64,000 bases of DNA from a bacterium (GTDB lineage: Bacteria; CLD3; SB21): the NCBI GenBank assembly GCA_013360215.1, contig JABWCP010000004.1:62001-126000 (forward strand), given 5' to 3'. The notes under the pieces were generated by a model. It was not told where the DNA came from and did not search any database. It worked only from the letters and a program-made list of their open reading frames with translations. Positions 1 through 64,000 of the stretch are shown piece by piece; position 1 is the stretch's first letter, and the number at the start of each line of letters is the position of its first letter. The translations under genes were made by a program, and so were the position numbers.

Positions 1-125
1 TAAGCTGGTTTATTATCCGAGTTACATGTCGAAGTAAACGGGAGCACTGCAATTTTTTTATTTTGTGCTGTGAGAGTGTATGTGGATATAAAAAACACCG
101 TTACAAAAATAAACCGTTTCATTCT

Positions 126-1658
126 TTAAGATCTCCATTTACGACCGTCTTTATTCAATAACTTATCCGCCGCTTCCGGTCCCCAAGAACCCGCAGCATA
201 ATTTGGAAACTCCGCTTTATTGTTTTTCCAATGTTCTAAAACCGGCATTACGAGCCACCACGCTACCTCGACCATATCTTTACGCATAAAAAGCGTTGCG
301 TCGCCGCGCATACAGTCGAGAATCAATCTTTGATAGGCTTCGGCAATTTCCACCTGAAACGCTTCTTTATAATTAAAATGCATATCTACCGACTGGAGCT
401 GCATTTCCGGACCCGGTACTTTGGCTTCAAAACTCATCGTAATACTTTCATCCGGCTGGATTTGTATCACCAGTACATTGGGCGCCACATCATCGGCCGC
501 CGTCTGAGTAAACATCATATGCGGTGTTCGTTTAAAAAAGATCGCTATCTCCGAATCACGTCGAGGCATTCTTTTTCCAGTCCGCAAATAAAACGGTACG
601 CCCGCCCAGCGCCAATTATCCACATAAAATTTTGCTGCAACATAGGTTTCGGTATTTGATTGAGGATCCACTTTGGGCTCGGTGCGATAGCCGGGAACCG
701 GTTTGCCATTGATCTGTCCGGCTCCGTATTGCCCGCGCACAAAATAATCATTCACCTGATCAGGTTTTACGGGGCGAATGGCGCGCATGACTTTGACGCG
801 CTCGTCACGTACAGCATTAGCATCAAATGTAGTAGGTGGCTCCATCGCAACGAGCGCCATGACTTGAAGCACATGATTTTGTATCATATCTCTCAAAGCG
901 CCGGCATTGTCATAATAACCGCCCCGATCTTCGACTCCCAAAGCTTCCGCCGCTGTTATTTGTATATGGTCTATATAATTGCGATTCCACAAAGGTTCAA
1001 AAATCCCGTTCGCAAAACGAAACGCCAATACGTTTTGAACGGTCTCTTTTCCGAGGTAGTGATCTATACGATAGACCTGCCATTCTTCGAAAGCTTTAGC
1101 CACTTCCGCATTGAGTGCACGCGCCGATTCGAGATCACGGCCAAATGGTTTTTCGATAATAATGCGTCGCCAGTAATTACCTCCGCGCACCTGTGACATA
1201 TTGTGTTCAGCCAACTTCTGACATATCGTAGCAAATACCGTAGGCGGCGTCGCGAGATAATAGATACGGTTATCATTACAGGCACGCGTCGCGCAGTTGT
1301 TTTTGATCAGCGAATCCATAGTTTGATACAATGCATTCTCATCAAAACCTCCGCCGACATAAAAGGAGTTTTGAACAAATTCATTCACGATTTTCGGATA
1401 TACGGCATCGGATTTGGCAAATTCACGCAATGCAGCGCTTACCATTTCGCGATATGCTTCGCTGCTCATCTCCGGTTTGCCGCATCCTATTACTGTGAAT
1501 TTCTCAGGAAGCAAACCTTCTTTGGCACTATTAAAAAGCGCCGGTAAAATTTTACGTCGCGCCAGATCACCGGAACCGCCGAAGATAATCACCGAACATG
1601 TGCCGGCACGCGCATCGGATTTGACCTGCCGCAAAGCTTCTGTGACGTGAGCTGCCAT
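126..1658 (-). CDS. zwf: Glucose-6-phosphate 1-dehydrogenase
   Basis: Oxidises glucose 6-phosphate to 6-phosphogluconolactone with reduction of NADP(+) (or NAD), the first oxidative pentose phosphate step, in the cytoplasm. The 510-residue length is normal for the family. The nucleotide-binding loop GGSGDLARRK is at residues 27-36, EKPFG at 169-173, and the active-site signature RIDHYLGKE, with its catalytic His and Lys, at 197-205. The ATG start has a strong GGAGG eight or so bases upstream. It lies 67 bases downstream of the metallophosphoesterase on the same strand and may be co-transcribed with it. The next enzyme, Pgl, is encoded 42 kb away at 43257-43985 rather than beside it, and no gnd is seen. 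The identification is secure from the active-site signature. Confidence 0.97.
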   Translation of the reverse strand: MAAHVTEALRQVKSDARAGTCSVIIFGGSGDLARRKILPALFNSAKEGLLPEKFTVIGCGKPEMSSEAYREMVSAALREFAKSDAVYPKIVNEFVQNSFYVGGGFDENALYQTMDSLIKNNCATRACNDNRIYYLATPPTVFATICQKLAEHNMSQVRGGNYWRRIIIEKPFGRDLESARALNAEVAKAFEEWQVYRIDHYLGKETVQNVLAFRFANGIFEPLWNRNYIDHIQITAAEALGVEDRGGYYDNAGALRDMIQNHVLQVMALVAMEPPTTFDANAVRDERVKVMRAIRPVKPDQVNDYFVRGQYGAGQINGKPVPGYRTEPKVDPQSNTETYVAAKFYVDNWRWAGVPFYLRTGKRMPRRDSEIAIFFKRTPHMMFTQTAADDVAPNVLVIQIQPDESITMSFEAKVPGPEMQLQSVDMHFNYKEAFQVEIAEAYQRLILDCMRGDATLFMRKDMVEVAWWLVMPVLEHWKNNKAEFPNYAAGSWGPEAADKLLNKDGRKWRS

Positions 1659-1725
1659 GAAGAGCCTCCAGATAAAAGTTATACTGTTATTTTAAATCAA
1701 TATGATTACAAATAATCATCCGTTT

Positions 1726-2904
1726 TTAAGCACAACGGAGTGTGATCACGGTGATTTCGGGTGGAGAACCGATACGCATTGGCGGGCCCCAATAACCGGT
1801 TCCGCGATTGACATACACCCACATATTTTCATGCCGATGCAGTCCTTTCAAATACGGTTGTGCCATCGCCGCCAATAGATTACCCGGAAAAAATTGTCCG
1901 CCGTGTGTGTGTCCTGACAGCTGCAAATCAAAACCCGCTGCCGATGCTGCCGGCGCACTTTTAGGTTGATGCGCAAGCAATATTCGCGAATAATCTGATG
2001 ATGTGCCATCAATAGCTTTTACAGGATCGGATAAGTGCCCGGGAATAAAATCCGTTGCCCCATAATCCGTTATACCGGCGAGACAAATCTGCTGATTTTC
2101 GCGATGAATAAGACGGTGTTCATTGAGCAATACATCAAATCCTAATCTTTTAGCTTCATCACACCAAGCTTTTGCCCCGGAGTAATACTCATGATTACCT
2201 GTGACAAAAAAAACACCATGCGGCGCTTGAAGTTGCTTCAGTGGTTCCACTTCCTCACGAAGCCAAGCTACCGTACCGTCAACCAAATCGCCGGTGAACG
2301 CCACTAAGTCAGGTTTTTGCGCCATTACATGATCGGTAACACGCTGGACAAATTCGCGCTTAATAGTCGGTCCCACATGAAGGTCGGAAAACTGTACGAT
2401 CCGAAATCCATCGAAATTTTTAGGTAGATTTTGAAGCGGTACTTCAATCGCTTCAACTACCGGGTCATTGTGCGCCTTAAAAATACCATACCCCGCAACC
2501 GCCGTACAAAAACCGGCCACACCGAGATTTACACTTTGAATGAGAAACTGTCTTCGGGTTTCGTCTGTAACGGTTTCATTGGGTTTTGTGAACAGCCATG
2601 TAAAACCATGGTGCAACCATCCACCTACATCCCGAAGTAAAAATGCAACTAATAGGAGACTGAACAATCCAAGACTCGAATATCCGCACCACAGCAGAAC
2701 ATCCAAACTTATGCTTTCGTGCTGACGCTGCAATACCATCATAAATCCGCCAAGCGGCAAAAGACATAAAACAGCGATCACTATCCATCCGATATAGACC
2801 GGTAAACCAAAATGAGCCATAGCCGGTACGATGCGGCGACCTACATACCAATAACCTGACATAACGATGGCCGTCCACGTCAGAAAAAACCAGATAAATC
2901 GCAT
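1726..2904 (-). CDS. Membrane-anchored calcineurin-like metallophosphoesterase (YkuE type)
   Basis: A 392-residue two-part protein. Residues 1-100 are hydrophobic and probably form three or four membrane helices. Residues 165-392 are a calcineurin-like phosphoesterase with all the usual metal-ligand motifs: FSDLHVG (Asp174, His176), TGDLVDG (Asp206), GNHE at 236-239, LLAHQP near 309-314 and GHTHGGQ at 331-337. Between the halves, TRRQFL at about 116-121 is followed by a hydrophobic stretch, a twin-arginine-like pattern in an internal position. The closest known type is YkuE-like hydrolases that act on lipid or cell-wall phosphates; the substrate here is unknown. The catalytic domain probably faces the periplasm, which is inference. 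It is followed by zwf on the same strand. The family call is secure, the specific function is not. Confidence 0.88.
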   Translation of the reverse strand: MRFIWFFLTWTAIVMSGYWYVGRRIVPAMAHFGLPVYIGWIVIAVLCLLPLGGFMMVLQRQHESISLDVLLWCGYSSLGLFSLLLVAFLLRDVGGWLHHGFTWLFTKPNETVTDETRRQFLIQSVNLGVAGFCTAVAGYGIFKAHNDPVVEAIEVPLQNLPKNFDGFRIVQFSDLHVGPTIKREFVQRVTDHVMAQKPDLVAFTGDLVDGTVAWLREEVEPLKQLQAPHGVFFVTGNHEYYSGAKAWCDEAKRLGFDVLLNEHRLIHRENQQICLAGITDYGATDFIPGHLSDPVKAIDGTSSDYSRILLAHQPKSAPAASAAGFDLQLSGHTHGGQFFPGNLLAAMAQPYLKGLHRHENMWVYVNRGTGYWGPPMRIGSPPEITVITLRCA

Positions 2905-2930
2905 TAATTAGTATCCGATAATTTTGATTC

Positions 2931-2965
2931 TAAAAAATAAGGTCGGATGGATCATCCGACCTTTT
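2931..2965 (-). terminator. Rho-independent terminator of the peptide-binding-protein operon
   Basis: A perfect 10-bp stem AAGGTCGGAT / ATCCGACCTT (2939-2948 and 2954-2963) with a 5-base loop. On the minus strand it is followed by a T-rich tract, the complement of 2932-2938. It lies just past the stop codon at 2990, so it ends the transcript reading leftwards through the two substrate-binding proteins. A shorter T run also follows on the plus strand. Confidence 0.85.
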
Positions 2966-2989
2966 ATTACTTTCAGAAATTCTATTCGT

Positions 2990-4594
2990 TTACTGTTTGA
3001 TCCAGGTTTTTTCAAAACGACGCGTAGCACTGGCATGAAGCTCAAATCCCATGACATTGTCTCGCATAGGAACAATCGTCAACGCATGAGCGATCGTTAC
3101 CCATGGAAAATCTTTATTAAATACTTCGCATGCTTTTTTATATATATCAGCACGTGCATTGGGATCAAAAGTTTGACGACCGCGTTTTATAAGATTATGC
3201 ATTTCTTCGGATGCATAAAACGATACGTTGGTAGACGATTGTTGTTTGGTAATATCTTTATCTAAAAGTGGATAAAAGAAAAAGTGCGGATCCGGTGCAT
3301 CGCCGACCCATCCGGAAACAGACATCTCATGTTCCCCACGCCCGCGCCGACGTAAAAATTCGCCCCAGTTTGATATTTTTTCTTCTTCCGCGGTTATACC
3401 TACAGCTTTAAGATCGTTGATGATCAGTTCCGCAGCTAAAGGCGGGTTGGGCATATAATCGCGAACCAGCGGCAAACCCCATAGTTTGCATTTGAATCCG
3501 TTTGGAAAACCGGCTTCTTTGAGCAGTTGTTTGGCGCGTTCCGGATCATAAGGTGCTGCCTGTATCTGATCATTGTGACCTAAAAGAGTAGGAGGAACCG
3601 GGTTTTTGGCCTGGCTACCGAGTTGTGCAAATACTTCGCGTACAATCCGTTCTTTGTTGATCGCCAATACGATTGCCTCTCGCACTTTGGGATTATCAAA
3701 TGGCTTTTTTCTCATATTCATACCTACATAAGCCACATTCATACCGGGCTGTTTGGTTACTTTTACTCCGGGAGTTTTTTCGATATCCGCGAGATCCTTT
3801 TGAGTCGGCAAACCCATCATATTGATCACCCCCGATTTCAATGCAAGCCAACGTTCATGCGGATCAGGTACAGGTCTGAAGATCACCGTATCAAGATAGG
3901 GACGCCCGTGCCAATACCCATCAAAAGCGGCTGTACGCACTGACCCGTCCGCATCCCAGCTGACAAATTTGAAAGGACCGGCGCCGACGGGATTTTTGCT
4001 AAATTCTGCGCCGTATTTTTGTACGGCCGCAGGACTTACTATGGCTAAAAAATTGAGCGACAAGATATTGAGAAATGTTGCATCGGCTTTTTGTAAAACG
4101 ATTTTTACCGTAGAATCGTTTATGGCTTCGATGGATTGAAAAATATTGTCCATATTAAAGTTTTTCCAAAGCGCATAGCCGCTGCTGCTTTCCCCTTCGC
4201 CGCCCGATTTTTGTCGTTCAAATGTAAAAACAACAGATTGCGCGTTGAACGGCGTACCGTCATGAAAAGTCAATCCTGTTTTTAGGTTGAATGTATAAGT
4301 ACGGCCATCCAAAGAAATCTTCCATGATTTGGCAAGTCCCGGATCCAATGCAATTTTGCCGGCACGTTGAATGATCAAACCTTCAAAAAGATTTCCTACT
4401 ATAATAGAAGATTCCGTTTCCTCCACAAACGCCGGATCAAGTGTTACCGGGGGGCCGTTCTTACCATAGATCACTGTACCGCCATATTGCGGTGTGTCTC
4501 CGGTTGCATCACTTACAGCATCGTTTTTTTTACAGGCCGTTGTAAATACAAGTGCCACCGCTAAAACGATCTGAAATAAGGATCGTTGATTCAT
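2990..4594 (-). CDS. ABC-transporter substrate-binding lipoprotein, peptide family 5 (copy 2)
   Basis: An extracytoplasmic oligopeptide/dipeptide-type binding protein (SBP_bac_5 family) of 534 residues. The chosen ATG at 4594 gives a lipoprotein signal ending in TTAC with Cys21 as the lipidation site, and has AAAGGA upstream. The open frame extends further 5' but would then overlap the upstream gene. Typical family segments are the GGT..YG..GPPVTLDP stretch near the mature N terminus, FHDGTPF, and PVGAGPFKF. It is an obvious paralogue of the gene immediately upstream (4656-6266), 61 bases apart, so the pair is a tandem duplication. No permease or ATPase gene lies nearby, so it must use components encoded elsewhere or have another role. 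The ligand is unknown. Confidence 0.9.
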   Translation of the reverse strand: MNQRSLFQIVLAVALVFTTACKKNDAVSDATGDTPQYGGTVIYGKNGPPVTLDPAFVEETESSIIVGNLFEGLIIQRAGKIALDPGLAKSWKISLDGRTYTFNLKTGLTFHDGTPFNAQSVVFTFERQKSGGEGESSSGYALWKNFNMDNIFQSIEAINDSTVKIVLQKADATFLNILSLNFLAIVSPAAVQKYGAEFSKNPVGAGPFKFVSWDADGSVRTAAFDGYWHGRPYLDTVIFRPVPDPHERWLALKSGVINMMGLPTQKDLADIEKTPGVKVTKQPGMNVAYVGMNMRKKPFDNPKVREAIVLAINKERIVREVFAQLGSQAKNPVPPTLLGHNDQIQAAPYDPERAKQLLKEAGFPNGFKCKLWGLPLVRDYMPNPPLAAELIINDLKAVGITAEEEKISNWGEFLRRRGRGEHEMSVSGWVGDAPDPHFFFYPLLDKDITKQQSSTNVSFYASEEMHNLIKRGRQTFDPNARADIYKKACEVFNKDFPWVTIAHALTIVPMRDNVMGFELHASATRRFEKTWIKQ

Positions 4595-4655
4595 AAATAC
4601 ATCCTTTCGGTATGAATGATGTAGTATGGAAATAATTTTTCCAATCACGCTATGG

Positions 4656-6266
4656 TTAGGATTTGACCCACACATTTTTCAGATTACGCGTATAACTTGC
4701 ATACGGGTTAAAATTCATTACTTCACGCCGACGCGGAATCACAATTTGCGTATGTGCGATGGTAAACCAAGGTACATCACGTTGGAATATTTGACACGCG
4801 TTTTTATATAGCTGATCACGCTCTTCCGTTTTTGTAGCTGCTTTAGCTTTAAGCAAAACGCGATACATTTCGTCGTTATCATAAAAAGCGCTGTTTCCGG
4901 TTCCTTTTTGACGCACGGTGGTTTTGGATAAGAGAGGATAAAAGAAATTATCGGGATCTGGAATATCGGCAATCCAACCTCCGATCAACAAATCGTAATC
5001 ACCGAGATAGGTATCCTGAATATATGTCTCCCACGGCGGAGTAACTACCTCGATCTCAATACCTACTTTTTCCAATTCACTACGAATCATTTCAACGGCT
5101 TTTTCCGGGTGCGGCATGTATTCCCTAGGCAAAGGTACATTCCACAATTTCAGTTTGAGGTTTCTTTTATATCCGGCTTCTTTCAGAAGCCTTTCTGATT
5201 CTGCCGGATTATATGGTGTTGGGCGAAGATCGTCATTATAACCGAGCATACCCGGAGGTATGGGGTTTTTTGCCGGCACACCAAAACTGCCATAAATAGC
5301 TTGAACCAGTTTTTCACGATTGATCGCATAAGCTACGGCTTTTCGCACACGAATGTCTGACATGGGCTTTTTGCTCATGTTCATTGCCAAAAAAGAGACA
5401 TTGGCGCCGGGTTGTTTAAATTGAATAATTTGCTCATTGCGTTTGACTCGAGCCAGCATGTCAAACGGCGGCGGTTCGATCAAATGAAATTCACCTTGTT
5501 CCAAACGCGCAATTCGTTTCTCCGGGTCGGGCTCACTCAAAAATCGTATGGTGTCCAAATAAGGACGCTCTCCCCAATAATTAGGATTGGCTACAAGTGA
5601 AAGATCATTCCAATCGCTGGAAACGCTCATCATGAAAGCGCCTGTACCTACGGGATGCTTTTCAAAGTCCGCACCGTATTTTTCCACAGCCGTAGGACTT
5701 ACTATAGCCAAAAACTGCATACTCAGAATTTTCAAAAAAGTAGCATCTGCACGGTGAAGTTTGAATTGTACCGTTGAATCATTGACGGCGCGGACTTCTC
5801 GAATGAGTTCATCCATATTAAAATTGATCCAGTTAGAAAACTGGTCAGCGGAGCGACGGGCACCCTTTTTTTGGCGATCCAAACTATATAAAACTGCTTT
5901 GGCATCAAACGGTGTCCCGTCGTGAAAACGTACGCCGCTTTGAAGATTAAACGTATAGCTTAATCCGTCTACGGCGATGATCCACGATTTGGCCAGCCCT
6001 GGCACAACATCCACATTACCCGGTTGGAGGCGCACTAAGGTTTCAAAAATATTATCGGTCAGAATAGAGGATTCCGTCTCCGCAACTTTGGCCGGATCTA
6101 GTGTGACCGGCGGACCATGTTTACCGTAGAGTAATGTACCTCCAAAGCGAGGTTGATTATCGGAAACAGTATTTACGTTTTCTTTTTTGGAACATCCGCT
6201 CACAAAAAAGAACATAAACGATAATATCAGTAACAAAAAACGGAAGAGGATTTTATAATTCGGCAT
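4656..6266 (-). CDS. ABC-transporter substrate-binding lipoprotein, peptide family 5 (copy 1)
   Basis: A 536-residue SBP_bac_5 protein. Residues 1-25 form a hydrophobic lipoprotein signal with lipobox VSGC and Cys25 as the predicted lipidated residue. The mature part carries the same GGTLLYGKHGPPVTLDP, FHDGTPF and PVGTGAF segments as the next gene, showing tandem duplication. It begins 11 bases after the stop of the 923-residue unknown gene, so both very probably share one message. In FCB bacteria such lipoproteins may sit at the outer face of the inner membrane and feed an Opp/Dpp-like permease; none is in the window. Binding of peptide is the family norm, but members also bind nickel, haem or oligosaccharides, so the ligand is left open. 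Confidence 0.9.
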   Translation of the reverse strand: MPNYKILFRFLLLILSFMFFFVSGCSKKENVNTVSDNQPRFGGTLLYGKHGPPVTLDPAKVAETESSILTDNIFETLVRLQPGNVDVVPGLAKSWIIAVDGLSYTFNLQSGVRFHDGTPFDAKAVLYSLDRQKKGARRSADQFSNWINFNMDELIREVRAVNDSTVQFKLHRADATFLKILSMQFLAIVSPTAVEKYGADFEKHPVGTGAFMMSVSSDWNDLSLVANPNYWGERPYLDTIRFLSEPDPEKRIARLEQGEFHLIEPPPFDMLARVKRNEQIIQFKQPGANVSFLAMNMSKKPMSDIRVRKAVAYAINREKLVQAIYGSFGVPAKNPIPPGMLGYNDDLRPTPYNPAESERLLKEAGYKRNLKLKLWNVPLPREYMPHPEKAVEMIRSELEKVGIEIEVVTPPWETYIQDTYLGDYDLLIGGWIADIPDPDNFFYPLLSKTTVRQKGTGNSAFYDNDEMYRVLLKAKAATKTEERDQLYKNACQIFQRDVPWFTIAHTQIVIPRRREVMNFNPYASYTRNLKNVWVKS

Positions 6267-6277
6267 GTTGTAAGTAA

Positions 6278-9049
6278 TTATGATATCGGTTGAAGTTGAA
6301 GTTCAAAAGGCATGAGTTGAGCTGCGCTATCCATCTTGATGCGGGCGTATTCGATGATTTCCTGATTTTCGAGCGACTGCTCTTTTAGACCGTCTGCTGC
6401 GATGACATACTTATTCGTCGCTAAAGCTTCTTTGATAAATGTCATTGAACTGAATGTTTCAGACAAAATACTGCTGAGCGTTATCAAATAAAACTGACGG
6501 TACAATTCGGATTTGCCGAGCGCTTCGATTTCATTTCGCGCACTTTTGAGGTAATCAGGAAATTTCCCGGGTTCGATCGTATACGTTTTTTCCGCTTCTT
6601 CTCCGGTTTCCGGATCGATCATCGGTTTTCCGTTTTTGTCTTTTTTGATCACCTTGACATCAATTTTTCCATACGTACCGGCAAAAGCCTTTTGTAAGAT
6701 ATCATGAAGCGGCAATGGTTCACGTTGTGCCGCTACACCGAGATCGGCACGCAGCCTTTCGACAAGCTGCCGCACACCCAACTCAACGCGCAACTCATTG
6801 GACCGCAGTTTAGTCGATGAATAACTTAATAAAGCCACGGCTTCATCGGACAGTCCGAGCGCTTTTTGATAAAACGCCGTTTCATCTTTTATGGTACGAT
6901 TGACAAAACCGAGCAACTGCTCTCGGGCGTCTACTTGTTTACGCAGGGTGGACACGTCTATGTTTTCACGCGCTTCTTTGTATTCGTATTGTTCAAGAAT
7001 ACGATTGGGGTCAATATTTTTTATACCGCGTAAAAGTTCCGTCTGTGTCATTTTGATCAGCGGACGTTTACCTTTACGGCGCAATTCGTGCACCTCCATA
7101 TCCCAACCGGACGCAACAAACTGAGCAACGAGAATACTCCGCACTTTTTCATACTTACCATAATAGCCAGCGGCAAACTTTCCTTCGCTTTCCAGTTCTC
7201 GTTTTTCCCGATCTTCTTCATTAGAAACAACGTCGAGAAACTTGTCATCAATGATCTTATAAACTTTCTGTCGCAATTCGGTACGTGCAACATCAATCTC
7301 TTCTTGCGTATGTTCTCTTTTGTAGATGTAATCAAAGAGAATCTGATCATCCAAAAGACGGAGTGCTTGGGCTAATTCGCGATTATTGAGATAGTGATAC
7401 AAAATGATCCATTGTTCTTCAAACGGACGACTTTTAAGCGGTGTTTGTTTTTCCTTTTCGGGCACAACTGCGTTTTGTTTATCAAACCCGTTATAATACA
7501 ACGTCTCACGGTCGGTGTGTGAACCGTCAAACTCATACCGAAGTTTTTTGATTTCCTGAAACAATGTCAGACGGCGCGTAAAGCTGTAGGTCAGCGAAAG
7601 ACGGCCTGCAAGTACTTTGATCAATTGATCCGAAACGATGTCGCCCAGTTCGTGCACCAAAAGTGCGGCCACATAAAACGACATGAGCGCGGAGGCGTGA
7701 CGTTTTTCAGCGGCACGCTCGATAAACATTTCGTGAATAAGAGGGAAGTCCGTCTGATCCGTAAGATACGCCCGGAAAAGATCGTGAACACGTTCAAACC
7801 CTTCCAAGGACGCCGTATTGCTCATCATACGATTAAAAACAAAACGCACTTCAAGATCAGGTACGCGCGCGCGATATTGCGCAGGAAGATTTTGCATCAC
7901 CTTGTCGCTGTTGATCGTCTCAATATCAAGCTTGATTTCCCGGCAAAACATTTCAACAACCGCTTCATCCACTTCGACGTTATTTTTGACGGCGCCAAGC
8001 AGTTTTCCGAACGCGTACATTACATAATGTTTCATTTTCGGTGAATACGAGCGCACAATGTCCAACGTTTTTTCAAAAAGCGATACCGTTTTCGTATCGG
8101 TCATTATTTTGAAAAGACGACGTTCGTCAAAATAATAGTAGATCAATCCCTCAAGCTCTTCGTACGCGGTAAGTTCACGCACAATGGCGTTTTGTGCGTT
8201 TTCGCTCAACGATTCGCCTTTTTGCTGTTGAACGATCTGCAACGTTTTTTGAATTTCCGTTTTTAAAGATTTATCGGCGTCTTGTATTTCTTTCGTCAAT
8301 TCTGCATTGGCCTGAAGCGACTTGGTAAAATCATAAAGATCGGGCAGTACGGTTTCGGATTCACCCACTTCTTTGAGACGATCATATAAGAAATCTACGA
8401 CGTAGTCTGAAAAGCCATATGTTTCAACCGCATCACGAATAATAGACTTAAAAAAAACAGGATACACATCGGTATCCAGATCTAATTTACCGCCCCATCC
8501 GTCATGCACTTTTTTATAACCGGCGAGATATATTTTATCTGCAAAATGCGCAAAGTGATGCATCAGATTAACCATCGCACCGACATCGTTCTTTTTACTG
8601 ATAAATGCGGCATAGAGCGAAATCACACGCATAAAGCGATCAACGTCGTCATCCGCATCAAGAAACGGCTGGAACACCGAAAAAATGGAACGCGCTACCT
8701 GCACTTGATCATCAATAAAGTGGGATGGAGATGCCAACTCAATTTCTTTACCGCGAAACCAAAATTCATCAACGTCGGAAACCGCGTGACCGTGCTGTAA
8801 CATGAGATCAAACACCTTCATATACAGCACGCGTTGGGTGATAAAAAGCGAAGGCAACGAATCGTACCCTTTACGGATATTCCCGCTTTCCTCAAGTGTG
8901 ATAAGGATATTCATCAACGCTTTGAAAGCCGGTTTTGCATTCGCATCGCTTATACCGATGCGTTCAGTAAGCTGCGCTATATAGTCTTCATAAATGGTTT
9001 TGACCTGATCGTCAACACCGACGGTCAGGATATGCTTAATATCTATCAT
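6278..9049 (-). CDS. Large protein of unknown function, coupled to an acyl-CoA synthetase gene
   Basis: I do not recognise this 923-residue protein. It has no signal peptide, no clear membrane segment, no P-loop and no Cys/His metal cluster. The sequence is charged and looks mainly alpha-helical, with Lys/Glu-rich segments around residues 240-300 that may form a coiled coil. The region near residues 820-845 has a DKNGKPMIDPETGEE-like hydrophilic turn. Its ATG overlaps the TGA of the acyl-CoA synthetase (ATGA at 9046-9049), which implies translational coupling, and the first peptide-binding lipoprotein starts 11 bases after its stop. The genomic context therefore suggests a cytoplasmic partner in fatty-acid activation or lipid handling, but this is inference only. 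The frame is long and undisturbed, so it is surely a real gene. Confidence 0.85.
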   Translation of the reverse strand: MIDIKHILTVGVDDQVKTIYEDYIAQLTERIGISDANAKPAFKALMNILITLEESGNIRKGYDSLPSLFITQRVLYMKVFDLMLQHGHAVSDVDEFWFRGKEIELASPSHFIDDQVQVARSIFSVFQPFLDADDDVDRFMRVISLYAAFISKKNDVGAMVNLMHHFAHFADKIYLAGYKKVHDGWGGKLDLDTDVYPVFFKSIIRDAVETYGFSDYVVDFLYDRLKEVGESETVLPDLYDFTKSLQANAELTKEIQDADKSLKTEIQKTLQIVQQQKGESLSENAQNAIVRELTAYEELEGLIYYYFDERRLFKIMTDTKTVSLFEKTLDIVRSYSPKMKHYVMYAFGKLLGAVKNNVEVDEAVVEMFCREIKLDIETINSDKVMQNLPAQYRARVPDLEVRFVFNRMMSNTASLEGFERVHDLFRAYLTDQTDFPLIHEMFIERAAEKRHASALMSFYVAALLVHELGDIVSDQLIKVLAGRLSLTYSFTRRLTLFQEIKKLRYEFDGSHTDRETLYYNGFDKQNAVVPEKEKQTPLKSRPFEEQWIILYHYLNNRELAQALRLLDDQILFDYIYKREHTQEEIDVARTELRQKVYKIIDDKFLDVVSNEEDREKRELESEGKFAAGYYGKYEKVRSILVAQFVASGWDMEVHELRRKGKRPLIKMTQTELLRGIKNIDPNRILEQYEYKEARENIDVSTLRKQVDAREQLLGFVNRTIKDETAFYQKALGLSDEAVALLSYSSTKLRSNELRVELGVRQLVERLRADLGVAAQREPLPLHDILQKAFAGTYGKIDVKVIKKDKNGKPMIDPETGEEAEKTYTIEPGKFPDYLKSARNEIEALGKSELYRQFYLITLSSILSETFSSMTFIKEALATNKYVIAADGLKEQSLENQEIIEYARIKMDSAAQLMPFELQLQPIS

Positions 9050-10866
9050 GTCAAACTATCGCCTTCCGTCATACGTTCTGTTTCGCGGTTGTATATCGTA
9101 TCAATCATATCTTTAAAATTTTTAGTAACGACATGGCGTTTGATCGAAAGTTTGGGAGTAAGCTCACCGCTTTCTATCGAAAATGCTTTGGGTAATAATG
9201 CAAACTTCCGCACTTTTTCATATCGCGCAAATCCGGCTTTATCTTGCGCTTCTTGGATCAATTTATCTATCATGGCATATACTTCTTTGTTTTCCAGCAA
9301 TTCTTCTTCGCTGTCAAACTTGATACCGTGCTGCATCGCCCAGTCGCGGAGGCGTTCGCGTTTGGGAACGATCAACGCCGAGATAAAATTACGGCGATCG
9401 CCGATGACAAGCGCTTGCTCTACAAAAGGAATGGTGATCAACGTGTTTTCAATTGGCTGCGGTGCAATGTTTTTTCCGCCGGATGTTACGATGATGTTTT
9501 TCTTACGATCCGTTATGTGTAAATGATTATCAGAGTCAAGAAATCCGATATCGCCGGTGTGCAACCATCCATCCGAGTCTATCATTTCACGTGTGGCTTC
9601 TTCGTTCTTGTAATACCCCATCATGACGTGAGGCCCGCGTGTCAATACTTCGCCATCCTGTGCGATACGCACTTCGACACCGTCAATAGCCGGACCGACG
9701 GCTCCAAATTTTACTTTTTCAGGACGATTGACGGTGATTACCGGAGAAGTTTCGGTTAATCCGTATCCTTCGAGGATCATCACACCCATATAAGCAAAAA
9801 ACTCAGCAATCTCTTTGGCCAAAGGAGCGCCGCCCGACACAAAAAATCGTAAGCGCCCGCCGAGCCGATGATGCAGTTTTGAAAAAACAAGTTTTTCTGC
9901 GATTTTGTATTTGAATCCGCGTTCACCGGTTTCATAAGCCGATTTACCTACACCGAGTGCCCATTCAAAAATTTTACGGCGGATAGGAGGCGCCGTGGAT
10001 AGTCCCTCTTTTACGCGGTCGTACATTTTTTCGTATAGACGAGGTACGGCGGTCATTACGGTCGGATTTATTTCTCCCATGTTTTGCGGCACCTTTTCGA
10101 TGCTTTCCGCATAAGCAATGGCGCAACCGCGAATCACCGGCATAAAGTGTCCGGCCATACGTTCAAAACTGTGCGCGAGTGGTAAAAACGACAACATGGT
10201 ATCGGTTTCACCGACGGTAGCCACTTTAACAGCCGCTAAACTATTACTCAAAATATTATTGTGCGAGAGCATCACGCCTTTGGGCATACCCGTTGTACCG
10301 GATGTATAAATGATCGTTGCCAATCCTTTGGGATCTATACTGTCGATTTGTTTTTCGATATATCCGGGGTTTTCAGTGCCAAATTTTTTTCCTAACTCCT
10401 GAAGCTCTGAAAAAAACAAAACGTAGTCTTTGTGTTTATCTTCATGAGTTATAAGGACGGCGTTGTTCAACATCGGGCACTGATTTTTGCACTCGATGAT
10501 TTTTGCAAGTTGCTCCCGATCCGATGCGATGACTAAACGTGCATCCGAATTTTGCAGAATGTATTCGACCTGCGGCGTAGGAAGATTGGGGTAAATCGGA
10601 ACCGTTACGGCGCCAAGTGATAAAATCGCAAAATCGGACATAGCCCACTCTTCCTGCGTCGGGCAAAGAACAGCTACCTTATCGTCTTTCTTAATTCCCA
10701 GCGATGCCATACCCAGCGCCAGATTGCAGACGATTTCGTGCACTTGTCCATACGTCAAAGCGCGGTACTTGCCATCGCGTTTGCTCATATACAATGTTTT
10801 ATGACCAAAACGACGCGCACTCTGGTGAAATACATCCGCCAGATTTCTGGGTGACCCGTTATCCAT
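9046..10866 (-). CDS. Long-chain acyl-CoA synthetase (AMP-forming)
   Basis: Activates long-chain fatty acids with ATP and CoA through an acyl-adenylate; a cytoplasmic or membrane-associated enzyme of the FadD/FAA1 type. With the start used here it has 606 residues. The AMP-binding P-loop TSGTTGMPKG is at 188-197, and YGLTETSP at 368-375. The hinge and C-terminal region contains GWLHTGDIG and DRKKN, as expected. The frame is open to a TTG at 10971, but the ATG at 10866 has GGAG nine bases upstream and matches the usual N terminus (NLADVFHQSARRF). Its TGA overlaps the start of the 923-residue unknown gene by four bases. Chain-length preference cannot be read from sequence alone. Confidence 0.93.
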   Translation of the reverse strand: MDNGSPRNLADVFHQSARRFGHKTLYMSKRDGKYRALTYGQVHEIVCNLALGMASLGIKKDDKVAVLCPTQEEWAMSDFAILSLGAVTVPIYPNLPTPQVEYILQNSDARLVIASDREQLAKIIECKNQCPMLNNAVLITHEDKHKDYVLFFSELQELGKKFGTENPGYIEKQIDSIDPKGLATIIYTSGTTGMPKGVMLSHNNILSNSLAAVKVATVGETDTMLSFLPLAHSFERMAGHFMPVIRGCAIAYAESIEKVPQNMGEINPTVMTAVPRLYEKMYDRVKEGLSTAPPIRRKIFEWALGVGKSAYETGERGFKYKIAEKLVFSKLHHRLGGRLRFFVSGGAPLAKEIAEFFAYMGVMILEGYGLTETSPVITVNRPEKVKFGAVGPAIDGVEVRIAQDGEVLTRGPHVMMGYYKNEEATREMIDSDGWLHTGDIGFLDSDNHLHITDRKKNIIVTSGGKNIAPQPIENTLITIPFVEQALVIGDRRNFISALIVPKRERLRDWAMQHGIKFDSEEELLENKEVYAMIDKLIQEAQDKAGFARYEKVRKFALLPKAFSIESGELTPKLSIKRHVVTKNFKDMIDTIYNRETERMTEGDSLT

Positions 10867-11018
10867 GTCGGTATCTCCAAAGAAAGGTTGTGAGTATAGG
10901 CGTGAAACCGATGCGTTAGTAAAAACAACATCGGATGAAACGTCAGAATGGAACAGTGAAAAATTAGACAATGCTCATAATAAAAGCAAAGGTTTTGGAG
11001 CTCAAAGAAGGTTTGATC

Positions 11019-12650
11019 TTACAGTTCGATCAAACGATGATCCCAAGAATCCAAAGTGATATTCTCACTGATCGTATCAAACAAAGTAAAGCCATATTTA
11101 TTCAAATAATACAACATCGAAAGCTCACGCTCCTGAAAGTTACCATTGGGACGAATATGCAGCATGGCTTTCGTCAGTTGGCCATGGGCCGTCAGAGCGG
11201 CACGTTTTTCGGCTTCGCGTGTTTTTTGTGTAAGCACCTGCATCGCTTGTTGCATCTTGTCCATCGCCGTAGCGGATGCACCTTTGAGCGAAGCATCTAT
11301 CGCCGTCAATTGCGGTTCAAGGTTTTTCATACCGTTTTGCACTTCGTTCATAAACCTCAGAAGCGCCGGTTCAAGCGAAACATTGGATTGTTGATTGATT
11401 CGTTCGATCACCGTTTCGCCGTCATTGATGATATCCGCTATCGTTATTTGATATTTATCGAGCACTTTTTTGATTTTTTTCTCAACTAAAGTAAAAAATG
11501 GCCTGGGAATTATGACCGGCGAAGTCATATCCATGTGAGTGTACAAATCCCGAAACTGTGCAAAGTAGGCGATTTCGCCAGGACCGGCCACATAAAAAAC
11601 AGTTGGTAATAACGTATCTTGAATCAATGGTCTCAGAATAACATTCGGAATAAATCGTTGCGGCTCATTCTCCAGAATATTAAGGATATCATTTTTGTGT
11701 GTTTTCCAGATGTCCCGTGTAATACGGATTTTGTCGTGTCCTTTGCCATTAAACGAAAATTTATTCTCGCCATAGTCCGTCAAAAAAACATAACTCGGTT
11801 CGGTTTCAACCTGAACGTGATAACCGGCAGCTTTTAATGCATTGCTTTGATTTAGAACAGCTTCATGTAATGATTCGGATTCTTTGAGGGCCCGTTCAAA
11901 AATAGGTTTTACTATGCCTTTAAAACGTACATCCGAAGGATCCATTAGAACCAATCCCATCGGGCTAAGCCACGATGATAGCAGCATTCCAAAAGCCTCC
12001 GCCCAGGGTTTTCCGGGTTGGTAGGATTTTGTAATCGTATCAAATAAAGCCTGTGAAAAATCGGTAGGATTGAGCGCTGTCTTCAGTTCTTCTATTATTC
12101 GCGATATGTCATCCGTCAACGCAAACCGGTGTACCGGAGTTTTGTTCTGATTTTCAGAAATGCCGCCATCATAAAAAATTTTGACAAGCTCGTTTTGAAT
12201 GTTGATAAGCTGCGTTGAGCGTACTTCTTCAAAATCGTGATCTTCAAGTTCCAACCAAAACACCGGTACAAAATTATAGACAGGAAATTTTGTTTTGAGC
12301 AATTGGCAATATTTTACCGTACCTAGTGCTTTCAGAACCGTATATATCGGACCTCCCAAAAGCCCCGTTTGTTGACCGGTGACAACTGCGACGGTATTCG
12401 GCTGACGAAGCAACGCAACATTTTCCAAAGCTTGTTTTGCCGATTGGAAACGATGTTGCTGATCGACAAGAATGTCCGATAGAAGATCACGGTTTGTTTT
12501 ATATTTTTTTAAAACTTCGCTGAACGTATCGGGCCATGCTTTTTGATCGGATGGGTTAGCGGAAAAAAACGAAGCCGTTTTTTCGGGCGAATAAAGATAA
12601 TCCGTAAATAACGATGTTGTGTTTTTGAGTTCGCGAAAGGAAATAGTCAT
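11019..12650 (-). CDS. bshC: Bacillithiol biosynthesis cysteine-adding enzyme
   Basis: Joins cysteine to glucosaminyl-malate, the last step of bacillithiol synthesis, in the cytoplasm. The 543-residue length and the conserved TGQQTGLLGGP segment at residues 91-101 identify BshC. The C-terminal half includes the long helical stretch typical of the family. The gene starts 4 bases after the stop of the GGDEF response regulator, so it sits inside a larger operon rather than with bshB1, which is at 33786-34559. bshA is not in the window. The presence of BshB1 and BshC together indicates bacillithiol is the cell's low-molecular-weight thiol. Confidence 0.93.
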   Translation of the reverse strand: MTISFRELKNTTSLFTDYLYSPEKTASFFSANPSDQKAWPDTFSEVLKKYKTNRDLLSDILVDQQHRFQSAKQALENVALLRQPNTVAVVTGQQTGLLGGPIYTVLKALGTVKYCQLLKTKFPVYNFVPVFWLELEDHDFEEVRSTQLINIQNELVKIFYDGGISENQNKTPVHRFALTDDISRIIEELKTALNPTDFSQALFDTITKSYQPGKPWAEAFGMLLSSWLSPMGLVLMDPSDVRFKGIVKPIFERALKESESLHEAVLNQSNALKAAGYHVQVETEPSYVFLTDYGENKFSFNGKGHDKIRITRDIWKTHKNDILNILENEPQRFIPNVILRPLIQDTLLPTVFYVAGPGEIAYFAQFRDLYTHMDMTSPVIIPRPFFTLVEKKIKKVLDKYQITIADIINDGETVIERINQQSNVSLEPALLRFMNEVQNGMKNLEPQLTAIDASLKGASATAMDKMQQAMQVLTQKTREAEKRAALTAHGQLTKAMLHIRPNGNFQERELSMLYYLNKYGFTLFDTISENITLDSWDHRLIEL

Positions 12651-12654
12651 GCTG

Positions 12655-14409
12655 TCATCCTGTTGTATTGCTATAGGCTACACGATTACGTCCGCCTGAT
12701 TTGGCACGGTAAAGCTGTTCATCCGCGCGTTGTATGAGTTCGTCTATGGTTTGCGCTTCGTCGGGAAATGTGGCCACGCCCATACTGACCGTAATATCAC
12801 CCATGGGCTGTGTTTGTTCATACGGAAAATCTTCATCTTGAATTGCCGCGCGCAATTTTTCGGCAAATTTCACGGCGGCGACTTTTGGCGTTTCTGGTAA
12901 TACGATGACAAATTCTTCGCCGCCGTAGCGTGCGATGATATCGCTGGTACGCGTGATGTTTTTAAAAACAACGGCAAGCCGTTTTAGTATCTCATCGCCG
13001 GCGGGGTGACCGTGGCGATCATTGTATGATTTGAAATGATCTACGTCGATCATGATCATGGACAGTTTTGACCAATGACGTTTGGCACGCCGAATTTCAC
13101 GCTCCAGTTGGTGATGAAAATAGCGATAATTAAAAACATCTGTCATCGCATCGGTGATGGCTTGTTTTTCGGCAAGCATATAGGCTTCACGCACATCCTC
13201 ATATAACTGAACATTGTCTAACCGAAGACCGACGGTCGTAGTAAAGGAATGAATAATCTGCCGAAACGCATCGCTCATACGTCCATCCGGAATACCCAGC
13301 GCCAAAACACCTTTGAGATCATAAAAACAACAATTGAAAAAATATCTGCTCGCATCACGAAGGCGGGAAGGGTAATCAAGATCACGCCGATTGTATTGAT
13401 GAATCAAATTTCGCCACCACTGTCCGTCTTTTTTTACAAACGCTTCACAATCCTGATTTTCGCACTCAAAATCATCCGCCGCACGGGCGCGACCACGAAT
13501 GGGAACAAAACAAACAGTCTGTGCATGAAAAGATTCGAAAAGCACTTCTAAACGGCGCGCATGCCTTTCATTTTCCCGTTGTAGTGCGATGAGTTTGTGA
13601 ACATCTATGGTTACTGATTGATTATCATAAACCGTCTCAAAAAAAGGAGGTTCTGTAAAAGGGATGTGTTCTGTTTCAGGGAGAAAATCATATTTGTAAC
13701 TGGAAAAAACATCTAGCGTTAAATCTTTTTCGTTAACCACATATATCACTGCGCCGGCTAGAGAAAGTTGATCGCTGATAAGCTGAGGCATCTCACGGTA
13801 AATCGTCGAGCGATCACGGTAAGCCATGATTTGCGACGTGAGCTGATTGATCTGCATCAGATCGGCATTATTGGTGCGAACCTCCTGTATGAGACGATCG
13901 AGAGTATTATTGGTTTTTTGGAGTTCCTTGTTGGCATAGGAGATTTCATTGATTTTATCCGTCAGGCGATGAACCAGACGCAGTGTAAAACGTCGCAGTT
14001 CAATATTTTCCGATTCGAGACTAACATTCTTATTTGTATGTGCCTCAGAATCAAAACAAGCGCGGATCAGATCAGAAAGCGTTTCGTATTCAATCGGCTT
14101 AACCAAAAAACCGTCGCATCCGGCCATGGTTGCGAGCTGTTGATCGTCTTCATTCGGCGTTGCAGTAGTGGCGATTATAGGTGTATGCTTGAGCGTTTCC
14201 GAACTGCGCATCTTGATCGTGAGTTCAAATCCGTCCAAACCCGGCAGCAAAAGATCTATCAAAATAAGATCGGGACGTTCGGCAAACGCTCTAGCCAAAC
14301 CGGACTCGCCGGTCGTCGCTGTTATAATCGTATGACCCATGCGCTGAATAAGCTGCGTCATGTATGTCATGGCGACCGGATCGTCTTCGATATACAGTAT
14401 TTTTTTCAT
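12655..14409 (-). CDS. Response regulator with GAF-like and diguanylate cyclase (GGDEF) domains
   Basis: A 584-residue signalling protein. Residues 1-120 are a receiver domain with phospho-acceptor Asp52 (LIDLLLPG) and the conserved Lys in VKPIE near 104. A coiled coil follows at about 130-195, then a GAF-like region at about 200-400. The latter contains an unusual cysteine set (Cys300, 316, 321, 360, 361) around a CENQDC segment. The C terminus is a GGDEF domain with the active GGEEF motif at 496-500 and an intact RxxD inhibition site, RTSD, at 487-490. It should therefore make cyclic di-GMP and be product-inhibited. It lies between the AtuA-like gene and bshC with gaps of 21 and 4 bases. 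The hybrid kinase at 15909-18380 is a candidate partner by position only. Confidence 0.92.
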   Translation of the reverse strand: MKKILYIEDDPVAMTYMTQLIQRMGHTIITATTGESGLARAFAERPDLILIDLLLPGLDGFELTIKMRSSETLKHTPIIATTATPNEDDQQLATMAGCDGFLVKPIEYETLSDLIRACFDSEAHTNKNVSLESENIELRRFTLRLVHRLTDKINEISYANKELQKTNNTLDRLIQEVRTNNADLMQINQLTSQIMAYRDRSTIYREMPQLISDQLSLAGAVIYVVNEKDLTLDVFSSYKYDFLPETEHIPFTEPPFFETVYDNQSVTIDVHKLIALQRENERHARRLEVLFESFHAQTVCFVPIRGRARAADDFECENQDCEAFVKKDGQWWRNLIHQYNRRDLDYPSRLRDASRYFFNCCFYDLKGVLALGIPDGRMSDAFRQIIHSFTTTVGLRLDNVQLYEDVREAYMLAEKQAITDAMTDVFNYRYFHHQLEREIRRAKRHWSKLSMIMIDVDHFKSYNDRHGHPAGDEILKRLAVVFKNITRTSDIIARYGGEEFVIVLPETPKVAAVKFAEKLRAAIQDEDFPYEQTQPMGDITVSMGVATFPDEAQTIDELIQRADEQLYRAKSGGRNRVAYSNTTG

Positions 14410-14430
14410 GCCTGAGACGTCAGATTATCC

Positions 14431-15798
14431 TTACACTTCTTCCACGCTAACGGTTGTTTCAATGAGATGTTTAGGTATCAGGCACGGAAAAAATGCGACG
14501 ATTTCCTGTGGCTTTGGACGCCCTCCTGCAAAACCGGTTACTCCCGGAGGCCCGCTGGTAACCAGGGGCGCAATTTCCTTGCCGAAGCGATCTACCTTTT
14601 TCTGATCTTTATCTTTTACGCCGACACGCAAAACCACTTCGTTAATGGGATTGGGTATCGCGACCATGCCTTCATGACACGTATTTACACCAAGAAATTC
14701 GGTGTGTGTTTCTTCGTATTCCATTCCTGCCCGCGTAAGACGTTTCCATAAAACTTCTGATGCCAACTTAGCCTTGGGCAACGCATCAGGGCCGGAAATC
14801 GTAAGTTGTCCTGTCGCTTTATATCCTTTGAGATAACTGGCACTAACTTTGTAAAACTCCGTTGAAGGTTTACCTTGTACACCGAATACTTTAACACGAT
14901 CTTTTCCGGCTTGCTCCAAACGAATGGATGTAAAATCAGCGATGACGTCCGGCGTGATATAGTTATGCGGGTCACCCATTTCGTACACCAACTGTTCTGA
15001 AACGGTGTCCACCGTCACCATCCCGCCTGTGTTTTCATGTTTACTGACATAAAATGTTCCGTCAGGATAGGCCTCCACAACGGGATAACCGATATTCCAC
15101 ATATCCGGCACATCCTGCCACCGCGTAAAATTACCGCCTGTGCATTGCGCGCCGCATTCGATGATATGACCCGCAACTGTTCCTGCGGCCAATTTATTCC
15201 AATCATCAAACGACCAGCCGAATTCATAAATCATCGGCGCCATTGCCAATCCGGTATCTGTAGTTCGCCCTGCGACAACGATCTGTGCACCTTTTTGTAA
15301 AGCTTCGACTAAAGGCATAGAACTCATATACACATTGGCGCTTAAGATGTCGCGACCTTGTTTCATCAGATCATACAAACTTTCGCCGGTGTCCATGGAC
15401 TTCATCGAGATTTGTTTAGTTTCCAATTCACTGATACGAGGAAGAATGTTATCCCCATACACGACGCCGATCTTCAAACCTTTGATTCCTAATTTTTTGG
15501 CCACGGCAAAAAGCGCCTGACGACATGCTTCCGGATTTACACCGCCGGCATTAGCAATCACTTTGATGTTTTTTTCTACGATCGTCGGTAATATGCGTTC
15601 GATAAGCTGCACGAAATCGGTAGCGTAACCAAGCTCCGGTTTTTTGAGTTTTTGACGTTGCATGATGGACATCGTAACTTCGGCAAGATAATCCAATGTG
15701 AGATAATCCAATGGACCGCCTTGAACTAAATGCACAGGCGCATCAATGCTGTCACCCCAAAATCCTTGACCGTTGGCTATAAAAATTTTGTCTTTCAT
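14431..15798 (-). CDS. Acyclic terpene utilisation AtuA-like protein (DUF1446)
   Basis: A 455-residue member of the DUF1446/AtuA family. AtuA is needed for growth on citronellol and geraniol in Pseudomonas, but most members are uncharacterised. Family segments seen are GQGFWGDS near the N terminus, LDYLTLDYLAEVTMS, GYATDFV and NAGGVNP, followed by VAGRTTDTGLA. The ATG at 15798 is preferred over an upstream TTG because the protein then begins with the usual short beta strand leading into GQGFWGDS. No other acyclic-terpene or leucine catabolism gene (acyl-CoA carboxylase, isohexenylglutaconyl hydratase) is nearby, so a terpene role is not supported here. It is probably the first gene of the operon with the GGDEF regulator and bshC. 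Confidence 0.85.
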   Translation of the reverse strand: MKDKIFIANGQGFWGDSIDAPVHLVQGGPLDYLTLDYLAEVTMSIMQRQKLKKPELGYATDFVQLIERILPTIVEKNIKVIANAGGVNPEACRQALFAVAKKLGIKGLKIGVVYGDNILPRISELETKQISMKSMDTGESLYDLMKQGRDILSANVYMSSMPLVEALQKGAQIVVAGRTTDTGLAMAPMIYEFGWSFDDWNKLAAGTVAGHIIECGAQCTGGNFTRWQDVPDMWNIGYPVVEAYPDGTFYVSKHENTGGMVTVDTVSEQLVYEMGDPHNYITPDVIADFTSIRLEQAGKDRVKVFGVQGKPSTEFYKVSASYLKGYKATGQLTISGPDALPKAKLASEVLWKRLTRAGMEYEETHTEFLGVNTCHEGMVAIPNPINEVVLRVGVKDKDQKKVDRFGKEIAPLVTSGPPGVTGFAGGRPKPQEIVAFFPCLIPKHLIETTVSVEEV

Positions 15799-15908
15799 TT
15801 TGAGCTTTTTATTTATGAGGTTGTTACAAACAATCAATTGATGAAACTACGAAAACAAATTAAGCTTTTAAATGAAATTCTGTGGTTTCTGCTCTATTTA
15901 TAAAGCGG

Positions 15909-18380
15909 TTATCCGGCGGATTGGGTATCAAGTAGTTTCTTTATGGCTTTGGATAATTCTTCGACCGTATATGGTTTATTGACTATATGGTCAGGATATT
16001 TACTGTGGAGCAATTGTAAACGATCCGCTCCGATATATCCGGATGTGAAAAGGAATTTTAATTCCGGTTTAATTTCGAGCAGTTTTTCCAATGTTTCGAT
16101 GCCATCCATGCCGGGCATTTGCACGTCGAGTATTACGAGATCAACCGGTTTTTGGTTCATGACTTCAACGGCGCGATACCCGTTTTCCGCCGTATAACAT
16201 TGATACCCTAGACGCTTCAAAACCATTTCTCCCATTTCCAATATGGGTTTTTCATCATCCACTAGCAGTATGGTGCCGGTGCCGGTTTCATATTGCGGTT
16301 TTTGCGCCTGCACATGGGGTATCGTAACGCGTTGGGAAACCGGGAAACCAAGCTCCATGCGCGTTCCTACACCGATTTGCGAATGAACACGAATATATCC
16401 TCCGTGATTGGTAATGATTGTTTTGACGACAGCCAACCCCAATCCGGTTCCTTTGCCTATATCTTTGGTCGAGAAAAACGGTTCGAAAATCTTATCCATT
16501 ACTTCCGGAGGAATGCCGGTGCCCGAATCGGCTATGGATAGCTGTACATAAAGACCTTCCGGCATATTATATTTTGCCGATTCTGCTTCATCCAGTTCAA
16601 CCATTTTGGTTTCGATACCGATACTCCCTTTATTATTCATCGCATCGCGGGCGTTGACACACAGATTGATGATGATTTGCTGTACCTGTGTTGCATCGGC
16701 ATCTATAAAAGGAATCTCGGGTTCTAAGTGTAAGGTGATCGTAATATTTTTGCCAAGAAACCGATCCAGCATGTTTCGGGTTTCATCAACCAGGCTATTG
16801 ATGTTGAGTAATGCTGCGCTGGACGGAGTTTGGCGGGCAAAAACCAAAAGTTGCTTGACGATATCCGACGCACGCCGCGCTGATGACACGATCACGTCGG
16901 CGTGCTGATGAACGGTATGCTTATCATAATTTTGGTTAAGCAACAGTTCGGCTGTAGGTAAAATCACAGCCAGCATATTATTGATGTCATGAGCGATACC
17001 TCCGGCAACGCGGCCAAGGCTCTCCGTTTTTTGGGCCTGAATCAGGTTTTGTTCTAGTTTTTTTCGCTCCGTCAGATCGGTCATCGAGCCCAATACGCGA
17101 GTTGGCCGACCTTGCTCATCTCTCAGTATATAAGCCCGATCATAAAAGTAACCGTAACTTCCGTCAGGCAAACGAAAGCGAAACTCATCACTCCAAAAAT
17201 TCTGCGTACTTTCTAAAACGTTTTTGTATTTTTGGGTTACACGTTCACGATCTTCCGGATGCAGCCGCTCTTGCCAAAGTTGGTAATTGTCCTGCGGGTA
17301 ATATTCTTCTACGGCAAACAATTTACGGGCGGATTCATTCCACCATACTTTATCCTGCCGTGCATCCCAATCCCAAACCGCATCATTGGTCGCTCGAGCG
17401 ATGATTTCAAAACGCTCGACATTTTCCTTAATAGATTTTTCTGCTTTTTTACGTTCGTCTATATTAGTCATTGTGCCCAGCATACGATAAATCGAATTTT
17501 TTTCATCACGGAGAAAAAGGCCGTTATCGTCCATAAACACGTAACCACCATCTTTTTTTCGAAAGCGATATTCCACGCGATATCGATTACCGGAAGCCAT
17601 CGCTTCATCTAAAAGAGAAATGGCGTTAGGCCTGTCTTCGGGATGAATCATTGTTTCCCATGTTTTCAGATCAACCCGTAAAAACTCCCCTTTGGTAAAC
17701 CCTGTGTTGATTTCGATCGCTCCCGTCCAAGTGATCGCACCGGTCGTTACGTCAAGATCATAAATCAACTGACCTGTTTGCTCAGCTATGATACGATAGC
17801 GTTCTTCTTTTTCAGCTAACGCACGCTCCGTTTCACGACGGCTCAGAAGCTCTTGCCGCATGATACTAAAAAGCAAAGTGATCAGCAGTGTTGCAAATAA
17901 CTCCGGAGTCATATTAACAAAAAAAACAGAAATGATGTGCGTGGCCGGCATCGGATTGGGATCAAAAAGAAGATATAATCCGACAATCTGCGGTAACAGG
18001 AAAAGGTAATAGTATAGAATCACAACCATCGCCCACAAAATAGGTTCTTGACGTGACCTGGTGAATCGCGAAAAAAAACGATGATAAACAAGCCATGCCA
18101 TTGCGGCCGAAACGCCATGTGAAACAGCCGAAAATAATTGGAGTTCGTTTGCTGCATTCACTGCCGTCATTGCACCGGTGATGATGACAAACCCCCAATG
18201 CGGAAGGAATAAAATACTGATGAGTATGGCAACCTCATTGAGGCTGCTGGATGTCATAAAGTTGAACGTGGGAATAACAAAGCGGATATAGCTCATGCCA
18301 ATGGACAAAAGCCCAAAGCCAACAGCAATCAAGGTGTTTTTAATAAAAAAACGCTTGTCATGTTTCACCACTATCATCAC
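15909..18380 (-). CDS. Membrane-bound PAS hybrid sensor histidine kinase
   Basis: An 823-residue hybrid kinase. Residues 12-175 hold about five membrane helices forming the sensor part. Two PAS domains of the PAS_3/PAC type follow at roughly 190-312 and 320-440; each ends in a [13 protein letters not shown] or [13 protein letters not shown] segment. The dimerisation domain has the H-box [11 protein letters not shown] with His464. The ATPase domain shows the N box ([10 protein letters not shown]), G1 (DSGTGIP) and G2 ([10 protein letters not shown]). A C-terminal receiver domain of about 120 residues includes LLVDDE and the acceptor Asp in [10 protein letters not shown]. It probably autophosphorylates and passes phosphate to its own receiver or to another protein. 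The signal is unknown. It is transcribed alone, in the same direction as the AtuA operon 110 bases downstream. Confidence 0.93.
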
Positions 18381-18490
18381 AATTCCCCATAGGTGAACAA
18401 TTGCAAAGTCGGAACGTTATTTTATAAATCAAGCGTATCGGAATTCAACTAAATGAGAAACCACAGAGATCAAACAAAACGAAAACGCTC

Positions 18491-18694
18491 TTACGACTGG
18501 AGTCGGATTTTTTGAGTGACGTCTTCGTCTTTTTCGTAATATTCGTATGTCTTTTTCTCTTCGATCACAGTACCCATGGATTCAAAAAGTTTGGATAGGT
18601 CTTCGCACGCGCCGCCTTTATAGCCTTTGATCGCATATTCCAGCGAGCCGTCGCGGGTTATGGTAAAAACGATTTCTTTATAGTCGGATGTCAT
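18491..18694 (-). CDS. DUF2997 small protein
   Basis: A 67-residue protein matching the DUF2997 pattern: an N-terminal strand-rich part (EIVFTITRDG), GYKGGAC, a short helix, and a C-terminal EYYEKDED segment. The ATG at 18694 is preferred over one at 18715 because GAGGG sits six bases upstream of it, overlapping the stop of the DUF1257 gene, an arrangement that suggests re-initiation. It is found after a Ycf35-like gene, a pairing known from cyanobacteria and other bacteria. The function is unknown; its strict link to DUF1257 and Ycf46 AAA proteins suggests a shared complex. Confidence 0.82.
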   Translation of the reverse strand: MTSDYKEIVFTITRDGSLEYAIKGYKGGACEDLSKLFESMGTVIEEKKTYEYYEKDEDVTQKIRLQS

Positions 18695-18702
18695 AGCGCC
18701 CT

Positions 18703-19077
18703 CTACCCGTTCCATTTTCTTAAAACCAACCGCACCGATTGATCTTCGTTGACCGATTCTTTTACCAATTGAAATCCGGCTTTTTGCGCTTCTGAAACAA
18801 CTCGACTATAGGCATATTTTTGTGTCAATTTGCCGATAAAATCTTTATCCGAGGCCAAAACCATATCATCTCCCGCAATCTCATATTCACCGCTACGGTT
18901 TTTTATAAAACCGATCATTCCAAATGCCGTTTTTGCCGTTAGATCGACATCGTACGAACGCCCTAAAAGGGTTTTTATTTTTTTGGAATTAGAAATTTCG
19001 CAACCCATTTCTTTCAAAGCATTTTCCAAATGGACACGCTCGCGAAGAGCGGTTTTCAGCGAAACGAACTTAGACAT
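18703..19077 (-). CDS. Ycf35-like protein (DUF1257)
   Basis: A 124-residue member of the DUF1257/Ycf35 family, originally known as a conserved plastid and cyanobacterial reading frame. Family features are the N-terminal MSKFVSLKTALRER start, a central hydrophobic strand pair with the YEIAGDD segment, and the C-terminal LTQKYAYSRVVSEA ... GFQLVKES ... RLVLRKW pattern. The downstream DUF2997 gene begins 8 bases after its stop. A Ycf46-like AAA ATPase lies 6.3 kb away at 25357-26889. The biochemical role of the family is not established. It is divergent from the thermonuclease gene, with a 99-base shared upstream region. Confidence 0.87.
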   Translation of the reverse strand: MSKFVSLKTALRERVHLENALKEMGCEISNSKKIKTLLGRSYDVDLTAKTAFGMIGFIKNRSGEYEIAGDDMVLASDKDFIGKLTQKYAYSRVVSEAQKAGFQLVKESVNEDQSVRLVLRKWNG

Positions 19078-19176
19078 GAAATTACTTTCGTTTGGTAACG
19101 CGACGGTTTAACTTGGCTCAAAGTAGAGAATTTTTTTTCGTCTTGCAATCTCAAAAAATCAAGGTGTATTGAAGTT

Positions 19177-19737
19177 ATGCGTAAATGGATTGTTGTTTTT
19201 TTGAGTTTGGCTTGTTTGTTTTTTTATCTTAAAAACTATGACATCTCATCGGTTGACGGCCTTCCCGAAAACCACGGCGTCATAACCAAAATCAGCGATG
19301 GCGATACATTCCTGATCGAAGTGAACGGGAAAACGGAAAAAGTGCGTTTGATCGGAATTGACACGCCCGAATCCAAGGATAATCTCAAAGCCAAAAAAGA
19401 CGCGGCTCGTAATTCTGCTGATCTTGATGCGATGGTTCGGCAGGGGATCGAAGCACGCCGTTTTGTGGAACAGAATTTTCCTCTCGGAACAACCCTCCGC
19501 ATCGAAACCGATCGCGATACGCGAGATCGTTACGGCCGGATGCTCGCCTATCTTTTTACGGAAGACGGCAGGATGATCAATGAGACCATCATTCGCGAAG
19601 GTTACGCCACACCGTTATTTTATTCGCCTAACTACAAATACAAATCGCGTCTTGAGGAAGCATACCGTTATGCTAAATCAAACAAAAAAGGCCTTTGGCA
19701 AAATGGCAAACCGTTGCATATCCGAAAAGACGAATAA
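19177..19737 (+). CDS. Thermonuclease-family secreted or membrane-anchored nuclease
   Basis: A 186-residue staphylococcal-nuclease-like protein that should cleave DNA and RNA outside the cytoplasm with Ca2+. Residues 4-19 form a hydrophobic signal or anchor. The SNase fold starts with the DGDTF segment at 41-45. Residues corresponding to the S. aureus catalytic set are present: Arg57, Asp62, Thr63 and Glu65 in VRLIGIDTPES, and Arg121 in RYGRMLAYLF. The C-terminal AYRYAKSNKKGLWQ segment is typical. The ATG has AAGGTG about 11 bases upstream. It could serve nutrient scavenging or defence against foreign DNA; context gives no further hint. Confidence 0.93.
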   Translation: MRKWIVVFLSLACLFFYLKNYDISSVDGLPENHGVITKISDGDTFLIEVNGKTEKVRLIGIDTPESKDNLKAKKDAARNSADLDAMVRQGIEARRFVEQNFPLGTTLRIETDRDTRDRYGRMLAYLFTEDGRMINETIIREGYATPLFYSPNYKYKSRLEEAYRYAKSNKKGLWQNGKPLHIRKDE

Positions 19738-19844
19738 GTTTATATAAGGCTATTTTTTTATAGATTTTCTGCTTTGCATCCCATACTTTGCCGCGGTTTT
19801 TTAAGGCAATCGAAAATTAAAAATATCATATAAGGATTTGTTAT

Positions 19845-20939
19845 ATGCCACTTCGTTGCGGTATCGTCGGTCTCCCCAATGTGGGTAAATCAACCATTTT
19901 TAATGCACTTACTGCAGCCGGCGCTCTGGCGGCAAACTATCCTTTTGCAACGATCGAACCCAATGTCGGCGTAGTGACAGTCCCAGATCATCGTATTGAC
20001 GCTCTGACCAAAGTGGTCAAACCCAAACGCGTACTTTATACGACTGTGAATTTTGTTGACATCGCAGGACTTGTCAAAGGCGCCAATGCCGGGGAAGGAT
20101 TGGGCAATCAGTTTCTTAGCCACATTCGTGAAGTGGATGCTATCGGCCACGTCGTACGTTGTTTTGACAACGCGGATGTCGTCCACGTCGAAGGCAGTGT
20201 TAACCCCGAACGTGATATAGCCATCATTGATACCGAACTTGTACTCAAGGATCTCGAATCCGTAAACAAACGCATTTCCCAAGTTGAACGAACTGCAAAA
20301 AGCGGTGATAAGGATGCGAAACTTGCTTTTGATGTGCTGAGCAAAGTCAAAGCACAACTCAATGACGGAAAACCGGTTCGTCTGATGAGTTTATCCGAAA
20401 ATGACCGCAAAGCTATCGCGGATCTTTTTTTGCTTACAGACAAACCCGTGCTTTATATATGCAATGTATCGGAGAGCGATGTACTCACGGAAAATAATTA
20501 TGTCAAACAAGTCCGCTCCATTGCCGAAAAAGAAAATGCACGTGTTGTTGTGATTTCGGGGCAGATCGAATCAGAAATTCAGCAATTACCTGAAGAAGAA
20601 CGTAAGGGATTTCTCGAAAGTTTAGGTCTCAAGGAACCGGGGCTTCATGCGCTTATTCGTGAAACATATTCGTTATTGGATATGATTTCTTTTCTTACCG
20701 CCGGCGTCGAAGAAGTGCGTGCATGGACGATCACACGCGGCACTAAAAATCCTCAGGCCGCCGGAGTGATCCATTCGGATTTTGAAAAAGGCTTTATATG
20801 CGCGGATGTGATTTGGTGGGAAGATTTTGTCAAACACGGAGGCGAACAAGCCTGTAAAGACAAAGGCCTGCTCCGTACCGAAGGAAAAGAATACGTCGTC
20901 AAAGACGGCGACGTAATGCACTTTAAGTTTAATGTGTAA
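19845..20939 (+). CDS. ychF: Ribosome-associated GTPase/ATPase YchF (OLA1 family)
   Basis: A universally conserved 364-residue P-loop protein of the Obg-related family that prefers ATP over GTP and associates with ribosomes. The P-loop GLPNVGKST is at residues 9-17 and switch II DIAGLVKGA at 72-80. The G4 motif is NVSE (207-210) in place of NKxD, the feature that explains loss of guanine specificity. A C-terminal TGS domain ends the protein. AAGGAT lies upstream of the ATG. It is convergent with obg, with 30 bases between stops, and is probably a single-gene transcript. Confidence 0.97.
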   Translation: MPLRCGIVGLPNVGKSTIFNALTAAGALAANYPFATIEPNVGVVTVPDHRIDALTKVVKPKRVLYTTVNFVDIAGLVKGANAGEGLGNQFLSHIREVDAIGHVVRCFDNADVVHVEGSVNPERDIAIIDTELVLKDLESVNKRISQVERTAKSGDKDAKLAFDVLSKVKAQLNDGKPVRLMSLSENDRKAIADLFLLTDKPVLYICNVSESDVLTENNYVKQVRSIAEKENARVVVISGQIESEIQQLPEEERKGFLESLGLKEPGLHALIRETYSLLDMISFLTAGVEEVRAWTITRGTKNPQAAGVIHSDFEKGFICADVIWWEDFVKHGGEQACKDKGLLRTEGKEYVVKDGDVMHFKFNV

Positions 20940-20969
20940 GAATAGACATTAAATCTTAAATCTAGAAAA

Positions 20970-21947
<978 letters not shown>

Positions 21948-21961
21948 TTAAGCCAATTAAA

Positions 21962-22528
21962 TTATTTCGTATCTTTAGGAGGATCAAAATGTCGGCGGCA
22001 CCGCGCTTCGTACGTACCTGTCGCGCCTACCAAAACGCGATCGGCGCTTTGGACAAGTCGCTGTGTATAGTTGGCCGGTGCACCACATACCATACAGATA
22101 GCCATGGGTTTGTCTACCACTTCAGCCACCGCAAGAAGCTGCGGCATCGGCTCAAAAGGCCGACCTAGATAATCTTTGTCCAATCCGGCAACGATTACGC
22201 GTTTACCCATGTATGCTAATTTATTACATATTTCAACAATCGAAGCATCAAAAAACTGTGCTTCGTCAACTCCGATGACGTCCGTTCTAGGATCAAGTTT
22301 CTCCATGATTTCGGACGCTTTTTCGATAACTTCAGAAGGCATTTTAAGTTCGCTGTGAGAAACAATATGATCTTCACTATAACGCGAATCAATTTGCGGT
22401 TTAAAAACCTGAACACGCATTTTGGCAATTTCCGCCCGGCGCATGCGGCGAATAAGTTCTTCAGATTTCCCACTGAACATGCTTCCGGCTATCACTTCGA
22501 TCCAACCGCTGTTATGTACAATATTCAT
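21962..22528 (-). CDS. tdk: Thymidine kinase
   Basis: Phosphorylates thymidine to dTMP with ATP in pyrimidine salvage, a class II thymidine kinase. The 188-residue length fits. The P-loop GSMFSGKS is at 15-22, and the catalytic DEAQFF motif at 88-93. The C-terminal zinc/lasso region has CMVCG and a later CRRHF, consistent with the structural Zn site. obg follows 26 bases later. Divergent from lpxC. Confidence 0.96.
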
Positions 22529-22661
22529 ATATGGAACGGGTTAAATTAATGCTCTGCAAACTACAAATTATTTACATCCATCAGCGCGGCATAATAATGT
22601 TATTTTGGTGTTTCCGCAAATTGTTTTTATTAACTTATGTACAAAGAAATATATTGATTCT

Positions 22662-23561
22662 ATGAACCAAGAAATAACCATCAACGGCGTAGGCATTCAC
22701 AGTGGGAAACCAAACAGTGTTCTTATTCGCCCACATGATCATGGTGTACTTTTTAATGTTGAGGGAACGCCAATTCCTGCGCTTATCCAACATGTAAAAG
22801 ACACCCAACGCGCTACTACGATTTCTGTCGGCGGTCGTTCGTTACGTACCATAGAGCACCTCTGCTCAGCCATCTACGGATTAAACCTCTGCGGTGCTGA
22901 AATCACTGTAACCGGCGGTGAAATCCCCATCTTAGATGGAAGCGCAATGCCTTTTATCGAAGCACTCGCTGACACTCTTACTACTGAAAGCCAAAATGAA
23001 CCACTAACCATTGATCGTACCATCACTCATCGTAACCCTGACAACGGAGCGTTTATTCGAATCGAACCAAGCCAAGATTTTCATGTCACTTATACTCAGC
23101 GTTTTCAAAAACGCGCCATTGATACTTTTTCTTTTTTAAGTTCACCTAAAAATTACATCAAAGAAATCGCGTCAGCCCGTACATTTGCTTACGCGGGTGA
23201 ATTGCAATTGCTATATCGTAAGGGGTTTATTCGCGGTTTGGATCCTAATGCCGGTTTTATAATTTTGGATTCGGAACCCAATTGGGACTTGATGGAAGAA
23301 ATTATCGGTGATGATGCGCGCAGTGCGGTTCATGAAACGCCCTTTTATAAGATATTATCAAAAATTCCTCCGCGCTATCCCAACGAGGCCACGCGTCATA
23401 AAGTGCTCGATATTTTAGGTGATTTTTCACTTCTCGGTATGCCTATCAAAGGTTTGATAACCGCGGATGGTACTGGTCATTCAGAAAATATAGCTCTCGT
23501 ACAAAAAATCGCAGAAACCTACGGATTGATTCATTTTGACCCGCTTGGGGATGACGAATAA
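22662..23561 (+). CDS. lpxC: UDP-3-O-acyl-N-acetylglucosamine deacetylase
   Basis: Catalyses the committed deacetylation of lipid A synthesis and so shows that the cell makes lipopolysaccharide. The ATG at 22662 gives 299 residues and the normal N terminus; the frame is open further upstream without a convincing start. Zinc ligands by family comparison are His66 (in EHLC), His246 and Asp250 (in TRHKVLD). The general acid/base His273 lies in TGHSENIA. LDGSAMPF at 91-98 is the hallmark substrate loop. It is not fused to FabZ, in contrast to Bacteroidota. No other lpx gene is adjacent. A terminator follows the stop. Confidence 0.94.
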   Translation: MNQEITINGVGIHSGKPNSVLIRPHDHGVLFNVEGTPIPALIQHVKDTQRATTISVGGRSLRTIEHLCSAIYGLNLCGAEITVTGGEIPILDGSAMPFIEALADTLTTESQNEPLTIDRTITHRNPDNGAFIRIEPSQDFHVTYTQRFQKRAIDTFSFLSSPKNYIKEIASARTFAYAGELQLLYRKGFIRGLDPNAGFIILDSEPNWDLMEEIIGDDARSAVHETPFYKILSKIPPRYPNEATRHKVLDILGDFSLLGMPIKGLITADGTGHSENIALVQKIAETYGLIHFDPLGDDE

Positions 23562-23572
23562 TTTTTGAATAA

Positions 23573-23601
23573 AAAAGCCGACGCAAAATACGTCGGCTTT
23601 T
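23573..23601. terminator. Bidirectional Rho-independent terminator
   Basis: A perfect 11-bp stem AAAAGCCGACG / CGTCGGCTTTT with a 7-base loop. T-rich on both strands, it serves both lpxC (plus) and the convergent lipoprotein gene (minus). Confidence 0.88.
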
Positions 23602-23627
23602 AAATTAACATGATACCGGAGAGGATT

Positions 23628-25088
23628 TTATAATTTTAACAGACTAAACATACAACCTTCGATGTCTTGTTTTAAGTCTTCGTGATTTTCCGGATAATAA
23701 TATCCTTCACACATACCTGTAAAAACATAGACCATAGTAATGTCACCATTGGTGATCGTACCACCGCCGGTTTTATTTTGTAAATCAAAGACAAATGAGC
23801 CTGTGGATGATAAAGCTGCATCGGTTTTGGTGATGGTAAATGTCAGTGTCACACTGGAACCGTCACGAATCAGAGTAAACTGAGAGGTCGAACCGTCACT
23901 TTCTGTGATCGTACCCGTGGTTTCAAAATTATAACGTTTTCCTGTTACCGTTGCATTGAGTGTTCTTCCCCGGCTATCCGAACCCGTAATAGTATACGAT
24001 AAACCTTCCGGCGTACCATTGCCGGTAGGCACTGAAGTTCGCGTGATAGTCAATACTGTAGAATATGTCGTACCGTCAAGGAAGTAGAATGTTGACGAAT
24101 CGGTTGATACCGCTCCACTCATGATTACTTTTGTGATTTTACGATAAAGGCTATCGCCGGCCGGGAAATCTGTCTGAATCTGGATAGTTCCACTCTTAGA
24201 AAGATTGCTGCTATCGGCCGTGATATTCATCGTTGAAACCGAATACCGGTGTGTTCCGTCACGAAGTGTTATATCCATAGTTCCGCTCAGCGTTCGCTCG
24301 CCCGTTGTAGCATTGACAGTACGGGTATATGTTATCTCGGATGTACTTGATGATGCATCGGTATAATTAGTGGTGGTTTCCTTATGGGAGGTGCCTCCAA
24401 CCGGATCAATAGAAATACTCATAACTCGATTGGATATGCCTGATACCGTCGCAAAACCGGTAGTTGTAGCAGAATAACTCAGTTTTCTGTCGGCAAACTT
24501 AACACGTCCGACGTTACGAATTATTGTCCCGCTCGTAATCTGTGTAAACCCGGGGTAATCTTCATACGTTTTGATAATCGTAGAATCCTTAAAACTTGAT
24601 GTCATCACAGTATTCTGAGTAATGATCACATTTGGATCGTATGTAAATGTCGCGCGATAAAATTTCTTTTCAACACGACTACTGCTCGGGAAATTTTTAG
24701 TTGATACATCAATACTTGTCAACCGTAGTGTTGTCGGATCAAACACACGTATGATCGTAGCTTGCGTGCCATCCGGATAATTACGTGTGATGGTATCACG
24801 ACCCACAAATGTAAATGACGAAGAACTTTTCATGAGATGTTCGTCAGATATATCTTTAATTATTGCACTCGCTGTATAGTCGGATTCATCACCGGCGCCG
24901 TTATACCCATTTTCGGAAGTTATTTCCTCATTGTCCGAAAACTCGTCATCCACTTGACTGACCAACGCTGTTGTTTTCACCGCCGCTTCAACAACCTCTT
25001 TTTGGTCATCGGTTAGTGTGCCATCACTTTTTTCTTTTTCACACGCAATCATAAAAACCAATAGCAGCAATATCCATAATCGTTTCAT
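23628..25088 (-). CDS. Ser/Thr-rich beta-repeat lipoprotein of unknown function
   Basis: I do not recognise a family. The 486-residue protein has a lipoprotein signal (lipobox MIAC, Cys16) followed by an acidic linker at about 17-75 that could pass through the envelope. The rest is rich in Ser, Thr and Gly, with many short alternating segments that read as beta strands, such as SGTMDITLRDGTHRY and TGTITESDGSTSQF. These resemble imperfect repeats of about 30-45 residues with the pattern GT(I/M)-x-(I/L)-x-DG. Two cysteines near the C terminus (in GMCEGYY and EGCMF) may form a disulphide. Probably a surface or periplasmic lipoprotein. A GGAG lies about 12 bases before the ATG. It is transcribed alone and divergently from the AAA gene. 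Confidence 0.8.
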   Translation of the reverse strand: MKRLWILLLLVFMIACEKEKSDGTLTDDQKEVVEAAVKTTALVSQVDDEFSDNEEITSENGYNGAGDESDYTASAIIKDISDEHLMKSSSSFTFVGRDTITRNYPDGTQATIIRVFDPTTLRLTSIDVSTKNFPSSSRVEKKFYRATFTYDPNVIITQNTVMTSSFKDSTIIKTYEDYPGFTQITSGTIIRNVGRVKFADRKLSYSATTTGFATVSGISNRVMSISIDPVGGTSHKETTTNYTDASSSTSEITYTRTVNATTGERTLSGTMDITLRDGTHRYSVSTMNITADSSNLSKSGTIQIQTDFPAGDSLYRKITKVIMSGAVSTDSSTFYFLDGTTYSTVLTITRTSVPTGNGTPEGLSYTITGSDSRGRTLNATVTGKRYNFETTGTITESDGSTSQFTLIRDGSSVTLTFTITKTDAALSSTGSFVFDLQNKTGGGTITNGDITMVYVFTGMCEGYYYPENHEDLKQDIEGCMFSLLKL

Positions 25089-25356
25089 ACTTTAGAAAAC
25101 TCCTTATTTATTTAAATACTGTTTTAATTGGTCGCTAATAATTACCTACACGTTTATGCAGGCTTTGTGCCAATCTATAAAAAACTGTTATTATTTAGTT
25201 TAACTTTCAAAAATGATTTTCAAAAATCTACTTTGACGGATTTATTGCCATGTTATTTTGACGCTTTGTAACAATTTTAACCACACATATAGTAATGTTT
25301 ATTCTTGTATTTTCTTTGATGAACCTTTAGCTTTCTAAAAAAAGTAGTCCCAGCTT

Positions 25357-26889
25357 ATGCAAAACGATCTCGAAGTTTACATACAAGCGCGCTACCCTTT
25401 GATTTATTTGGTTTCATGGGAGGAAGAGCGCATTCTCAAAACGCTCGATCAGATCGCTATTCATCTTCGGAAAATGCTTTTTGTCTGGACGCAAACACAG
25501 GGCTTGTATAATTATGTGTTGCCAGACCATTTGGACGAATCCAAATCCGATCCCGAAGTGTTGCTTAACCATATTGCAGCTTCTCAAGATAACGGCATTT
25601 TTGTTTTGTTTGATTTTCACGCGTTTATCGAAAATCACCGTATTCGGCGCCAATTGCGCGATCTTTCCAAATTACTTCGTAAAAGCAATAAAACGATTAT
25701 TATCGTCGCACCGCAAATGACGATCCCTCTCGAACTATCCAAAGATATCGCGGTTATGGATTTTGATCTACCGGGTTTAGCGGAGCTCAATATCGCTTTT
25801 CAAAATGCACTCAAAGTTCTCAATAAGCGCCGTGATGTGGTTCTGGAGTTGACACCGCAGATTTCTGAAAAACTATTGAAAGCCGCACAAGGGTTAACCT
25901 TGGTAGAATTTGAAAATGTACTGGCTAAATCGGTAGTGCACAGCAAAGCGATCAACGCACATACGATCCAAGAAGTATTAGAAGAGAAAAAGCAGATCAT
26001 TAGGAAATCAAGCACCCTAGAATATTTTTCTCCGGATGAAAATTTTGAACAAGTCGGCGGACTTGAAAATCTCAAACAATGGCTTACTAAACGCGCGGAG
26101 GCTTTTACTGAACGCGCCGCTCAATTCGGATTGCCTACACCGAAGGGACTTTTATTGGTTGGTACCCAAGGTTGCGGAAAAAGCCTCACGGCTAAAGCTG
26201 TAGCAGCACATTGGAATCTGCCGTTGCTCAAACTGGATGTAGGCAGTGTTTTTAGCGGTATTGTCGGATCGTCTGAAGCCAATATGCGTCATGCCATCAA
26301 AGTAGCCGAATCCATCAGTCCTTGTATTTTGTGGATTGACGAACTCGAAAAAGGGTTTTCAGGTATGGCAAGTTCCAATTTTTCTGATGGCGGCACAGCC
26401 GCGAGAGTATTCGGTTCATTTACCACCTGGCTTCAGGAAAAAAAGAAACCTGTTTTTGTAATTGCTACATCCAACGATATAACTCTTCTTCCTCCGGAAA
26501 TACTTCGTAAAGGTCGTTTTGATGAAATCTTTTTTGTGGATTTGCCGGAACAAGTAGAGAGGGAAGCTATTTTTACTATTCATCTTCAGAAGCGCCACCG
26601 TACTACGGATTCGTTTGACGTCGTAAAGCTAGCCTTGTTGTCCGAAGGATATAGCGGTGCCGAGATCGAACAGGCTATCATTGCCGGTTTGTACGATGCT
26701 TTTGAGGCCGGACGTGAATTGACAACCGACGATATTTCAAATAACCTGCGTGCCACGGTGCCGCTCTCGCGTGTCATGGCCGAACAGATTTCGGCATTAC
26801 GCCAATGGGCTGAAAAACGTGCCCGTAAAGCTTCGCGAAATCGCAGTGCAGGAACAGGCATTGACCTGGATCGCTTTAGTGTCAACTAA
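25357..26889 (+). CDS. Ycf46-like AAA ATPase
   Basis: A 510-residue AAA protein of the Ycf46 type. The N-terminal 220 residues are the degenerate ATPase-like domain of this family, starting with [20 protein letters not shown], followed by [17 protein letters not shown] and the catalytic AAA module. Walker A GTQGCGKS is at 269-276, Walker B ILWIDE at 324-329, sensor 1 in VIATSND, and the arginine-finger region [15 protein letters not shown]. In cyanobacteria Ycf46 has been linked to CO2 use and photosynthesis control; in a non-phototroph like this its role is unknown. Its usual genomic partners, DUF1257 and DUF2997, are 6.3 kb away. The DinB-like gene follows after 27 bases. Confidence 0.9.
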
Positions 26890-26916
26890 CTATATTTTAT
26901 TTATCCCGGTAATATC

Positions 26917-27360
26917 ATGATTATTGAAACATTATCTGAATTTTTTGAACGCGATTTGCTGAAGCTCAAAGAAGAACTCGCAAGTTACAGCGATGAAACA
27001 GCTATCTGGAAGATCGAAGGCGATATCCGAAATACGGCCGGGAATCTTGCACTGCATTTGGTCGGTAACATCAATCATTTCATTGGTGCCGTACTCGGAA
27101 AAACAGGATACATTCGCGAAAGGGAACGTGAATTTTCTGATTCCGGTGTTCCACGCATTAAGCTAATACAGGACATAGATGCAACGATTGTGATGGTGAA
27201 GACAACTCTTTCCCGCATGGATGACTCCGCACTGTATCAAAATTATCCGATCGAGAAGCATGGCAAAACAGTAACCGTCGAACACATGCTCTTGCACCTG
27301 CTTGCACATTTAAACTACCATATCGGACAAGTAAACTATCATCGTCGCCTCATCGGTTAA
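26917..27360 (+). CDS. DinB-like four-helix protein (DUF1572)
   Basis: A 147-residue DinB/YfiT superfamily protein. These four-helix-bundle proteins bind a divalent metal through three histidines, and several act as thiol transferases. Here His47 and His54 lie in helix 2 (ALHLVGNINHF), and His127, His131 and His135 in the last helix (LLHLLAHLNYHIGQVNYH), enough for a metal site. In bacillithiol-producing bacteria DinB-family BstA proteins are bacillithiol S-transferases; with bshB1 and bshC in the window such a role is plausible but unproven. It starts 27 bases after the AAA gene and may be co-transcribed. Confidence 0.82.
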   Translation: MIIETLSEFFERDLLKLKEELASYSDETAIWKIEGDIRNTAGNLALHLVGNINHFIGAVLGKTGYIREREREFSDSGVPRIKLIQDIDATIVMVKTTLSRMDDSALYQNYPIEKHGKTVTVEHMLLHLLAHLNYHIGQVNYHRRLIG

Positions 27361-27725
27361 CATTGCTTCATAGCTTACCCGCCTCAATTGTGAAAAAACC
27401 TAACAACGGTTTTGATGTTTTATAGTGGTATGGAAGAAATCAAAATCTCATTAGAATGATTTAACTACTCCGTTATGGAACTTCACATTATTAAACGCGT
27501 AACAGTAGAGTCAACGATCTTATGATTGTCAACAAATGAAATGGCTTGCGTTGGCTTTCTAACAAGTAATGGTTTTTAACTCCGCACAAAATTTATATTT
27601 TTTCGCTTCATACATTATCACCGGCGCACACAGAATCTTAAATATCAGAATTTTTATACACAGTAAACATTCTAATAGGTTTTCATGTTTTACATGTTCT
27701 TGACACCATTACAGGAATCTGAACG
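27361..27725. other. Gene-free 365-base stretch upstream of the AraC-type gene
   Basis: No open frame, RNA gene or strong terminator is apparent. A short inverted repeat CATGTTTTACATG at 27684-27696 lies about 30 bases before the araC-type start and could be an operator. A TTGACA at 27700-27705 is too close to the ATG to work as an ordinary promoter for that gene. A few runs resemble decayed sequence, but nothing that I can assign. Confidence 0.4.
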
Positions 27726-28547
27726 ATGAAAGAGATGCGAACAGGGCAATTTTTCGGTGATACCGATAAAATTATGCATCTGGACGGTATTACGCTTACC
27801 AAAACGGTTTATACCCATGATTATGTAGATTGGCATTACCATCAAAATGCTTATTTCACATTTCTTCTTCGCGGCGGTCTGATCGAAACCGATCGAAAAA
27901 AAACCGTACGGTGTGCTCCCGGTGACTTATTGTTTCATTATTGGCAAGAGTCACACTGTAATATTAAACCTCCAGAATTCACTCAAGGATTCCATATCGA
28001 AATCGAGCAGTCTTGGTTTGACAATCTGGAATTGGATCGTCGCATGTTTGAAGGAAGTTTTCAGATTACCGATCCTGCAGTTCGTATCGCATTCTATTCT
28101 ATGGCGCGCGAACTCAGTTGCCCGGATACGGCTTCTGTGGTTTCTATAGAAGATGCGCTTTGCCGCGCTCTTCTGCATGTATCTAAAACTACGGCTTCTC
28201 AGTCAAATAAGCCTTTGTGGGTAGCGCAAATACGAGATGTTTTGCATGCCCGCCCATTTGACACGCATACATTGATTGAACTGGCCACGACTCTGCATAT
28301 ACACCCGGTACATTTATCGCGCGCCTTCACTCAATATTTCGGTGTTCCGTTGGGTACATATATTCGACAAATACGTCTGCAAAAATCTATTGAGCAGATG
28401 TATGATCCTTCTTTGTCACTTACTAATATTGCGTTGCAATGCGGCTTTTCTGACCAAAGCCACTTCGTTCGTTGTTTCAAAGCAGTTACCGGAATAACGC
28501 CGTTTCGCTATCGCCGAGAGTTGTGCAAGATCAATGAACCATGTTAA
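27726..28547 (+). CDS. AraC-family transcriptional regulator
   Basis: A 273-residue regulator with an N-terminal cupin-like sensor domain (HYHQNAYFTFLLRGG, then APGDLLFHYWQ) and a C-terminal double helix-turn-helix from about 175 to 268. The second HTH carries the family signature LTNIALQCGFSDQSHFVRCFKA, cited here only by its core IALQCGFSDQSHF, and ends with GITPFRYRR. The N-terminal histidines suggest a small-molecule or metal sensor. The gene lies 71 bases upstream of a serine hydrolase on the same strand, so that hydrolase is the first candidate target. No effector can be named. Confidence 0.92.
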   Translation: MKEMRTGQFFGDTDKIMHLDGITLTKTVYTHDYVDWHYHQNAYFTFLLRGGLIETDRKKTVRCAPGDLLFHYWQESHCNIKPPEFTQGFHIEIEQSWFDNLELDRRMFEGSFQITDPAVRIAFYSMARELSCPDTASVVSIEDALCRALLHVSKTTASQSNKPLWVAQIRDVLHARPFDTHTLIELATTLHIHPVHLSRAFTQYFGVPLGTYIRQIRLQKSIEQMYDPSLSLTNIALQCGFSDQSHFVRCFKAVTGITPFRYRRELCKINEPC

Positions 28548-28618
28548 ATACGTTCTATTTCCAAGCCTCCGTACGTGTTATATTATGATAACACTAAAAT
28601 AAAACATAGAGGGGCAGT

Positions 28619-29734
28619 ATGAAAATTTTCGTAATTCTATGCATGGTCCTTTGTACGAGTATTCCTTTGGTTTCTCAGATTCCTATAGATCGTCACGACG
28701 GTATCAAAGTTTCCGACGCTTCTTCGATGCATATACTACCAAGTACTTTGCTCAAGTTGGATAGCGCTGCAAGTCAGGGTGTTTTAAAAAACATTACGAG
28801 TATTTTGATCGCACGCAATGGAACGCTTGTTTTTGAAAAGTATTATAACGGCGCCGACGAAGCTACGCTTCACAATACACGCAGCGCTACCAAAACTATC
28901 ACAGCAATACTTACCGGTTTAGCGATAGATCAACAGTTTATTCCTTCGGAAAAAACACCTGTATTTCCGTATTTCAGGGACAAAAAGGAAATTCGGAATC
29001 CCGATCCGCGTAAAAATCAAATTACCATAGAAGATTTGCTTACCATGAGCTCTTTGCTCGAATGCGATGACGATAATCAGTTCTCGAACGGAAACGAAGA
29101 GCGCATGTATCTTATTGAGGATTACGTTCAGTTCGCCCTGGATTTGCCGATTCGGGGGTTTGCTGCATGGAATCCCAAACCTCAGGATTCGCCTTACGGA
29201 CGAAGCTTTAGTTATTGTACAGCCGGTGTAGTTTTGCTTGGAGGTGTATTGGAACGTAGCTCCAATATGCGTGTTGACGCATTTGCAAAAAAATATTTGT
29301 TCGATCCGTTGGGAATTCAGCAAACTGCATGGCAAATCACACCTATGGGAATGCCAATGACAGGCGGTGGGCTTGGTTTACGAAGCCGCGACTTACTCAA
29401 AATCGCTCAACTGTATGAAAACAAAGGTATATGGAACGGGAAGCGTATCATTTCGGAATCGTGGATAGAAAAATCCACAAAACCCCATGCTCAGGCTCGT
29501 GAAAACACCGATTATGGTTATTTATGCTGGTTACAAAAATTTGGCGCTAATGACAAAACCTACTTTGGGTATTATATGGCCGGTAACGGTGGAAGTAAAA
29601 TCGCCGTGTTTCCCGAGCTACATCTCACAGTTGTAATCACAAGTACGTGGTACGGTACTGGAAAAGCACATGCACAAAGCGAAAAAATTTTATCTGACTA
29701 TATTATTCCAGCGGTGCAACTTGAATCGAAATAA
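28619..29734 (+). CDS. Secreted serine hydrolase of the beta-lactamase/EstB family
   Basis: A 371-residue penicillin-binding-protein-like hydrolase. Residues 1-19 are a signal peptide. The nucleophile motif SxxK is Ser89-Ala-Thr-Lys92. The second motif has Tyr199 in FSYCTAG, where class C enzymes have YxN (here Thr replaces Asn). The third is AGNGGSK near residue 320 in place of KTG/HxG. Such proteins act as esterases, D-amino-acid peptidases or beta-lactamases, and the substrate cannot be read from sequence. AGAGGGGC precedes the ATG. It overlaps the next gene by 14 bases if that starts at its TTG. Confidence 0.9.
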   Translation: MKIFVILCMVLCTSIPLVSQIPIDRHDGIKVSDASSMHILPSTLLKLDSAASQGVLKNITSILIARNGTLVFEKYYNGADEATLHNTRSATKTITAILTGLAIDQQFIPSEKTPVFPYFRDKKEIRNPDPRKNQITIEDLLTMSSLLECDDDNQFSNGNEERMYLIEDYVQFALDLPIRGFAAWNPKPQDSPYGRSFSYCTAGVVLLGGVLERSSNMRVDAFAKKYLFDPLGIQQTAWQITPMGMPMTGGGLGLRSRDLLKIAQLYENKGIWNGKRIISESWIEKSTKPHAQARENTDYGYLCWLQKFGANDKTYFGYYMAGNGGSKIAVFPELHLTVVITSTWYGTGKAHAQSEKILSDYIIPAVQLESK

Positions 29735-30434
29735 ATTTTATCTATTCTTAATTTTATTTTTTTTAGAATCTTGCTCCACCGGCTTTCCGGAAATACCACC
29801 GGGTGTGACACACAAATTTCATGCAACTGATTTTCCTGATTCTTTTGTACTGCTTACAGTTCCTAATAAATACGAATCAAAACGCCCGACCCCAGTGCTT
29901 ATTGCTTTGCATGGCTCAGGAGATAGAGCAGAAGCTTTTCATGACTTTTGGAAGAAATCAGCGGATTCTCTTGGTCTCATCCTAGTAACGCCGCAAGGAT
30001 TAGAAAAAATGAATATGGGTTTTGGGTGGAATCGCAATAAGGCTACCGAGCGTTATATCAAAAATGTTTTAGTTGACGTACGAAAACGTATTCAGATAGA
30101 TTCCACACAAATTTATTTTGCCGGTTTTTCATCCGGAGGATCGCTGGCGGCTTATCTGACCTTAAAGAAGATAATACCCAATCGAGGGGCGATTTTATTT
30201 GGAGCCTCTTTGGATACGCGTTCCCTTTTACTTAACTCAGGTGAAAAATATCGGTTTTATATCGGACATGGAACGTTAGAACAAAATTATCCACATATTA
30301 GTTCTGTAGCGGATACATTAGCCCAATCCGGCCATAGTGTTCGTTTTGTTCCTTACCCAAACATAGGTCACACGATACCTGAACCGAAACACAAAGAATT
30401 ACTCAATGCGCTTAGGTGGATTTTAGAAAAGTAA
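29721..30434 (+). CDS. Lipoprotein alpha/beta-hydrolase (esterase/PHB-depolymerase-like)
   Basis: A 237-residue alpha/beta-hydrolase. The TTG start at 29721 is chosen because it gives a compact lipoprotein signal (short Asn/Arg/Lys head, hydrophobic core, lipobox LESC with Cys18). An ATG at 29670 exists but would put a non-signal stretch before it and overlap the previous gene by 65 bases. The oxyanion-hole HGSGD is at 64-68, and the nucleophile elbow GFSSG at 135-139 (Ser137). A C-terminal GHTIPEP supplies the catalytic His. It resembles feruloyl-esterase/PHB-depolymerase-like and phospholipase/carboxylesterase proteins. It is paired with the preceding serine hydrolase, so both may act on the same extracytoplasmic substrate. 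Confidence 0.82.
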   Translation: MNRNKFYLFLILFFLESCSTGFPEIPPGVTHKFHATDFPDSFVLLTVPNKYESKRPTPVLIALHGSGDRAEAFHDFWKKSADSLGLILVTPQGLEKMNMGFGWNRNKATERYIKNVLVDVRKRIQIDSTQIYFAGFSSGGSLAAYLTLKKIIPNRGAILFGASLDTRSLLLNSGEKYRFYIGHGTLEQNYPHISSVADTLAQSGHSVRFVPYPNIGHTIPEPKHKELLNALRWILEK

Positions 30435-30470
30435 AAGACACATTAGGTATTTCTTAATACCGAACAAATT

Positions 30471-30494
30471 AGCCCCGCGTGATATCGCGGAGCT
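30471..30494 (+). terminator. Possible weak terminator hairpin
   Basis: A 9-bp stem with one mismatch (AGCCCCGCG / CGCGGAGCT) and a 6-base loop, 36 bases after the hydrolase stop. It is not followed by a T run on either strand, so it could be a factor-dependent or processing hairpin rather than a classical terminator. Confidence 0.35.
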
Positions 30495-30610
30495 TCATGG
30501 AGACTAGTGGAAATATATTATTTCTTCTGTTATTTCTAAAAGAATTATGTTTTAGATTGTTACACTTATTACTTAAAATCATTCACACAATAAAAAACTT
30601 GCAGTCGATT

Positions 30611-31528
30611 TCACCACTTTTGAATGTACGTGCGGGGGATATAGCCTTTTTTGGCTAAGCGGGGGAGTTCTTTTTTGAGGACTTGGTAGGTTGCAGATGA
30701 ATATTCGCAGACGATAAAAGCCCGGTTCGCCGCTTTTTCAAGGTTTTCGTATAAAGCTTGGGTAAGTCTTTCCTGATCACCGCCTTTTTCATCAAAATAA
30801 TAAATATATTTTGACCACGGCATATAGGTCATCACAGATTTGCCCGTTCGTTCTGCTTCATGGGCTATGATTTTATAGTTGGATTCCGTTTTAGGTACAA
30901 GAATGGCAAAACTTTCAGGCAATTCAACAAATGAACGCGTCAGATCGTCAAAATTCTTTCCAAAACCTGTCACCACAAAAAACACTTCTTTGCCCATAGG
31001 CCGTAATCTGGGATTTACAGTAAATTCAAGGCGACTGTATATCAGATTACGACGACCGATATCCATCGTAAAGTCACTGGCGCCGGCCTGACGGTTGAGT
31101 TTTTCACTGACACTAAAGATATCCCAATCCCGCTGCTCGGATAGAACATTCATATCGAGCACAAAAAGCGTATTTGGAAAATTCTTTGGAAGCTGTATGA
31201 CTTTACGGATATAGTTGACGTTTTCCAGTTGAATGCGTTCGCTTTTGATAAAACCAGGTTGGATATCAAATTCATGAGTCAGGAGCGAATCAATGGCCTC
31301 ATCAAAAGGTACATACCGATTGAGTTGTTCCAAACTGACGCCAATCGTAAGTCGTCGCGGTTCAGGAATAACCTGTTCAGCTACAGGTTCTTCTTTGATA
31401 TAAGCAAAAGGATCTTCTTGTTTAGAAACACGTGTGATTGAAATAATGAGGTGAACCGTAAGCAAAACCAATGTAAGCGCACCAAGCGCTTTCACTATAA
31501 ATTTCTTATTTTTTAACCATTCATTCAT
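30611..31528 (-). CDS. Membrane-anchored protein resembling divergent polysaccharide deacetylase, probably inactive
   Basis: A 305-residue protein with one N-terminal membrane helix at about 10-30, so a periplasmic body. Residues 180-305 resemble the divergent polysaccharide deacetylase family (Polysacc_deac_2): FFVVTGFGKNFDDL aligns with the usual IVIDDLG region, FAILVP (207-212) with FAILP, and YMPW (235-238) with HLPM. The catalytic Asp pair is replaced by Thr-Gly and the metal-site His by Tyr, so deacetylase activity is unlikely. Its ATG overlaps the stop of the GlmU-like gene (ATGA), placing it last in the operon. The family match is by eye and moderate. A structural or binding role in the envelope is possible. 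Confidence 0.55.
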   Translation of the reverse strand: MNEWLKNKKFIVKALGALTLVLLTVHLIISITRVSKQEDPFAYIKEEPVAEQVIPEPRRLTIGVSLEQLNRYVPFDEAIDSLLTHEFDIQPGFIKSERIQLENVNYIRKVIQLPKNFPNTLFVLDMNVLSEQRDWDIFSVSEKLNRQAGASDFTMDIGRRNLIYSRLEFTVNPRLRPMGKEVFFVVTGFGKNFDDLTRSFVELPESFAILVPKTESNYKIIAHEAERTGKSVMTYMPWSKYIYYFDEKGGDQERLTQALYENLEKAANRAFIVCEYSSATYQVLKKELPRLAKKGYIPRTYIQKW

Positions 31529-32718
31529 AATTTAGCATGTTCGTCTTTGGCAAATTCGAATATCCACTGCAAAAGCAGGTTATATTTTTCACCCAACGTC
31601 ACTTTGCGCCTTGCCATTACAGTATTTGCGACCTGCATCGCTTTATCCATTTTATACAATGTTATTTTCGGCGAATCTACCCACGCATAAGATGGTATAA
31701 CTTTGGGGGGGAATCCTCCACCGAAAACATTGCTGCACACACCGACTACCGTACCGGTGTTGAACATCGTATTGATCCCGCTTTTGGAATGATCTCCCAT
31801 CGTCAAGCCTACAAATAAAGAACCGGTATTAATTTCTGCTCCATTGATCGTAATGGATACCGGGCCATAATTGTTTTTTAAGTCACTCGTATTCGTATCG
31901 GCGCCAAGATTGCACCATTCTCCGATATACGAATGCCCCAGAAAACCATCATGCTGTTTATTGCTATAACCTTGTATGATCGAGCCTTCAACTTCGCCCC
32001 CGACTTTACAAACAGGGCCAATGGATGTACTGCCGTAAATTTTTGCACCGATTTTTATCACACTATGGTCTCCGATATAGCACGGACCTTCAATGACAGC
32101 ATTAGGCATCACTTGAACATGGCTGCCGATCATAATAGGGCCGTGCTCAGCATCTAACACAACGCCTGGTTTTATAGATGACCCTTCGCCGATCGTGATC
32201 GCATCAGCATTTACCAAATGCGCACCCGCATAAATCGTTGCTCGTGTATGACCCGGTTTGTTTCGATCAAAATCTTCACGAAGGCCTTCTGCATTATATT
32301 TCATCAAATCCCATGGATATTTTATCATCCGGGCATCGGCATCCAATTTTACCGATTTCACACTATTCCAAAAACCAACTATAACACCTTGGTTTATAAA
32401 CTCTCCTCCGCTGTGCTCTGACATTTGTTGCATCAAAGCATCGTTCATAAGCACACGCCCGTTGATAAACAAACATTCCCCGGAAATTTTATGATTGATT
32501 CGGCGATCAGGATGTTGCTCATGATACACCGAAGCCAGCAGCGGCCGGCATTGATAAAAAATTTCTGCTTCCGGGAAATATCTTGCAATGCGCTCGGCAA
32601 GAGTTGAAGCGCCGCAACGTAATTCGAATACCGGCCGTGTCAGTGTGAGCGGATATAAATTTACGTAGTGGTCGTCTTCGTATATGCAGATTTGCATTGT
32701 TTTCTTTAAACTATTCAT
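31525..32718 (-). CDS. Alternate-type GlmU: sugar-1-phosphate nucleotidyltransferase with hexapeptide repeats
   Basis: A 397-residue protein of the alternate bacterial GlmU family, proposed to make UDP-GlcNAc from glucosamine 1-phosphate in Bacteroidota and relatives. The N-terminal domain has YPLTLTRPVFELRCGA, as in that family. The second half is a left-handed beta helix of hexapeptide repeats (IGEGSSIKPGVVLDAE, IGSHVQVMPNAVIEG, IGDHSVIKIGAKIYG), ending with GLTMGDHSKSGINTMFNTGTV. The start is uncertain: the ATG at 32718 overlaps the methyltransferase stop (ATGA), while the ATG at 32697 gives the family-typical N terminus MQICIYED. Pathway role: precursor for peptidoglycan and lipid A. Specificity for GlcN-1-P is inferred from the family. 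Confidence 0.85.
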   Translation of the reverse strand: MNSLKKTMQICIYEDDHYVNLYPLTLTRPVFELRCGASTLAERIARYFPEAEIFYQCRPLLASVYHEQHPDRRINHKISGECLFINGRVLMNDALMQQMSEHSGGEFINQGVIVGFWNSVKSVKLDADARMIKYPWDLMKYNAEGLREDFDRNKPGHTRATIYAGAHLVNADAITIGEGSSIKPGVVLDAEHGPIMIGSHVQVMPNAVIEGPCYIGDHSVIKIGAKIYGSTSIGPVCKVGGEVEGSIIQGYSNKQHDGFLGHSYIGEWCNLGADTNTSDLKNNYGPVSITINGAEINTGSLFVGLTMGDHSKSGINTMFNTGTVVGVCSNVFGGGFPPKVIPSYAWVDSPKITLYKMDKAMQVANTVMARRKVTLGEKYNLLLQWIFEFAKDEHAKL

Positions 32719-33755
32719 TGTGATGGTTTACGACCCGAGATACTAAAGCCTTTCGAAAAAAGAAAGTAGCTAAACACTTTCAAAATTATCAGTGCTTTAA
32801 CAATAGCTTTTCTGACAAACGTATCGGTTGTAATCAAACTTGGTAGATGTAAAGTGTTAATAAATTTTTCTCTTCTCATTTCAATGGCCAATATATATGG
32901 ATTGAACTGTTTCTCCTTAGGCATGTCATATTTCGAATCATAAGCCATAACACCTCGACGATACATAGAATTAGGCATGATTCCGGTTTTTTTATAATTC
33001 AAAATTGCGTTATCAATTTGCTGCCGGTTAAAATTAGCTGTTCGTTCAGCCAAAAATTTTGCTTCTTTTGATAATTCAGGAAATCGTTCGGAAATATATT
33101 CATACCGATCTTCTTCATACGAATTGATATGTTTTGTTTTACCATCATTGCTTTTTAGATCAAGTCCTTTCTTTTCCCATGATTCCCAAATATTCTCAAC
33201 TTCTTTTCGGCGTCTATAATTAAGTGCATTATTATCATCAATGATTAGTAATAAGCCGTTTGGAGCAAGCAATTTAAAACAAGAACTCAAAAACAACTTA
33301 TGATCATACATATGTGATATAGCATCAACAGTGAGTATCAAATCATAGTAAGAATCTTGTGTGTAGGTGTGAATATCCTGTAGTATTGGTTTCACAGTTG
33401 GTGGCAGTCCAAGGATAGGGAACATTTTTTCCATCCCCTTAACAAACATTTCCATTACTTCTAAGCCAACTACTTCTTTTGCTCCCAAAGTAAACATATA
33501 GACGCATTCCCATCCGGCGCCGCAACCGGCCACTAATACTTTTTTGTTTTCAACATCAATTCCGTGTAAACTTAGAATCGTTTTCCACGCTAAAAGTTTA
33601 CGATTCAGATTCGATTCGGTATCCATGGTCTTAAGTTTACGATCAAAGTACTTTTCGTAGGACGGAAATAGTGATTGTTCGCCGTTTATCTTTTTTACTA
33701 ATTGGATCCGCTCAAAAAGATTATGTATAGAGTTTTTTGTTTTCATTACTTTCAA
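32715..33755 (-). CDS. SAM-dependent class I methyltransferase
   Basis: A 346-residue protein with a Rossmann methyltransferase core. Motif I is VLVAGCGAGWE at 73-83 and motif II VVGLEVMEMF; the post-I strand is DLILTVDAISHMYDH. The N-terminal 60 residues and the C-terminal 140 are less conserved, with Lys/Arg-rich stretches and a weakly hydrophobic tail. It could methylate a small molecule, lipid or sugar. It lies 30 bases after bshB1 and its stop overlaps the GlmU-like start. An ATG three codons in (33746) is an equally good start. The substrate is unknown. Confidence 0.78.
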   Translation of the reverse strand: MKVMKTKNSIHNLFERIQLVKKINGEQSLFPSYEKYFDRKLKTMDTESNLNRKLLAWKTILSLHGIDVENKKVLVAGCGAGWECVYMFTLGAKEVVGLEVMEMFVKGMEKMFPILGLPPTVKPILQDIHTYTQDSYYDLILTVDAISHMYDHKLFLSSCFKLLAPNGLLLIIDDNNALNYRRRKEVENIWESWEKKGLDLKSNDGKTKHINSYEEDRYEYISERFPELSKEAKFLAERTANFNRQQIDNAILNYKKTGIMPNSMYRRGVMAYDSKYDMPKEKQFNPYILAIEMRREKFINTLHLPSLITTDTFVRKAIVKALIILKVFSYFLFSKGFSISGRKPSQ

Positions 33756-33785
33756 AAAAGTATTTTTTAAAATATTCTTTATTAA

Positions 33786-34559
33786 TTAAGCTAATCCGAG
33801 CTTATTGACATCCTGTCCGCCGTCCCTGAAAAATTTAACAGGATCGGGTACAGAGGGAAATTCGCGCACAAGAAAAGATTCTCCGTACTTTGCATCAATC
33901 AACGAACCAAAATGCGCCGCCCGGTTACGAATGGCATCAGTGAATTCCGGAGAACTGATATAGGTTTGTGGTTCGTCGGATTTGTAAGTCGGATTAAAAA
34001 ATTGCGATGCAAAAGCAGCCATTGCTTTCATTTTGATATCGATCGTATCTGTAATATCTACGATAAATATATGCCCGTCTATCCGGCTAAATTCGTACCG
34101 CGCAGCATAATATATAACCTTCGCAGGCCTAAACTTCTCCTGTAATTTTCCTTTGTCCGACGTCTCAATTTTGGAAAGACCGCTGTAAAAAGACGATTCG
34201 CGTACTAAATCACTGGCATGCATGTGATCGGGATGGCGATCATTCCAATATTGGCAAAAAACAAATTCCGGTTGGTATTTTCTAATGATACGAATGGCTT
34301 TGAGTTGATTGGCGCGATCATTGATAAACTCGGTATCGGGTAATTCCAGGTTTTCACGCACGTTTACGCCTAGTATTTTTGCTGCATCTTCAGCTTCTTT
34401 ATCGCGCATTTCGGCTGATCCGCGCGTCCCGGCCTCGCCTCGTGTGATGTCACAAATCCCGACTTTGTATCCTAGTTTGACCAATTTAGCGACGGTTCCG
34501 CCGGCCGATAACTCTACATCATCAGGGTGCGCACCGAAAAACAAAGCATCTAACTTCAT
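33786..34559 (-). CDS. bshB1: Bacillithiol biosynthesis deacetylase BshB1
   Basis: A zinc-dependent deacetylase of the LmbE/PIG-L fold that removes the acetyl group from GlcNAc-malate, the second step of bacillithiol synthesis. The metal site AHPDD has His11, Asp13 and Asp14, and the partner DRHPDH lies at 107-112. TRGEAGTRGSAEMRDKEA is the typical BshB1 stretch. The 257-residue length fits. It is downstream of nth (86-base gap) and upstream of the methyltransferase. bshC is at 11019-12650, in another operon, and bshA is not in the window. Confidence 0.94.
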   Translation of the reverse strand: MKLDALFFGAHPDDVELSAGGTVAKLVKLGYKVGICDITRGEAGTRGSAEMRDKEAEDAAKILGVNVRENLELPDTEFINDRANQLKAIRIIRKYQPEFVFCQYWNDRHPDHMHASDLVRESSFYSGLSKIETSDKGKLQEKFRPAKVIYYAARYEFSRIDGHIFIVDITDTIDIKMKAMAAFASQFFNPTYKSDEPQTYISSPEFTDAIRNRAAHFGSLIDAKYGESFLVREFPSVPDPVKFFRDGGQDVNKLGLA

Positions 34560-34645
34560 GTATGATCTCTTTAATTTTTGTCCATGTTACAAAACACTAG
34601 AGGAAAATTCAAGGTGAATGACTTGCCCGAAAGGATTGCGTCAAA

Positions 34646-35290
34646 CTAATTTTTCTTAGACTTTGCAGAACGGATTTGATTTTGAAAGTATGAGCAGTTT
34701 TCATTGACAGGACATTCTTCGCATTTGGGGTTCGTGGGTCTACAAATTTCACGCCCTAAAAAAGAAATAGCCATACCTACATCACCCCAATATTTCTTTT
34801 CAACGACAGCCATTAGATCTTTTTCTATTTTTTCCGGCTTTTCTTCTTTTGTAACGCCTACTCTGGGCGCCACACGTACGACATGCAAATCCACGATAAT
34901 TCCCTCCGCTGGTCCTCCGGATTCGCGAATAATCACACTGGCCGATTTGCGGCCTATTCCTTTGAGTGATGTCAAAGTTTCCATCATAGTCGGTATGTTT
35001 TCATCTGAACCGACAGTTTTTGCAATGCCGGCTAACCATTTAGCTTTGTTACCAAAATTGCGCACATCTCGTATGTGTGACGCGATTTCATCTTCTGTCG
35101 CCTTAGCCAGTTCGCGCATAGACGGATAAACGCCAAAAAACCTCGGCCCGACCTCGTTAATATGCTTGTCGGAATCCTGCGCCGATAAAAGCGTCATGAC
35201 TAAAAGCTGGTATCTGTTTTTGTATTCTAAAGGATGCTTTTTGTTTTTATACTTTTTGATGATCGGCATCAAGGCGTCGTTCCAATTCAT
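34646..35290 (-). CDS. nth: Endonuclease III (DNA glycosylase/AP lyase)
   Basis: Base-excision repair enzyme that removes oxidised pyrimidines and nicks at abasic sites. The 214 residues contain the helix-hairpin-helix LKGIGRKSASVI with catalytic Lys115, the catalytic Asp134 in VDLHVVRV, and the [4Fe-4S] cluster loop Cys183-x6-Cys190-x2-Cys193-x5-Cys199. AGGAGG precedes the ATG. It is 23 bases downstream of the radical SAM gene in the same operon. Confidence 0.95.
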   Translation of the reverse strand: MNWNDALMPIIKKYKNKKHPLEYKNRYQLLVMTLLSAQDSDKHINEVGPRFFGVYPSMRELAKATEDEIASHIRDVRNFGNKAKWLAGIAKTVGSDENIPTMMETLTSLKGIGRKSASVIIRESGGPAEGIIVDLHVVRVAPRVGVTKEEKPEKIEKDLMAVVEKKYWGDVGMAISFLGREICRPTNPKCEECPVNENCSYFQNQIRSAKSKKN

Positions 35291-35313
35291 AAACCTCCTT
35301 TGTATTTATATTT

Positions 35314-36486
35314 TCAGAATAAGCTTTCTTGTACCACCCCGCCGCGTAGAAAACTCGCTGGTTCTCCGCGTACCACTTTTTTATCGAATCCGTATTTTTT
35401 ATAAAACAGGTTAAACAAATTTGATATGTGGTCGGCCATATTACCTTCGCCACGCATGCGTTTTCCAAATTCCGTATTATTTAGTTTTCCTCCGCGCACC
35501 GATTGGATAGCGTGTAATATCTTTTCCTTTTTATTGGGCTCATTTCGCGTAAGCCAATCAGAAAAAAGTTCACGCAACTGGTACGGTAATCGAAGTACGG
35601 TATATCCGGCACTGGTCGCTCCCGAATCTGCAGCTCTCCTTAATATTTCGGGTATTTCGTGATCGTTGAGTCCGGGGATAATAGGAGCCATCAAAACACC
35701 CACAGGAATATTGTTTTTAGCTAATAATTCGATCGCCTTAAGACGGTTATCGGGTCGCGATGTGCGAGGCTCCAATCTACGCGCAAGACCTGTATCCAAC
35801 GTCGTGATCGAGATCATGGCCCCGAATAAATTCAGCTTTGAAAGTTGTGAAATGATATCCAAATCACGCGTTATAAGATAATTTTTGGTAATCATTCGCA
35901 CGGGGTTTCTATATTTGAGAAACACCTCCAAACATGCACGCGTAATTTTTAATTTTCGCTCGATCGGCTGATAACAGTCTGTGTTACTAGAAAAAGCAAT
36001 TGGTTCCGCTTTCCACGACGGCTTCAAAAATTCTTTCTCAAGTAGTTTTGCAGCATCGTATTTGACGTGAATTTTAGTTTCAAAATCCAAACCTAAGGAA
36101 TGACCTAAAAATTCATGTGAAGGCCTTGCATAGCAATAAACACATCCGTGTTCACAACCCCGATACGGATTGATTCCATAAGTAAAAGGTATGTCGGGAC
36201 TGTCATTTTTTGAAAGAATAGTTCGTGATTTGTCTTCGATAAGTTCCGTGGGTACAGTTCGTTCAGGATCTATATCTTCTTCTGTAATATCGTCTATGCT
36301 TTTATCCTGATGCTGCGTATCAAAACGATTGGGTGGATTAAACCCGGAAGAACGCCCTTTGATGTTGGTTGTAAATGGCGTTTGCGGCGCAATTTCAAAA
36401 TCATTATATTCGCTCGCTTCATCCGATTCGTATTTTACGATGCGATATGAATCTGATTTTTCTTCATGTTTTTCCGGCTTTGGCAT
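35314..36486 (-). CDS. Radical SAM protein of the PA0069/spore-photoproduct-lyase-like family
   Basis: A 390-residue radical SAM enzyme. The iron-sulphur motif CxxxCxxC is Cys111, Cys115, Cys118 in NPYRGCEHGCVYCYARP, followed by HEFLG and LDFETKI, as in the PA0069/Rv2578c family. GYTVLRLPYQLRELF appears in the later part. Members are related to spore photoproduct lyase in sequence but have no proven reaction. The N-terminal 80 residues are charged and low in conservation. First gene of the operon with nth, bshB1 and downstream genes; a DNA-damage link via nth is only suggestive. Divergent from the transketolase gene. Confidence 0.88.
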   Translation of the reverse strand: MPKPEKHEEKSDSYRIVKYESDEASEYNDFEIAPQTPFTTNIKGRSSGFNPPNRFDTQHQDKSIDDITEEDIDPERTVPTELIEDKSRTILSKNDSPDIPFTYGINPYRGCEHGCVYCYARPSHEFLGHSLGLDFETKIHVKYDAAKLLEKEFLKPSWKAEPIAFSSNTDCYQPIERKLKITRACLEVFLKYRNPVRMITKNYLITRDLDIISQLSKLNLFGAMISITTLDTGLARRLEPRTSRPDNRLKAIELLAKNNIPVGVLMAPIIPGLNDHEIPEILRRAADSGATSAGYTVLRLPYQLRELFSDWLTRNEPNKKEKILHAIQSVRGGKLNNTEFGKRMRGEGNMADHISNLFNLFYKKYGFDKKVVRGEPASFLRGGVVQESLF

Positions 36487-36578
36487 AGCATCAACTTATC
36501 GCATTTAGGAGCAAGACGCAAGCCTGCCGGTTGTAATTCACACACAATAACCATGATTTCATAATTTGGAGTTTTCGC

Positions 36579-39275
36579 ATGGAATACCTTCCGTCTTCTA
36601 AGAATCCGATTCATTCTCAGCGCCGTCGAGGAAAATTTTATGATGTGAGTGATATCTTGGCTCAAAAACCTTCGACGATCTCCGGAGAAGATATACAGTT
36701 TTTTGAAGAACTTGATCTTGTGTACCGCACAATGTGTGGGATTCTCTATAATTTTGTACCTTTATCCGGCCATCCTGGTGGAAGTCTGTCCAGTGGACGT
36801 ATCGTTGAGGGTCTTTTATACCAATCCATGGACTACGATTTTTCCAAGCCGGATATCGATATCAACGACATGATTTGCTACACTGCCGGCCATAAAGCCA
36901 TGGGGTTGTATGCCATGTGGGCGTTACGCAATGAGTTAATTCGCATAGCCAATCCCGGAATGCTTGCCCCCGAACGCCGTCAATTGCGCCTTGAAGATCT
37001 TTTAGGTTTTCGTAAAAACCCGACGCAAGGTACGCCATTATTTGAAAAATTTAAATCGGTTTCACTGGATGGCCATCCGTCATGCATTGTTCCTTTTGTG
37101 AAAACGGCAACCGGTCCTAGTGGTGTTGGCGTACCTGCGGCATTCGGTCTTGCTTTTGGTGCACTGGACATGTACCCCGAAAATCCTCCCCGTACACATT
37201 TACTCGAAGGAGAAGGCGGCATGACACCGGGTCGTGTTTATGAAGCTATAGCCGCAGCCGCTTCCGCTCAGCTTCGTAATGCGGTTTTACACATTGATTG
37301 GAATCAATCAACGATTGATTCAGACCGATGCACCGCTGAAGGTGATAAACACGGCGACTACGTACAGTGGGATCCTGTTGAACTCATGTATCTTAATGAC
37401 TGGAATGTTATTTTTGTACCCGAAGGCCACAATTATCATCAGGTACTCACGGCTCAAAAAATTGCTCTATCTCTCCAATCCGATATGCCTACAGCCATCG
37501 TGTATCGCACGGTCAAAGGTTATACCTATGGCGTCACCGGTAAAGCTTCACATGGTGCCGGTTATAAATTTTGTTCGCCTGAGTTTTATAATTTCATCAA
37601 ACCCTTTGAAGAACAATTTGGTGTGATGTTTCCTCGTTTTGCCGGCGATGCAAAAAACCCTGTGGATGTTGAAACCTTTTATTGGAATACGCTTTTAGTA
37701 ATTCGTGAAGTGCTTGAAAAAAATTCTTTTTTACCGCAAGAAGCTGCCAAACGCCTTGCCTTATCTCAAGATCGTCTATACTCTCATAGCCGTACCCACC
37801 GCGCACATGCGCCAAAGCTAGCCAATATTTATGACGGCACAGTCAACTTAAGCGCAATGCCTGACGATATTCGTTTGGAGCCGGGAACATCCACCACCAT
37901 TCGCGGACAAGTAGGTAAAGTTCTTAATTATCTTAACAAAAAATCAAATGGCGCCTTAGTAGCAACGGCCGCCGATCTTTTCGAATCAACAAGCATTGCG
38001 GCTGTTGGAAAAGGATTTTCGGACGGTATGTTTAACGCAAAAACCAATCCGGGTGCACGTTTAGTACCTGTGGGTGGTATTTGTGAAGACGCGATGGGCG
38101 CTTTTATGTCCGGTGTTTCAAGTTATCGTAATCATATCGGCATCAGCGCCTCGTACGCGGCTTTTATTGTCGCGATGGAACACACCGCAGCGCGGTGTCA
38201 TTCGATCGGTCAGCAAAATTATTGGGAACGTACCGGCGAACCGATGCATACATGGATTATGGTCAATGGGCACGCAGGTCCTAAAACCGGAGAAGACGGA
38301 CCGACACATGCCGACCCACAGTGTTTGCAACTTCTATGTGAAGATTTCCCCTCAGGCAAACTTATAACGCTAACACCCTGGTCACCGGACGAAGTGTGGC
38401 CCCTTATGATCGAAGGGCTCATGAAGCGACCCGCCGTGCTTGCACCTTTTGTAACCCGACCCGCCGAGACAGTCCCAGATCGTGTCAAACTCGGATTGGA
38501 TCCAGCGATCGCTGCAGCTAAAGGTGTTTATGCTTTTCGCCGAGCCAATATGAATGCGCGTGAATATCACGGCACCTTGGTACTGCAAGGCTGCGGAGTA
38601 GCCAGTATGTTTATCAATGGAGTTTTGGAAAAAATCGACAAAGCCGGTTTGAACATGAATATTTTTTATGTTGCCAGCACTGAACTTTTCAAACTCCTTC
38701 CTGAAAAGGAACAGGAGGCTATTTTTCCGGAACATCTCCGTACCCACGCAATGGGTTTGACAGATTTTACATTGCCTACAATGTATCAGTGGATAAGATG
38801 GAATGAAGGACTTAACCGCACACTGCATCCATTCCGGCATGGACACCACCTTTCTACCGGATCGGCTGAAAAAGTGCTTGAGGAAGCAGGGCTTCACAGC
38901 GAAGGTCAATTCAAAGAAATTATGAAGTACGCACGTATGATCGAAAAGATGAATTTGACTAAACCTCAAACAGATTCAGTTAAAGCTGAAGAAAAGATTA
39001 GATCGAATCGAGGTCGTCAAAAAAGTAAAAAGACTGGAGCGGGTCGTATAAACCATGAAAAACAAACAAAGTTGCAGAGAAAAAACACCGGAACTAAGTC
39101 AAACAAGGGTATAAACCGGAATAAAAAAGCGCCAAATAAAATTACTATCAAACCCGGACCCGGTAGACCAAGAAAAAATAAGCTTGTTCGTCCGATAATA
39201 AAATCACAAAAGTCTAAGAAGAATAAGACGACTAAGAAAATAAAGCCAGGACCAGGAAGGCCAAGAAAAAAATGA
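36579..39275 (+). CDS. Transketolase-like TPP enzyme with a C-terminal AT-hook-like tail
   Basis: An 898-residue thiamine-diphosphate enzyme. Residues 1-800 are transketolase-like: SGHPGGS at 63-69, the EGEGGM...EA TPP/Mg segment at 209-222 with Asn241 in DWNQ, and later a pyrimidine-binding central domain and a C-terminal domain. It should transfer two-carbon ketol units, joining Zwf and Pgl in the pentose phosphate pathway, though a related substrate cannot be excluded. Residues 806-898 form an extra, very Lys/Arg-rich tail with two copies of PGPGRPRK (around 859-866 and 890-897) and RGRQKSKK near 811, which match AT-hook cores. The tail's bases are A-rich and in frame, with no internal stop. 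A terminator follows. Confidence 0.88.
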   Translation: MEYLPSSKNPIHSQRRRGKFYDVSDILAQKPSTISGEDIQFFEELDLVYRTMCGILYNFVPLSGHPGGSLSSGRIVEGLLYQSMDYDFSKPDIDINDMICYTAGHKAMGLYAMWALRNELIRIANPGMLAPERRQLRLEDLLGFRKNPTQGTPLFEKFKSVSLDGHPSCIVPFVKTATGPSGVGVPAAFGLAFGALDMYPENPPRTHLLEGEGGMTPGRVYEAIAAAASAQLRNAVLHIDWNQSTIDSDRCTAEGDKHGDYVQWDPVELMYLNDWNVIFVPEGHNYHQVLTAQKIALSLQSDMPTAIVYRTVKGYTYGVTGKASHGAGYKFCSPEFYNFIKPFEEQFGVMFPRFAGDAKNPVDVETFYWNTLLVIREVLEKNSFLPQEAAKRLALSQDRLYSHSRTHRAHAPKLANIYDGTVNLSAMPDDIRLEPGTSTTIRGQVGKVLNYLNKKSNGALVATAADLFESTSIAAVGKGFSDGMFNAKTNPGARLVPVGGICEDAMGAFMSGVSSYRNHIGISASYAAFIVAMEHTAARCHSIGQQNYWERTGEPMHTWIMVNGHAGPKTGEDGPTHADPQCLQLLCEDFPSGKLITLTPWSPDEVWPLMIEGLMKRPAVLAPFVTRPAETVPDRVKLGLDPAIAAAKGVYAFRRANMNAREYHGTLVLQGCGVASMFINGVLEKIDKAGLNMNIFYVASTELFKLLPEKEQEAIFPEHLRTHAMGLTDFTLPTMYQWIRWNEGLNRTLHPFRHGHHLSTGSAEKVLEEAGLHSEGQFKEIMKYARMIEKMNLTKPQTDSVKAEEKIRSNRGRQKSKKTGAGRINHEKQTKLQRKNTGTKSNKGINRNKKAPNKITIKPGPGRPRKNKLVRPIIKSQKSKKNKTTKKIKPGPGRPRKK

Positions 39276-39294
39276 TAAAAAAACAGCAATAACG

Positions 39295-39328
39295 AAAAGC
39301 CCCGTTAAATTTATTAGCGGGGCTTTTT
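39295..39328. terminator. Rho-independent terminator after the transketolase gene
   Basis: A perfect 10-bp stem AAAAGCCCCG / CGGGGCTTTT with a 13-base loop and T tail on the plus strand. The minus strand also has a T-rich tract after it, so it can also end the DUF2911 transcript. Confidence 0.87.
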
Positions 39329-39373
39329 ACTAAACAAAAACATGTTCGAAAGAGTCGATCTTAAATGTATAAA

Positions 39374-39919
39374 TCAAAATTCTATTTTAAACGGTATCTT
39401 TACCAATTCCCAATGCAAATAAACCGTACATGATTTATCGGTTACACTCTCAAAACCATACGTTAGAACTTCTTGAAATTTTGCAGTTTCTTTTTTAACC
39501 GTTACCCGTAAAGCATCTTCATTTTGATCATAGGAATAACTTCCCCAAGCTGTTGAGTTTTTGTTAAAAATAACAACGAACTCTGATTCCCCTGGTATCA
39601 TATGCAAACCATACGTTCCGGCTTTCAGAGTTTGGCCTTCGATTTTAACGTCTTTGCTTACAGTGAAAGTCGTATTCTCATTCGCTCCGGCACGCCAGGG
39701 TATCATCTTGCCGTCACGATTTTTTGTCAAACCAAACGGAACAAGCTCTCCCCATATTTTCCTGCCTTTCACAGAAGGTTGGCTATAATTAATTGATATT
39801 TTTTCTGAACCTACTTTTTGCTCTGATTTGGCCGGAGGACTCGGTTTTTTATTATCTTGAGAAAATACCAAACCCGATAGTATTAGACTAAACGCAAGAT
39901 AACGAAGTGTTTTTTTCAT
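39374..39919 (-). CDS. DUF2911 secreted protein
   Basis: A 181-residue protein with an N-terminal signal peptide (Lys-rich start, hydrophobic core, cleavage near FSQ at 19-21). The mature part shows DUF2911 family features: ISINYSQPSVKGRKIWGELVPFG, then WRAGANENTTFTVSKDV, GTYGLHMIPGE and WGSYSYDQNEDALRV, cited in fragments. This family is common in Bacteroidota and relatives, has a predicted beta-sandwich fold and no known function. GGAG precedes the ATG. It is a single gene between two terminators. Confidence 0.9.
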   Translation of the reverse strand: MKKTLRYLAFSLILSGLVFSQDNKKPSPPAKSEQKVGSEKISINYSQPSVKGRKIWGELVPFGLTKNRDGKMIPWRAGANENTTFTVSKDVKIEGQTLKAGTYGLHMIPGESEFVVIFNKNSTAWGSYSYDQNEDALRVTVKKETAKFQEVLTYGFESVTDKSCTVYLHWELVKIPFKIEF

Positions 39920-39946
39920 GCGGATCTCCTTTTATGGTGTAATTAA

Positions 39947-39972
39947 AAACGGTTACCGAAAAGTAACCGTTT
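39947..39972 (-). terminator. Rho-independent terminator after surE
   Basis: A perfect 10-bp stem AAACGGTTAC / GTAACCGTTT with a 6-base loop. Read on the minus strand it is followed by TTAATT after the T's of the stem end, 41 bases beyond the surE stop. Confidence 0.82.
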
Positions 39973-40013
39973 ATACGATGTAAACTTTTAAAAGTTTGTT
40001 TCTCAAAGCGATT

Positions 40014-40778
40014 TTAAATTTCAATATTCCACGTTTTTAATTCATCCAAAAACTTATGTGCCGTAAGGTCTATTTGGATTGGGGTCACGGAAACTTTGTT
40101 TTTTAAGACAACTACATCGTCAACATCATCTTCATGATCCAATATCATTTTTTTTCCGGTCAACCAATAGTACGCACGACCGCTTAAGTCTGTTCTTTGC
40201 TCAAACTCTTCTTCATATCGCCCGCGACCCTGCCGCGTCACCGCGATCCCTCTTATGGACGTACGAGGACCGGGAGGAATATTTATATTTAGTAGTGTAT
40301 CCGAAGGCAACCCTTTATCCAAAACCATACGCGCTATTTTTGCCGTAATTTCTGCGGCAAATGTAAGATCCGTTTTATGATCGAAAGCAATCATAGATGA
40401 AGCAATAGAAGGTATGCCCATGATAATACCTTCCGTAGCGGCGGAAACAGTACCGGAATATAGCACATTAGTTGCGGTATTTGATCCGTGATTAATACCT
40501 GAAACTATCAAATCTGGTTTTTTATGAACTAAGTTTTTTACACCGATTTTCACACAGTCGGCAGGAGTTCCGGAAATTGCGTATCCTTTGAATTTTTCTG
40601 GCCGGTGATAGTCAAGCACACGAATAGGATCGTGTATCGTGATGGCATGGCCGACAGCGCTACGTTCTATCTGAGGTGCGACGACAGTTACATCCCCTAA
40701 TTTTTTTAATTCTTTATATAACGCAAAAATACCATTAGCATCTATTCCGTCATCATTAGTCAGAAGTATGTGTTTCAT
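40014..40778 (-). CDS. surE: 5'-nucleotidase SurE
   Basis: A metal-dependent survival protein that dephosphorylates nucleoside monophosphates. The N-terminal LLTNDDG with the acid pair at residues 9-10 and the downstream VVAPQIERSAVGHAIT and SGINHGSNTA segments are typical. The ATG at 40778 (254 residues) is preferred over a TTG three codons upstream. It lies 23 bases after accD and ends the pgl-tsaE-tsaB-rimI-accD-surE operon. Confidence 0.95.
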   Translation of the reverse strand: MKHILLTNDDGIDANGIFALYKELKKLGDVTVVAPQIERSAVGHAITIHDPIRVLDYHRPEKFKGYAISGTPADCVKIGVKNLVHKKPDLIVSGINHGSNTATNVLYSGTVSAATEGIIMGIPSIASSMIAFDHKTDLTFAAEITAKIARMVLDKGLPSDTLLNINIPPGPRTSIRGIAVTRQGRGRYEEEFEQRTDLSGRAYYWLTGKKMILDHEDDVDDVVVLKNKVSVTPIQIDLTAHKFLDELKTWNIEI

Positions 40779-40801
40779 TTTATTCAAAATTATTATTTGT
40801 A

Positions 40802-41674
40802 TCAGCTTTTGGTTGGTTTGAATTGGGTGTCCGTATTCGGCTCAAAAAATTTAAACAACCTCGAGAGCGTTTTTTTAAGTTCATTTCTTGGTACTATCAA
40901 ATCTACAAATCCGTGCTCAACTAAAAACTCGGCTGTTTGAAATCCATCCGGAAGATCTTTTCCAGTTGCTTCTTTGACCACACGAGGACCGGCAAAACCA
41001 ATCAAAGCTCCAGGTTCAGCTATGATAACATCACCCAGCATTGCAAAACTAGCCGTGACTCCGCCGGTCGTAGGATCTGTAAGCAATGAAATATATGGAA
41101 TACCTTTTTCATGGAGTAAGGCAAGCTTCGCTGATGTTTTCGCCATTTGCATAAGCGAAAGAGCTCCTTCCATCATACGTGCTCCGCCGGAAGCTGAAAC
41201 GATAATCATCGGGAGCTTGTTTTTGTATGCTTGATCAATGGCTCTCGATATCTTCTCACCAACAACAGACCCCATGCTCCCGCCGATAAAACCAAAATCC
41301 ATGATTGCCACCATTACAGGACGACCTTCGATGGTACCATAACCCGTTCTTATGGCGTCTTTTATCTTCGTTTTCTTAATCATCGCCTGGATGCGATCGC
41401 TGTACTTTTTGGTATCGACGAACTGAAATGGATCAACTGAAATCATATTAGATTCTGTTTCGACAAAGGAGTTTTCGTCTAACATAATTTCAATATACGT
41501 GCGTGCAAATACGCGAAAATGATAACCGCATTTTACGCACATAAAATAATTTTTTTCCACGTCTTTTTTATACTGAACTTCGCCGCACTTATCGCATTTT
41601 CTCCACACATTCGGCAACTCACGCTTTTCTGTGCTTTCATTAACACCGTCTTTTTTTCTTTGAAACCAGTTCAT
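40802..41674 (-). CDS. accD: Acetyl-CoA carboxylase carboxyltransferase subunit beta
   Basis: The beta half of the carboxyltransferase that makes malonyl-CoA for fatty-acid synthesis; it works with AccA, which is not in the window. The 290 residues begin with the zinc ribbon Cys27-x2-Cys30 and Cys46-x2-Cys49. The crotonase-like core has ASGGARMMEGA, DPTTGGVTASFAMLGD and GFAGPRVV. GAGGAG lies just before the ATG. Its position after rimI (17-base gap) and before surE suggests one transcript. Confidence 0.96.
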   Translation of the reverse strand: MNWFQRKKDGVNESTEKRELPNVWRKCDKCGEVQYKKDVEKNYFMCVKCGYHFRVFARTYIEIMLDENSFVETESNMISVDPFQFVDTKKYSDRIQAMIKKTKIKDAIRTGYGTIEGRPVMVAIMDFGFIGGSMGSVVGEKISRAIDQAYKNKLPMIIVSASGGARMMEGALSLMQMAKTSAKLALLHEKGIPYISLLTDPTTGGVTASFAMLGDVIIAEPGALIGFAGPRVVKEATGKDLPDGFQTAEFLVEHGFVDLIVPRNELKKTLSRLFKFFEPNTDTQFKPTKS

Positions 41675-41690
41675 AGTCTCCTCAATATTT

Positions 41691-42173
41691 CTAAATAAGA
41701 TTAAGATCCATCAATAAGGCGTCTTCTGTATTCATAAAACCATCATGATAATAGTTTTTTCTAACACCTACTTTTTCAAATAGAAATTTTTGATACAATG
41801 CGATCGCCGTCGTATTGGACTTCCTGACCTCTAACATAACCTTCACACATTTGTTTTGACGCGCGATAGAGATGATGTTTTGCATCATAAGTTTACCCAA
41901 CCCGCGGCCTCTATAATCCGGTGTAACAGCGATATTAGCCAGATGGCACTCATCCAATATTATCCAAAGAACAATGAAACCGATTATCAATTTGTTTTGT
42001 TCCAAAACCAACGGCAATGCAATATCGGTATTTTTTAATTCATCTGCAAAATTACTTCGCGTCCACGGGCTGTCAAATGATGCGCCTTCAATTCGCATGA
42101 CCGTATCAAGGTCATCGTTTGTCATCTTGCGCAATATTAAATTTCCGGGAATTATCAACTCATTAAAGTTCAT
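41691..42173 (-). CDS. rimI: Ribosomal-protein-alanine N-acetyltransferase RimI-like
   Basis: A 160-residue GNAT acetyltransferase. The acetyl-CoA-binding loop RGRGLGKLMM is present after VTPDY, followed by IALYQKFLFEKVGVRKNYY, cited by its core ALYQKFLFEKVG, which matches RimI. RimI acetylates the N terminus of ribosomal protein S18, and in many bacteria its gene sits next to tsaB as here. Its ATG overlaps the tsaB stop by four bases (ATGA at 42170-42173). Confidence 0.9.
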   Translation of the reverse strand: MNFNELIIPGNLILRKMTNDDLDTVMRIEGASFDSPWTRSNFADELKNTDIALPLVLEQNKLIIGFIVLWIILDECHLANIAVTPDYRGRGLGKLMMQNIISIARQNKCVKVMLEVRKSNTTAIALYQKFLFEKVGVRKNYYHDGFMNTEDALLMDLNLI

Positions 42174-42823
42174 GAAGCTCCGCGAAATCCTTGAAAATAA
42201 TCCGGAACCACATTATCCAAATCAGCATATATACCCGCTATAGCTTTAGTTAAGCCGATTTTACCGACGGAAAACACATTAGGTAAACCGTCTTGAGAAT
42301 TAGAAGTATGAATACCTGATAATTCACCAAATGATATTGGATCATCAGTTAGAAGTAAATCCCCTTGGAGCAAATTATTTTCGAGCTCATCAAACTTCCA
42401 TACTTGTCCCTTTATCAAAACATTATGGTCTTCAAAAAATGCGATATAATATTCTTTTTTTCTCGAAGTCAGAGCAACCCATATACGCCGATAATGATCT
42501 ATCCACGGCAGCGCGATGGCTTCAAGTGTAGGTACGGTTACCAACGGTACTTTAAAAGAAAAAGCTAATCCTTTTGCTACAGATAAACCGATCCTTAAGC
42601 CTGTAAATGATCCCGGACCTATTGTGACGGCAATGGCTTGAATATCTTTTGAACTAATCGAACTTTGTTGCATTACGTATTCTACAAGTAACATCATCCG
42701 CTCTGAATGTGCGTTATTGATATTGAGATGAATACTTGAGATAAGTTTAATCTCTGATTCGTTACCTTCTACTAGCGCAACGCCGCATATTGATGTTGAT
42801 GCATCTAATACTAATAATTTCAT
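42170..42823 (-). CDS. tsaB: tRNA threonylcarbamoyladenosine synthesis protein TsaB
   Basis: The 217-residue inactive Hsp70/actin-like partner of TsaD, needed for the t6A37 modification of ANN-decoding tRNAs. The N terminus MKLLVLDASTSICGVAL and the segment VTIGPGSFTGLRIGLSVAKGLAF (core GPGSFTGLRIG) are diagnostic. Its start overlaps the tsaE stop and its stop overlaps the rimI start, both ATGA, so translation is coupled through the three genes. tsaD and tsaC are elsewhere. Confidence 0.95.
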   Translation of the reverse strand: MKLLVLDASTSICGVALVEGNESEIKLISSIHLNINNAHSERMMLLVEYVMQQSSISSKDIQAIAVTIGPGSFTGLRIGLSVAKGLAFSFKVPLVTVPTLEAIALPWIDHYRRIWVALTSRKKEYYIAFFEDHNVLIKGQVWKFDELENNLLQGDLLLTDDPISFGELSGIHTSNSQDGLPNVFSVGKIGLTKAIAGIYADLDNVVPDYFQGFRGAS

Positions 42824-43260
42824 AATTCGCGTCGAATACTAATTTGCCTTTCTTGTTCATTTCTCTTTTCAAAATAGACTCGCCACGATGATTGAGGTAG
42901 TTTTTTTTCAACACGTTCAGACCATTCAGCAATTACTACATAATCTTCTTGATCCATCATTTCCTCTATGCCCAATTCGGCTATATCTTTTTCTGTATTT
43001 ATGCGATAAAAATCACAGTGTCTTATGATAAGAGTTTTTCCGTTTTTATACCCTTCGTATTCGTTTACTATTACAAATGTCGGGCTATGCACGGGCTCCT
43101 GAACACCTAAACCTTTACATAGACCTTTCGCAAATATCGTTTTCCCGCTGCCAAGGTAACCGAAAAGTGCTATAATATCGCCGGGTTTTATTTTTTCGGC
43201 AAAATCTTCAGCATAATCAAAAGTTTCTTTTTCTGAATGCGATATATAATCGGATATCAT
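42820..43260 (-). CDS. tsaE: tRNA threonylcarbamoyladenosine synthesis ATPase TsaE
   Basis: A 146-residue P-loop ATPase required for t6A formation with TsaB and TsaD. Walker A is GYLGSGKT at residues 34-41, and the following SPTFVIVNEY and HCDFYRI segments are characteristic. It overlaps pgl upstream and tsaB downstream by four bases each (ATGA), giving a fully coupled chain. Confidence 0.95.
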   Translation of the reverse strand: MISDYISHSEKETFDYAEDFAEKIKPGDIIALFGYLGSGKTIFAKGLCKGLGVQEPVHSPTFVIVNEYEGYKNGKTLIIRHCDFYRINTEKDIAELGIEEMMDQEDYVVIAEWSERVEKKLPQSSWRVYFEKRNEQERQISIRREL

Positions 43261-43985
43261 TGCAATTCGGATGCGGCTTCTTTATCAAGATACCAATAGA
43301 GTTCACCGGCGGGTCTTACCATTTGAGCCGGCAGTATATCTTCTGTAGTCCCTTGAAGTACTTGTTTAATAATAGATGATTTTGATTTACCCGAAACAAG
43401 AAACAAAACATTCGAAGCATGATTGATGGTAGGAAATGTAAAAGTTACTCTATGTCGCCCTAATTTTTTTACAAAATTATCCATTACAAGAAACTTTGTT
43501 TCGGTAATTCCATCCGTTCCTGGAAAAAGCGACGCGGTATGACCGTCTTCTCCAAGGCCAAGAAGTATCAGATCAAATTTTGGAAAACCTCCATCCGACA
43601 GCCCAAAAAAATCTTTAATGTCATCTTCAGCTTGCTGTGCGGCTAACATGCAGTCTTCTTCTGTACCAATACGATGAATATTGGCATCAGGAAACCCTAT
43701 TGGGTCCATCAATGCATTTTTTGCCATTCCAAAGTTGCTATCGGGATGTGTAGAAATAACATCGCGCTCGTCACCCCAAAAGAGATGTACTTTTTTCCAA
43801 TCTATAGATTCCTTGTGTTTTTTTGCCAAAACTTCATAAACCATTTTGGGTGTTTTGCCACCAGCTAAAGACCATGAAAAATGTCCATGCATGGATATGG
43901 CTTGATGACCTATGGATATTATTTTTTCAGCCGTTTTTTCTGCCAATTCATCCGCAGAAGTAAAAACCGTAGTGTGTGTTTTCAT
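43257..43985 (-). CDS. pgl: 6-phosphogluconolactonase
   Basis: Hydrolyses 6-phosphogluconolactone, the product of Zwf, in the pentose phosphate pathway. The 242 residues show the DevB/SOL-type motifs: LAGGKTPKMVYEVL, LFWGDERDV, HPDSNFGMA, and LGLGEDGHTASLFPG with its catalytic His. The gene leads an operon with tsaE rather than with zwf. The 113-base divergent region to the thiolase gene should hold its promoter. Confidence 0.95.
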   Translation of the reverse strand: MKTHTTVFTSADELAEKTAEKIISIGHQAISMHGHFSWSLAGGKTPKMVYEVLAKKHKESIDWKKVHLFWGDERDVISTHPDSNFGMAKNALMDPIGFPDANIHRIGTEEDCMLAAQQAEDDIKDFFGLSDGGFPKFDLILLGLGEDGHTASLFPGTDGITETKFLVMDNFVKKLGRHRVTFTFPTINHASNVLFLVSGKSKSSIIKQVLQGTTEDILPAQMVRPAGELYWYLDKEAASELQ

Positions 43986-44098
43986 AGTTTTGATCGGTTA
44001 GTGTTTTAGGCAGACGTATTTAGGCAAGAATTGTGTTGAGTATCGTTTGGAACATTTTAAATTTGAAAAAAAGAATATACAAAACAAAGGACAATTTT

Positions 44099-45277
44099 GT
44101 GAAAGAAGTTTTTATTCTTAGTGCTGTCCGAACTCCTATTGGAAAATACGGCGGTGTGTTTTCTTCTATCAAAGCAAAAGAACTTGGAATAATCGCCGCA
44201 GCAGAATCAATAAAGAAAGCAGGATTAACTCAAGACTCTGTAGATGAAGCTATATTTGGATGCGCGCGACAAGCCGGTATCGGACCCAACATCTCAAGAC
44301 AAATTGCTGTCGGTGTTGGTATTCCATCACAAAAGACTGCATATACGATTAATAAAGCTTGTGGCTCAGGGCTCAAATCCGTTATCAACGCCTATACCTC
44401 CATAGTTCTCGGTGACAACGATGTCGTACTTGCCGGAGGTGTAGAGAGCATGAGTAATATTCCATATTTACTTACCCAAGCACGTTGGGGATATCGTATG
44501 GGTAATAGTGAAATTTTGGATGCTAATCATACGGATGGATATTTTTGTCCGATGGCTGACAAACTCATGGGCGCTACAGTCGAAGACCTGGCTCTAAAAT
44601 ATAATATTACTCGCGATGAACAGGATGTTTTTGCATTACAATCCCAATTGAAAGCAGAGAGTGCTATCAAAACCGGTAAATTTAATAATGAAATCATTCC
44701 TGTAAAAGTGGCTACCAAAAAAGGTGATCAGATCATAACGACAGATGAGCATCCACGGATTGGCGCCACTATTGAAGATTTCAAAAAATTAAAACCGGTT
44801 TTTAAAAAAGATGGTACGATCACCGCCGGCTCTTCATCCGGAGTTACGGATGGCGCATCAGCCTTGATAATAGCTGGAAAAGAATTTGTACAAAATAATA
44901 ATCTGAAACCCCTTGCTCGTATTATCGGTTATGCATCAGCAGGCGTTAATCCTTCTGAAATGGGTATTGCGCCGGTACCCGCTGTACAAAAACTTCTAAA
45001 AAAAACAAACTTACGGCTTCAAGATATAGACCTAATTGAACTCAACGAAGCTTTTGCTGCTCAAGCGATTGCTTGTGATCGTGAATTACATTTTGAAAAA
45101 GATAAAGTGAATGTACATGGAGGGGCCATTGCTTTGGGGCACCCGACGGGTTGTACGGGAGCTCGTATTACAACAACACTAGTTCATTCGCTTCATGATC
45201 GTAAAGCAAAATTGGGAATTGCGACCTTATGTATTAGCGGAGGCTTAGGGTTAGCGTTATTGATTGAAAAGGTATAA
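44099..45277 (+). CDS. Acetyl-CoA C-acyltransferase (thiolase)
   Basis: A 392-residue thiolase with the GTG start at 44099, eight bases after AAAGGA; the frame continues upstream but without a plausible start or homology. The catalytic residues by family comparison are Cys88 (NKACGSG), His348 (GHPTGCTGARI) and Cys378 (TLCISGGLG). It could make acetoacetyl-CoA or cleave beta-ketoacyl-CoA; the AtoB-like length and motifs favour acetyl-CoA acetyltransferase. No beta-oxidation or polyhydroxyalkanoate gene is adjacent. Convergent with dnaA over a shared terminator. Confidence 0.93.
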   Translation: MKEVFILSAVRTPIGKYGGVFSSIKAKELGIIAAAESIKKAGLTQDSVDEAIFGCARQAGIGPNISRQIAVGVGIPSQKTAYTINKACGSGLKSVINAYTSIVLGDNDVVLAGGVESMSNIPYLLTQARWGYRMGNSEILDANHTDGYFCPMADKLMGATVEDLALKYNITRDEQDVFALQSQLKAESAIKTGKFNNEIIPVKVATKKGDQIITTDEHPRIGATIEDFKKLKPVFKKDGTITAGSSSGVTDGASALIIAGKEFVQNNNLKPLARIIGYASAGVNPSEMGIAPVPAVQKLLKKTNLRLQDIDLIELNEAFAAQAIACDRELHFEKDKVNVHGGAIALGHPTGCTGARITTTLVHSLHDRKAKLGIATLCISGGLGLALLIEKV

Positions 45278-45282
45278 AAAAT

Positions 45283-45312
45283 AGGGGCTTGAGTGAAGGA
45301 TCCCAAGCCCCT
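45283..45312 (-). terminator. Terminator between thiolase and dnaA genes
   Basis: A 9-bp stem AGGGGCTTG / CAAGCCCCT with a 12-base loop. The minus strand reads into TATTTTTTAT directly after it, so it ends dnaA. It may also end the thiolase message, though the plus-strand T run is absent. Confidence 0.8.
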
Positions 45313-45346
45313 GATCGTCTATGTGAAGGTGAAAGGAGGAGTTTTA

Positions 45347-46768
45347 TTAAAACGCCGCCAGTTCAATTTTTCTTTTTATGATCTCAACGTCTTCTTTTAT
45401 TTTTGTGTTTGATTTCATCCATTCTTCTACCATTTTGCAAGCGTATATCACGGTGCTGTGATCCCTCCCTCCAAAATGGATTCCTATAGTTTTTAAAGAA
45501 CTTCCCAAGATTTCTTTTACCAAATACATACATATTTGGCGAACTTCAGCTATTTCCTTTTTTCTTCCCTTCGTAAGCATTTGATCTACGGGAATCGAAT
45601 AATAATCCGATACGATCTTCTGAATGGTTTCGATGGATAAATTTTTTCTTTTGCTGGCTATAGTATCTTTAAGCACAGCCTTAGCAACATCAAGATTAAG
45701 CTCCGTATTGGTTATCGAGGCATAAGCAAGTAATCTGATCAAAGAACCTTCGAGCTCGCGGATATTTGATGTAATATTCATTGCGACAAACTCGCATACA
45801 TCCGGAGGTAAATATACGCCGTCTTCTTCGCTGCGTTTTTGGAGAATAGCAATACGAGTTTCAAGATCCGGCGGCTGAATATCCGTTACCAGTCCCATTT
45901 GAAATCGAGAAATCAAACGTTCTTCAACTTGTTTCAATTCTTTGGGCGGACGATCCGATGTTAGAATAATTTGTTTACCAAGTTGGTGAAGCGTATTAAA
46001 TGTATGAAAAAATTCTTCCTGGATTTTTCCTTTATCGGCGAAGAATTGTATATCATCCACCATGAGCAGATCAAAGCTACGGTATAAACGACTAAACTCT
46101 AAAACATCATTTTTTCGAATCGCTGCAACAAAATCATTCGTAAAAGTCTCACTCGTCACATAACATATTTTTTTTTCAGGAAAGTTTCTTTTTACCTGAT
46201 TACCTATGGCTTGTATAAGATGCGTTTTTCCCAGACCGGCACCACCATAAATAACGAGTGGATTAAATGACGTTTTACCTGGTTTTTCAGAAACAGCTAA
46301 AGCGGCTGCTTTTGCAAATTTGTTTCCATTTCCTTCGATATAGTTATCAAAAGTATATCGTATGTTTATGAAGCTGTCATAAACGACTTGAGTTGTTTCT
46401 TTTGGTTTATTTACAGAAGCTTGAAGAACGAGTGGTGTGGATGGTGTAGAAACTGTTTGGATCGGCTCTGTAATTTCTTTTACGATGTATGTTACGCCGA
46501 TTGAACGACCACAAACTTCGCGTAATGTATTCAAAATCAAATCGTTATAACGGCTTTCTAACCATTCGACAAAAAATTGATTAGGTATAAATGCAACAAA
46601 CTTCTCATTTTCTATAATATGAGGTTCTATTGGATTAATCCACGTTCTAAAGGAAGGACCGGGTATTTGTGATTTGATTAAATCACAACAGCGATTCCAT
46701 ACTGATTTGGCATCAAGTCCGACGATCGCTGACATATTACCCGATTCTGTTGTAGTAGGCTCAACCAT
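45347..46768 (-). CDS. dnaA: Chromosomal replication initiator DnaA
   Basis: The ATP-dependent initiator that binds DnaA boxes and opens the origin. The 473 residues have the usual order: helicase-loading domain I (about 15-95), a flexible linker, the AAA+ domain with Walker A GGAGLGKTH at 175-183 and Walker B LLMVDDIQF, and domain IV with GGRDHSTVIYA near the C terminus, the signature that contacts the DnaA box. An ATG eleven codons in (46735) is a possible alternative start. The gene diverges from rpmH across the candidate origin. Confidence 0.97.
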   Translation of the reverse strand: MVEPTTTESGNMSAIVGLDAKSVWNRCCDLIKSQIPGPSFRTWINPIEPHIIENEKFVAFIPNQFFVEWLESRYNDLILNTLREVCGRSIGVTYIVKEITEPIQTVSTPSTPLVLQASVNKPKETTQVVYDSFINIRYTFDNYIEGNGNKFAKAAALAVSEKPGKTSFNPLVIYGGAGLGKTHLIQAIGNQVKRNFPEKKICYVTSETFTNDFVAAIRKNDVLEFSRLYRSFDLLMVDDIQFFADKGKIQEEFFHTFNTLHQLGKQIILTSDRPPKELKQVEERLISRFQMGLVTDIQPPDLETRIAILQKRSEEDGVYLPPDVCEFVAMNITSNIRELEGSLIRLLAYASITNTELNLDVAKAVLKDTIASKRKNLSIETIQKIVSDYYSIPVDQMLTKGRKKEIAEVRQICMYLVKEILGSSLKTIGIHFGGRDHSTVIYACKMVEEWMKSNTKIKEDVEIIKRKIELAAF

Positions 46769-46782
46769 GACTTAAAAACAAG

Positions 46783-46791
46783 TTATTAACA
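46783..46791 (+). promoter_or_regulatory. DnaA-box-like nonamer
   Basis: TTATTAACA, two differences from the E. coli consensus TTATCCACA, 15 bases upstream of the dnaA start. It could be a relaxed box and serve autoregulation of dnaA. Confidence 0.4.
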
Positions 46792-46954
46792 ATATAAACA
46801 CAAAACAAAAAAAACAACACAGGTTAACAAAACAAATTAAGATCAAAGAAAAAAACAATCAAGTTAATTATTTACAGTAGTTTGAATAAAAAAAGTAAGA
46901 AAAACGAGGGGGTAATTAGTAAATAACCTAAAACAACAACAACATATAAACAAA

Positions 46955-46963
46955 TTATCAACA
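46955..46963 (+). promoter_or_regulatory. DnaA-box-like nonamer
   Basis: TTATCAACA, one difference from the consensus TTATCCACA, in the middle of the candidate origin. Confidence 0.5.
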
Positions 46964-46998
46964 CAAAACAAATACGATGAAACACGACTACAATTTAT

Positions 46999-47031
46999 CA
47001 AAGACAAGGTCTTTGTCAAGTGCTTTGTCAA
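46999..47031 (+). repeat. Short inverted and direct repeats in the candidate origin
   Basis: CAAAGAC-AAG-GTCTTTG forms a hairpin at 46999-47015. Overlapping it, CTTTGTCAA occurs at 47011-47019 and again at 47023-47031, 12 bases apart, about one helical turn. Such phased repeats are typical of protein-binding iterons, but the binding protein is not known. Confidence 0.6.
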
Positions 47032-47214
47032 AGCATAGTATATGTGAATAGTTATCTTTTTGTTATTTTGGTGTTTATTTCTAAAACTTTTTTTAACTTT
47101 TTTTTCTTGACAGATATGCCATCAACAACAGAATTTTATAAAACTAATAGATTCAAATATTAGCGTGGATTAAACATGAAAACAGTTTATTTGTTAAAAA
47201 CGCTACTTTTAAGC

Positions 47215-47243
47215 TTGACTTTCCACACCTTATGTTATATATT
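47215..47243 (+). promoter_or_regulatory. Predicted sigma-70-type promoter for rpmH
   Basis: TTGACT, a 17-base spacer and TATATT, on the plus strand about 120 bases upstream of rpmH. A second, weaker match (TTGCTA, 17 bases, TATACA) lies at 47276-47304. Either could drive rpmH. Confidence 0.5.
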
Positions 47244-47363
47244 CCCCACCCATTTGTATGTATACGTGTATTAGATTGCTACTTAAATGTGATATACTTA
47301 TACATTGCGGTTATTGGAAATGCGAAAATATTGTTTAACAAATAAATAATTTGCGAGGATCAC

Positions 47364-47507
47364 GTGAAACGTACCTATCAACCCAGCAAGCGTAAACGTA
47401 AAAATAAACACGGATTTCGCTCGCGTATGAAAACAAAAGGCGGAAAAAATGTTTTGGCATCTCGCCGAGCCAAAGGTCGTAAAAAACTTTCAGTAAGCGA
47501 CGAATAA
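47364..47507 (+). CDS. rpmH: 50S ribosomal protein L34
   Basis: A 47-residue basic ribosomal protein. It begins with GTG ([17 protein letters not shown] follows) and contains the hallmark [22 protein letters not shown] segment, cited by its core [21 protein letters not shown] sits eight bases upstream. It is followed by a hairpin terminator and then yidD, with no rnpA between, which departs from the usual order. Confidence 0.97.
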
Positions 47508-47530
47508 TTTTTTTTGAAATTAAGATTTTA

Positions 47531-47566
47531 TAAGGCTTCTTTCAAAACACGAGAGAAGCCTTATTT
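47531..47566 (+). terminator. Hairpin terminator after rpmH
   Basis: A 13-bp stem with one mismatch, TAAGGCTTCTTTC / GAGAGAAGCCTTA (47531-47543 and 47551-47563), with a T-rich tail TTTATTC. It starts 23 bases after the rpmH stop and partly separates rpmH from yidD. Confidence 0.75.
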
Positions 47567-47576
47567 ATTCTATGGT

Positions 47577-47837
47577 ATGACAATGCTCCGACGTTCTGTA
47601 CTTTATTTTTTTGTCAGCCTCATCCGTATTTATCAACATACGCTTTCTGTTTATTTTCCGTCCTCTTGTCGTTTTTATCCTTCATGTTCTCAATATAGCA
47701 TCGAATCACTAAAATCTCACGGTTTGTTCAAAGGGCTTTGGTTGACGATCCGACGCATATCTAAATGCCACCCATTTCATGAAGGTGGATATGATCCCGT
47801 GCCACAAAATCAAAACACTAATAATAATTGCTGCTGA
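47577..47837 (+). CDS. yidD: Membrane-insertion efficiency factor YidD
   Basis: An 86-residue member of the YidD family, which helps YidC insert inner-membrane proteins. Diagnostic are [24 protein letters not shown], and [29 protein letters not shown] (core [13 protein letters not shown]). The frame runs upstream to a TTG at 47514, but that would pass through the terminator and extend the protein beyond family length. ATGs at 47577 and 47583 are both possible. yidC starts 21 bases after the stop. Confidence 0.9.
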
Positions 47838-47858
47838 TATTTTCTGGAGACAAACTCA

Positions 47859-49583
47859 ATGGATAGACGTACGATTTTCGGGCTTTTTATGATTGCTCTT
47901 ATCATAATATTGTATCCTTTTTACATGCAGGTTGTCGCACCACCTGTAGATCCCTCTGTTAAAACCACATCAGCTGTTGATAGTTCCTCAACTCCAACTC
48001 ATCATGATACTGTTCTACAATCTAAGACTAACATTTCAAGAGAAAGCGTTCAACCTAAAACGGTTAGCTTGACAAATGATACAATAAAACAATCTGAAAA
48101 AATTATTCGAATTAATTCAGAAATATATTCAGCTGAAATATCAAATTTCGGTGGCGGATCCATTAAAAGCTGGAAAATACTTCCTTACAAAACTCATGAT
48201 GGACAACCTGTAGATTTTATTGAGTCCTCAAAAAACTTAAATCTGAATTTTGTTTTTCAGGGAAAAAATTTTAATACGTGGAATATACCATACTCCATAA
48301 CTAATACGGATTCAGTTATTGACTTAAAAACCACACAAAAAAAATCTTTAACGTTTGTTTATCATTTTGACTCCGAAAGACAGATCATTCAAAATCTAAC
48401 TTTTTATAATAATAGATATGATGTTGATATAGAAGTTCAGTTTAAAAATTTTGGCGATGATATAACTAATGGTGAATACCAGATACAATGGTTGTCAGCG
48501 CTCAAGAGCACAGAACTTGATCTCAACGGTGATCTGAGTCATACCATATCTTATGCTTATATGGGTGATGAAAAAGAAGAGTTTGATATTGGAACCGACC
48601 CCTCAAAAGAAACTTCCTGGTCCGGAGTTACGAAATGGGTTGCTTCTCGAACAAAATACTTTGCAGTATATATTATTCCACAAGAAAAAGATGGGATTGG
48701 CTGCAAGCTAACTAGCACAACAATTCACGAAAACGGTTTGCTTACAAAAAAATCAAATTTCATGAATATTCAAATGAAGTTTGAACCCAACGTTGTTGAT
48801 CGTTATAAATTTTATATTGGTCCGATGGATTATCATATTTTAAAAGAATATGATGATAATGTAGTTGTCACGATGGAATGGGGTTGGGCCGTATTTAGAC
48901 CACTTACGAAAGCTATTTTTTATACATTCAACTTTCTTTATGATATAATCCCAAATTATGGATGGGTTATCATAGTTTTTACTCTTTTAGTCAGAATAGT
49001 TCTTTATCCTTTGACTTATAAGACTTTCGTAGGCATGCAAAAAATGAAAGTTGTTATGCCACGACAAAAAGAGATTCAAAAGAAATACAAAGACAATCCT
49101 TCCAAAATGCAACAAGAGATGATGAAGCTTTATAAAGAAGCCGGCTACAATCCTCTTTCAGGTTGCCTACCCATGTTAATACAAATGCCTTTATTGTTTC
49201 CTATTTATCAAGTTTTTAACCAAAGCATAGAGTTGCGTTTGGCTCCTTTTTTTGGATGGATAACCGATTTATCAAGGCCGGATACGATAGCTATTTTACA
49301 TACAGGCCTGCCTTTTATAGGCGATTTTCATGTAAATCCTCTTCCTATCATCATGACTTTACTTACATTTTTACAACAAAAAATAGCTCCGATGACACCG
49401 ATGGGAGACGACTCCGATCCGGCTCAACGTTTTAATCAAAAATTCCTTCTATACGGTATGCCGATTATGTTCTTTTTCTTGTTTAACGGATTTGCTTCCG
49501 GGTTAGTTTTATACTGGACAGTATTCAACGTATTGACGATGGCACAACAAGTTATGATGCAAAAATTTGTTGAAGTAAAATAA
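47859..49583 (+). CDS. yidC: Membrane protein insertase YidC
   Basis: A 574-residue insertase of the Gram-negative type. It has an N-terminal membrane anchor, a large periplasmic domain (about 60-340) and five further membrane segments. The cytoplasmic region has RIVLYPLTYKTFVGMQKM, MPRQKEIQKKYKDNP and GYNPLSGCLPMLIQMPLLFPIY, cited by cores. It inserts inner-membrane proteins with or without Sec. Located after yidD, 21 bases apart. A terminator follows. Confidence 0.96.
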   Translation: MDRRTIFGLFMIALIIILYPFYMQVVAPPVDPSVKTTSAVDSSSTPTHHDTVLQSKTNISRESVQPKTVSLTNDTIKQSEKIIRINSEIYSAEISNFGGGSIKSWKILPYKTHDGQPVDFIESSKNLNLNFVFQGKNFNTWNIPYSITNTDSVIDLKTTQKKSLTFVYHFDSERQIIQNLTFYNNRYDVDIEVQFKNFGDDITNGEYQIQWLSALKSTELDLNGDLSHTISYAYMGDEKEEFDIGTDPSKETSWSGVTKWVASRTKYFAVYIIPQEKDGIGCKLTSTTIHENGLLTKKSNFMNIQMKFEPNVVDRYKFYIGPMDYHILKEYDDNVVVTMEWGWAVFRPLTKAIFYTFNFLYDIIPNYGWVIIVFTLLVRIVLYPLTYKTFVGMQKMKVVMPRQKEIQKKYKDNPSKMQQEMMKLYKEAGYNPLSGCLPMLIQMPLLFPIYQVFNQSIELRLAPFFGWITDLSRPDTIAILHTGLPFIGDFHVNPLPIIMTLLTFLQQKIAPMTPMGDDSDPAQRFNQKFLLYGMPIMFFFLFNGFASGLVLYWTVFNVLTMAQQVMMQKFVEVK

Positions 49584-49597
49584 AAGAATCTAATTTT

Positions 49598-49640
49598 AAA
49601 GTCACTCGGATAACTATAGGTTTGAAGAGTGACTTTTTAT
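49598..49640 (+). terminator. Rho-independent terminator after yidC
   Basis: A perfect 10-bp stem AAAGTCACTC / GAGTGACTTT with a 19-base loop, then TTATTTTATT. It separates yidC from mnmE. Confidence 0.8.
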
Positions 49641-49656
49641 TTTATTATTTCCAAAA

Positions 49657-51033
49657 ATGAATTTTGACGAAACGATTGCCGCTATAAGTACCCCTATTGG
49701 AACAGGAGGGGTTTGTATGATACGCGTTTGCGGTAAAGAAGCCCTTAATTTAGCCGATCAAATTTTTTTAGGTCATTCAAAACCAAGCCAGCATATTAGC
49801 CACACTCTTCATAACGGTTATATTATTGAACCCTTAACAAAAGAAAAAATTGATCATGTCTTGATCGGGATTATGCGCGGTAAACAAACGTATACAGGTC
49901 TTGATACGATAGAAATATACGGTCACGGTGGAATATTAAACGCTAAAAGGATTTTAGATGTCTGTATCAAGTATGGTGCCCGTCATGCTGAACCTGGAGA
50001 GTTTACTAAAATTGCCTTTCTTAATGGAAAAATGGATTTATCCCAAGTCGAGGCTGTGGCCGATCTTATTCACGCCAAAACAGAAAGCGCTAGACGTTCA
50101 TCCATGGCACAATTCATGGGAAACCTATCTCATGAGATCGATGAATTAAAAAGCCAACTTATTAAGCTTTGTTCACTTCTCGAGTTAGATCTTGATTTCG
50201 GAGAAGAAAACCTGATCAGTATTACCAAAGAATCCATTGATGCTCAAATAACCAATGTACAACTACAAATAGAAAAACTCTTATCCACCTACAATACAGG
50301 TCACCTTATAAGGGAAGGTGCAAAAATATCAATCATAGGAAAGCCGAATGTTGGGAAGTCAAGCCTTTTGAACGCAATGCTAAAGCGAAATAGGGCTATA
50401 GTAAGCGACATACCGGGAACTACGAGAGATTTTATTGAAGAAAGCTTAGATATACAGGGAATGCCTTTTATATTTGTTGATACGGCTGGTATACGTCAAT
50501 CAAAAGACGTAATAGAAAATCAAGGTATCCAATCATCAATGGAGATAGCGAAAAACAGCGACTTGATATTAGCCATTTTCGATGGATCGGAAGATTTAAA
50601 CGAAGAAGATATTAATATTTTAAAAATGGTTGAAGATCTAATATCGAAACAAAAGCACGTAAAAGCCTTATTTATAGCCAATAAATGCGACAAAGAAAAC
50701 TATAACCCACAAAGAACTAAAAACGATTTTATAGAGATTTCGGCAAAAAATGATATAGGGATTGATAAACTAAAAAGAAGTATTGGTGATTTATTTCTTA
50801 ACAATTTCTCTATTGAATCACCAATGATAACTAGGTTGCGCCACAAAAACTCTTTAGAAAACAGCTTAGTATCATTAAATAACGCAAAAATTAGCCTTCA
50901 TAATAAGATGTCTTATGAGTTCATTTCTCTAGATATTAAAAACGCTATTCGACACCTTGGAGAGATAATTGGTGAAGTTACTGGGGACGATGTTTTAAAC
51001 AACATTTTTTCAAATTTTTGCATTGGAAAGTGA
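49657..51033 (+). CDS. mnmE: tRNA modification GTPase MnmE
   Basis: A 458-residue GTPase that works with MnmG to place a 5-carboxymethylaminomethyl or aminomethyl group on uridine 34 of tRNA. The N-terminal folate-binding domain starts DETIAAISTPIGTGGV. The G domain has P-loop GKPNVGKSS at 228-236, DIPGTTRDFIEE for G2, DTAGIR for G3 and NKCD for G4. The C-terminal CIGK has the conserved Cys455. It lies 73 bases after yidC; mnmG follows after 153 bases that carry the parS sites. Confidence 0.97.
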   Translation: MNFDETIAAISTPIGTGGVCMIRVCGKEALNLADQIFLGHSKPSQHISHTLHNGYIIEPLTKEKIDHVLIGIMRGKQTYTGLDTIEIYGHGGILNAKRILDVCIKYGARHAEPGEFTKIAFLNGKMDLSQVEAVADLIHAKTESARRSSMAQFMGNLSHEIDELKSQLIKLCSLLELDLDFGEENLISITKESIDAQITNVQLQIEKLLSTYNTGHLIREGAKISIIGKPNVGKSSLLNAMLKRNRAIVSDIPGTTRDFIEESLDIQGMPFIFVDTAGIRQSKDVIENQGIQSSMEIAKNSDLILAIFDGSEDLNEEDINILKMVEDLISKQKHVKALFIANKCDKENYNPQRTKNDFIEISAKNDIGIDKLKRSIGDLFLNNFSIESPMITRLRHKNSLENSLVSLNNAKISLHNKMSYEFISLDIKNAIRHLGEIIGEVTGDDVLNNIFSNFCIGK

Positions 51034-51100
51034 AATAATTCGTGCTCCTAAAAAACAGAACATTGATTTAAATAAAACATATTTATAATAAACCGGAGCA

Positions 51101-51116
51101 TGTTTCACGTGAAACA
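51101..51116. promoter_or_regulatory. parS centromere-like site 1
   Basis: TGTTTCACGTGAAACA, identical to the bacterial parS consensus and a perfect 16-base palindrome, in the mnmE-mnmG gap. ParB binds such sites for chromosome segregation; parA and parB are not in the window. Confidence 0.93.
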
Positions 51117-51159
51117 AAAAGTAAAAAAACCGACGTTTCATAAGTTTTAACCATAAAAC

Positions 51160-51175
51160 TGTTTCACGTGAAACA
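51160..51175. promoter_or_regulatory. parS centromere-like site 2
   Basis: A second identical TGTTTCACGTGAAACA, 59 bases after the first (start to start), 11 bases before the mnmG start codon. Bound ParB would also affect mnmG transcription. Confidence 0.93.
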
Positions 51176-51186
51176 ATAAAAAGCAA

Positions 51187-53103
51187 ATGGATGTTTTTGA
51201 TGTGGTAATAGTAGGTGGAGGGCATGCGGGTTATGAAGCGGCTTTTGCGGCATCTAGACTTGGATGTATTACACTCCTTCTTAGCATGGAAAAAATAAAA
51301 ATAGGAACTTTATCTTGTAACCCGGCAATTGGTGGCACGGCAAAAGGTCATTTAGTAAAAGAAATTGATTCACTTGGCGGTGAAATGGGGTTTATAACTG
51401 ATCAGGTAGGAATTCAGTTCAGAATGCTTAATAAATCTCGCGGCCCCGCCGTGTGGTCACCTAGAGCTCAAGTTGATCGAGCCGCTTATCCATTAAAAAC
51501 CCAAGAGCTTCTAGGTTTGAGAAAAAATGTATCCATTCGCGATGCAAATATTGTCGGTGTTGTAGTTGAGTCCAATCAAATAAAAGGTGTAGTTACTGAT
51601 ACTAATGAGCTTATTAAAGGTAAAACTGTAATACTTACTTGTGGTACCTTCTTAAATGGCATAATTCACATAGGACTAAAAAATGTTAGCGCAGGAAGAA
51701 TAGGAGAAAAACCATCACTTGGTATAACTGAGTCTTTAATTAGTTTGGGATTTGAAAGTTCTCGTTTAAAAACAGGAACTCCTCCAAGAATTCACAAAGA
51801 TAGTATTAACTTTTCAGTTTGCGAACCACAATATGGTGATAATCCACCAGAACCGTTTTCATATCGAACCGATAGCATAACCAATACTCAGATTCCTTGC
51901 CATCTTACTTATACCAACGAAAAAACTCATGATATTTTGAAATCAGGTTTTGATCAATCGCCAATGTTCACAGGTAGAATAAAAGGATTGGGACCAAGGT
52001 ATTGCCCATCTATAGAAGATAAAATCAATCGCTTTTCAGATAAAGAAAGGCATCAAATATTTTTAGAACCGGAAGGTTATGATTCCATAGAATACTATGT
52101 AAATGGATTTTCTACAAGTCTTCCTGAAGAAATTCAAATCAGCGCAATAAGATCTGTTACTGGCTTAGAAAACGCACATGTTTTAAGACCTGGTTACGCG
52201 GTTGAATATGATTTTTTTCCTCCGTATCAAATTAATTTAAATATGGAGACAAAATATGTAGAAGGCCTCTTTTTTGCGGGTCAGATCAATGGTACATCTG
52301 GATATGAGGAAGCAGCTGCTCAAGGAATGATGGCCGGAATAAATGCAGCTTTAAAAGTAAAACAAAAAGATCCTTTTATTTTACGTCGAAACGAAGCATA
52401 TATCGGCGTACTTATTGATGATCTTGTTAACAAAAGCACACTTGAACCGTACCGTATTTTTACTTCGCTAGCAGAGTATCGTTTACTCTTAAGGCAGGAT
52501 AATGCTGATATGCGCCTTATGGAAAAAGGAAACGCATTTGGCCTTATCGATGAACACCAAATGGAAAAGTTTATCAGAAAAAAAGATGCAATAAATCAAA
52601 TAGAAACTTGGATAGAAAAAACAAATTTGCAACCAAAAAAAATCAACCCTTTTTTAATAAAAAAGGGGTCCGCAATCTTAGAAGAACCGGAACCTTTAGT
52701 TAAAATATTAAAAAGACCGGAAGTAACTTTAACTGATTTATTAGATTGTGAAGAAGGAATTTTCGAACCAAATATTGTGAATTTATTAAAATATCGAGAC
52801 ACATTAAGGGAAGTTGATACATCAATAAAGTATGATGGTTATTTAAAAAGACAACAGGAGCAGGTTGATAGATTTTTGCGAATGGAGAACAAAAAAATAC
52901 CATCCAATTTTGATTACGATAAAATAACATCACTTTCGAAAGAAGCACGTGAAAAATTAAAAAAAGTTAAACCTGGCAACGTAGGGCAAGCGAGCCGGAT
53001 TTCCGGTGTTTCTCCAAGTGATATATCGCTATTATTAGTTTTTTTAGAAAGAGGCTCATTAGGAAAGAATATCCAAGATTCATTTAATGGTACACTAAAT
53101 TAA
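51187..53103 (+). CDS. mnmG: tRNA uridine-5-carboxymethylaminomethyl modification enzyme MnmG (GidA)
   Basis: A 638-residue FAD enzyme that with MnmE modifies U34 of tRNA. The FAD-binding GGGHAGYEA is at 10-18 in VVIVGGGHAGYEAAFAAS, cited by core. Further markers are SCNPAIGGTAKGHLVKEID (core CNPAIGG), LKTGTPPR and GYEEAAAQGMMAGINAA (core EEAAAQGMMAG). It is followed three bases later by rsmG. The parS sites sit directly upstream. Confidence 0.97.
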   Translation: MDVFDVVIVGGGHAGYEAAFAASRLGCITLLLSMEKIKIGTLSCNPAIGGTAKGHLVKEIDSLGGEMGFITDQVGIQFRMLNKSRGPAVWSPRAQVDRAAYPLKTQELLGLRKNVSIRDANIVGVVVESNQIKGVVTDTNELIKGKTVILTCGTFLNGIIHIGLKNVSAGRIGEKPSLGITESLISLGFESSRLKTGTPPRIHKDSINFSVCEPQYGDNPPEPFSYRTDSITNTQIPCHLTYTNEKTHDILKSGFDQSPMFTGRIKGLGPRYCPSIEDKINRFSDKERHQIFLEPEGYDSIEYYVNGFSTSLPEEIQISAIRSVTGLENAHVLRPGYAVEYDFFPPYQINLNMETKYVEGLFFAGQINGTSGYEEAAAQGMMAGINAALKVKQKDPFILRRNEAYIGVLIDDLVNKSTLEPYRIFTSLAEYRLLLRQDNADMRLMEKGNAFGLIDEHQMEKFIRKKDAINQIETWIEKTNLQPKKINPFLIKKGSAILEEPEPLVKILKRPEVTLTDLLDCEEGIFEPNIVNLLKYRDTLREVDTSIKYDGYLKRQQEQVDRFLRMENKKIPSNFDYDKITSLSKEAREKLKKVKPGNVGQASRISGVSPSDISLLLVFLERGSLGKNIQDSFNGTLN

Positions 53104-53106
53104 TAT

Positions 53107-53790
53107 ATGCAAAACAAACAAATAAATTGGGATGTTTTTTTTCAAATATTTGAAAATAATATACTTAGCTTAAACAGCGTTCAGAAAAATCAATTTTTTT
53201 CTTTTTATGATTTTCTTCTGGATTGGAATAAAAAAATTAATCTCATCGGCCGTCAAGAAGAGGGTATCATTTCTCGTCATTTTCTTAATTCTGCATTAAT
53301 TGCTTTTTTTGTTAAATTTAAAAAAGAACAGAAAGTAATAGATATCGGCAGTGGCGGAGGTTTTCCTGCAATTATTTTAAATATTATTTTTTCTGAAACA
53401 CAATTCACTCTGGTCGAATCAATTAAAAAAAAATGTGATTTTCTTCAAGAAGCCGCAAAGTTTGTCGGACTTAAAAATTTATTGGTAATAAATGAACGGG
53501 CTGAAAAAATTGCGAAAACAAAATCTTTTTCATCTCAGTATGAATTCGTAACCGCACGTGCAGTTTCAGCTTTAGATGAACTTATTCCTTTGACGAGTCC
53601 GTTTTTAAAAAACGAGGGTAGGATGCTTTTTTTAAAGGGAAGGCAGGTAGATATAGAAGTCGAATCGGTTAAAAAATCAAATTGGCCTGATAAATACTCA
53701 ATGACGATTCATCGCTTTCAAAACATCCCTTTTATTCCTAGTGATCAAGAAAGCGCTTTAGTTGACATAAAATTTTTTCTTGATAGGTAG
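53107..53790 (+). CDS. rsmG: 16S rRNA (guanine-527-N7)-methyltransferase RsmG
   Basis: A 227-residue SAM-dependent methyltransferase of 16S rRNA G527. The SAM-binding motif VIDIGSGGGFP is at 77-87, preceded by WNKKINLIGR and a HFLNS segment, and TARAVSALDEL follows. It starts three bases after mnmG, so both are one transcript. The usual parA/parB neighbours do not follow; sprA comes instead. Confidence 0.95.
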   Translation: MQNKQINWDVFFQIFENNILSLNSVQKNQFFSFYDFLLDWNKKINLIGRQEEGIISRHFLNSALIAFFVKFKKEQKVIDIGSGGGFPAIILNIIFSETQFTLVESIKKKCDFLQEAAKFVGLKNLLVINERAEKIAKTKSFSSQYEFVTARAVSALDELIPLTSPFLKNEGRMLFLKGRQVDIEVESVKKSNWPDKYSMTIHRFQNIPFIPSDQESALVDIKFFLDR

Positions 53791-53900
53791 TTCATTTTTT
53801 TTTAAGTTATTAAATTATAATCCAACCGAGGGAGATCATCCGAGAGGCCTTTTTTACTACGAATTGATTTCAACTTAAGACGAACTTTCCGAATAAGGCT

Positions 53901-56900
53901 TTGATTGTGCGATTGTTGATTCATCAATATGATCTGCAGGTGGGTGGATTGTTTCTCCATATTAATTTAAAAAAACTTCTCGTAGTTTCATTTCTATTTT
54001 ACTTATTCAATCCGATTAAATCTTTTTCTCAGGATTTGGATAGTATTTCCCCTTCACTCCAATCGGCGGATTCAATTCTGTTTTTCATCCAAGAAAAAGA
54101 AGTTGATAAAAAAATCAATAGAACTCTTACTTCTTACGATGGCAAACAAGACTCTGTTTGGAATGATCCCAATGTTATAAAAGCTTTTGAAGACGAATTA
54201 ATGGGTTTGATGTCAGAAATTGATGCCAATCTTTCAATAACCGGTCAACTTGATCTGGTGATAAATCAAGCAATCGAAAATGAGGCAAAAAAAAATAAAG
54301 ACTCTAGGTCAACGCGATCGTTATTTTCTTTATACCCCTTTCAATATTATAACACGATTTCTGTAGACCCCAATCAAAATTACTTTTTAATACGTGGTGG
54401 TTCCTTAGATTTTTCACAAACACAAAAACTATTACCGGGTTATAAAGTAACGGCAAAATTGGATTCATCGGGCAATTATGTTTTTGCTGATGAATTTGGC
54501 CAAACAACAAAGAAACAACGGCTCAAAGAAACAACCGTAATAAAACAGGAATCTTATATATCAAATTCGTTTGTTTATCAGATTAGAAGTGTTTTTACTA
54601 AAACTGTGGTTACTGGTATTGCTTCAAAAGAAGAACGTCAATCCGGGGCCGTAAGACTCTTTAGTGCCAGCGTTACAACCAACGAAACCTTTCAAAAAAT
54701 ATTTGGTGGTGATGAAGTCACTGTAGACGCGACAGGCAATATTAATCTGAATGTTTCCGGAGCCAGCGAAAAATCTTCTAACCAAAGTACATCTACCGGA
54801 AAAAGTTCTCAATTCATACCAAAATTTGAACAACAACAAAAATTCAACTTACGCGGTACAATAGGAAAAAAAGTTGAGATTTTATTTGATCAAGATAGTG
54901 AGCGTGAGTTTAGTTTTGAGAATAATATAAAAATCACTTATACGGGTTTTGATGATGAAATTTTACAAAAATTAGAAGCTGGCAATATTGATCTAAGCTT
55001 ACCAGGAACACAATACGTAACACAGGGTGGCCAGAACAAGGGACTCTTTGGTGTAAAATCAATCTTTAAGTTTGGCGATCTTACACTTACATCTATCGCA
55101 AGTATACAAAACGGAGAAAAGAAAGTAATTGAAATCAATCCGGGTTCAGGCAATAATTCGGCATCAATAAAGAAAATAGCCGCTAAAGATTACGAAAGAG
55201 GAAAGTTTTTCTTTTTAGACAGACGATATTTTAATCGTTATGAAATATATGATCCTCAAAACGGCCGTAAGCACACTTATGATCCTGCGAACGAAATTGT
55301 AAATATAAGACTTTTCCGCAAAAGCGAGGGCAATGATAGAAACCCTGAAAAAAGGATAGGGGTTGTAACTTATAACAATTCCACTTTGACAAATCCAAAT
55401 CTGCACAACATGACGGTTTCTCAAATAACTGCTTTGGATTCTGCAAATGCGGCCACTATGATTTTTTTAGAAGTTCCTAAAGAACAGTTTTCTTGTAATT
55501 TCCAGCTAGGAATAATAACTCTCAGTACCAAACTCATTGACGGTGAGGCATTAGCAGTTTATTATGAAACACCACAACAGGTATTCGGAGATGTTTCTTC
55601 TGACACTTTGAAATTAAAACTATTATGGAAACCTACCCCTCTTCCTACAGATTCAACTTGGGATTTAGAATTAAAAAATATTTACGCTTTTGACGGCATA
55701 ACCGGTCTGAGTGCCGAAGAAGGAGAAAGTGTAAAAATAAAATTTAAACCCTCATCAAATAATGACATAACAAGTTTTCCAAATATTAGCGGTAAAGATC
55801 GGGGATTACTTGATATACTTCACGTAGATGAAACCAACCAAAGTGGTAAATCAAATGATCCAGATCAAATAATTGATATAGCTTCTTCGGATTTGGCTGG
55901 ATATGGTTTAGACTACAACAATGGTTGGATTATTTTCCCACGTTTAAGACCTTTTGATCCTCCCTCAACACCGCTTCCCGGTTTTCGAGACGAGGTTTTT
56001 CCGGCTTCAAATAACGATCCCAATCTCGGTGAAGTACGAATACCTATTATATACAATGAAGCAAGGTCGTCTGATAAATTTAAACAATTTAACGATCGTT
56101 ATTCGATAGAAATAGAAAGTAAAAAAAGCAACTCTGCAAAAACCAATTTAGGTATTAATGTTTTAGAAGGTAGTGAAGTTGTACGGCTAGATGGTGATGT
56201 TTTGGAAAAAAATATTGGATACACTATTGACTATACTTCCGGTGATTTGATTCTAATTGATCCACGCGCCACTCTTCCGACTGCTAACATTAAGATCGAA
56301 TACGAACAAGCACAACTATTTCAAGTTGATAAAAAATCTATTTTTGGTACACGTGCAGAATATAATTTGTCTAATTACGGATTAGGCTCCAATTCATTTA
56401 TTGGAACAACGGCGCTTTTTCATAGTCAATCTACAGTAAACAAACGTGTTCAAATCAATGAAGAGCCGTTTAATAATTTTGTATGGGATATAAATACAAA
56501 TATCGAATTAGAAGCTAATTATCTAACAAAATTCATTAACTATATTCCTTTTGTTTCCTCCAATCAGAATTCTAAAATCAATTTTGCGGCTGAATACGCA
56601 AAACTACTTCCTACTCCAAATACGAGTAATGGGTTGATGGAAAATGATGAAAATGGAGTTGCGTATATAGATGATTTTGAAGCAATAAAAAGAACCTATC
56701 CTATGGGTTCAAATAGAAAATCCTGGACTCTTGCCAGCAAACCTATTGAGAAAAACGCTTCCAAGCGTCGAAAATTAATCTGGTATCAAAATGAAATTTC
56801 AAGAAGCAAAATATCTAATATTAAAACCAACAATACAGATAGAGCGACCGTATTAACTCTAACCTTACAAAATAAAATAAGTGATGAGGCCCCAACGGAC

Positions 56901-59900
56901 GGCGTATGGGGTGGAGTAATGCGTGGTTTTTCTTTGTCTTCGGCGGGAGAACTTGGATTGAGTCGTTTTATCGAATTTTGGATAAAAAATAATACTCCAG
57001 AGGGTAAACACGCTAAAATAAATATCGAGATTGGTGAAATTTCTGAGGATCAAAACGGAAACGGGGGAGCTCCTAATCGAGAAGTCAAATCAGCTTTGCA
57101 GCCTGTAATTGAAAAAAATCAAGATATAGGGCTTGATGATCTAAGTGATGCCGGCGAAGACAGTCTTTTATCAAAACTAGGTATTACCAAGTCTCACTAT
57201 GGAAACCTGAGTTTGTCGCAAAAAGCAATTATTGACAGTTTACAAATAATTTTCCCTTGGGGAACAATCGCTTTGGATCCTGATGATCCATTTGGTGATA
57301 ATTGGAATAATGAACAAGCACGTTTTGGAAACAAAGATATCCAAAACGCCGAAGCCAATCGGGACATAAGAAATATCAAAGTAAATGGCTACGAAAATAA
57401 TACTTTTCCTATTACAGATGGTGGTTTAAGAATAGGTGATACTGAAGATATCAATAACAACGGTGTTATTGACATACAAAACGTTTATGCTCGGTACAGT
57501 GTAACAACAGATACACATAGTTTGGATAAAGATATAATAGTTGGGCGCGGAGAAGATGGTTGGATGCTCTATCGGTTACCGATTTTACGACCGGACACAA
57601 TTATCAATTCAAATTCAATCGACCTTGTGCTTCCAAAAATAACTTCAGCAAGAATTTGGATTTCTTCTGAAGATCCGGAATCTGAAATAATAAGCGTACA
57701 ATTATCAGAAATACAATTTATCAATAGCGAATGGAAATTACCCATAGAGGTGCCCAACGGAGTATTACTCAATCCCAATGGAAAAATTCCGTCAAATAGC
57801 GAAAACAGTAAAATAGTAGAAATTTCCTCTATTAGTACTGATGAAGGTGGTGGTTATACAAGACCTAGCGGGGTAAAAAGAGAAAAACCAATTGATCAAA
57901 ATGGGAATAATGCTCAAAGAGAGGTAAAAGAACAATCACTGCTTCTTCGTCTTAACGAATTACCCGTTAACTCAAAAGCTATAATTAGCAAATCCAACTC
58001 TCAAAGAGATTTTCGAAACTATGGACGAATTAAAATGTTTGTTCACGGGGATAGGGGCGGTTCAATACCTTTACCGATTTCAAGTGAAAGTAGTGATAGT
58101 CCGCTAAAATATTTTATCCGCTTTGCAGATCGATACAATAGTTATTATGAAATTGAGCAGCCTATATTTGCCGGATGGTCAGAAGATAAAAACTCACTCG
58201 ATATTGATATAAGAGAAAACCTTACTTCCTTAAAATTTCAAAGAACTGGTAATGACACTCTCTCAGAGTATAACATCGGAAACAACAAAATTATTCGAAT
58301 CAAAGGTAACCCTTCATTAGACAATGTTCAGTTTATTTATATTGGCGTACATAACACTTCTTTGCTAAATGCCTATACCGGTGAAATATGGTTTAATGAA
58401 CTTCGTGTAACAGATGCCGATGATAAATCCGGAGAAGCCGTCATGGCACGCTTATCATTAAATGTGGGAGATATGCTGACTCTCAGTGGAAGTACGGAGT
58501 ATCGTTCTGCTGATTTTCGAACCGTGGAACAACGTTTTAACCCATCTGGCGGAAACCAAAAATCTTGGAGTATCAGTGGGAACCTAAATCTTCATAAATT
58601 TCATATTGAAAGGTGGGGTATTTCTCTCCCTTTGAGCTTTAATGCAAATCACAGCACATCTGATCCTAAGTTTCTACCTAATAACGATATTTTGGTTACC
58701 GATGCTAAAGAAGCCAACAATGAAAAAATCAGAACATTACGATTGCGAAACGAAGAAATCAGAGATAGTCTTAAAGCTTGGAGATTGTCGGCCTCGTTGG
58801 ATTCTAGCTTATTTCGTGACAGTTTATTAAACGACAGTCTTTTACAAATAGCTTTAAATTTTAAAAACATGATAAAGTCGGAATCATTTTCACGAGGTTT
58901 TTCTTTAAATTTTTCTAAAGCTAAAAACGAAAATGACTTTTGGCTCTTGCGATGGACAATCAACAACGTAACCTCTAACTTCAACTGGAGTGAAACCGAA
59001 ACGAATACTCCGACGTCACCACAGAGCATTTCTAGAAACTGGTCGAGTAATACTGCATACAATATTTCTTTCGCAAGAAAATCATATAAACCTCTCAGTT
59101 GGCTCCCCTTAACCAAAACACCGTTTATTGGTGTTGTTTTTAAAAATATAAGCGAGACGGATTTAAATTATAAATTCATTACTTCAGCAAACACCGATTT
59201 CCAGATTAGCTCAACTTATCGTTCAGAAACAATAAGAGACGCATACAATAACCCAATAAAAAAACCTGTTAATACCACATTAACCGGATCGCGAGGATAT
59301 GGACTGAGTGTAAGCCCTTGGCAATCATTGACATCCTCAATGAATGTTAAATATAATATGGATTTACAGGGTCTTTCCTATGGTCAAATACTTAAAGGAG
59401 TCGGGCGCGGGCTGAACCCTTTTGACGGTTTTAGTGATTTTCGCTTTGATTCGCCGTTGGATACGATTCGTGGTATAAATGATTCTCTTATTTTTAATAG
59501 AGATTTTTCCTCAACCAATACATTTGTGATATCTTATAGTCCTCAAAGTTTTACATGGCTCACTCATACTATCAATTATAACGCCGCTACCGGCAGCAGT
59601 CGTAATAGAGCAGCTAACTCACAACTCAACAAAAGCGCAACGATACAAAGATCTGTCCAGATTTCTTCCAGCTTCAGTTTGAAATCTTTTATCGGAAGCG
59701 TTAAAGAGCCGTTCAAAAATATCGATACAAGACAACCATTATCCGCTGCAGAGGATTCGCGAAAAAATAGACGTGATCGTTTCAAAAATCCAGGAAGTGA
59801 TAATTCGGCTAAATCATCTGACAAGGACTCCGGTAATGTAATCACTAAAGGTTCTTCATTTTTTAAAACCGCATCTCTTCGTGCCGGATCAACGTTTGAG

Positions 59901-61025
59901 AAAATACTTTTGATGATAAATGACACCCGTTTTAATATAGATTTTAAAAATTCTGTTAACCTTGGTGCTTTAGAAAATCAATTAGACCCTGCGGCAAAAT
60001 GGTTCGGATATATGAGTACCGATAATAGCGGTATGTTAGATCATATTTTTACATGGGATTTAGAACCTATTAACCAATATAGAACACCTGTGGATTCTGT
60101 TCTTAAACAACAAGTAAAGAGTTTAACTACAAACTCGAAATCTATTAACTATGGTTTCATGTATGGTTTTAATTTTGGGCCATTTACACTCGACATTAAG
60201 TATGATCGTTCGGAAACTCGAAGCATTTCTACAATTAACACGCAAGAAATTAGTATCAGACGTTCTTCATTGTTCCCATATCTTAAATTTGTTCCTTTTC
60301 CTTTTTATGAAATGACATTACGCGCATCCAATGTTGGTCGGTGGCCTATATTTAATTTATTGGCCGGAGCAACACGTAATATAAACTTTAGCATAGGCTA
60401 TTTATCAAACGAAAATATAACTCTTAATGAAATCAGGTCGCGTGTGGATGGAATTATCTTTTATAATAACGACGGTTCCGTTGACTCCAATAGGACTATA
60501 CAAAATATCGGCGGGCGCCGAATGCAAACGTCATTTATGGAAAAATCAATAACATTTCCGCAGATAACTTTTGATATTTCATGGAAAGGTAATGTGACTC
60601 AAACCATTTCTTTTTCAAAATCAAACACAGAAAAAATAAATCGGGGCAACACAAAAACAAACGATAATACAATGAATATCTTATCTAATATTTCTTATTC
60701 AAAACGCGGTGGTTTTCGTATTCCTATTTGGTTTTTAAAGAAAAAACAACTTGATAATGAAGTGCGAATGTCTTCACAATTTACATTTAGAAAAACCCAA
60801 AGCTTTTCTCAATCAAACACACGCACGAATGATGGTTTTAGACAGCCAAAGCAAAAAACATCTGAGACGACATATTGGTCGGTAGAACCAAGGATAGACT
60901 ATTCATTTACCCGTTGGGTAACAGGTGGAACTTTTTATAGATATGAATATAACAAAAGCCTAACATTAGGAAAAACAACACGCATTTTGTTTGGATTAAA
61001 TGTTAATATCACGATCGGAGCTTAA
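53901..61025 (+). CDS. sprA: SprA-like giant outer-membrane protein (type IX secretion translocon family)
   Basis: A 2374-residue protein of the SprA family, the very large beta barrel that forms the type IX secretion translocon in Bacteroidota. A signal peptide lies at about residues 22-44. The SprA N-terminal pattern appears at about 330-375, with FDQDSEREFSFENNIKITYTGFDDEI (core DSEREFSFENNIKI) and LEAGNIDLSLPGTQ. A later GEIWFNELRVTD near residue 1494 is another hallmark. The C-terminal half is strand-rich, as for a barrel. The start is uncertain: TTG at 53901, GTG at 53940 and TTG at 53949 (with AGGTGG upstream) all read into the same signal. Other T9SS genes (porV, sprE/T, gldKLMN) are not in the window. 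Confidence 0.93.
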   Translation: MIVRLLIHQYDLQVGGLFLHINLKKLLVVSFLFYLFNPIKSFSQDLDSISPSLQSADSILFFIQEKEVDKKINRTLTSYDGKQDSVWNDPNVIKAFEDELMGLMSEIDANLSITGQLDLVINQAIENEAKKNKDSRSTRSLFSLYPFQYYNTISVDPNQNYFLIRGGSLDFSQTQKLLPGYKVTAKLDSSGNYVFADEFGQTTKKQRLKETTVIKQESYISNSFVYQIRSVFTKTVVTGIASKEERQSGAVRLFSASVTTNETFQKIFGGDEVTVDATGNINLNVSGASEKSSNQSTSTGKSSQFIPKFEQQQKFNLRGTIGKKVEILFDQDSEREFSFENNIKITYTGFDDEILQKLEAGNIDLSLPGTQYVTQGGQNKGLFGVKSIFKFGDLTLTSIASIQNGEKKVIEINPGSGNNSASIKKIAAKDYERGKFFFLDRRYFNRYEIYDPQNGRKHTYDPANEIVNIRLFRKSEGNDRNPEKRIGVVTYNNSTLTNPNLHNMTVSQITALDSANAATMIFLEVPKEQFSCNFQLGIITLSTKLIDGEALAVYYETPQQVFGDVSSDTLKLKLLWKPTPLPTDSTWDLELKNIYAFDGITGLSAEEGESVKIKFKPSSNNDITSFPNISGKDRGLLDILHVDETNQSGKSNDPDQIIDIASSDLAGYGLDYNNGWIIFPRLRPFDPPSTPLPGFRDEVFPASNNDPNLGEVRIPIIYNEARSSDKFKQFNDRYSIEIESKKSNSAKTNLGINVLEGSEVVRLDGDVLEKNIGYTIDYTSGDLILIDPRATLPTANIKIEYEQAQLFQVDKKSIFGTRAEYNLSNYGLGSNSFIGTTALFHSQSTVNKRVQINEEPFNNFVWDINTNIELEANYLTKFINYIPFVSSNQNSKINFAAEYAKLLPTPNTSNGLMENDENGVAYIDDFEAIKRTYPMGSNRKSWTLASKPIEKNASKRRKLIWYQNEISRSKISNIKTNNTDRATVLTLTLQNKISDEAPTDGVWGGVMRGFSLSSAGELGLSRFIEFWIKNNTPEGKHAKINIEIGEISEDQNGNGGAPNREVKSALQPVIEKNQDIGLDDLSDAGEDSLLSKLGITKSHYGNLSLSQKAIIDSLQIIFPWGTIALDPDDPFGDNWNNEQARFGNKDIQNAEANRDIRNIKVNGYENNTFPITDGGLRIGDTEDINNNGVIDIQNVYARYSVTTDTHSLDKDIIVGRGEDGWMLYRLPILRPDTIINSNSIDLVLPKITSARIWISSEDPESEIISVQLSEIQFINSEWKLPIEVPNGVLLNPNGKIPSNSENSKIVEISSISTDEGGGYTRPSGVKREKPIDQNGNNAQREVKEQSLLLRLNELPVNSKAIISKSNSQRDFRNYGRIKMFVHGDRGGSIPLPISSESSDSPLKYFIRFADRYNSYYEIEQPIFAGWSEDKNSLDIDIRENLTSLKFQRTGNDTLSEYNIGNNKIIRIKGNPSLDNVQFIYIGVHNTSLLNAYTGEIWFNELRVTDADDKSGEAVMARLSLNVGDMLTLSGSTEYRSADFRTVEQRFNPSGGNQKSWSISGNLNLHKFHIERWGISLPLSFNANHSTSDPKFLPNNDILVTDAKEANNEKIRTLRLRNEEIRDSLKAWRLSASLDSSLFRDSLLNDSLLQIALNFKNMIKSESFSRGFSLNFSKAKNENDFWLLRWTINNVTSNFNWSETETNTPTSPQSISRNWSSNTAYNISFARKSYKPLSWLPLTKTPFIGVVFKNISETDLNYKFITSANTDFQISSTYRSETIRDAYNNPIKKPVNTTLTGSRGYGLSVSPWQSLTSSMNVKYNMDLQGLSYGQILKGVGRGLNPFDGFSDFRFDSPLDTIRGINDSLIFNRDFSSTNTFVISYSPQSFTWLTHTINYNAATGSSRNRAANSQLNKSATIQRSVQISSSFSLKSFIGSVKEPFKNIDTRQPLSAAEDSRKNRRDRFKNPGSDNSAKSSDKDSGNVITKGSSFFKTASLRAGSTFEKILLMINDTRFNIDFKNSVNLGALENQLDPAAKWFGYMSTDNSGMLDHIFTWDLEPINQYRTPVDSVLKQQVKSLTTNSKSINYGFMYGFNFGPFTLDIKYDRSETRSISTINTQEISIRRSSLFPYLKFVPFPFYEMTLRASNVGRWPIFNLLAGATRNINFSIGYLSNENITLNEIRSRVDGIIFYNNDGSVDSNRTIQNIGGRRMQTSFMEKSITFPQITFDISWKGNVTQTISFSKSNTEKINRGNTKTNDNTMNILSNISYSKRGGFRIPIWFLKKKQLDNEVRMSSQFTFRKTQSFSQSNTRTNDGFRQPKQKTSETTYWSVEPRIDYSFTRWVTGGTFYRYEYNKSLTLGKTTRILFGLNVNITIGA

Positions 61026-61043
61026 AAATTAATGTAAAAACAA

Positions 61044-61071
61044 TGTTGATATAAGTAATATGTTATCAACA
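61044..61071. repeat. Inverted repeat of DnaA-box-like sequences between sprA and the HEAT-repeat gene
   Basis: TGTTGATA (61044-61051) and TATCAACA (61064-61071) form an inverted pair; the right half is TTATCAACA, the same nonamer seen in the candidate origin. The 209-base gap is very AT-rich. It may be an operator or just low-complexity sequence. Confidence 0.35.
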
Positions 61072-61187
61072 ATTTATACCTATTAACATAATATTGCTAC
61101 TTACTAATAAACCAATAACATTTTATATAACATAAACCTTTAAAATACAGACCCATTAAAAATTCTTCACATATTAACAAATCTATA

Positions 61188-61202
61188 CTACTACTACTAC
61201 TA
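61188..61202 (+). repeat. (CTA)5 trinucleotide repeat
   Basis: Five CTA units followed by three TA units, about 30 bases before the next start codon. A length-variable repeat at this position could change promoter or leader spacing. Confidence 0.6.
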
Positions 61203-61234
61203 TATATAATAAATAAGAATAATAGAGGTATATA

Positions 61235-63295
61235 ATGTATAAACTCTTTTTTCTAAGTATATTGATGTTTTCCTGTAACAATGAAATGGTCTACAAACAA
61301 AACTTGTTAAATGCAAAAATAGAAAGAAAAAATAAAGAAATATATAAGCTTTTAAATAAAGAATCTGAAACAGAACGATTAAATGCTGTTCGGTGTTTAG
61401 GTGAACTTCAGGATAGTAATAGTATTCTTCTTATCGAAGAAAAAATCAAAACAGAAAAATCTGATTTAGTGTATAATGCTTATTTATTTTCATTAGGACA
61501 ATTAGGTTTTCTTAATAATCATAATCTAAACTTAAGAATAGAAAAATTCCTTATAGAACAAATTGAACCTAATAAAGATACACAGTATCAATTATATGTA
61601 GATGCATTAAGTAAAGTAGGGTATCAAAATTCAATAATAAAAATTTTAGAAATTGCAAAAAAAGATACAAATCCCACTTTAAAGAAACATGTTAATTTGA
61701 GTTTAGCAAGACTAGCAAATAGAAATCAAAAAAATATAAACGTAATTACGTATCTTAATGAAAGTATTACCAGTAAAAACGATGATGTACGATGGTCAGC
61801 CGCCTATGCATATATGCGTATATCTGACACAAATACAGTAAAGTATATTTTAAACTATGTAAAAGATAGTGATCCACGAGTTCGTATGGATATAGTACGT
61901 GCAATCGGAAATATGAAGATCAATAAAACCAATGAATTCTATAAAACAACGATAAATACGTTGATTGAAATTCTGCATAATGACCCAGATTGGCGTGTCC
62001 GATCCAACGCAGCCTCTAGTCTCGGGAATTATAAATTTGATTTCGAAGATATTAAGAAGATTTATTATTTAACGGCCTTAGAAAAAACAAAAGATAAAAA
62101 TGAACACGTAAGAATAAGTGCAATACGATCGATAGCAAAAAGTTATTCTGGTGATATAAAACCTAACAACGTATTTCTTGATGATTTGTTTGATCGTTAT
62201 TTAACGAATACCGATAAAAACATGGAAAACGCTGAATTTTTTAATGCGCTTTGTTTTATGTTTGGAAATAAGCTTTTAGAAAACGGCGAATTTATCGAAT
62301 ATTGTAAAAAAGTGAATCAAATAAAAAACGCATATGTTAGAGCTAAAATATTTGAATCATTATCTAACCTCACATCTCCAGATTTGATGGTTTATTATAA
62401 AACAGCATTAAATGATTCATTTTTACTTGTTCGATATCAAACGATCGAGGGTTTGAGTAAAATTAATAATAACGAAGCAAGGGATTTAATTTTTCAATCT
62501 ATTAATACGAGCGATCCTACATTGTTATCGATCGTTGCAGGAAAAATTGCCGAAGATACAGTATATCGAAAAGATGACAGCAAAAAGGAAGCCCTAACAA
62601 AAAAGATTATACAGGCTTTTGAATCAATTCGAAAACCGTTTGATACGGAAGGAAAAATAGGTGTTATAGATGCTCTGATCCAGATTAACCATAAAAGCTC
62701 TTATCCCTTCATAAAAACTTTTATCAAAGATCCTGAAAACAAAATTTCTACATACGCCGCCGAACAACTCGAAAAAACAACCGGTGTCTCTTATAAAGAC
62801 TCCTTGCCAAAAACAAATTCTAATACATCTTTAGACTACAAAAAATTAGATCAAATTTTTGTGAAAAAACCAAAAGCGAAAATTCATACATCCAAAGGAT
62901 TAATTGAATTGGTTTTCCATACAAGTGAAGCACCTATAAGTGTTTTAAATTTTGTTGAATTAGCTGAAAAAAAATATTTTGAAGGCGTTTATTTTCATCG
63001 CGTTGTTCCCAACTTTGTAATTCAAACCGGCGATCCGACGGGAACCGGTTGGGGCGGTCCAGGATATTCGATAGTATCAGAGTATAATACATTACATTAT
63101 TCACGAGGTGTAGTCGGAATGGCTAGTGCGGGTAAAGATACCGAAGGCTCACAATGGTTTATAACTCATTCAGATCAGACGCATCTTGATGGGAGGTATT
63201 CTATTTTTGCAAGTGTAGAGAACGGGATGGATGTTGTAGATCAAATACAAGTCGGCGATCAAGTAAAAAAAATAGAAATAGTGTGGAATGAATAA
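61235..63295 (+). CDS. Lipoprotein with HEAT-like repeats and a C-terminal cyclophilin domain
   Basis: A 686-residue peptidyl-prolyl isomerase with a lipoprotein signal (lipobox MFSC, Cys14). Residues about 30-520 are HEAT-like helical repeats, with recurring patterns such as DDVRWSAAYAYMRI, DPRVRMDIVRAIGNM, DWRVRSNAASSLGNY and EHVRISAIRSIAKS. Residues 549-686 are a cyclophilin domain. FHRVVPNFVIQTGDP carries the catalytic arginine (Arg589) with Phe594 and Gln597, and GSQWFITHSDQTHLDGRY completes the active site. It probably acts in the periplasm on envelope-protein folding, with the repeats as substrate or partner docking; this is inference. GAGG lies shortly before the ATG. Convergent with hemW. 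Confidence 0.9.
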   Translation: MYKLFFLSILMFSCNNEMVYKQNLLNAKIERKNKEIYKLLNKESETERLNAVRCLGELQDSNSILLIEEKIKTEKSDLVYNAYLFSLGQLGFLNNHNLNLRIEKFLIEQIEPNKDTQYQLYVDALSKVGYQNSIIKILEIAKKDTNPTLKKHVNLSLARLANRNQKNINVITYLNESITSKNDDVRWSAAYAYMRISDTNTVKYILNYVKDSDPRVRMDIVRAIGNMKINKTNEFYKTTINTLIEILHNDPDWRVRSNAASSLGNYKFDFEDIKKIYYLTALEKTKDKNEHVRISAIRSIAKSYSGDIKPNNVFLDDLFDRYLTNTDKNMENAEFFNALCFMFGNKLLENGEFIEYCKKVNQIKNAYVRAKIFESLSNLTSPDLMVYYKTALNDSFLLVRYQTIEGLSKINNNEARDLIFQSINTSDPTLLSIVAGKIAEDTVYRKDDSKKEALTKKIIQAFESIRKPFDTEGKIGVIDALIQINHKSSYPFIKTFIKDPENKISTYAAEQLEKTTGVSYKDSLPKTNSNTSLDYKKLDQIFVKKPKAKIHTSKGLIELVFHTSEAPISVLNFVELAEKKYFEGVYFHRVVPNFVIQTGDPTGTGWGGPGYSIVSEYNTLHYSRGVVGMASAGKDTEGSQWFITHSDQTHLDGRYSIFASVENGMDVVDQIQVGDQVKKIEIVWNE

Positions 63296-63298
63296 TGC

Positions 63299-64000
63299 TT
63301 ATTCATTCAAATTCTTAACGAATAACAAACAAACCTGATTATATAAAAACATACCAGCTTGATTTAAAAAAACAACATCTGAATTGTTATTTATATAAGG
63401 TTCCGATTCGTAAAGGGCTTTTTCAAACTTCGCGTCAAAAGAAATACCGAACGTATCCAAAAAAACTTTTTTATTAATACCCCTTTTTTGTCTCAAGTTT
63501 AAAAAAACAAACTCGGTTATTCTTTCATTTATATTTAAATCCTCCTCGGCTTCAATTATTTTTTGGTTTTCAATTCCTGCGTAAGCAATGTATGTAGACA
63601 GATCGCGTACATTCCACCATCGTCGCGAGTTATCGAAGCTATGTGCAGATGGGCCAAACCCTAAGTATGAAAGCCCATTCCAATACGATGAGTTATGTTT
63701 AGACTCAAACCCATCCTTTGCAAAATTAGATATTTCGTAATGAGAATAACCTGATTTTTCAAGATATTCCGAAAGCCAAGAAAACATTTCAAATTCTCTT
63801 TCATCGTCAAGAAGAACAACTTTTTTCGATTTTACCATTTTATGGAGATAGGTTCGTTCTTCAATGGTCAGGTTGTAAATCGAAATATGCTCGGGATCCA
63901 TTTTGATTATACCCGTAACCGTATTTTGCAGATTTTCCAATGTTTGTCCCGGCAAGCCAAAAATAACATCAACACTGATGTTTTTAAAACCGGCTTTTCT
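63299..64000 (-). CDS. hemW: Radical SAM haem chaperone HemW, C-terminal part (runs off the window)
   Basis: The visible 233 codons are the C-terminal part of a HemW-like protein; the gene continues beyond base 64000, so its N terminus with the CxxxCxxC motif is missing. Diagnostic segments are DVIFGLPGQTLEN, HISIYNLTIEERT, YEISNFAKDGFESKHNSSYW (core HNSSYW) and YLGFGPSAHSF, all typical of HemW. HemW proteins bind haem and were long annotated as oxygen-independent coproporphyrinogen oxidase. It is convergent with the HEAT/cyclophilin gene with three bases between stops. Confidence 0.92.
   Translation of the reverse strand, partial: RKAGFKNISVDVIFGLPGQTLENLQNTVTGIIKMDPEHISIYNLTIEERTYLHKMVKSKKVVLLDDEREFEMFSWLSEYLEKSGYSHYEISNFAKDGFESKHNSSYWNGLSYLGFGPSAHSFDNSRRWWNVRDLSTYIAYAGIENQKIIEAEEDLNINERITEFVFLNLRQKRGINKKVFLDTFGISFDAKFEKALYESEPYINNNSDVVFLNQAGMFLYNQVCLLFVKNLNE

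Follow-up and report, generated by a model that had tools for sequence, protein, structure and literature searches.

The window considered here, a stretch of 64,000 nucleotides from the presumed draft genome of an uncultured bacterium (56 contigs), contains a gene for a transketolase-like enzyme whose frame runs on into a long, strongly basic C-terminus. This raises the questions of whether the tail is a genuine part of the protein, whether it is peculiar to this gene, and what a metabolic enzyme may do with it.

A divergent transketolase and its basic tail

The gene is a single intact frame (36579-39275, + strand) with an ATG start, 898 amino acids and no internal stops. Its core (36579-38969, + strand; about residues 1-797) has both the TPP-binding N-terminal and the pyrimidine-binding domains of transketolases: PF00456 (Transketolase_N) matches above its cut-off (E 3e-12), PF02779 (pyrimidine-binding domain) matches more weakly, significantly but below cut-off (E 1e-4), and the fold agrees. 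The core is modelled by AlphaFold with high pLDDT, and its best PDB matches in Foldseek are all transketolases (E ~1e-34, TM ~0.8 on target length), as are the best solved structures by sequence. Cofactor- and acceptor-site motifs are kept (SGHPG, GEG...DWNQ, GICEDAM and GEDGPTH) and align with those of the canonical enzyme as SGHPG, G-E/D-G...N, GI(C/R)E and GEDGPTH. Judged by its sequence, the window enzyme is related to transketolase and is not an equivalog (115.8 bits against a cut-off of 488 in the NCBIfam transketolase equivalog test). While it shares the fold and catalytic motifs of this TPP enzyme, it is a divergent paralogue of the canonical transketolases, to which it is ~17-27% identical, with a core ~130 residues longer.

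An earlier note on this DNA had described an in-frame basic extension after a full-length transketolase-like enzyme, with 93 residues at 38994-39272, two copies of PGPGRPRK and one RGRQKSKK. The extension and its motifs are all where they were reported, but its start moves ~25 bases upstream to ~38970, because homologues end near residue 794-800, so that the tail comprises ~100 residues (38970-39272, + strand; about residues 798-898). It holds RGRQKSKK (39009-39032, + strand) and two copies of IKPGPGRPRK (39147-39176 and 39240-39269, + strand), whose PGPGRPRK parts lie at 39153-39176 and 39246-39269. Like a histone-H1-like tail, it is Lys-rich, acid-poor and predicted to be disordered (the prediction covers the window tail only), with pLDDT <50 at residues 797-804 and 808-898 and ~30 over the tail. 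The frame ends in TGA (39273-39275, + strand), followed by an in-frame TAA and, ~20 bases 3' of the stop, by a terminator-like hairpin ending in a T-run (39294-39328, + strand; 15 pairs, -22 kcal/mol, z -5.7), which a simple consensus scan for terminators missed. Opposite the tail lies an antisense ORF of 90 aa (39017-39289, - strand) that seems to be a side effect of Lys-rich coding on the other strand.

In the nearest relative, G001, which belongs to another genus, the orthologue is 73% identical, and its frame continues at the corresponding position into a Lys-rich tail of 26 residues (KPAGSGASKKKSRPTSKKKIARKKVK). The earlier note had reckoned with a spurious tail, to be recognised by its absence from every close relative together with signs of a frameshift or misassembly near 38990. 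We rejected such an error: the ORF shows one open frame and no sign of a frameshift, the other + frames hold stops, and G001 is tailed, although G002, G003 and G005 are tailless. With the in-frame Lys-rich tail in G001 and the hairpin 3' of the stop, the tail does not appear, on the evidence here, to be an assembly artefact.

The open frame over 38973-39272 was kept in 0.125% of 20,000 dinucleotide shuffles, and an open frame with at least 37 K+R arose in 0.015% of them. The two IKPGPGRPRK copies differ at 6/30 bases, all synonymous (P ~1e-4 under random substitution), and therefore the repeat peptide is either constrained or was made twice. The 24-base pattern for PGPGRPRK occurs at two places in the whole genome, both in the window tail. 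Two other readings were discarded. Mobile or shared DNA was rejected on the absence of a plasmid match and of a second copy of the tail peptide elsewhere in the genome, and GRPRK was rejected as a genome-wide motif because its coding pattern matched only 4 times, compared with 7 times for the reversed control; the two matches outside the window tail fall in no ORF that reads GRP.

Among homologues of the divergent enzyme the tail is lineage-specific: Lys-rich but short in G001, it is missing by alignment from the G002, G003 and G005 orthologues (two further genera). It is thus not essential for the window enzyme. The G006 orthologue is truncated at a contig edge. A single-sequence scan of genome contigs gave 0 matches, and an alignment scan gave 80 loci, with relatives of the enzyme in Krumholzibacteriia, Elusimicrobia, Gemmatimonadetes, KSB1 and others; none of the homologues read had a Lys-rich tail like the window's. 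The KSB1 homologue (L033, KSB1 bacterium MAG_5) has a different extension near 6350-6643, which is cysteine-rich, ~75-85 aa long and zinc-ribbon-like, with CxxC pairs.

Lysine-rich tails on other soluble proteins

Among the 359 ORFs of a first 464-kb sample, the window enzyme and the canonical transketolase had the C-terminal 60-mers richest in K/R. The survey was extended to 2.76 of the 3.72 Mb (74%) with mechanically called ORFs, using a Lys-rich 40-mer (K+R at least 40% and K at least 25%), a threshold set after seeing the first sample. Of 2,237 ORFs with a length of 100 aa or more, 15 contained such a 40-mer; in 14 it was terminal or nearly so, and in one it was internal.

By Pfam, the tailed ORFs are mostly enzymes. 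C-terminal tails are found on the canonical transketolase (716 aa, tail ~50 aa; L124:14453-16603, G000:C6, + strand), on the TCA enzymes aconitase (L286:8851-11319, - strand; Pfam) and succinyl-CoA synthetase alpha (SucD; L287:19387-19998, - strand; partial frame), and on a circularly permuted ATP-grasp protein (Pfam). They are also found on 3-hydroxyanthranilate dioxygenase (3-HAO; L208:9770-10390, + strand) and a putative cyclase (L213:13711-14415, - strand) of PF04199, a family that includes kynurenine formamidases; the last two possibly serve one pathway. The window tail is the longest C-terminal case seen. N-terminal extensions are carried by phosphoglucomutase/phosphomannomutase (PMM; L270:8525-10162, - strand), an LMW phosphatase (LMW-PTP; L286:14159-14998, + strand), the ribosome silencing factor RsfS (long; L220:10520-11254, - strand) and a hybrid histidine kinase (L285:5316-7526, - strand), and a glyoxalase-like protein and two short unassigned proteins have Lys-rich N-terminal stretches. 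No classic DNA-binding protein was recognised in the tailed set from these 2.76 Mb. Homologous two-subunit transketolase/dehydrogenase-like proteins of the same genome are not among the Lys-rich ORFs, and the tail was on that ground rejected as a general feature of all transketolase-like proteins.

The earlier note had remarked that a metabolic enzyme able to bind DNA or RNA, or tethered to the nucleoid, would be unusual. Tethering is a sensible reading, but the tail is no one-off. Because the canonical transketolase and other soluble proteins have comparable Lys-rich extensions, what calls for explanation is a cationic tail shared across the lineage, and the window tail is one instance of it.

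Retention of the tails within the family

The canonical transketolase has a Lys-rich extension of 34-52 aa in 7/7 family genomes (4 genera) and in 0/21 outside genomes. Their Lys residues number 10-21 and their acidic residues 0-1; AAA and AAG codons are mixed, and the third-position GC of 0.34-0.67 is ordinary, so that mere A-rich DNA was rejected as their source. For the other proteins, tail extents in relatives were derived from alignment positions and frame lengths, partly with concatenated queries, and are not sequence readings: alignments reach into the Lys extensions of the aconitase, SucD, PMM, LMW-PTP and RsfS orthologues across the family, and into those of the cyclase and the ATP-grasp protein in 2/3 other genera each, while that of 3-HAO appears confined to this genome. 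In G008, which is of the same class but another family, the SucD frame has a length of 293 (341-364 in the family) and the aconitase frame 755 (785-828 in the family), approximately the lengths of the cores alone. A literature search for Lys-rich tails on transketolase found nothing relevant.

What the tails may bind

We tentatively favour, as plausible though short of probable, the reading that the tails are cationic disordered tethers that would keep enzymes bound to a polyanion, with nucleoid DNA the likeliest one; binding is inferred here from sequence. The evidence we count for it comprises the K/R-rich C-termini of the two transketolases, the 15-ORF set, the 7/7 retention, the acid-poor composition of the canonical tails at ordinary third-position GC, the alignments into the Lys extensions of the five other proteins together with the shorter G008 frames, the protein-level constraint on the window repeats, and the precedents. 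The window tail would then be a disordered cationic tether with a composition like that of a histone-H1 tail, belonging to the Lys-rich extensions that have been added to the ends of a few soluble proteins in this bacterial family, among them the central-metabolism enzymes aconitase, succinyl-CoA synthetase alpha, phosphoglucomutase and both full-length transketolases. The folded enzyme would work as usual while its tail held it electrostatically, and enzymes of different folds might thereby be concentrated in one place. A slight preference for the minor groove may come in addition from the two PGPGRPRK repeats of the window enzyme. DNA is favoured as the partner because of the precedents discussed below (AlgP/PhaF, HupB/TopA and yeast aconitase). 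Specificity for DNA is unlikely because the tails differ in sequence, and polyphosphate, RNA or membrane would attract the same tails. A bolder version, which we consider doubtful, is that interchangeable Lys-rich tails at the termini serve as a localisation tag, by which selected central-metabolism enzymes with unrelated folds are brought together on the chromosome or another polyanion, forming a metabolic compartment that has no shell.

The main rival, also rather unlikely, is that the tails bind polyphosphate, so that the enzymes collect on polyphosphate granules or are regulated by polyphosphate in starvation. A polyphosphate kinase gene (PPK; PF02503, E 5e-59) is present, which is weak evidence as PPK is widespread. 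Lys-rich disordered regions bind polyphosphate in E. coli (PMC12345225), and the H1-like AlgP associates with polyphosphate granules (PMC9239181). Two tailed proteins, SucD and LMW-PTP, are among the only 10 of 2,355 proteins that contain a PASK segment (a 20-residue stretch of which D, E, S and K make up 75% or more), but the tails of the window enzyme and the canonical transketolase do not.

Ribosomal proteins typically have Lys-rich tails, and a binding of RNA or ribosomes by the tails, coupling the enzymes to translation or storing them in RNA condensates, would fit this likeness. It would also fit RsfS, for which alignments reach into the long N-terminal extension in 6/6 relatives. Since most tailed proteins are unlinked to ribosomes, we consider this improbable.

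Equally, there is little likelihood that the extensions are near-neutral, that is, Lys-rich low-complexity sequence generated through loss of stop codons and expansion of repeats, and tolerated without a specific partner. The lineage-specific window tail, the fast divergence of tail sequences, and the 3-HAO, cyclase and ATP-grasp tails, which come and go among genera, are what such drift would leave. It is at odds with the canonical transketolase, which keeps its extension in all 4 genera while outside genomes lack one, and whose tails have almost no acidic residues although AAA/AAG are one step from GAA/GAG, and with the solely synonymous differences between the window repeats.

A true AT-hook module, which would make the enzyme a moonlighting protein with sequence-directed DNA binding as first proposed, is very unlikely. 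An AT-hook has a GRP core with basic flanks, and its RGR enters the minor groove (PMC11354804). The AT-hook likeness drawn by the earlier note holds for the GRP core and its flanks: KPGPGRPRK occurs twice, each GRP being followed by RK and preceded within a few residues by K and P, and the repeats are constrained at the protein level. It does not extend to a standard AT-hook. While the repeated GRP core followed by basic residues is likewise found in AT-hook proteins (PF02178; HMGA, bacterial WhiB7), these have RGRP where both window repeats have PGRP, and the sole RGR of the tail sits in RGRQKSKK, without P. A search with Pfam AT_hook at E <= 10 came up empty against both the tail and the complete genome, and the tails of the G001 orthologue and the canonical transketolase contain no GRP. 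Because of the missing arginine, the silent profile and the sister tails that lack GRP, we did not class the window tail as an AT-hook, though the two repeats may act in an AT-hook-like way.

Comparison with known systems

DNA-binding Lys-rich tails are already known from bacterial chromatin proteins. If the conserved set of cationic tails positions enzymes, core metabolism would be sited on the nucleoid or on polyphosphate in a bacterium. Such tethers would offer a simple, testable system in which to ask why metabolic enzymes occur in nucleoids, yeast mitochondria being a known case, and could themselves serve as natural tags for co-localising enzymes.

Among the closest counterparts are the KPAA domains of AlgP and PhaF of Pseudomonas, which, as here, are long, disordered, histone-H1-like C-terminal tails rich in Lys, Pro and Ala; DNA binding has been reported for them, and they are believed to anchor granules to the nucleoid (PMC9239181). 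AlgP and PhaF are, however, granule-associated proteins and not enzymes, and the tails here lack KPAA repeats. The HupB tail and the lysine repeats of actinobacterial TopA similarly place a basic C-terminal tail on a conserved core and raise DNA affinity or processivity (PMC5676037, PMC7398561), but those cores already bind DNA, whereas the cores here are metabolic enzymes. For PASK-type lysine binding of polyphosphate, the likeness is that of Lys-rich disordered segments binding a polyanion (PMC12345225), while PASK's content of acidic residues and serine is missing from most of our tails. Finally, the part of the literature on yeast mitochondrial aconitase (Aco1) seen here describes this TCA enzyme as a nucleoid protein with a role in DNA maintenance, and reports no Lys-rich tail as its means of binding DNA (PMC7463775); aconitase is also among the tailed proteins of this genome.
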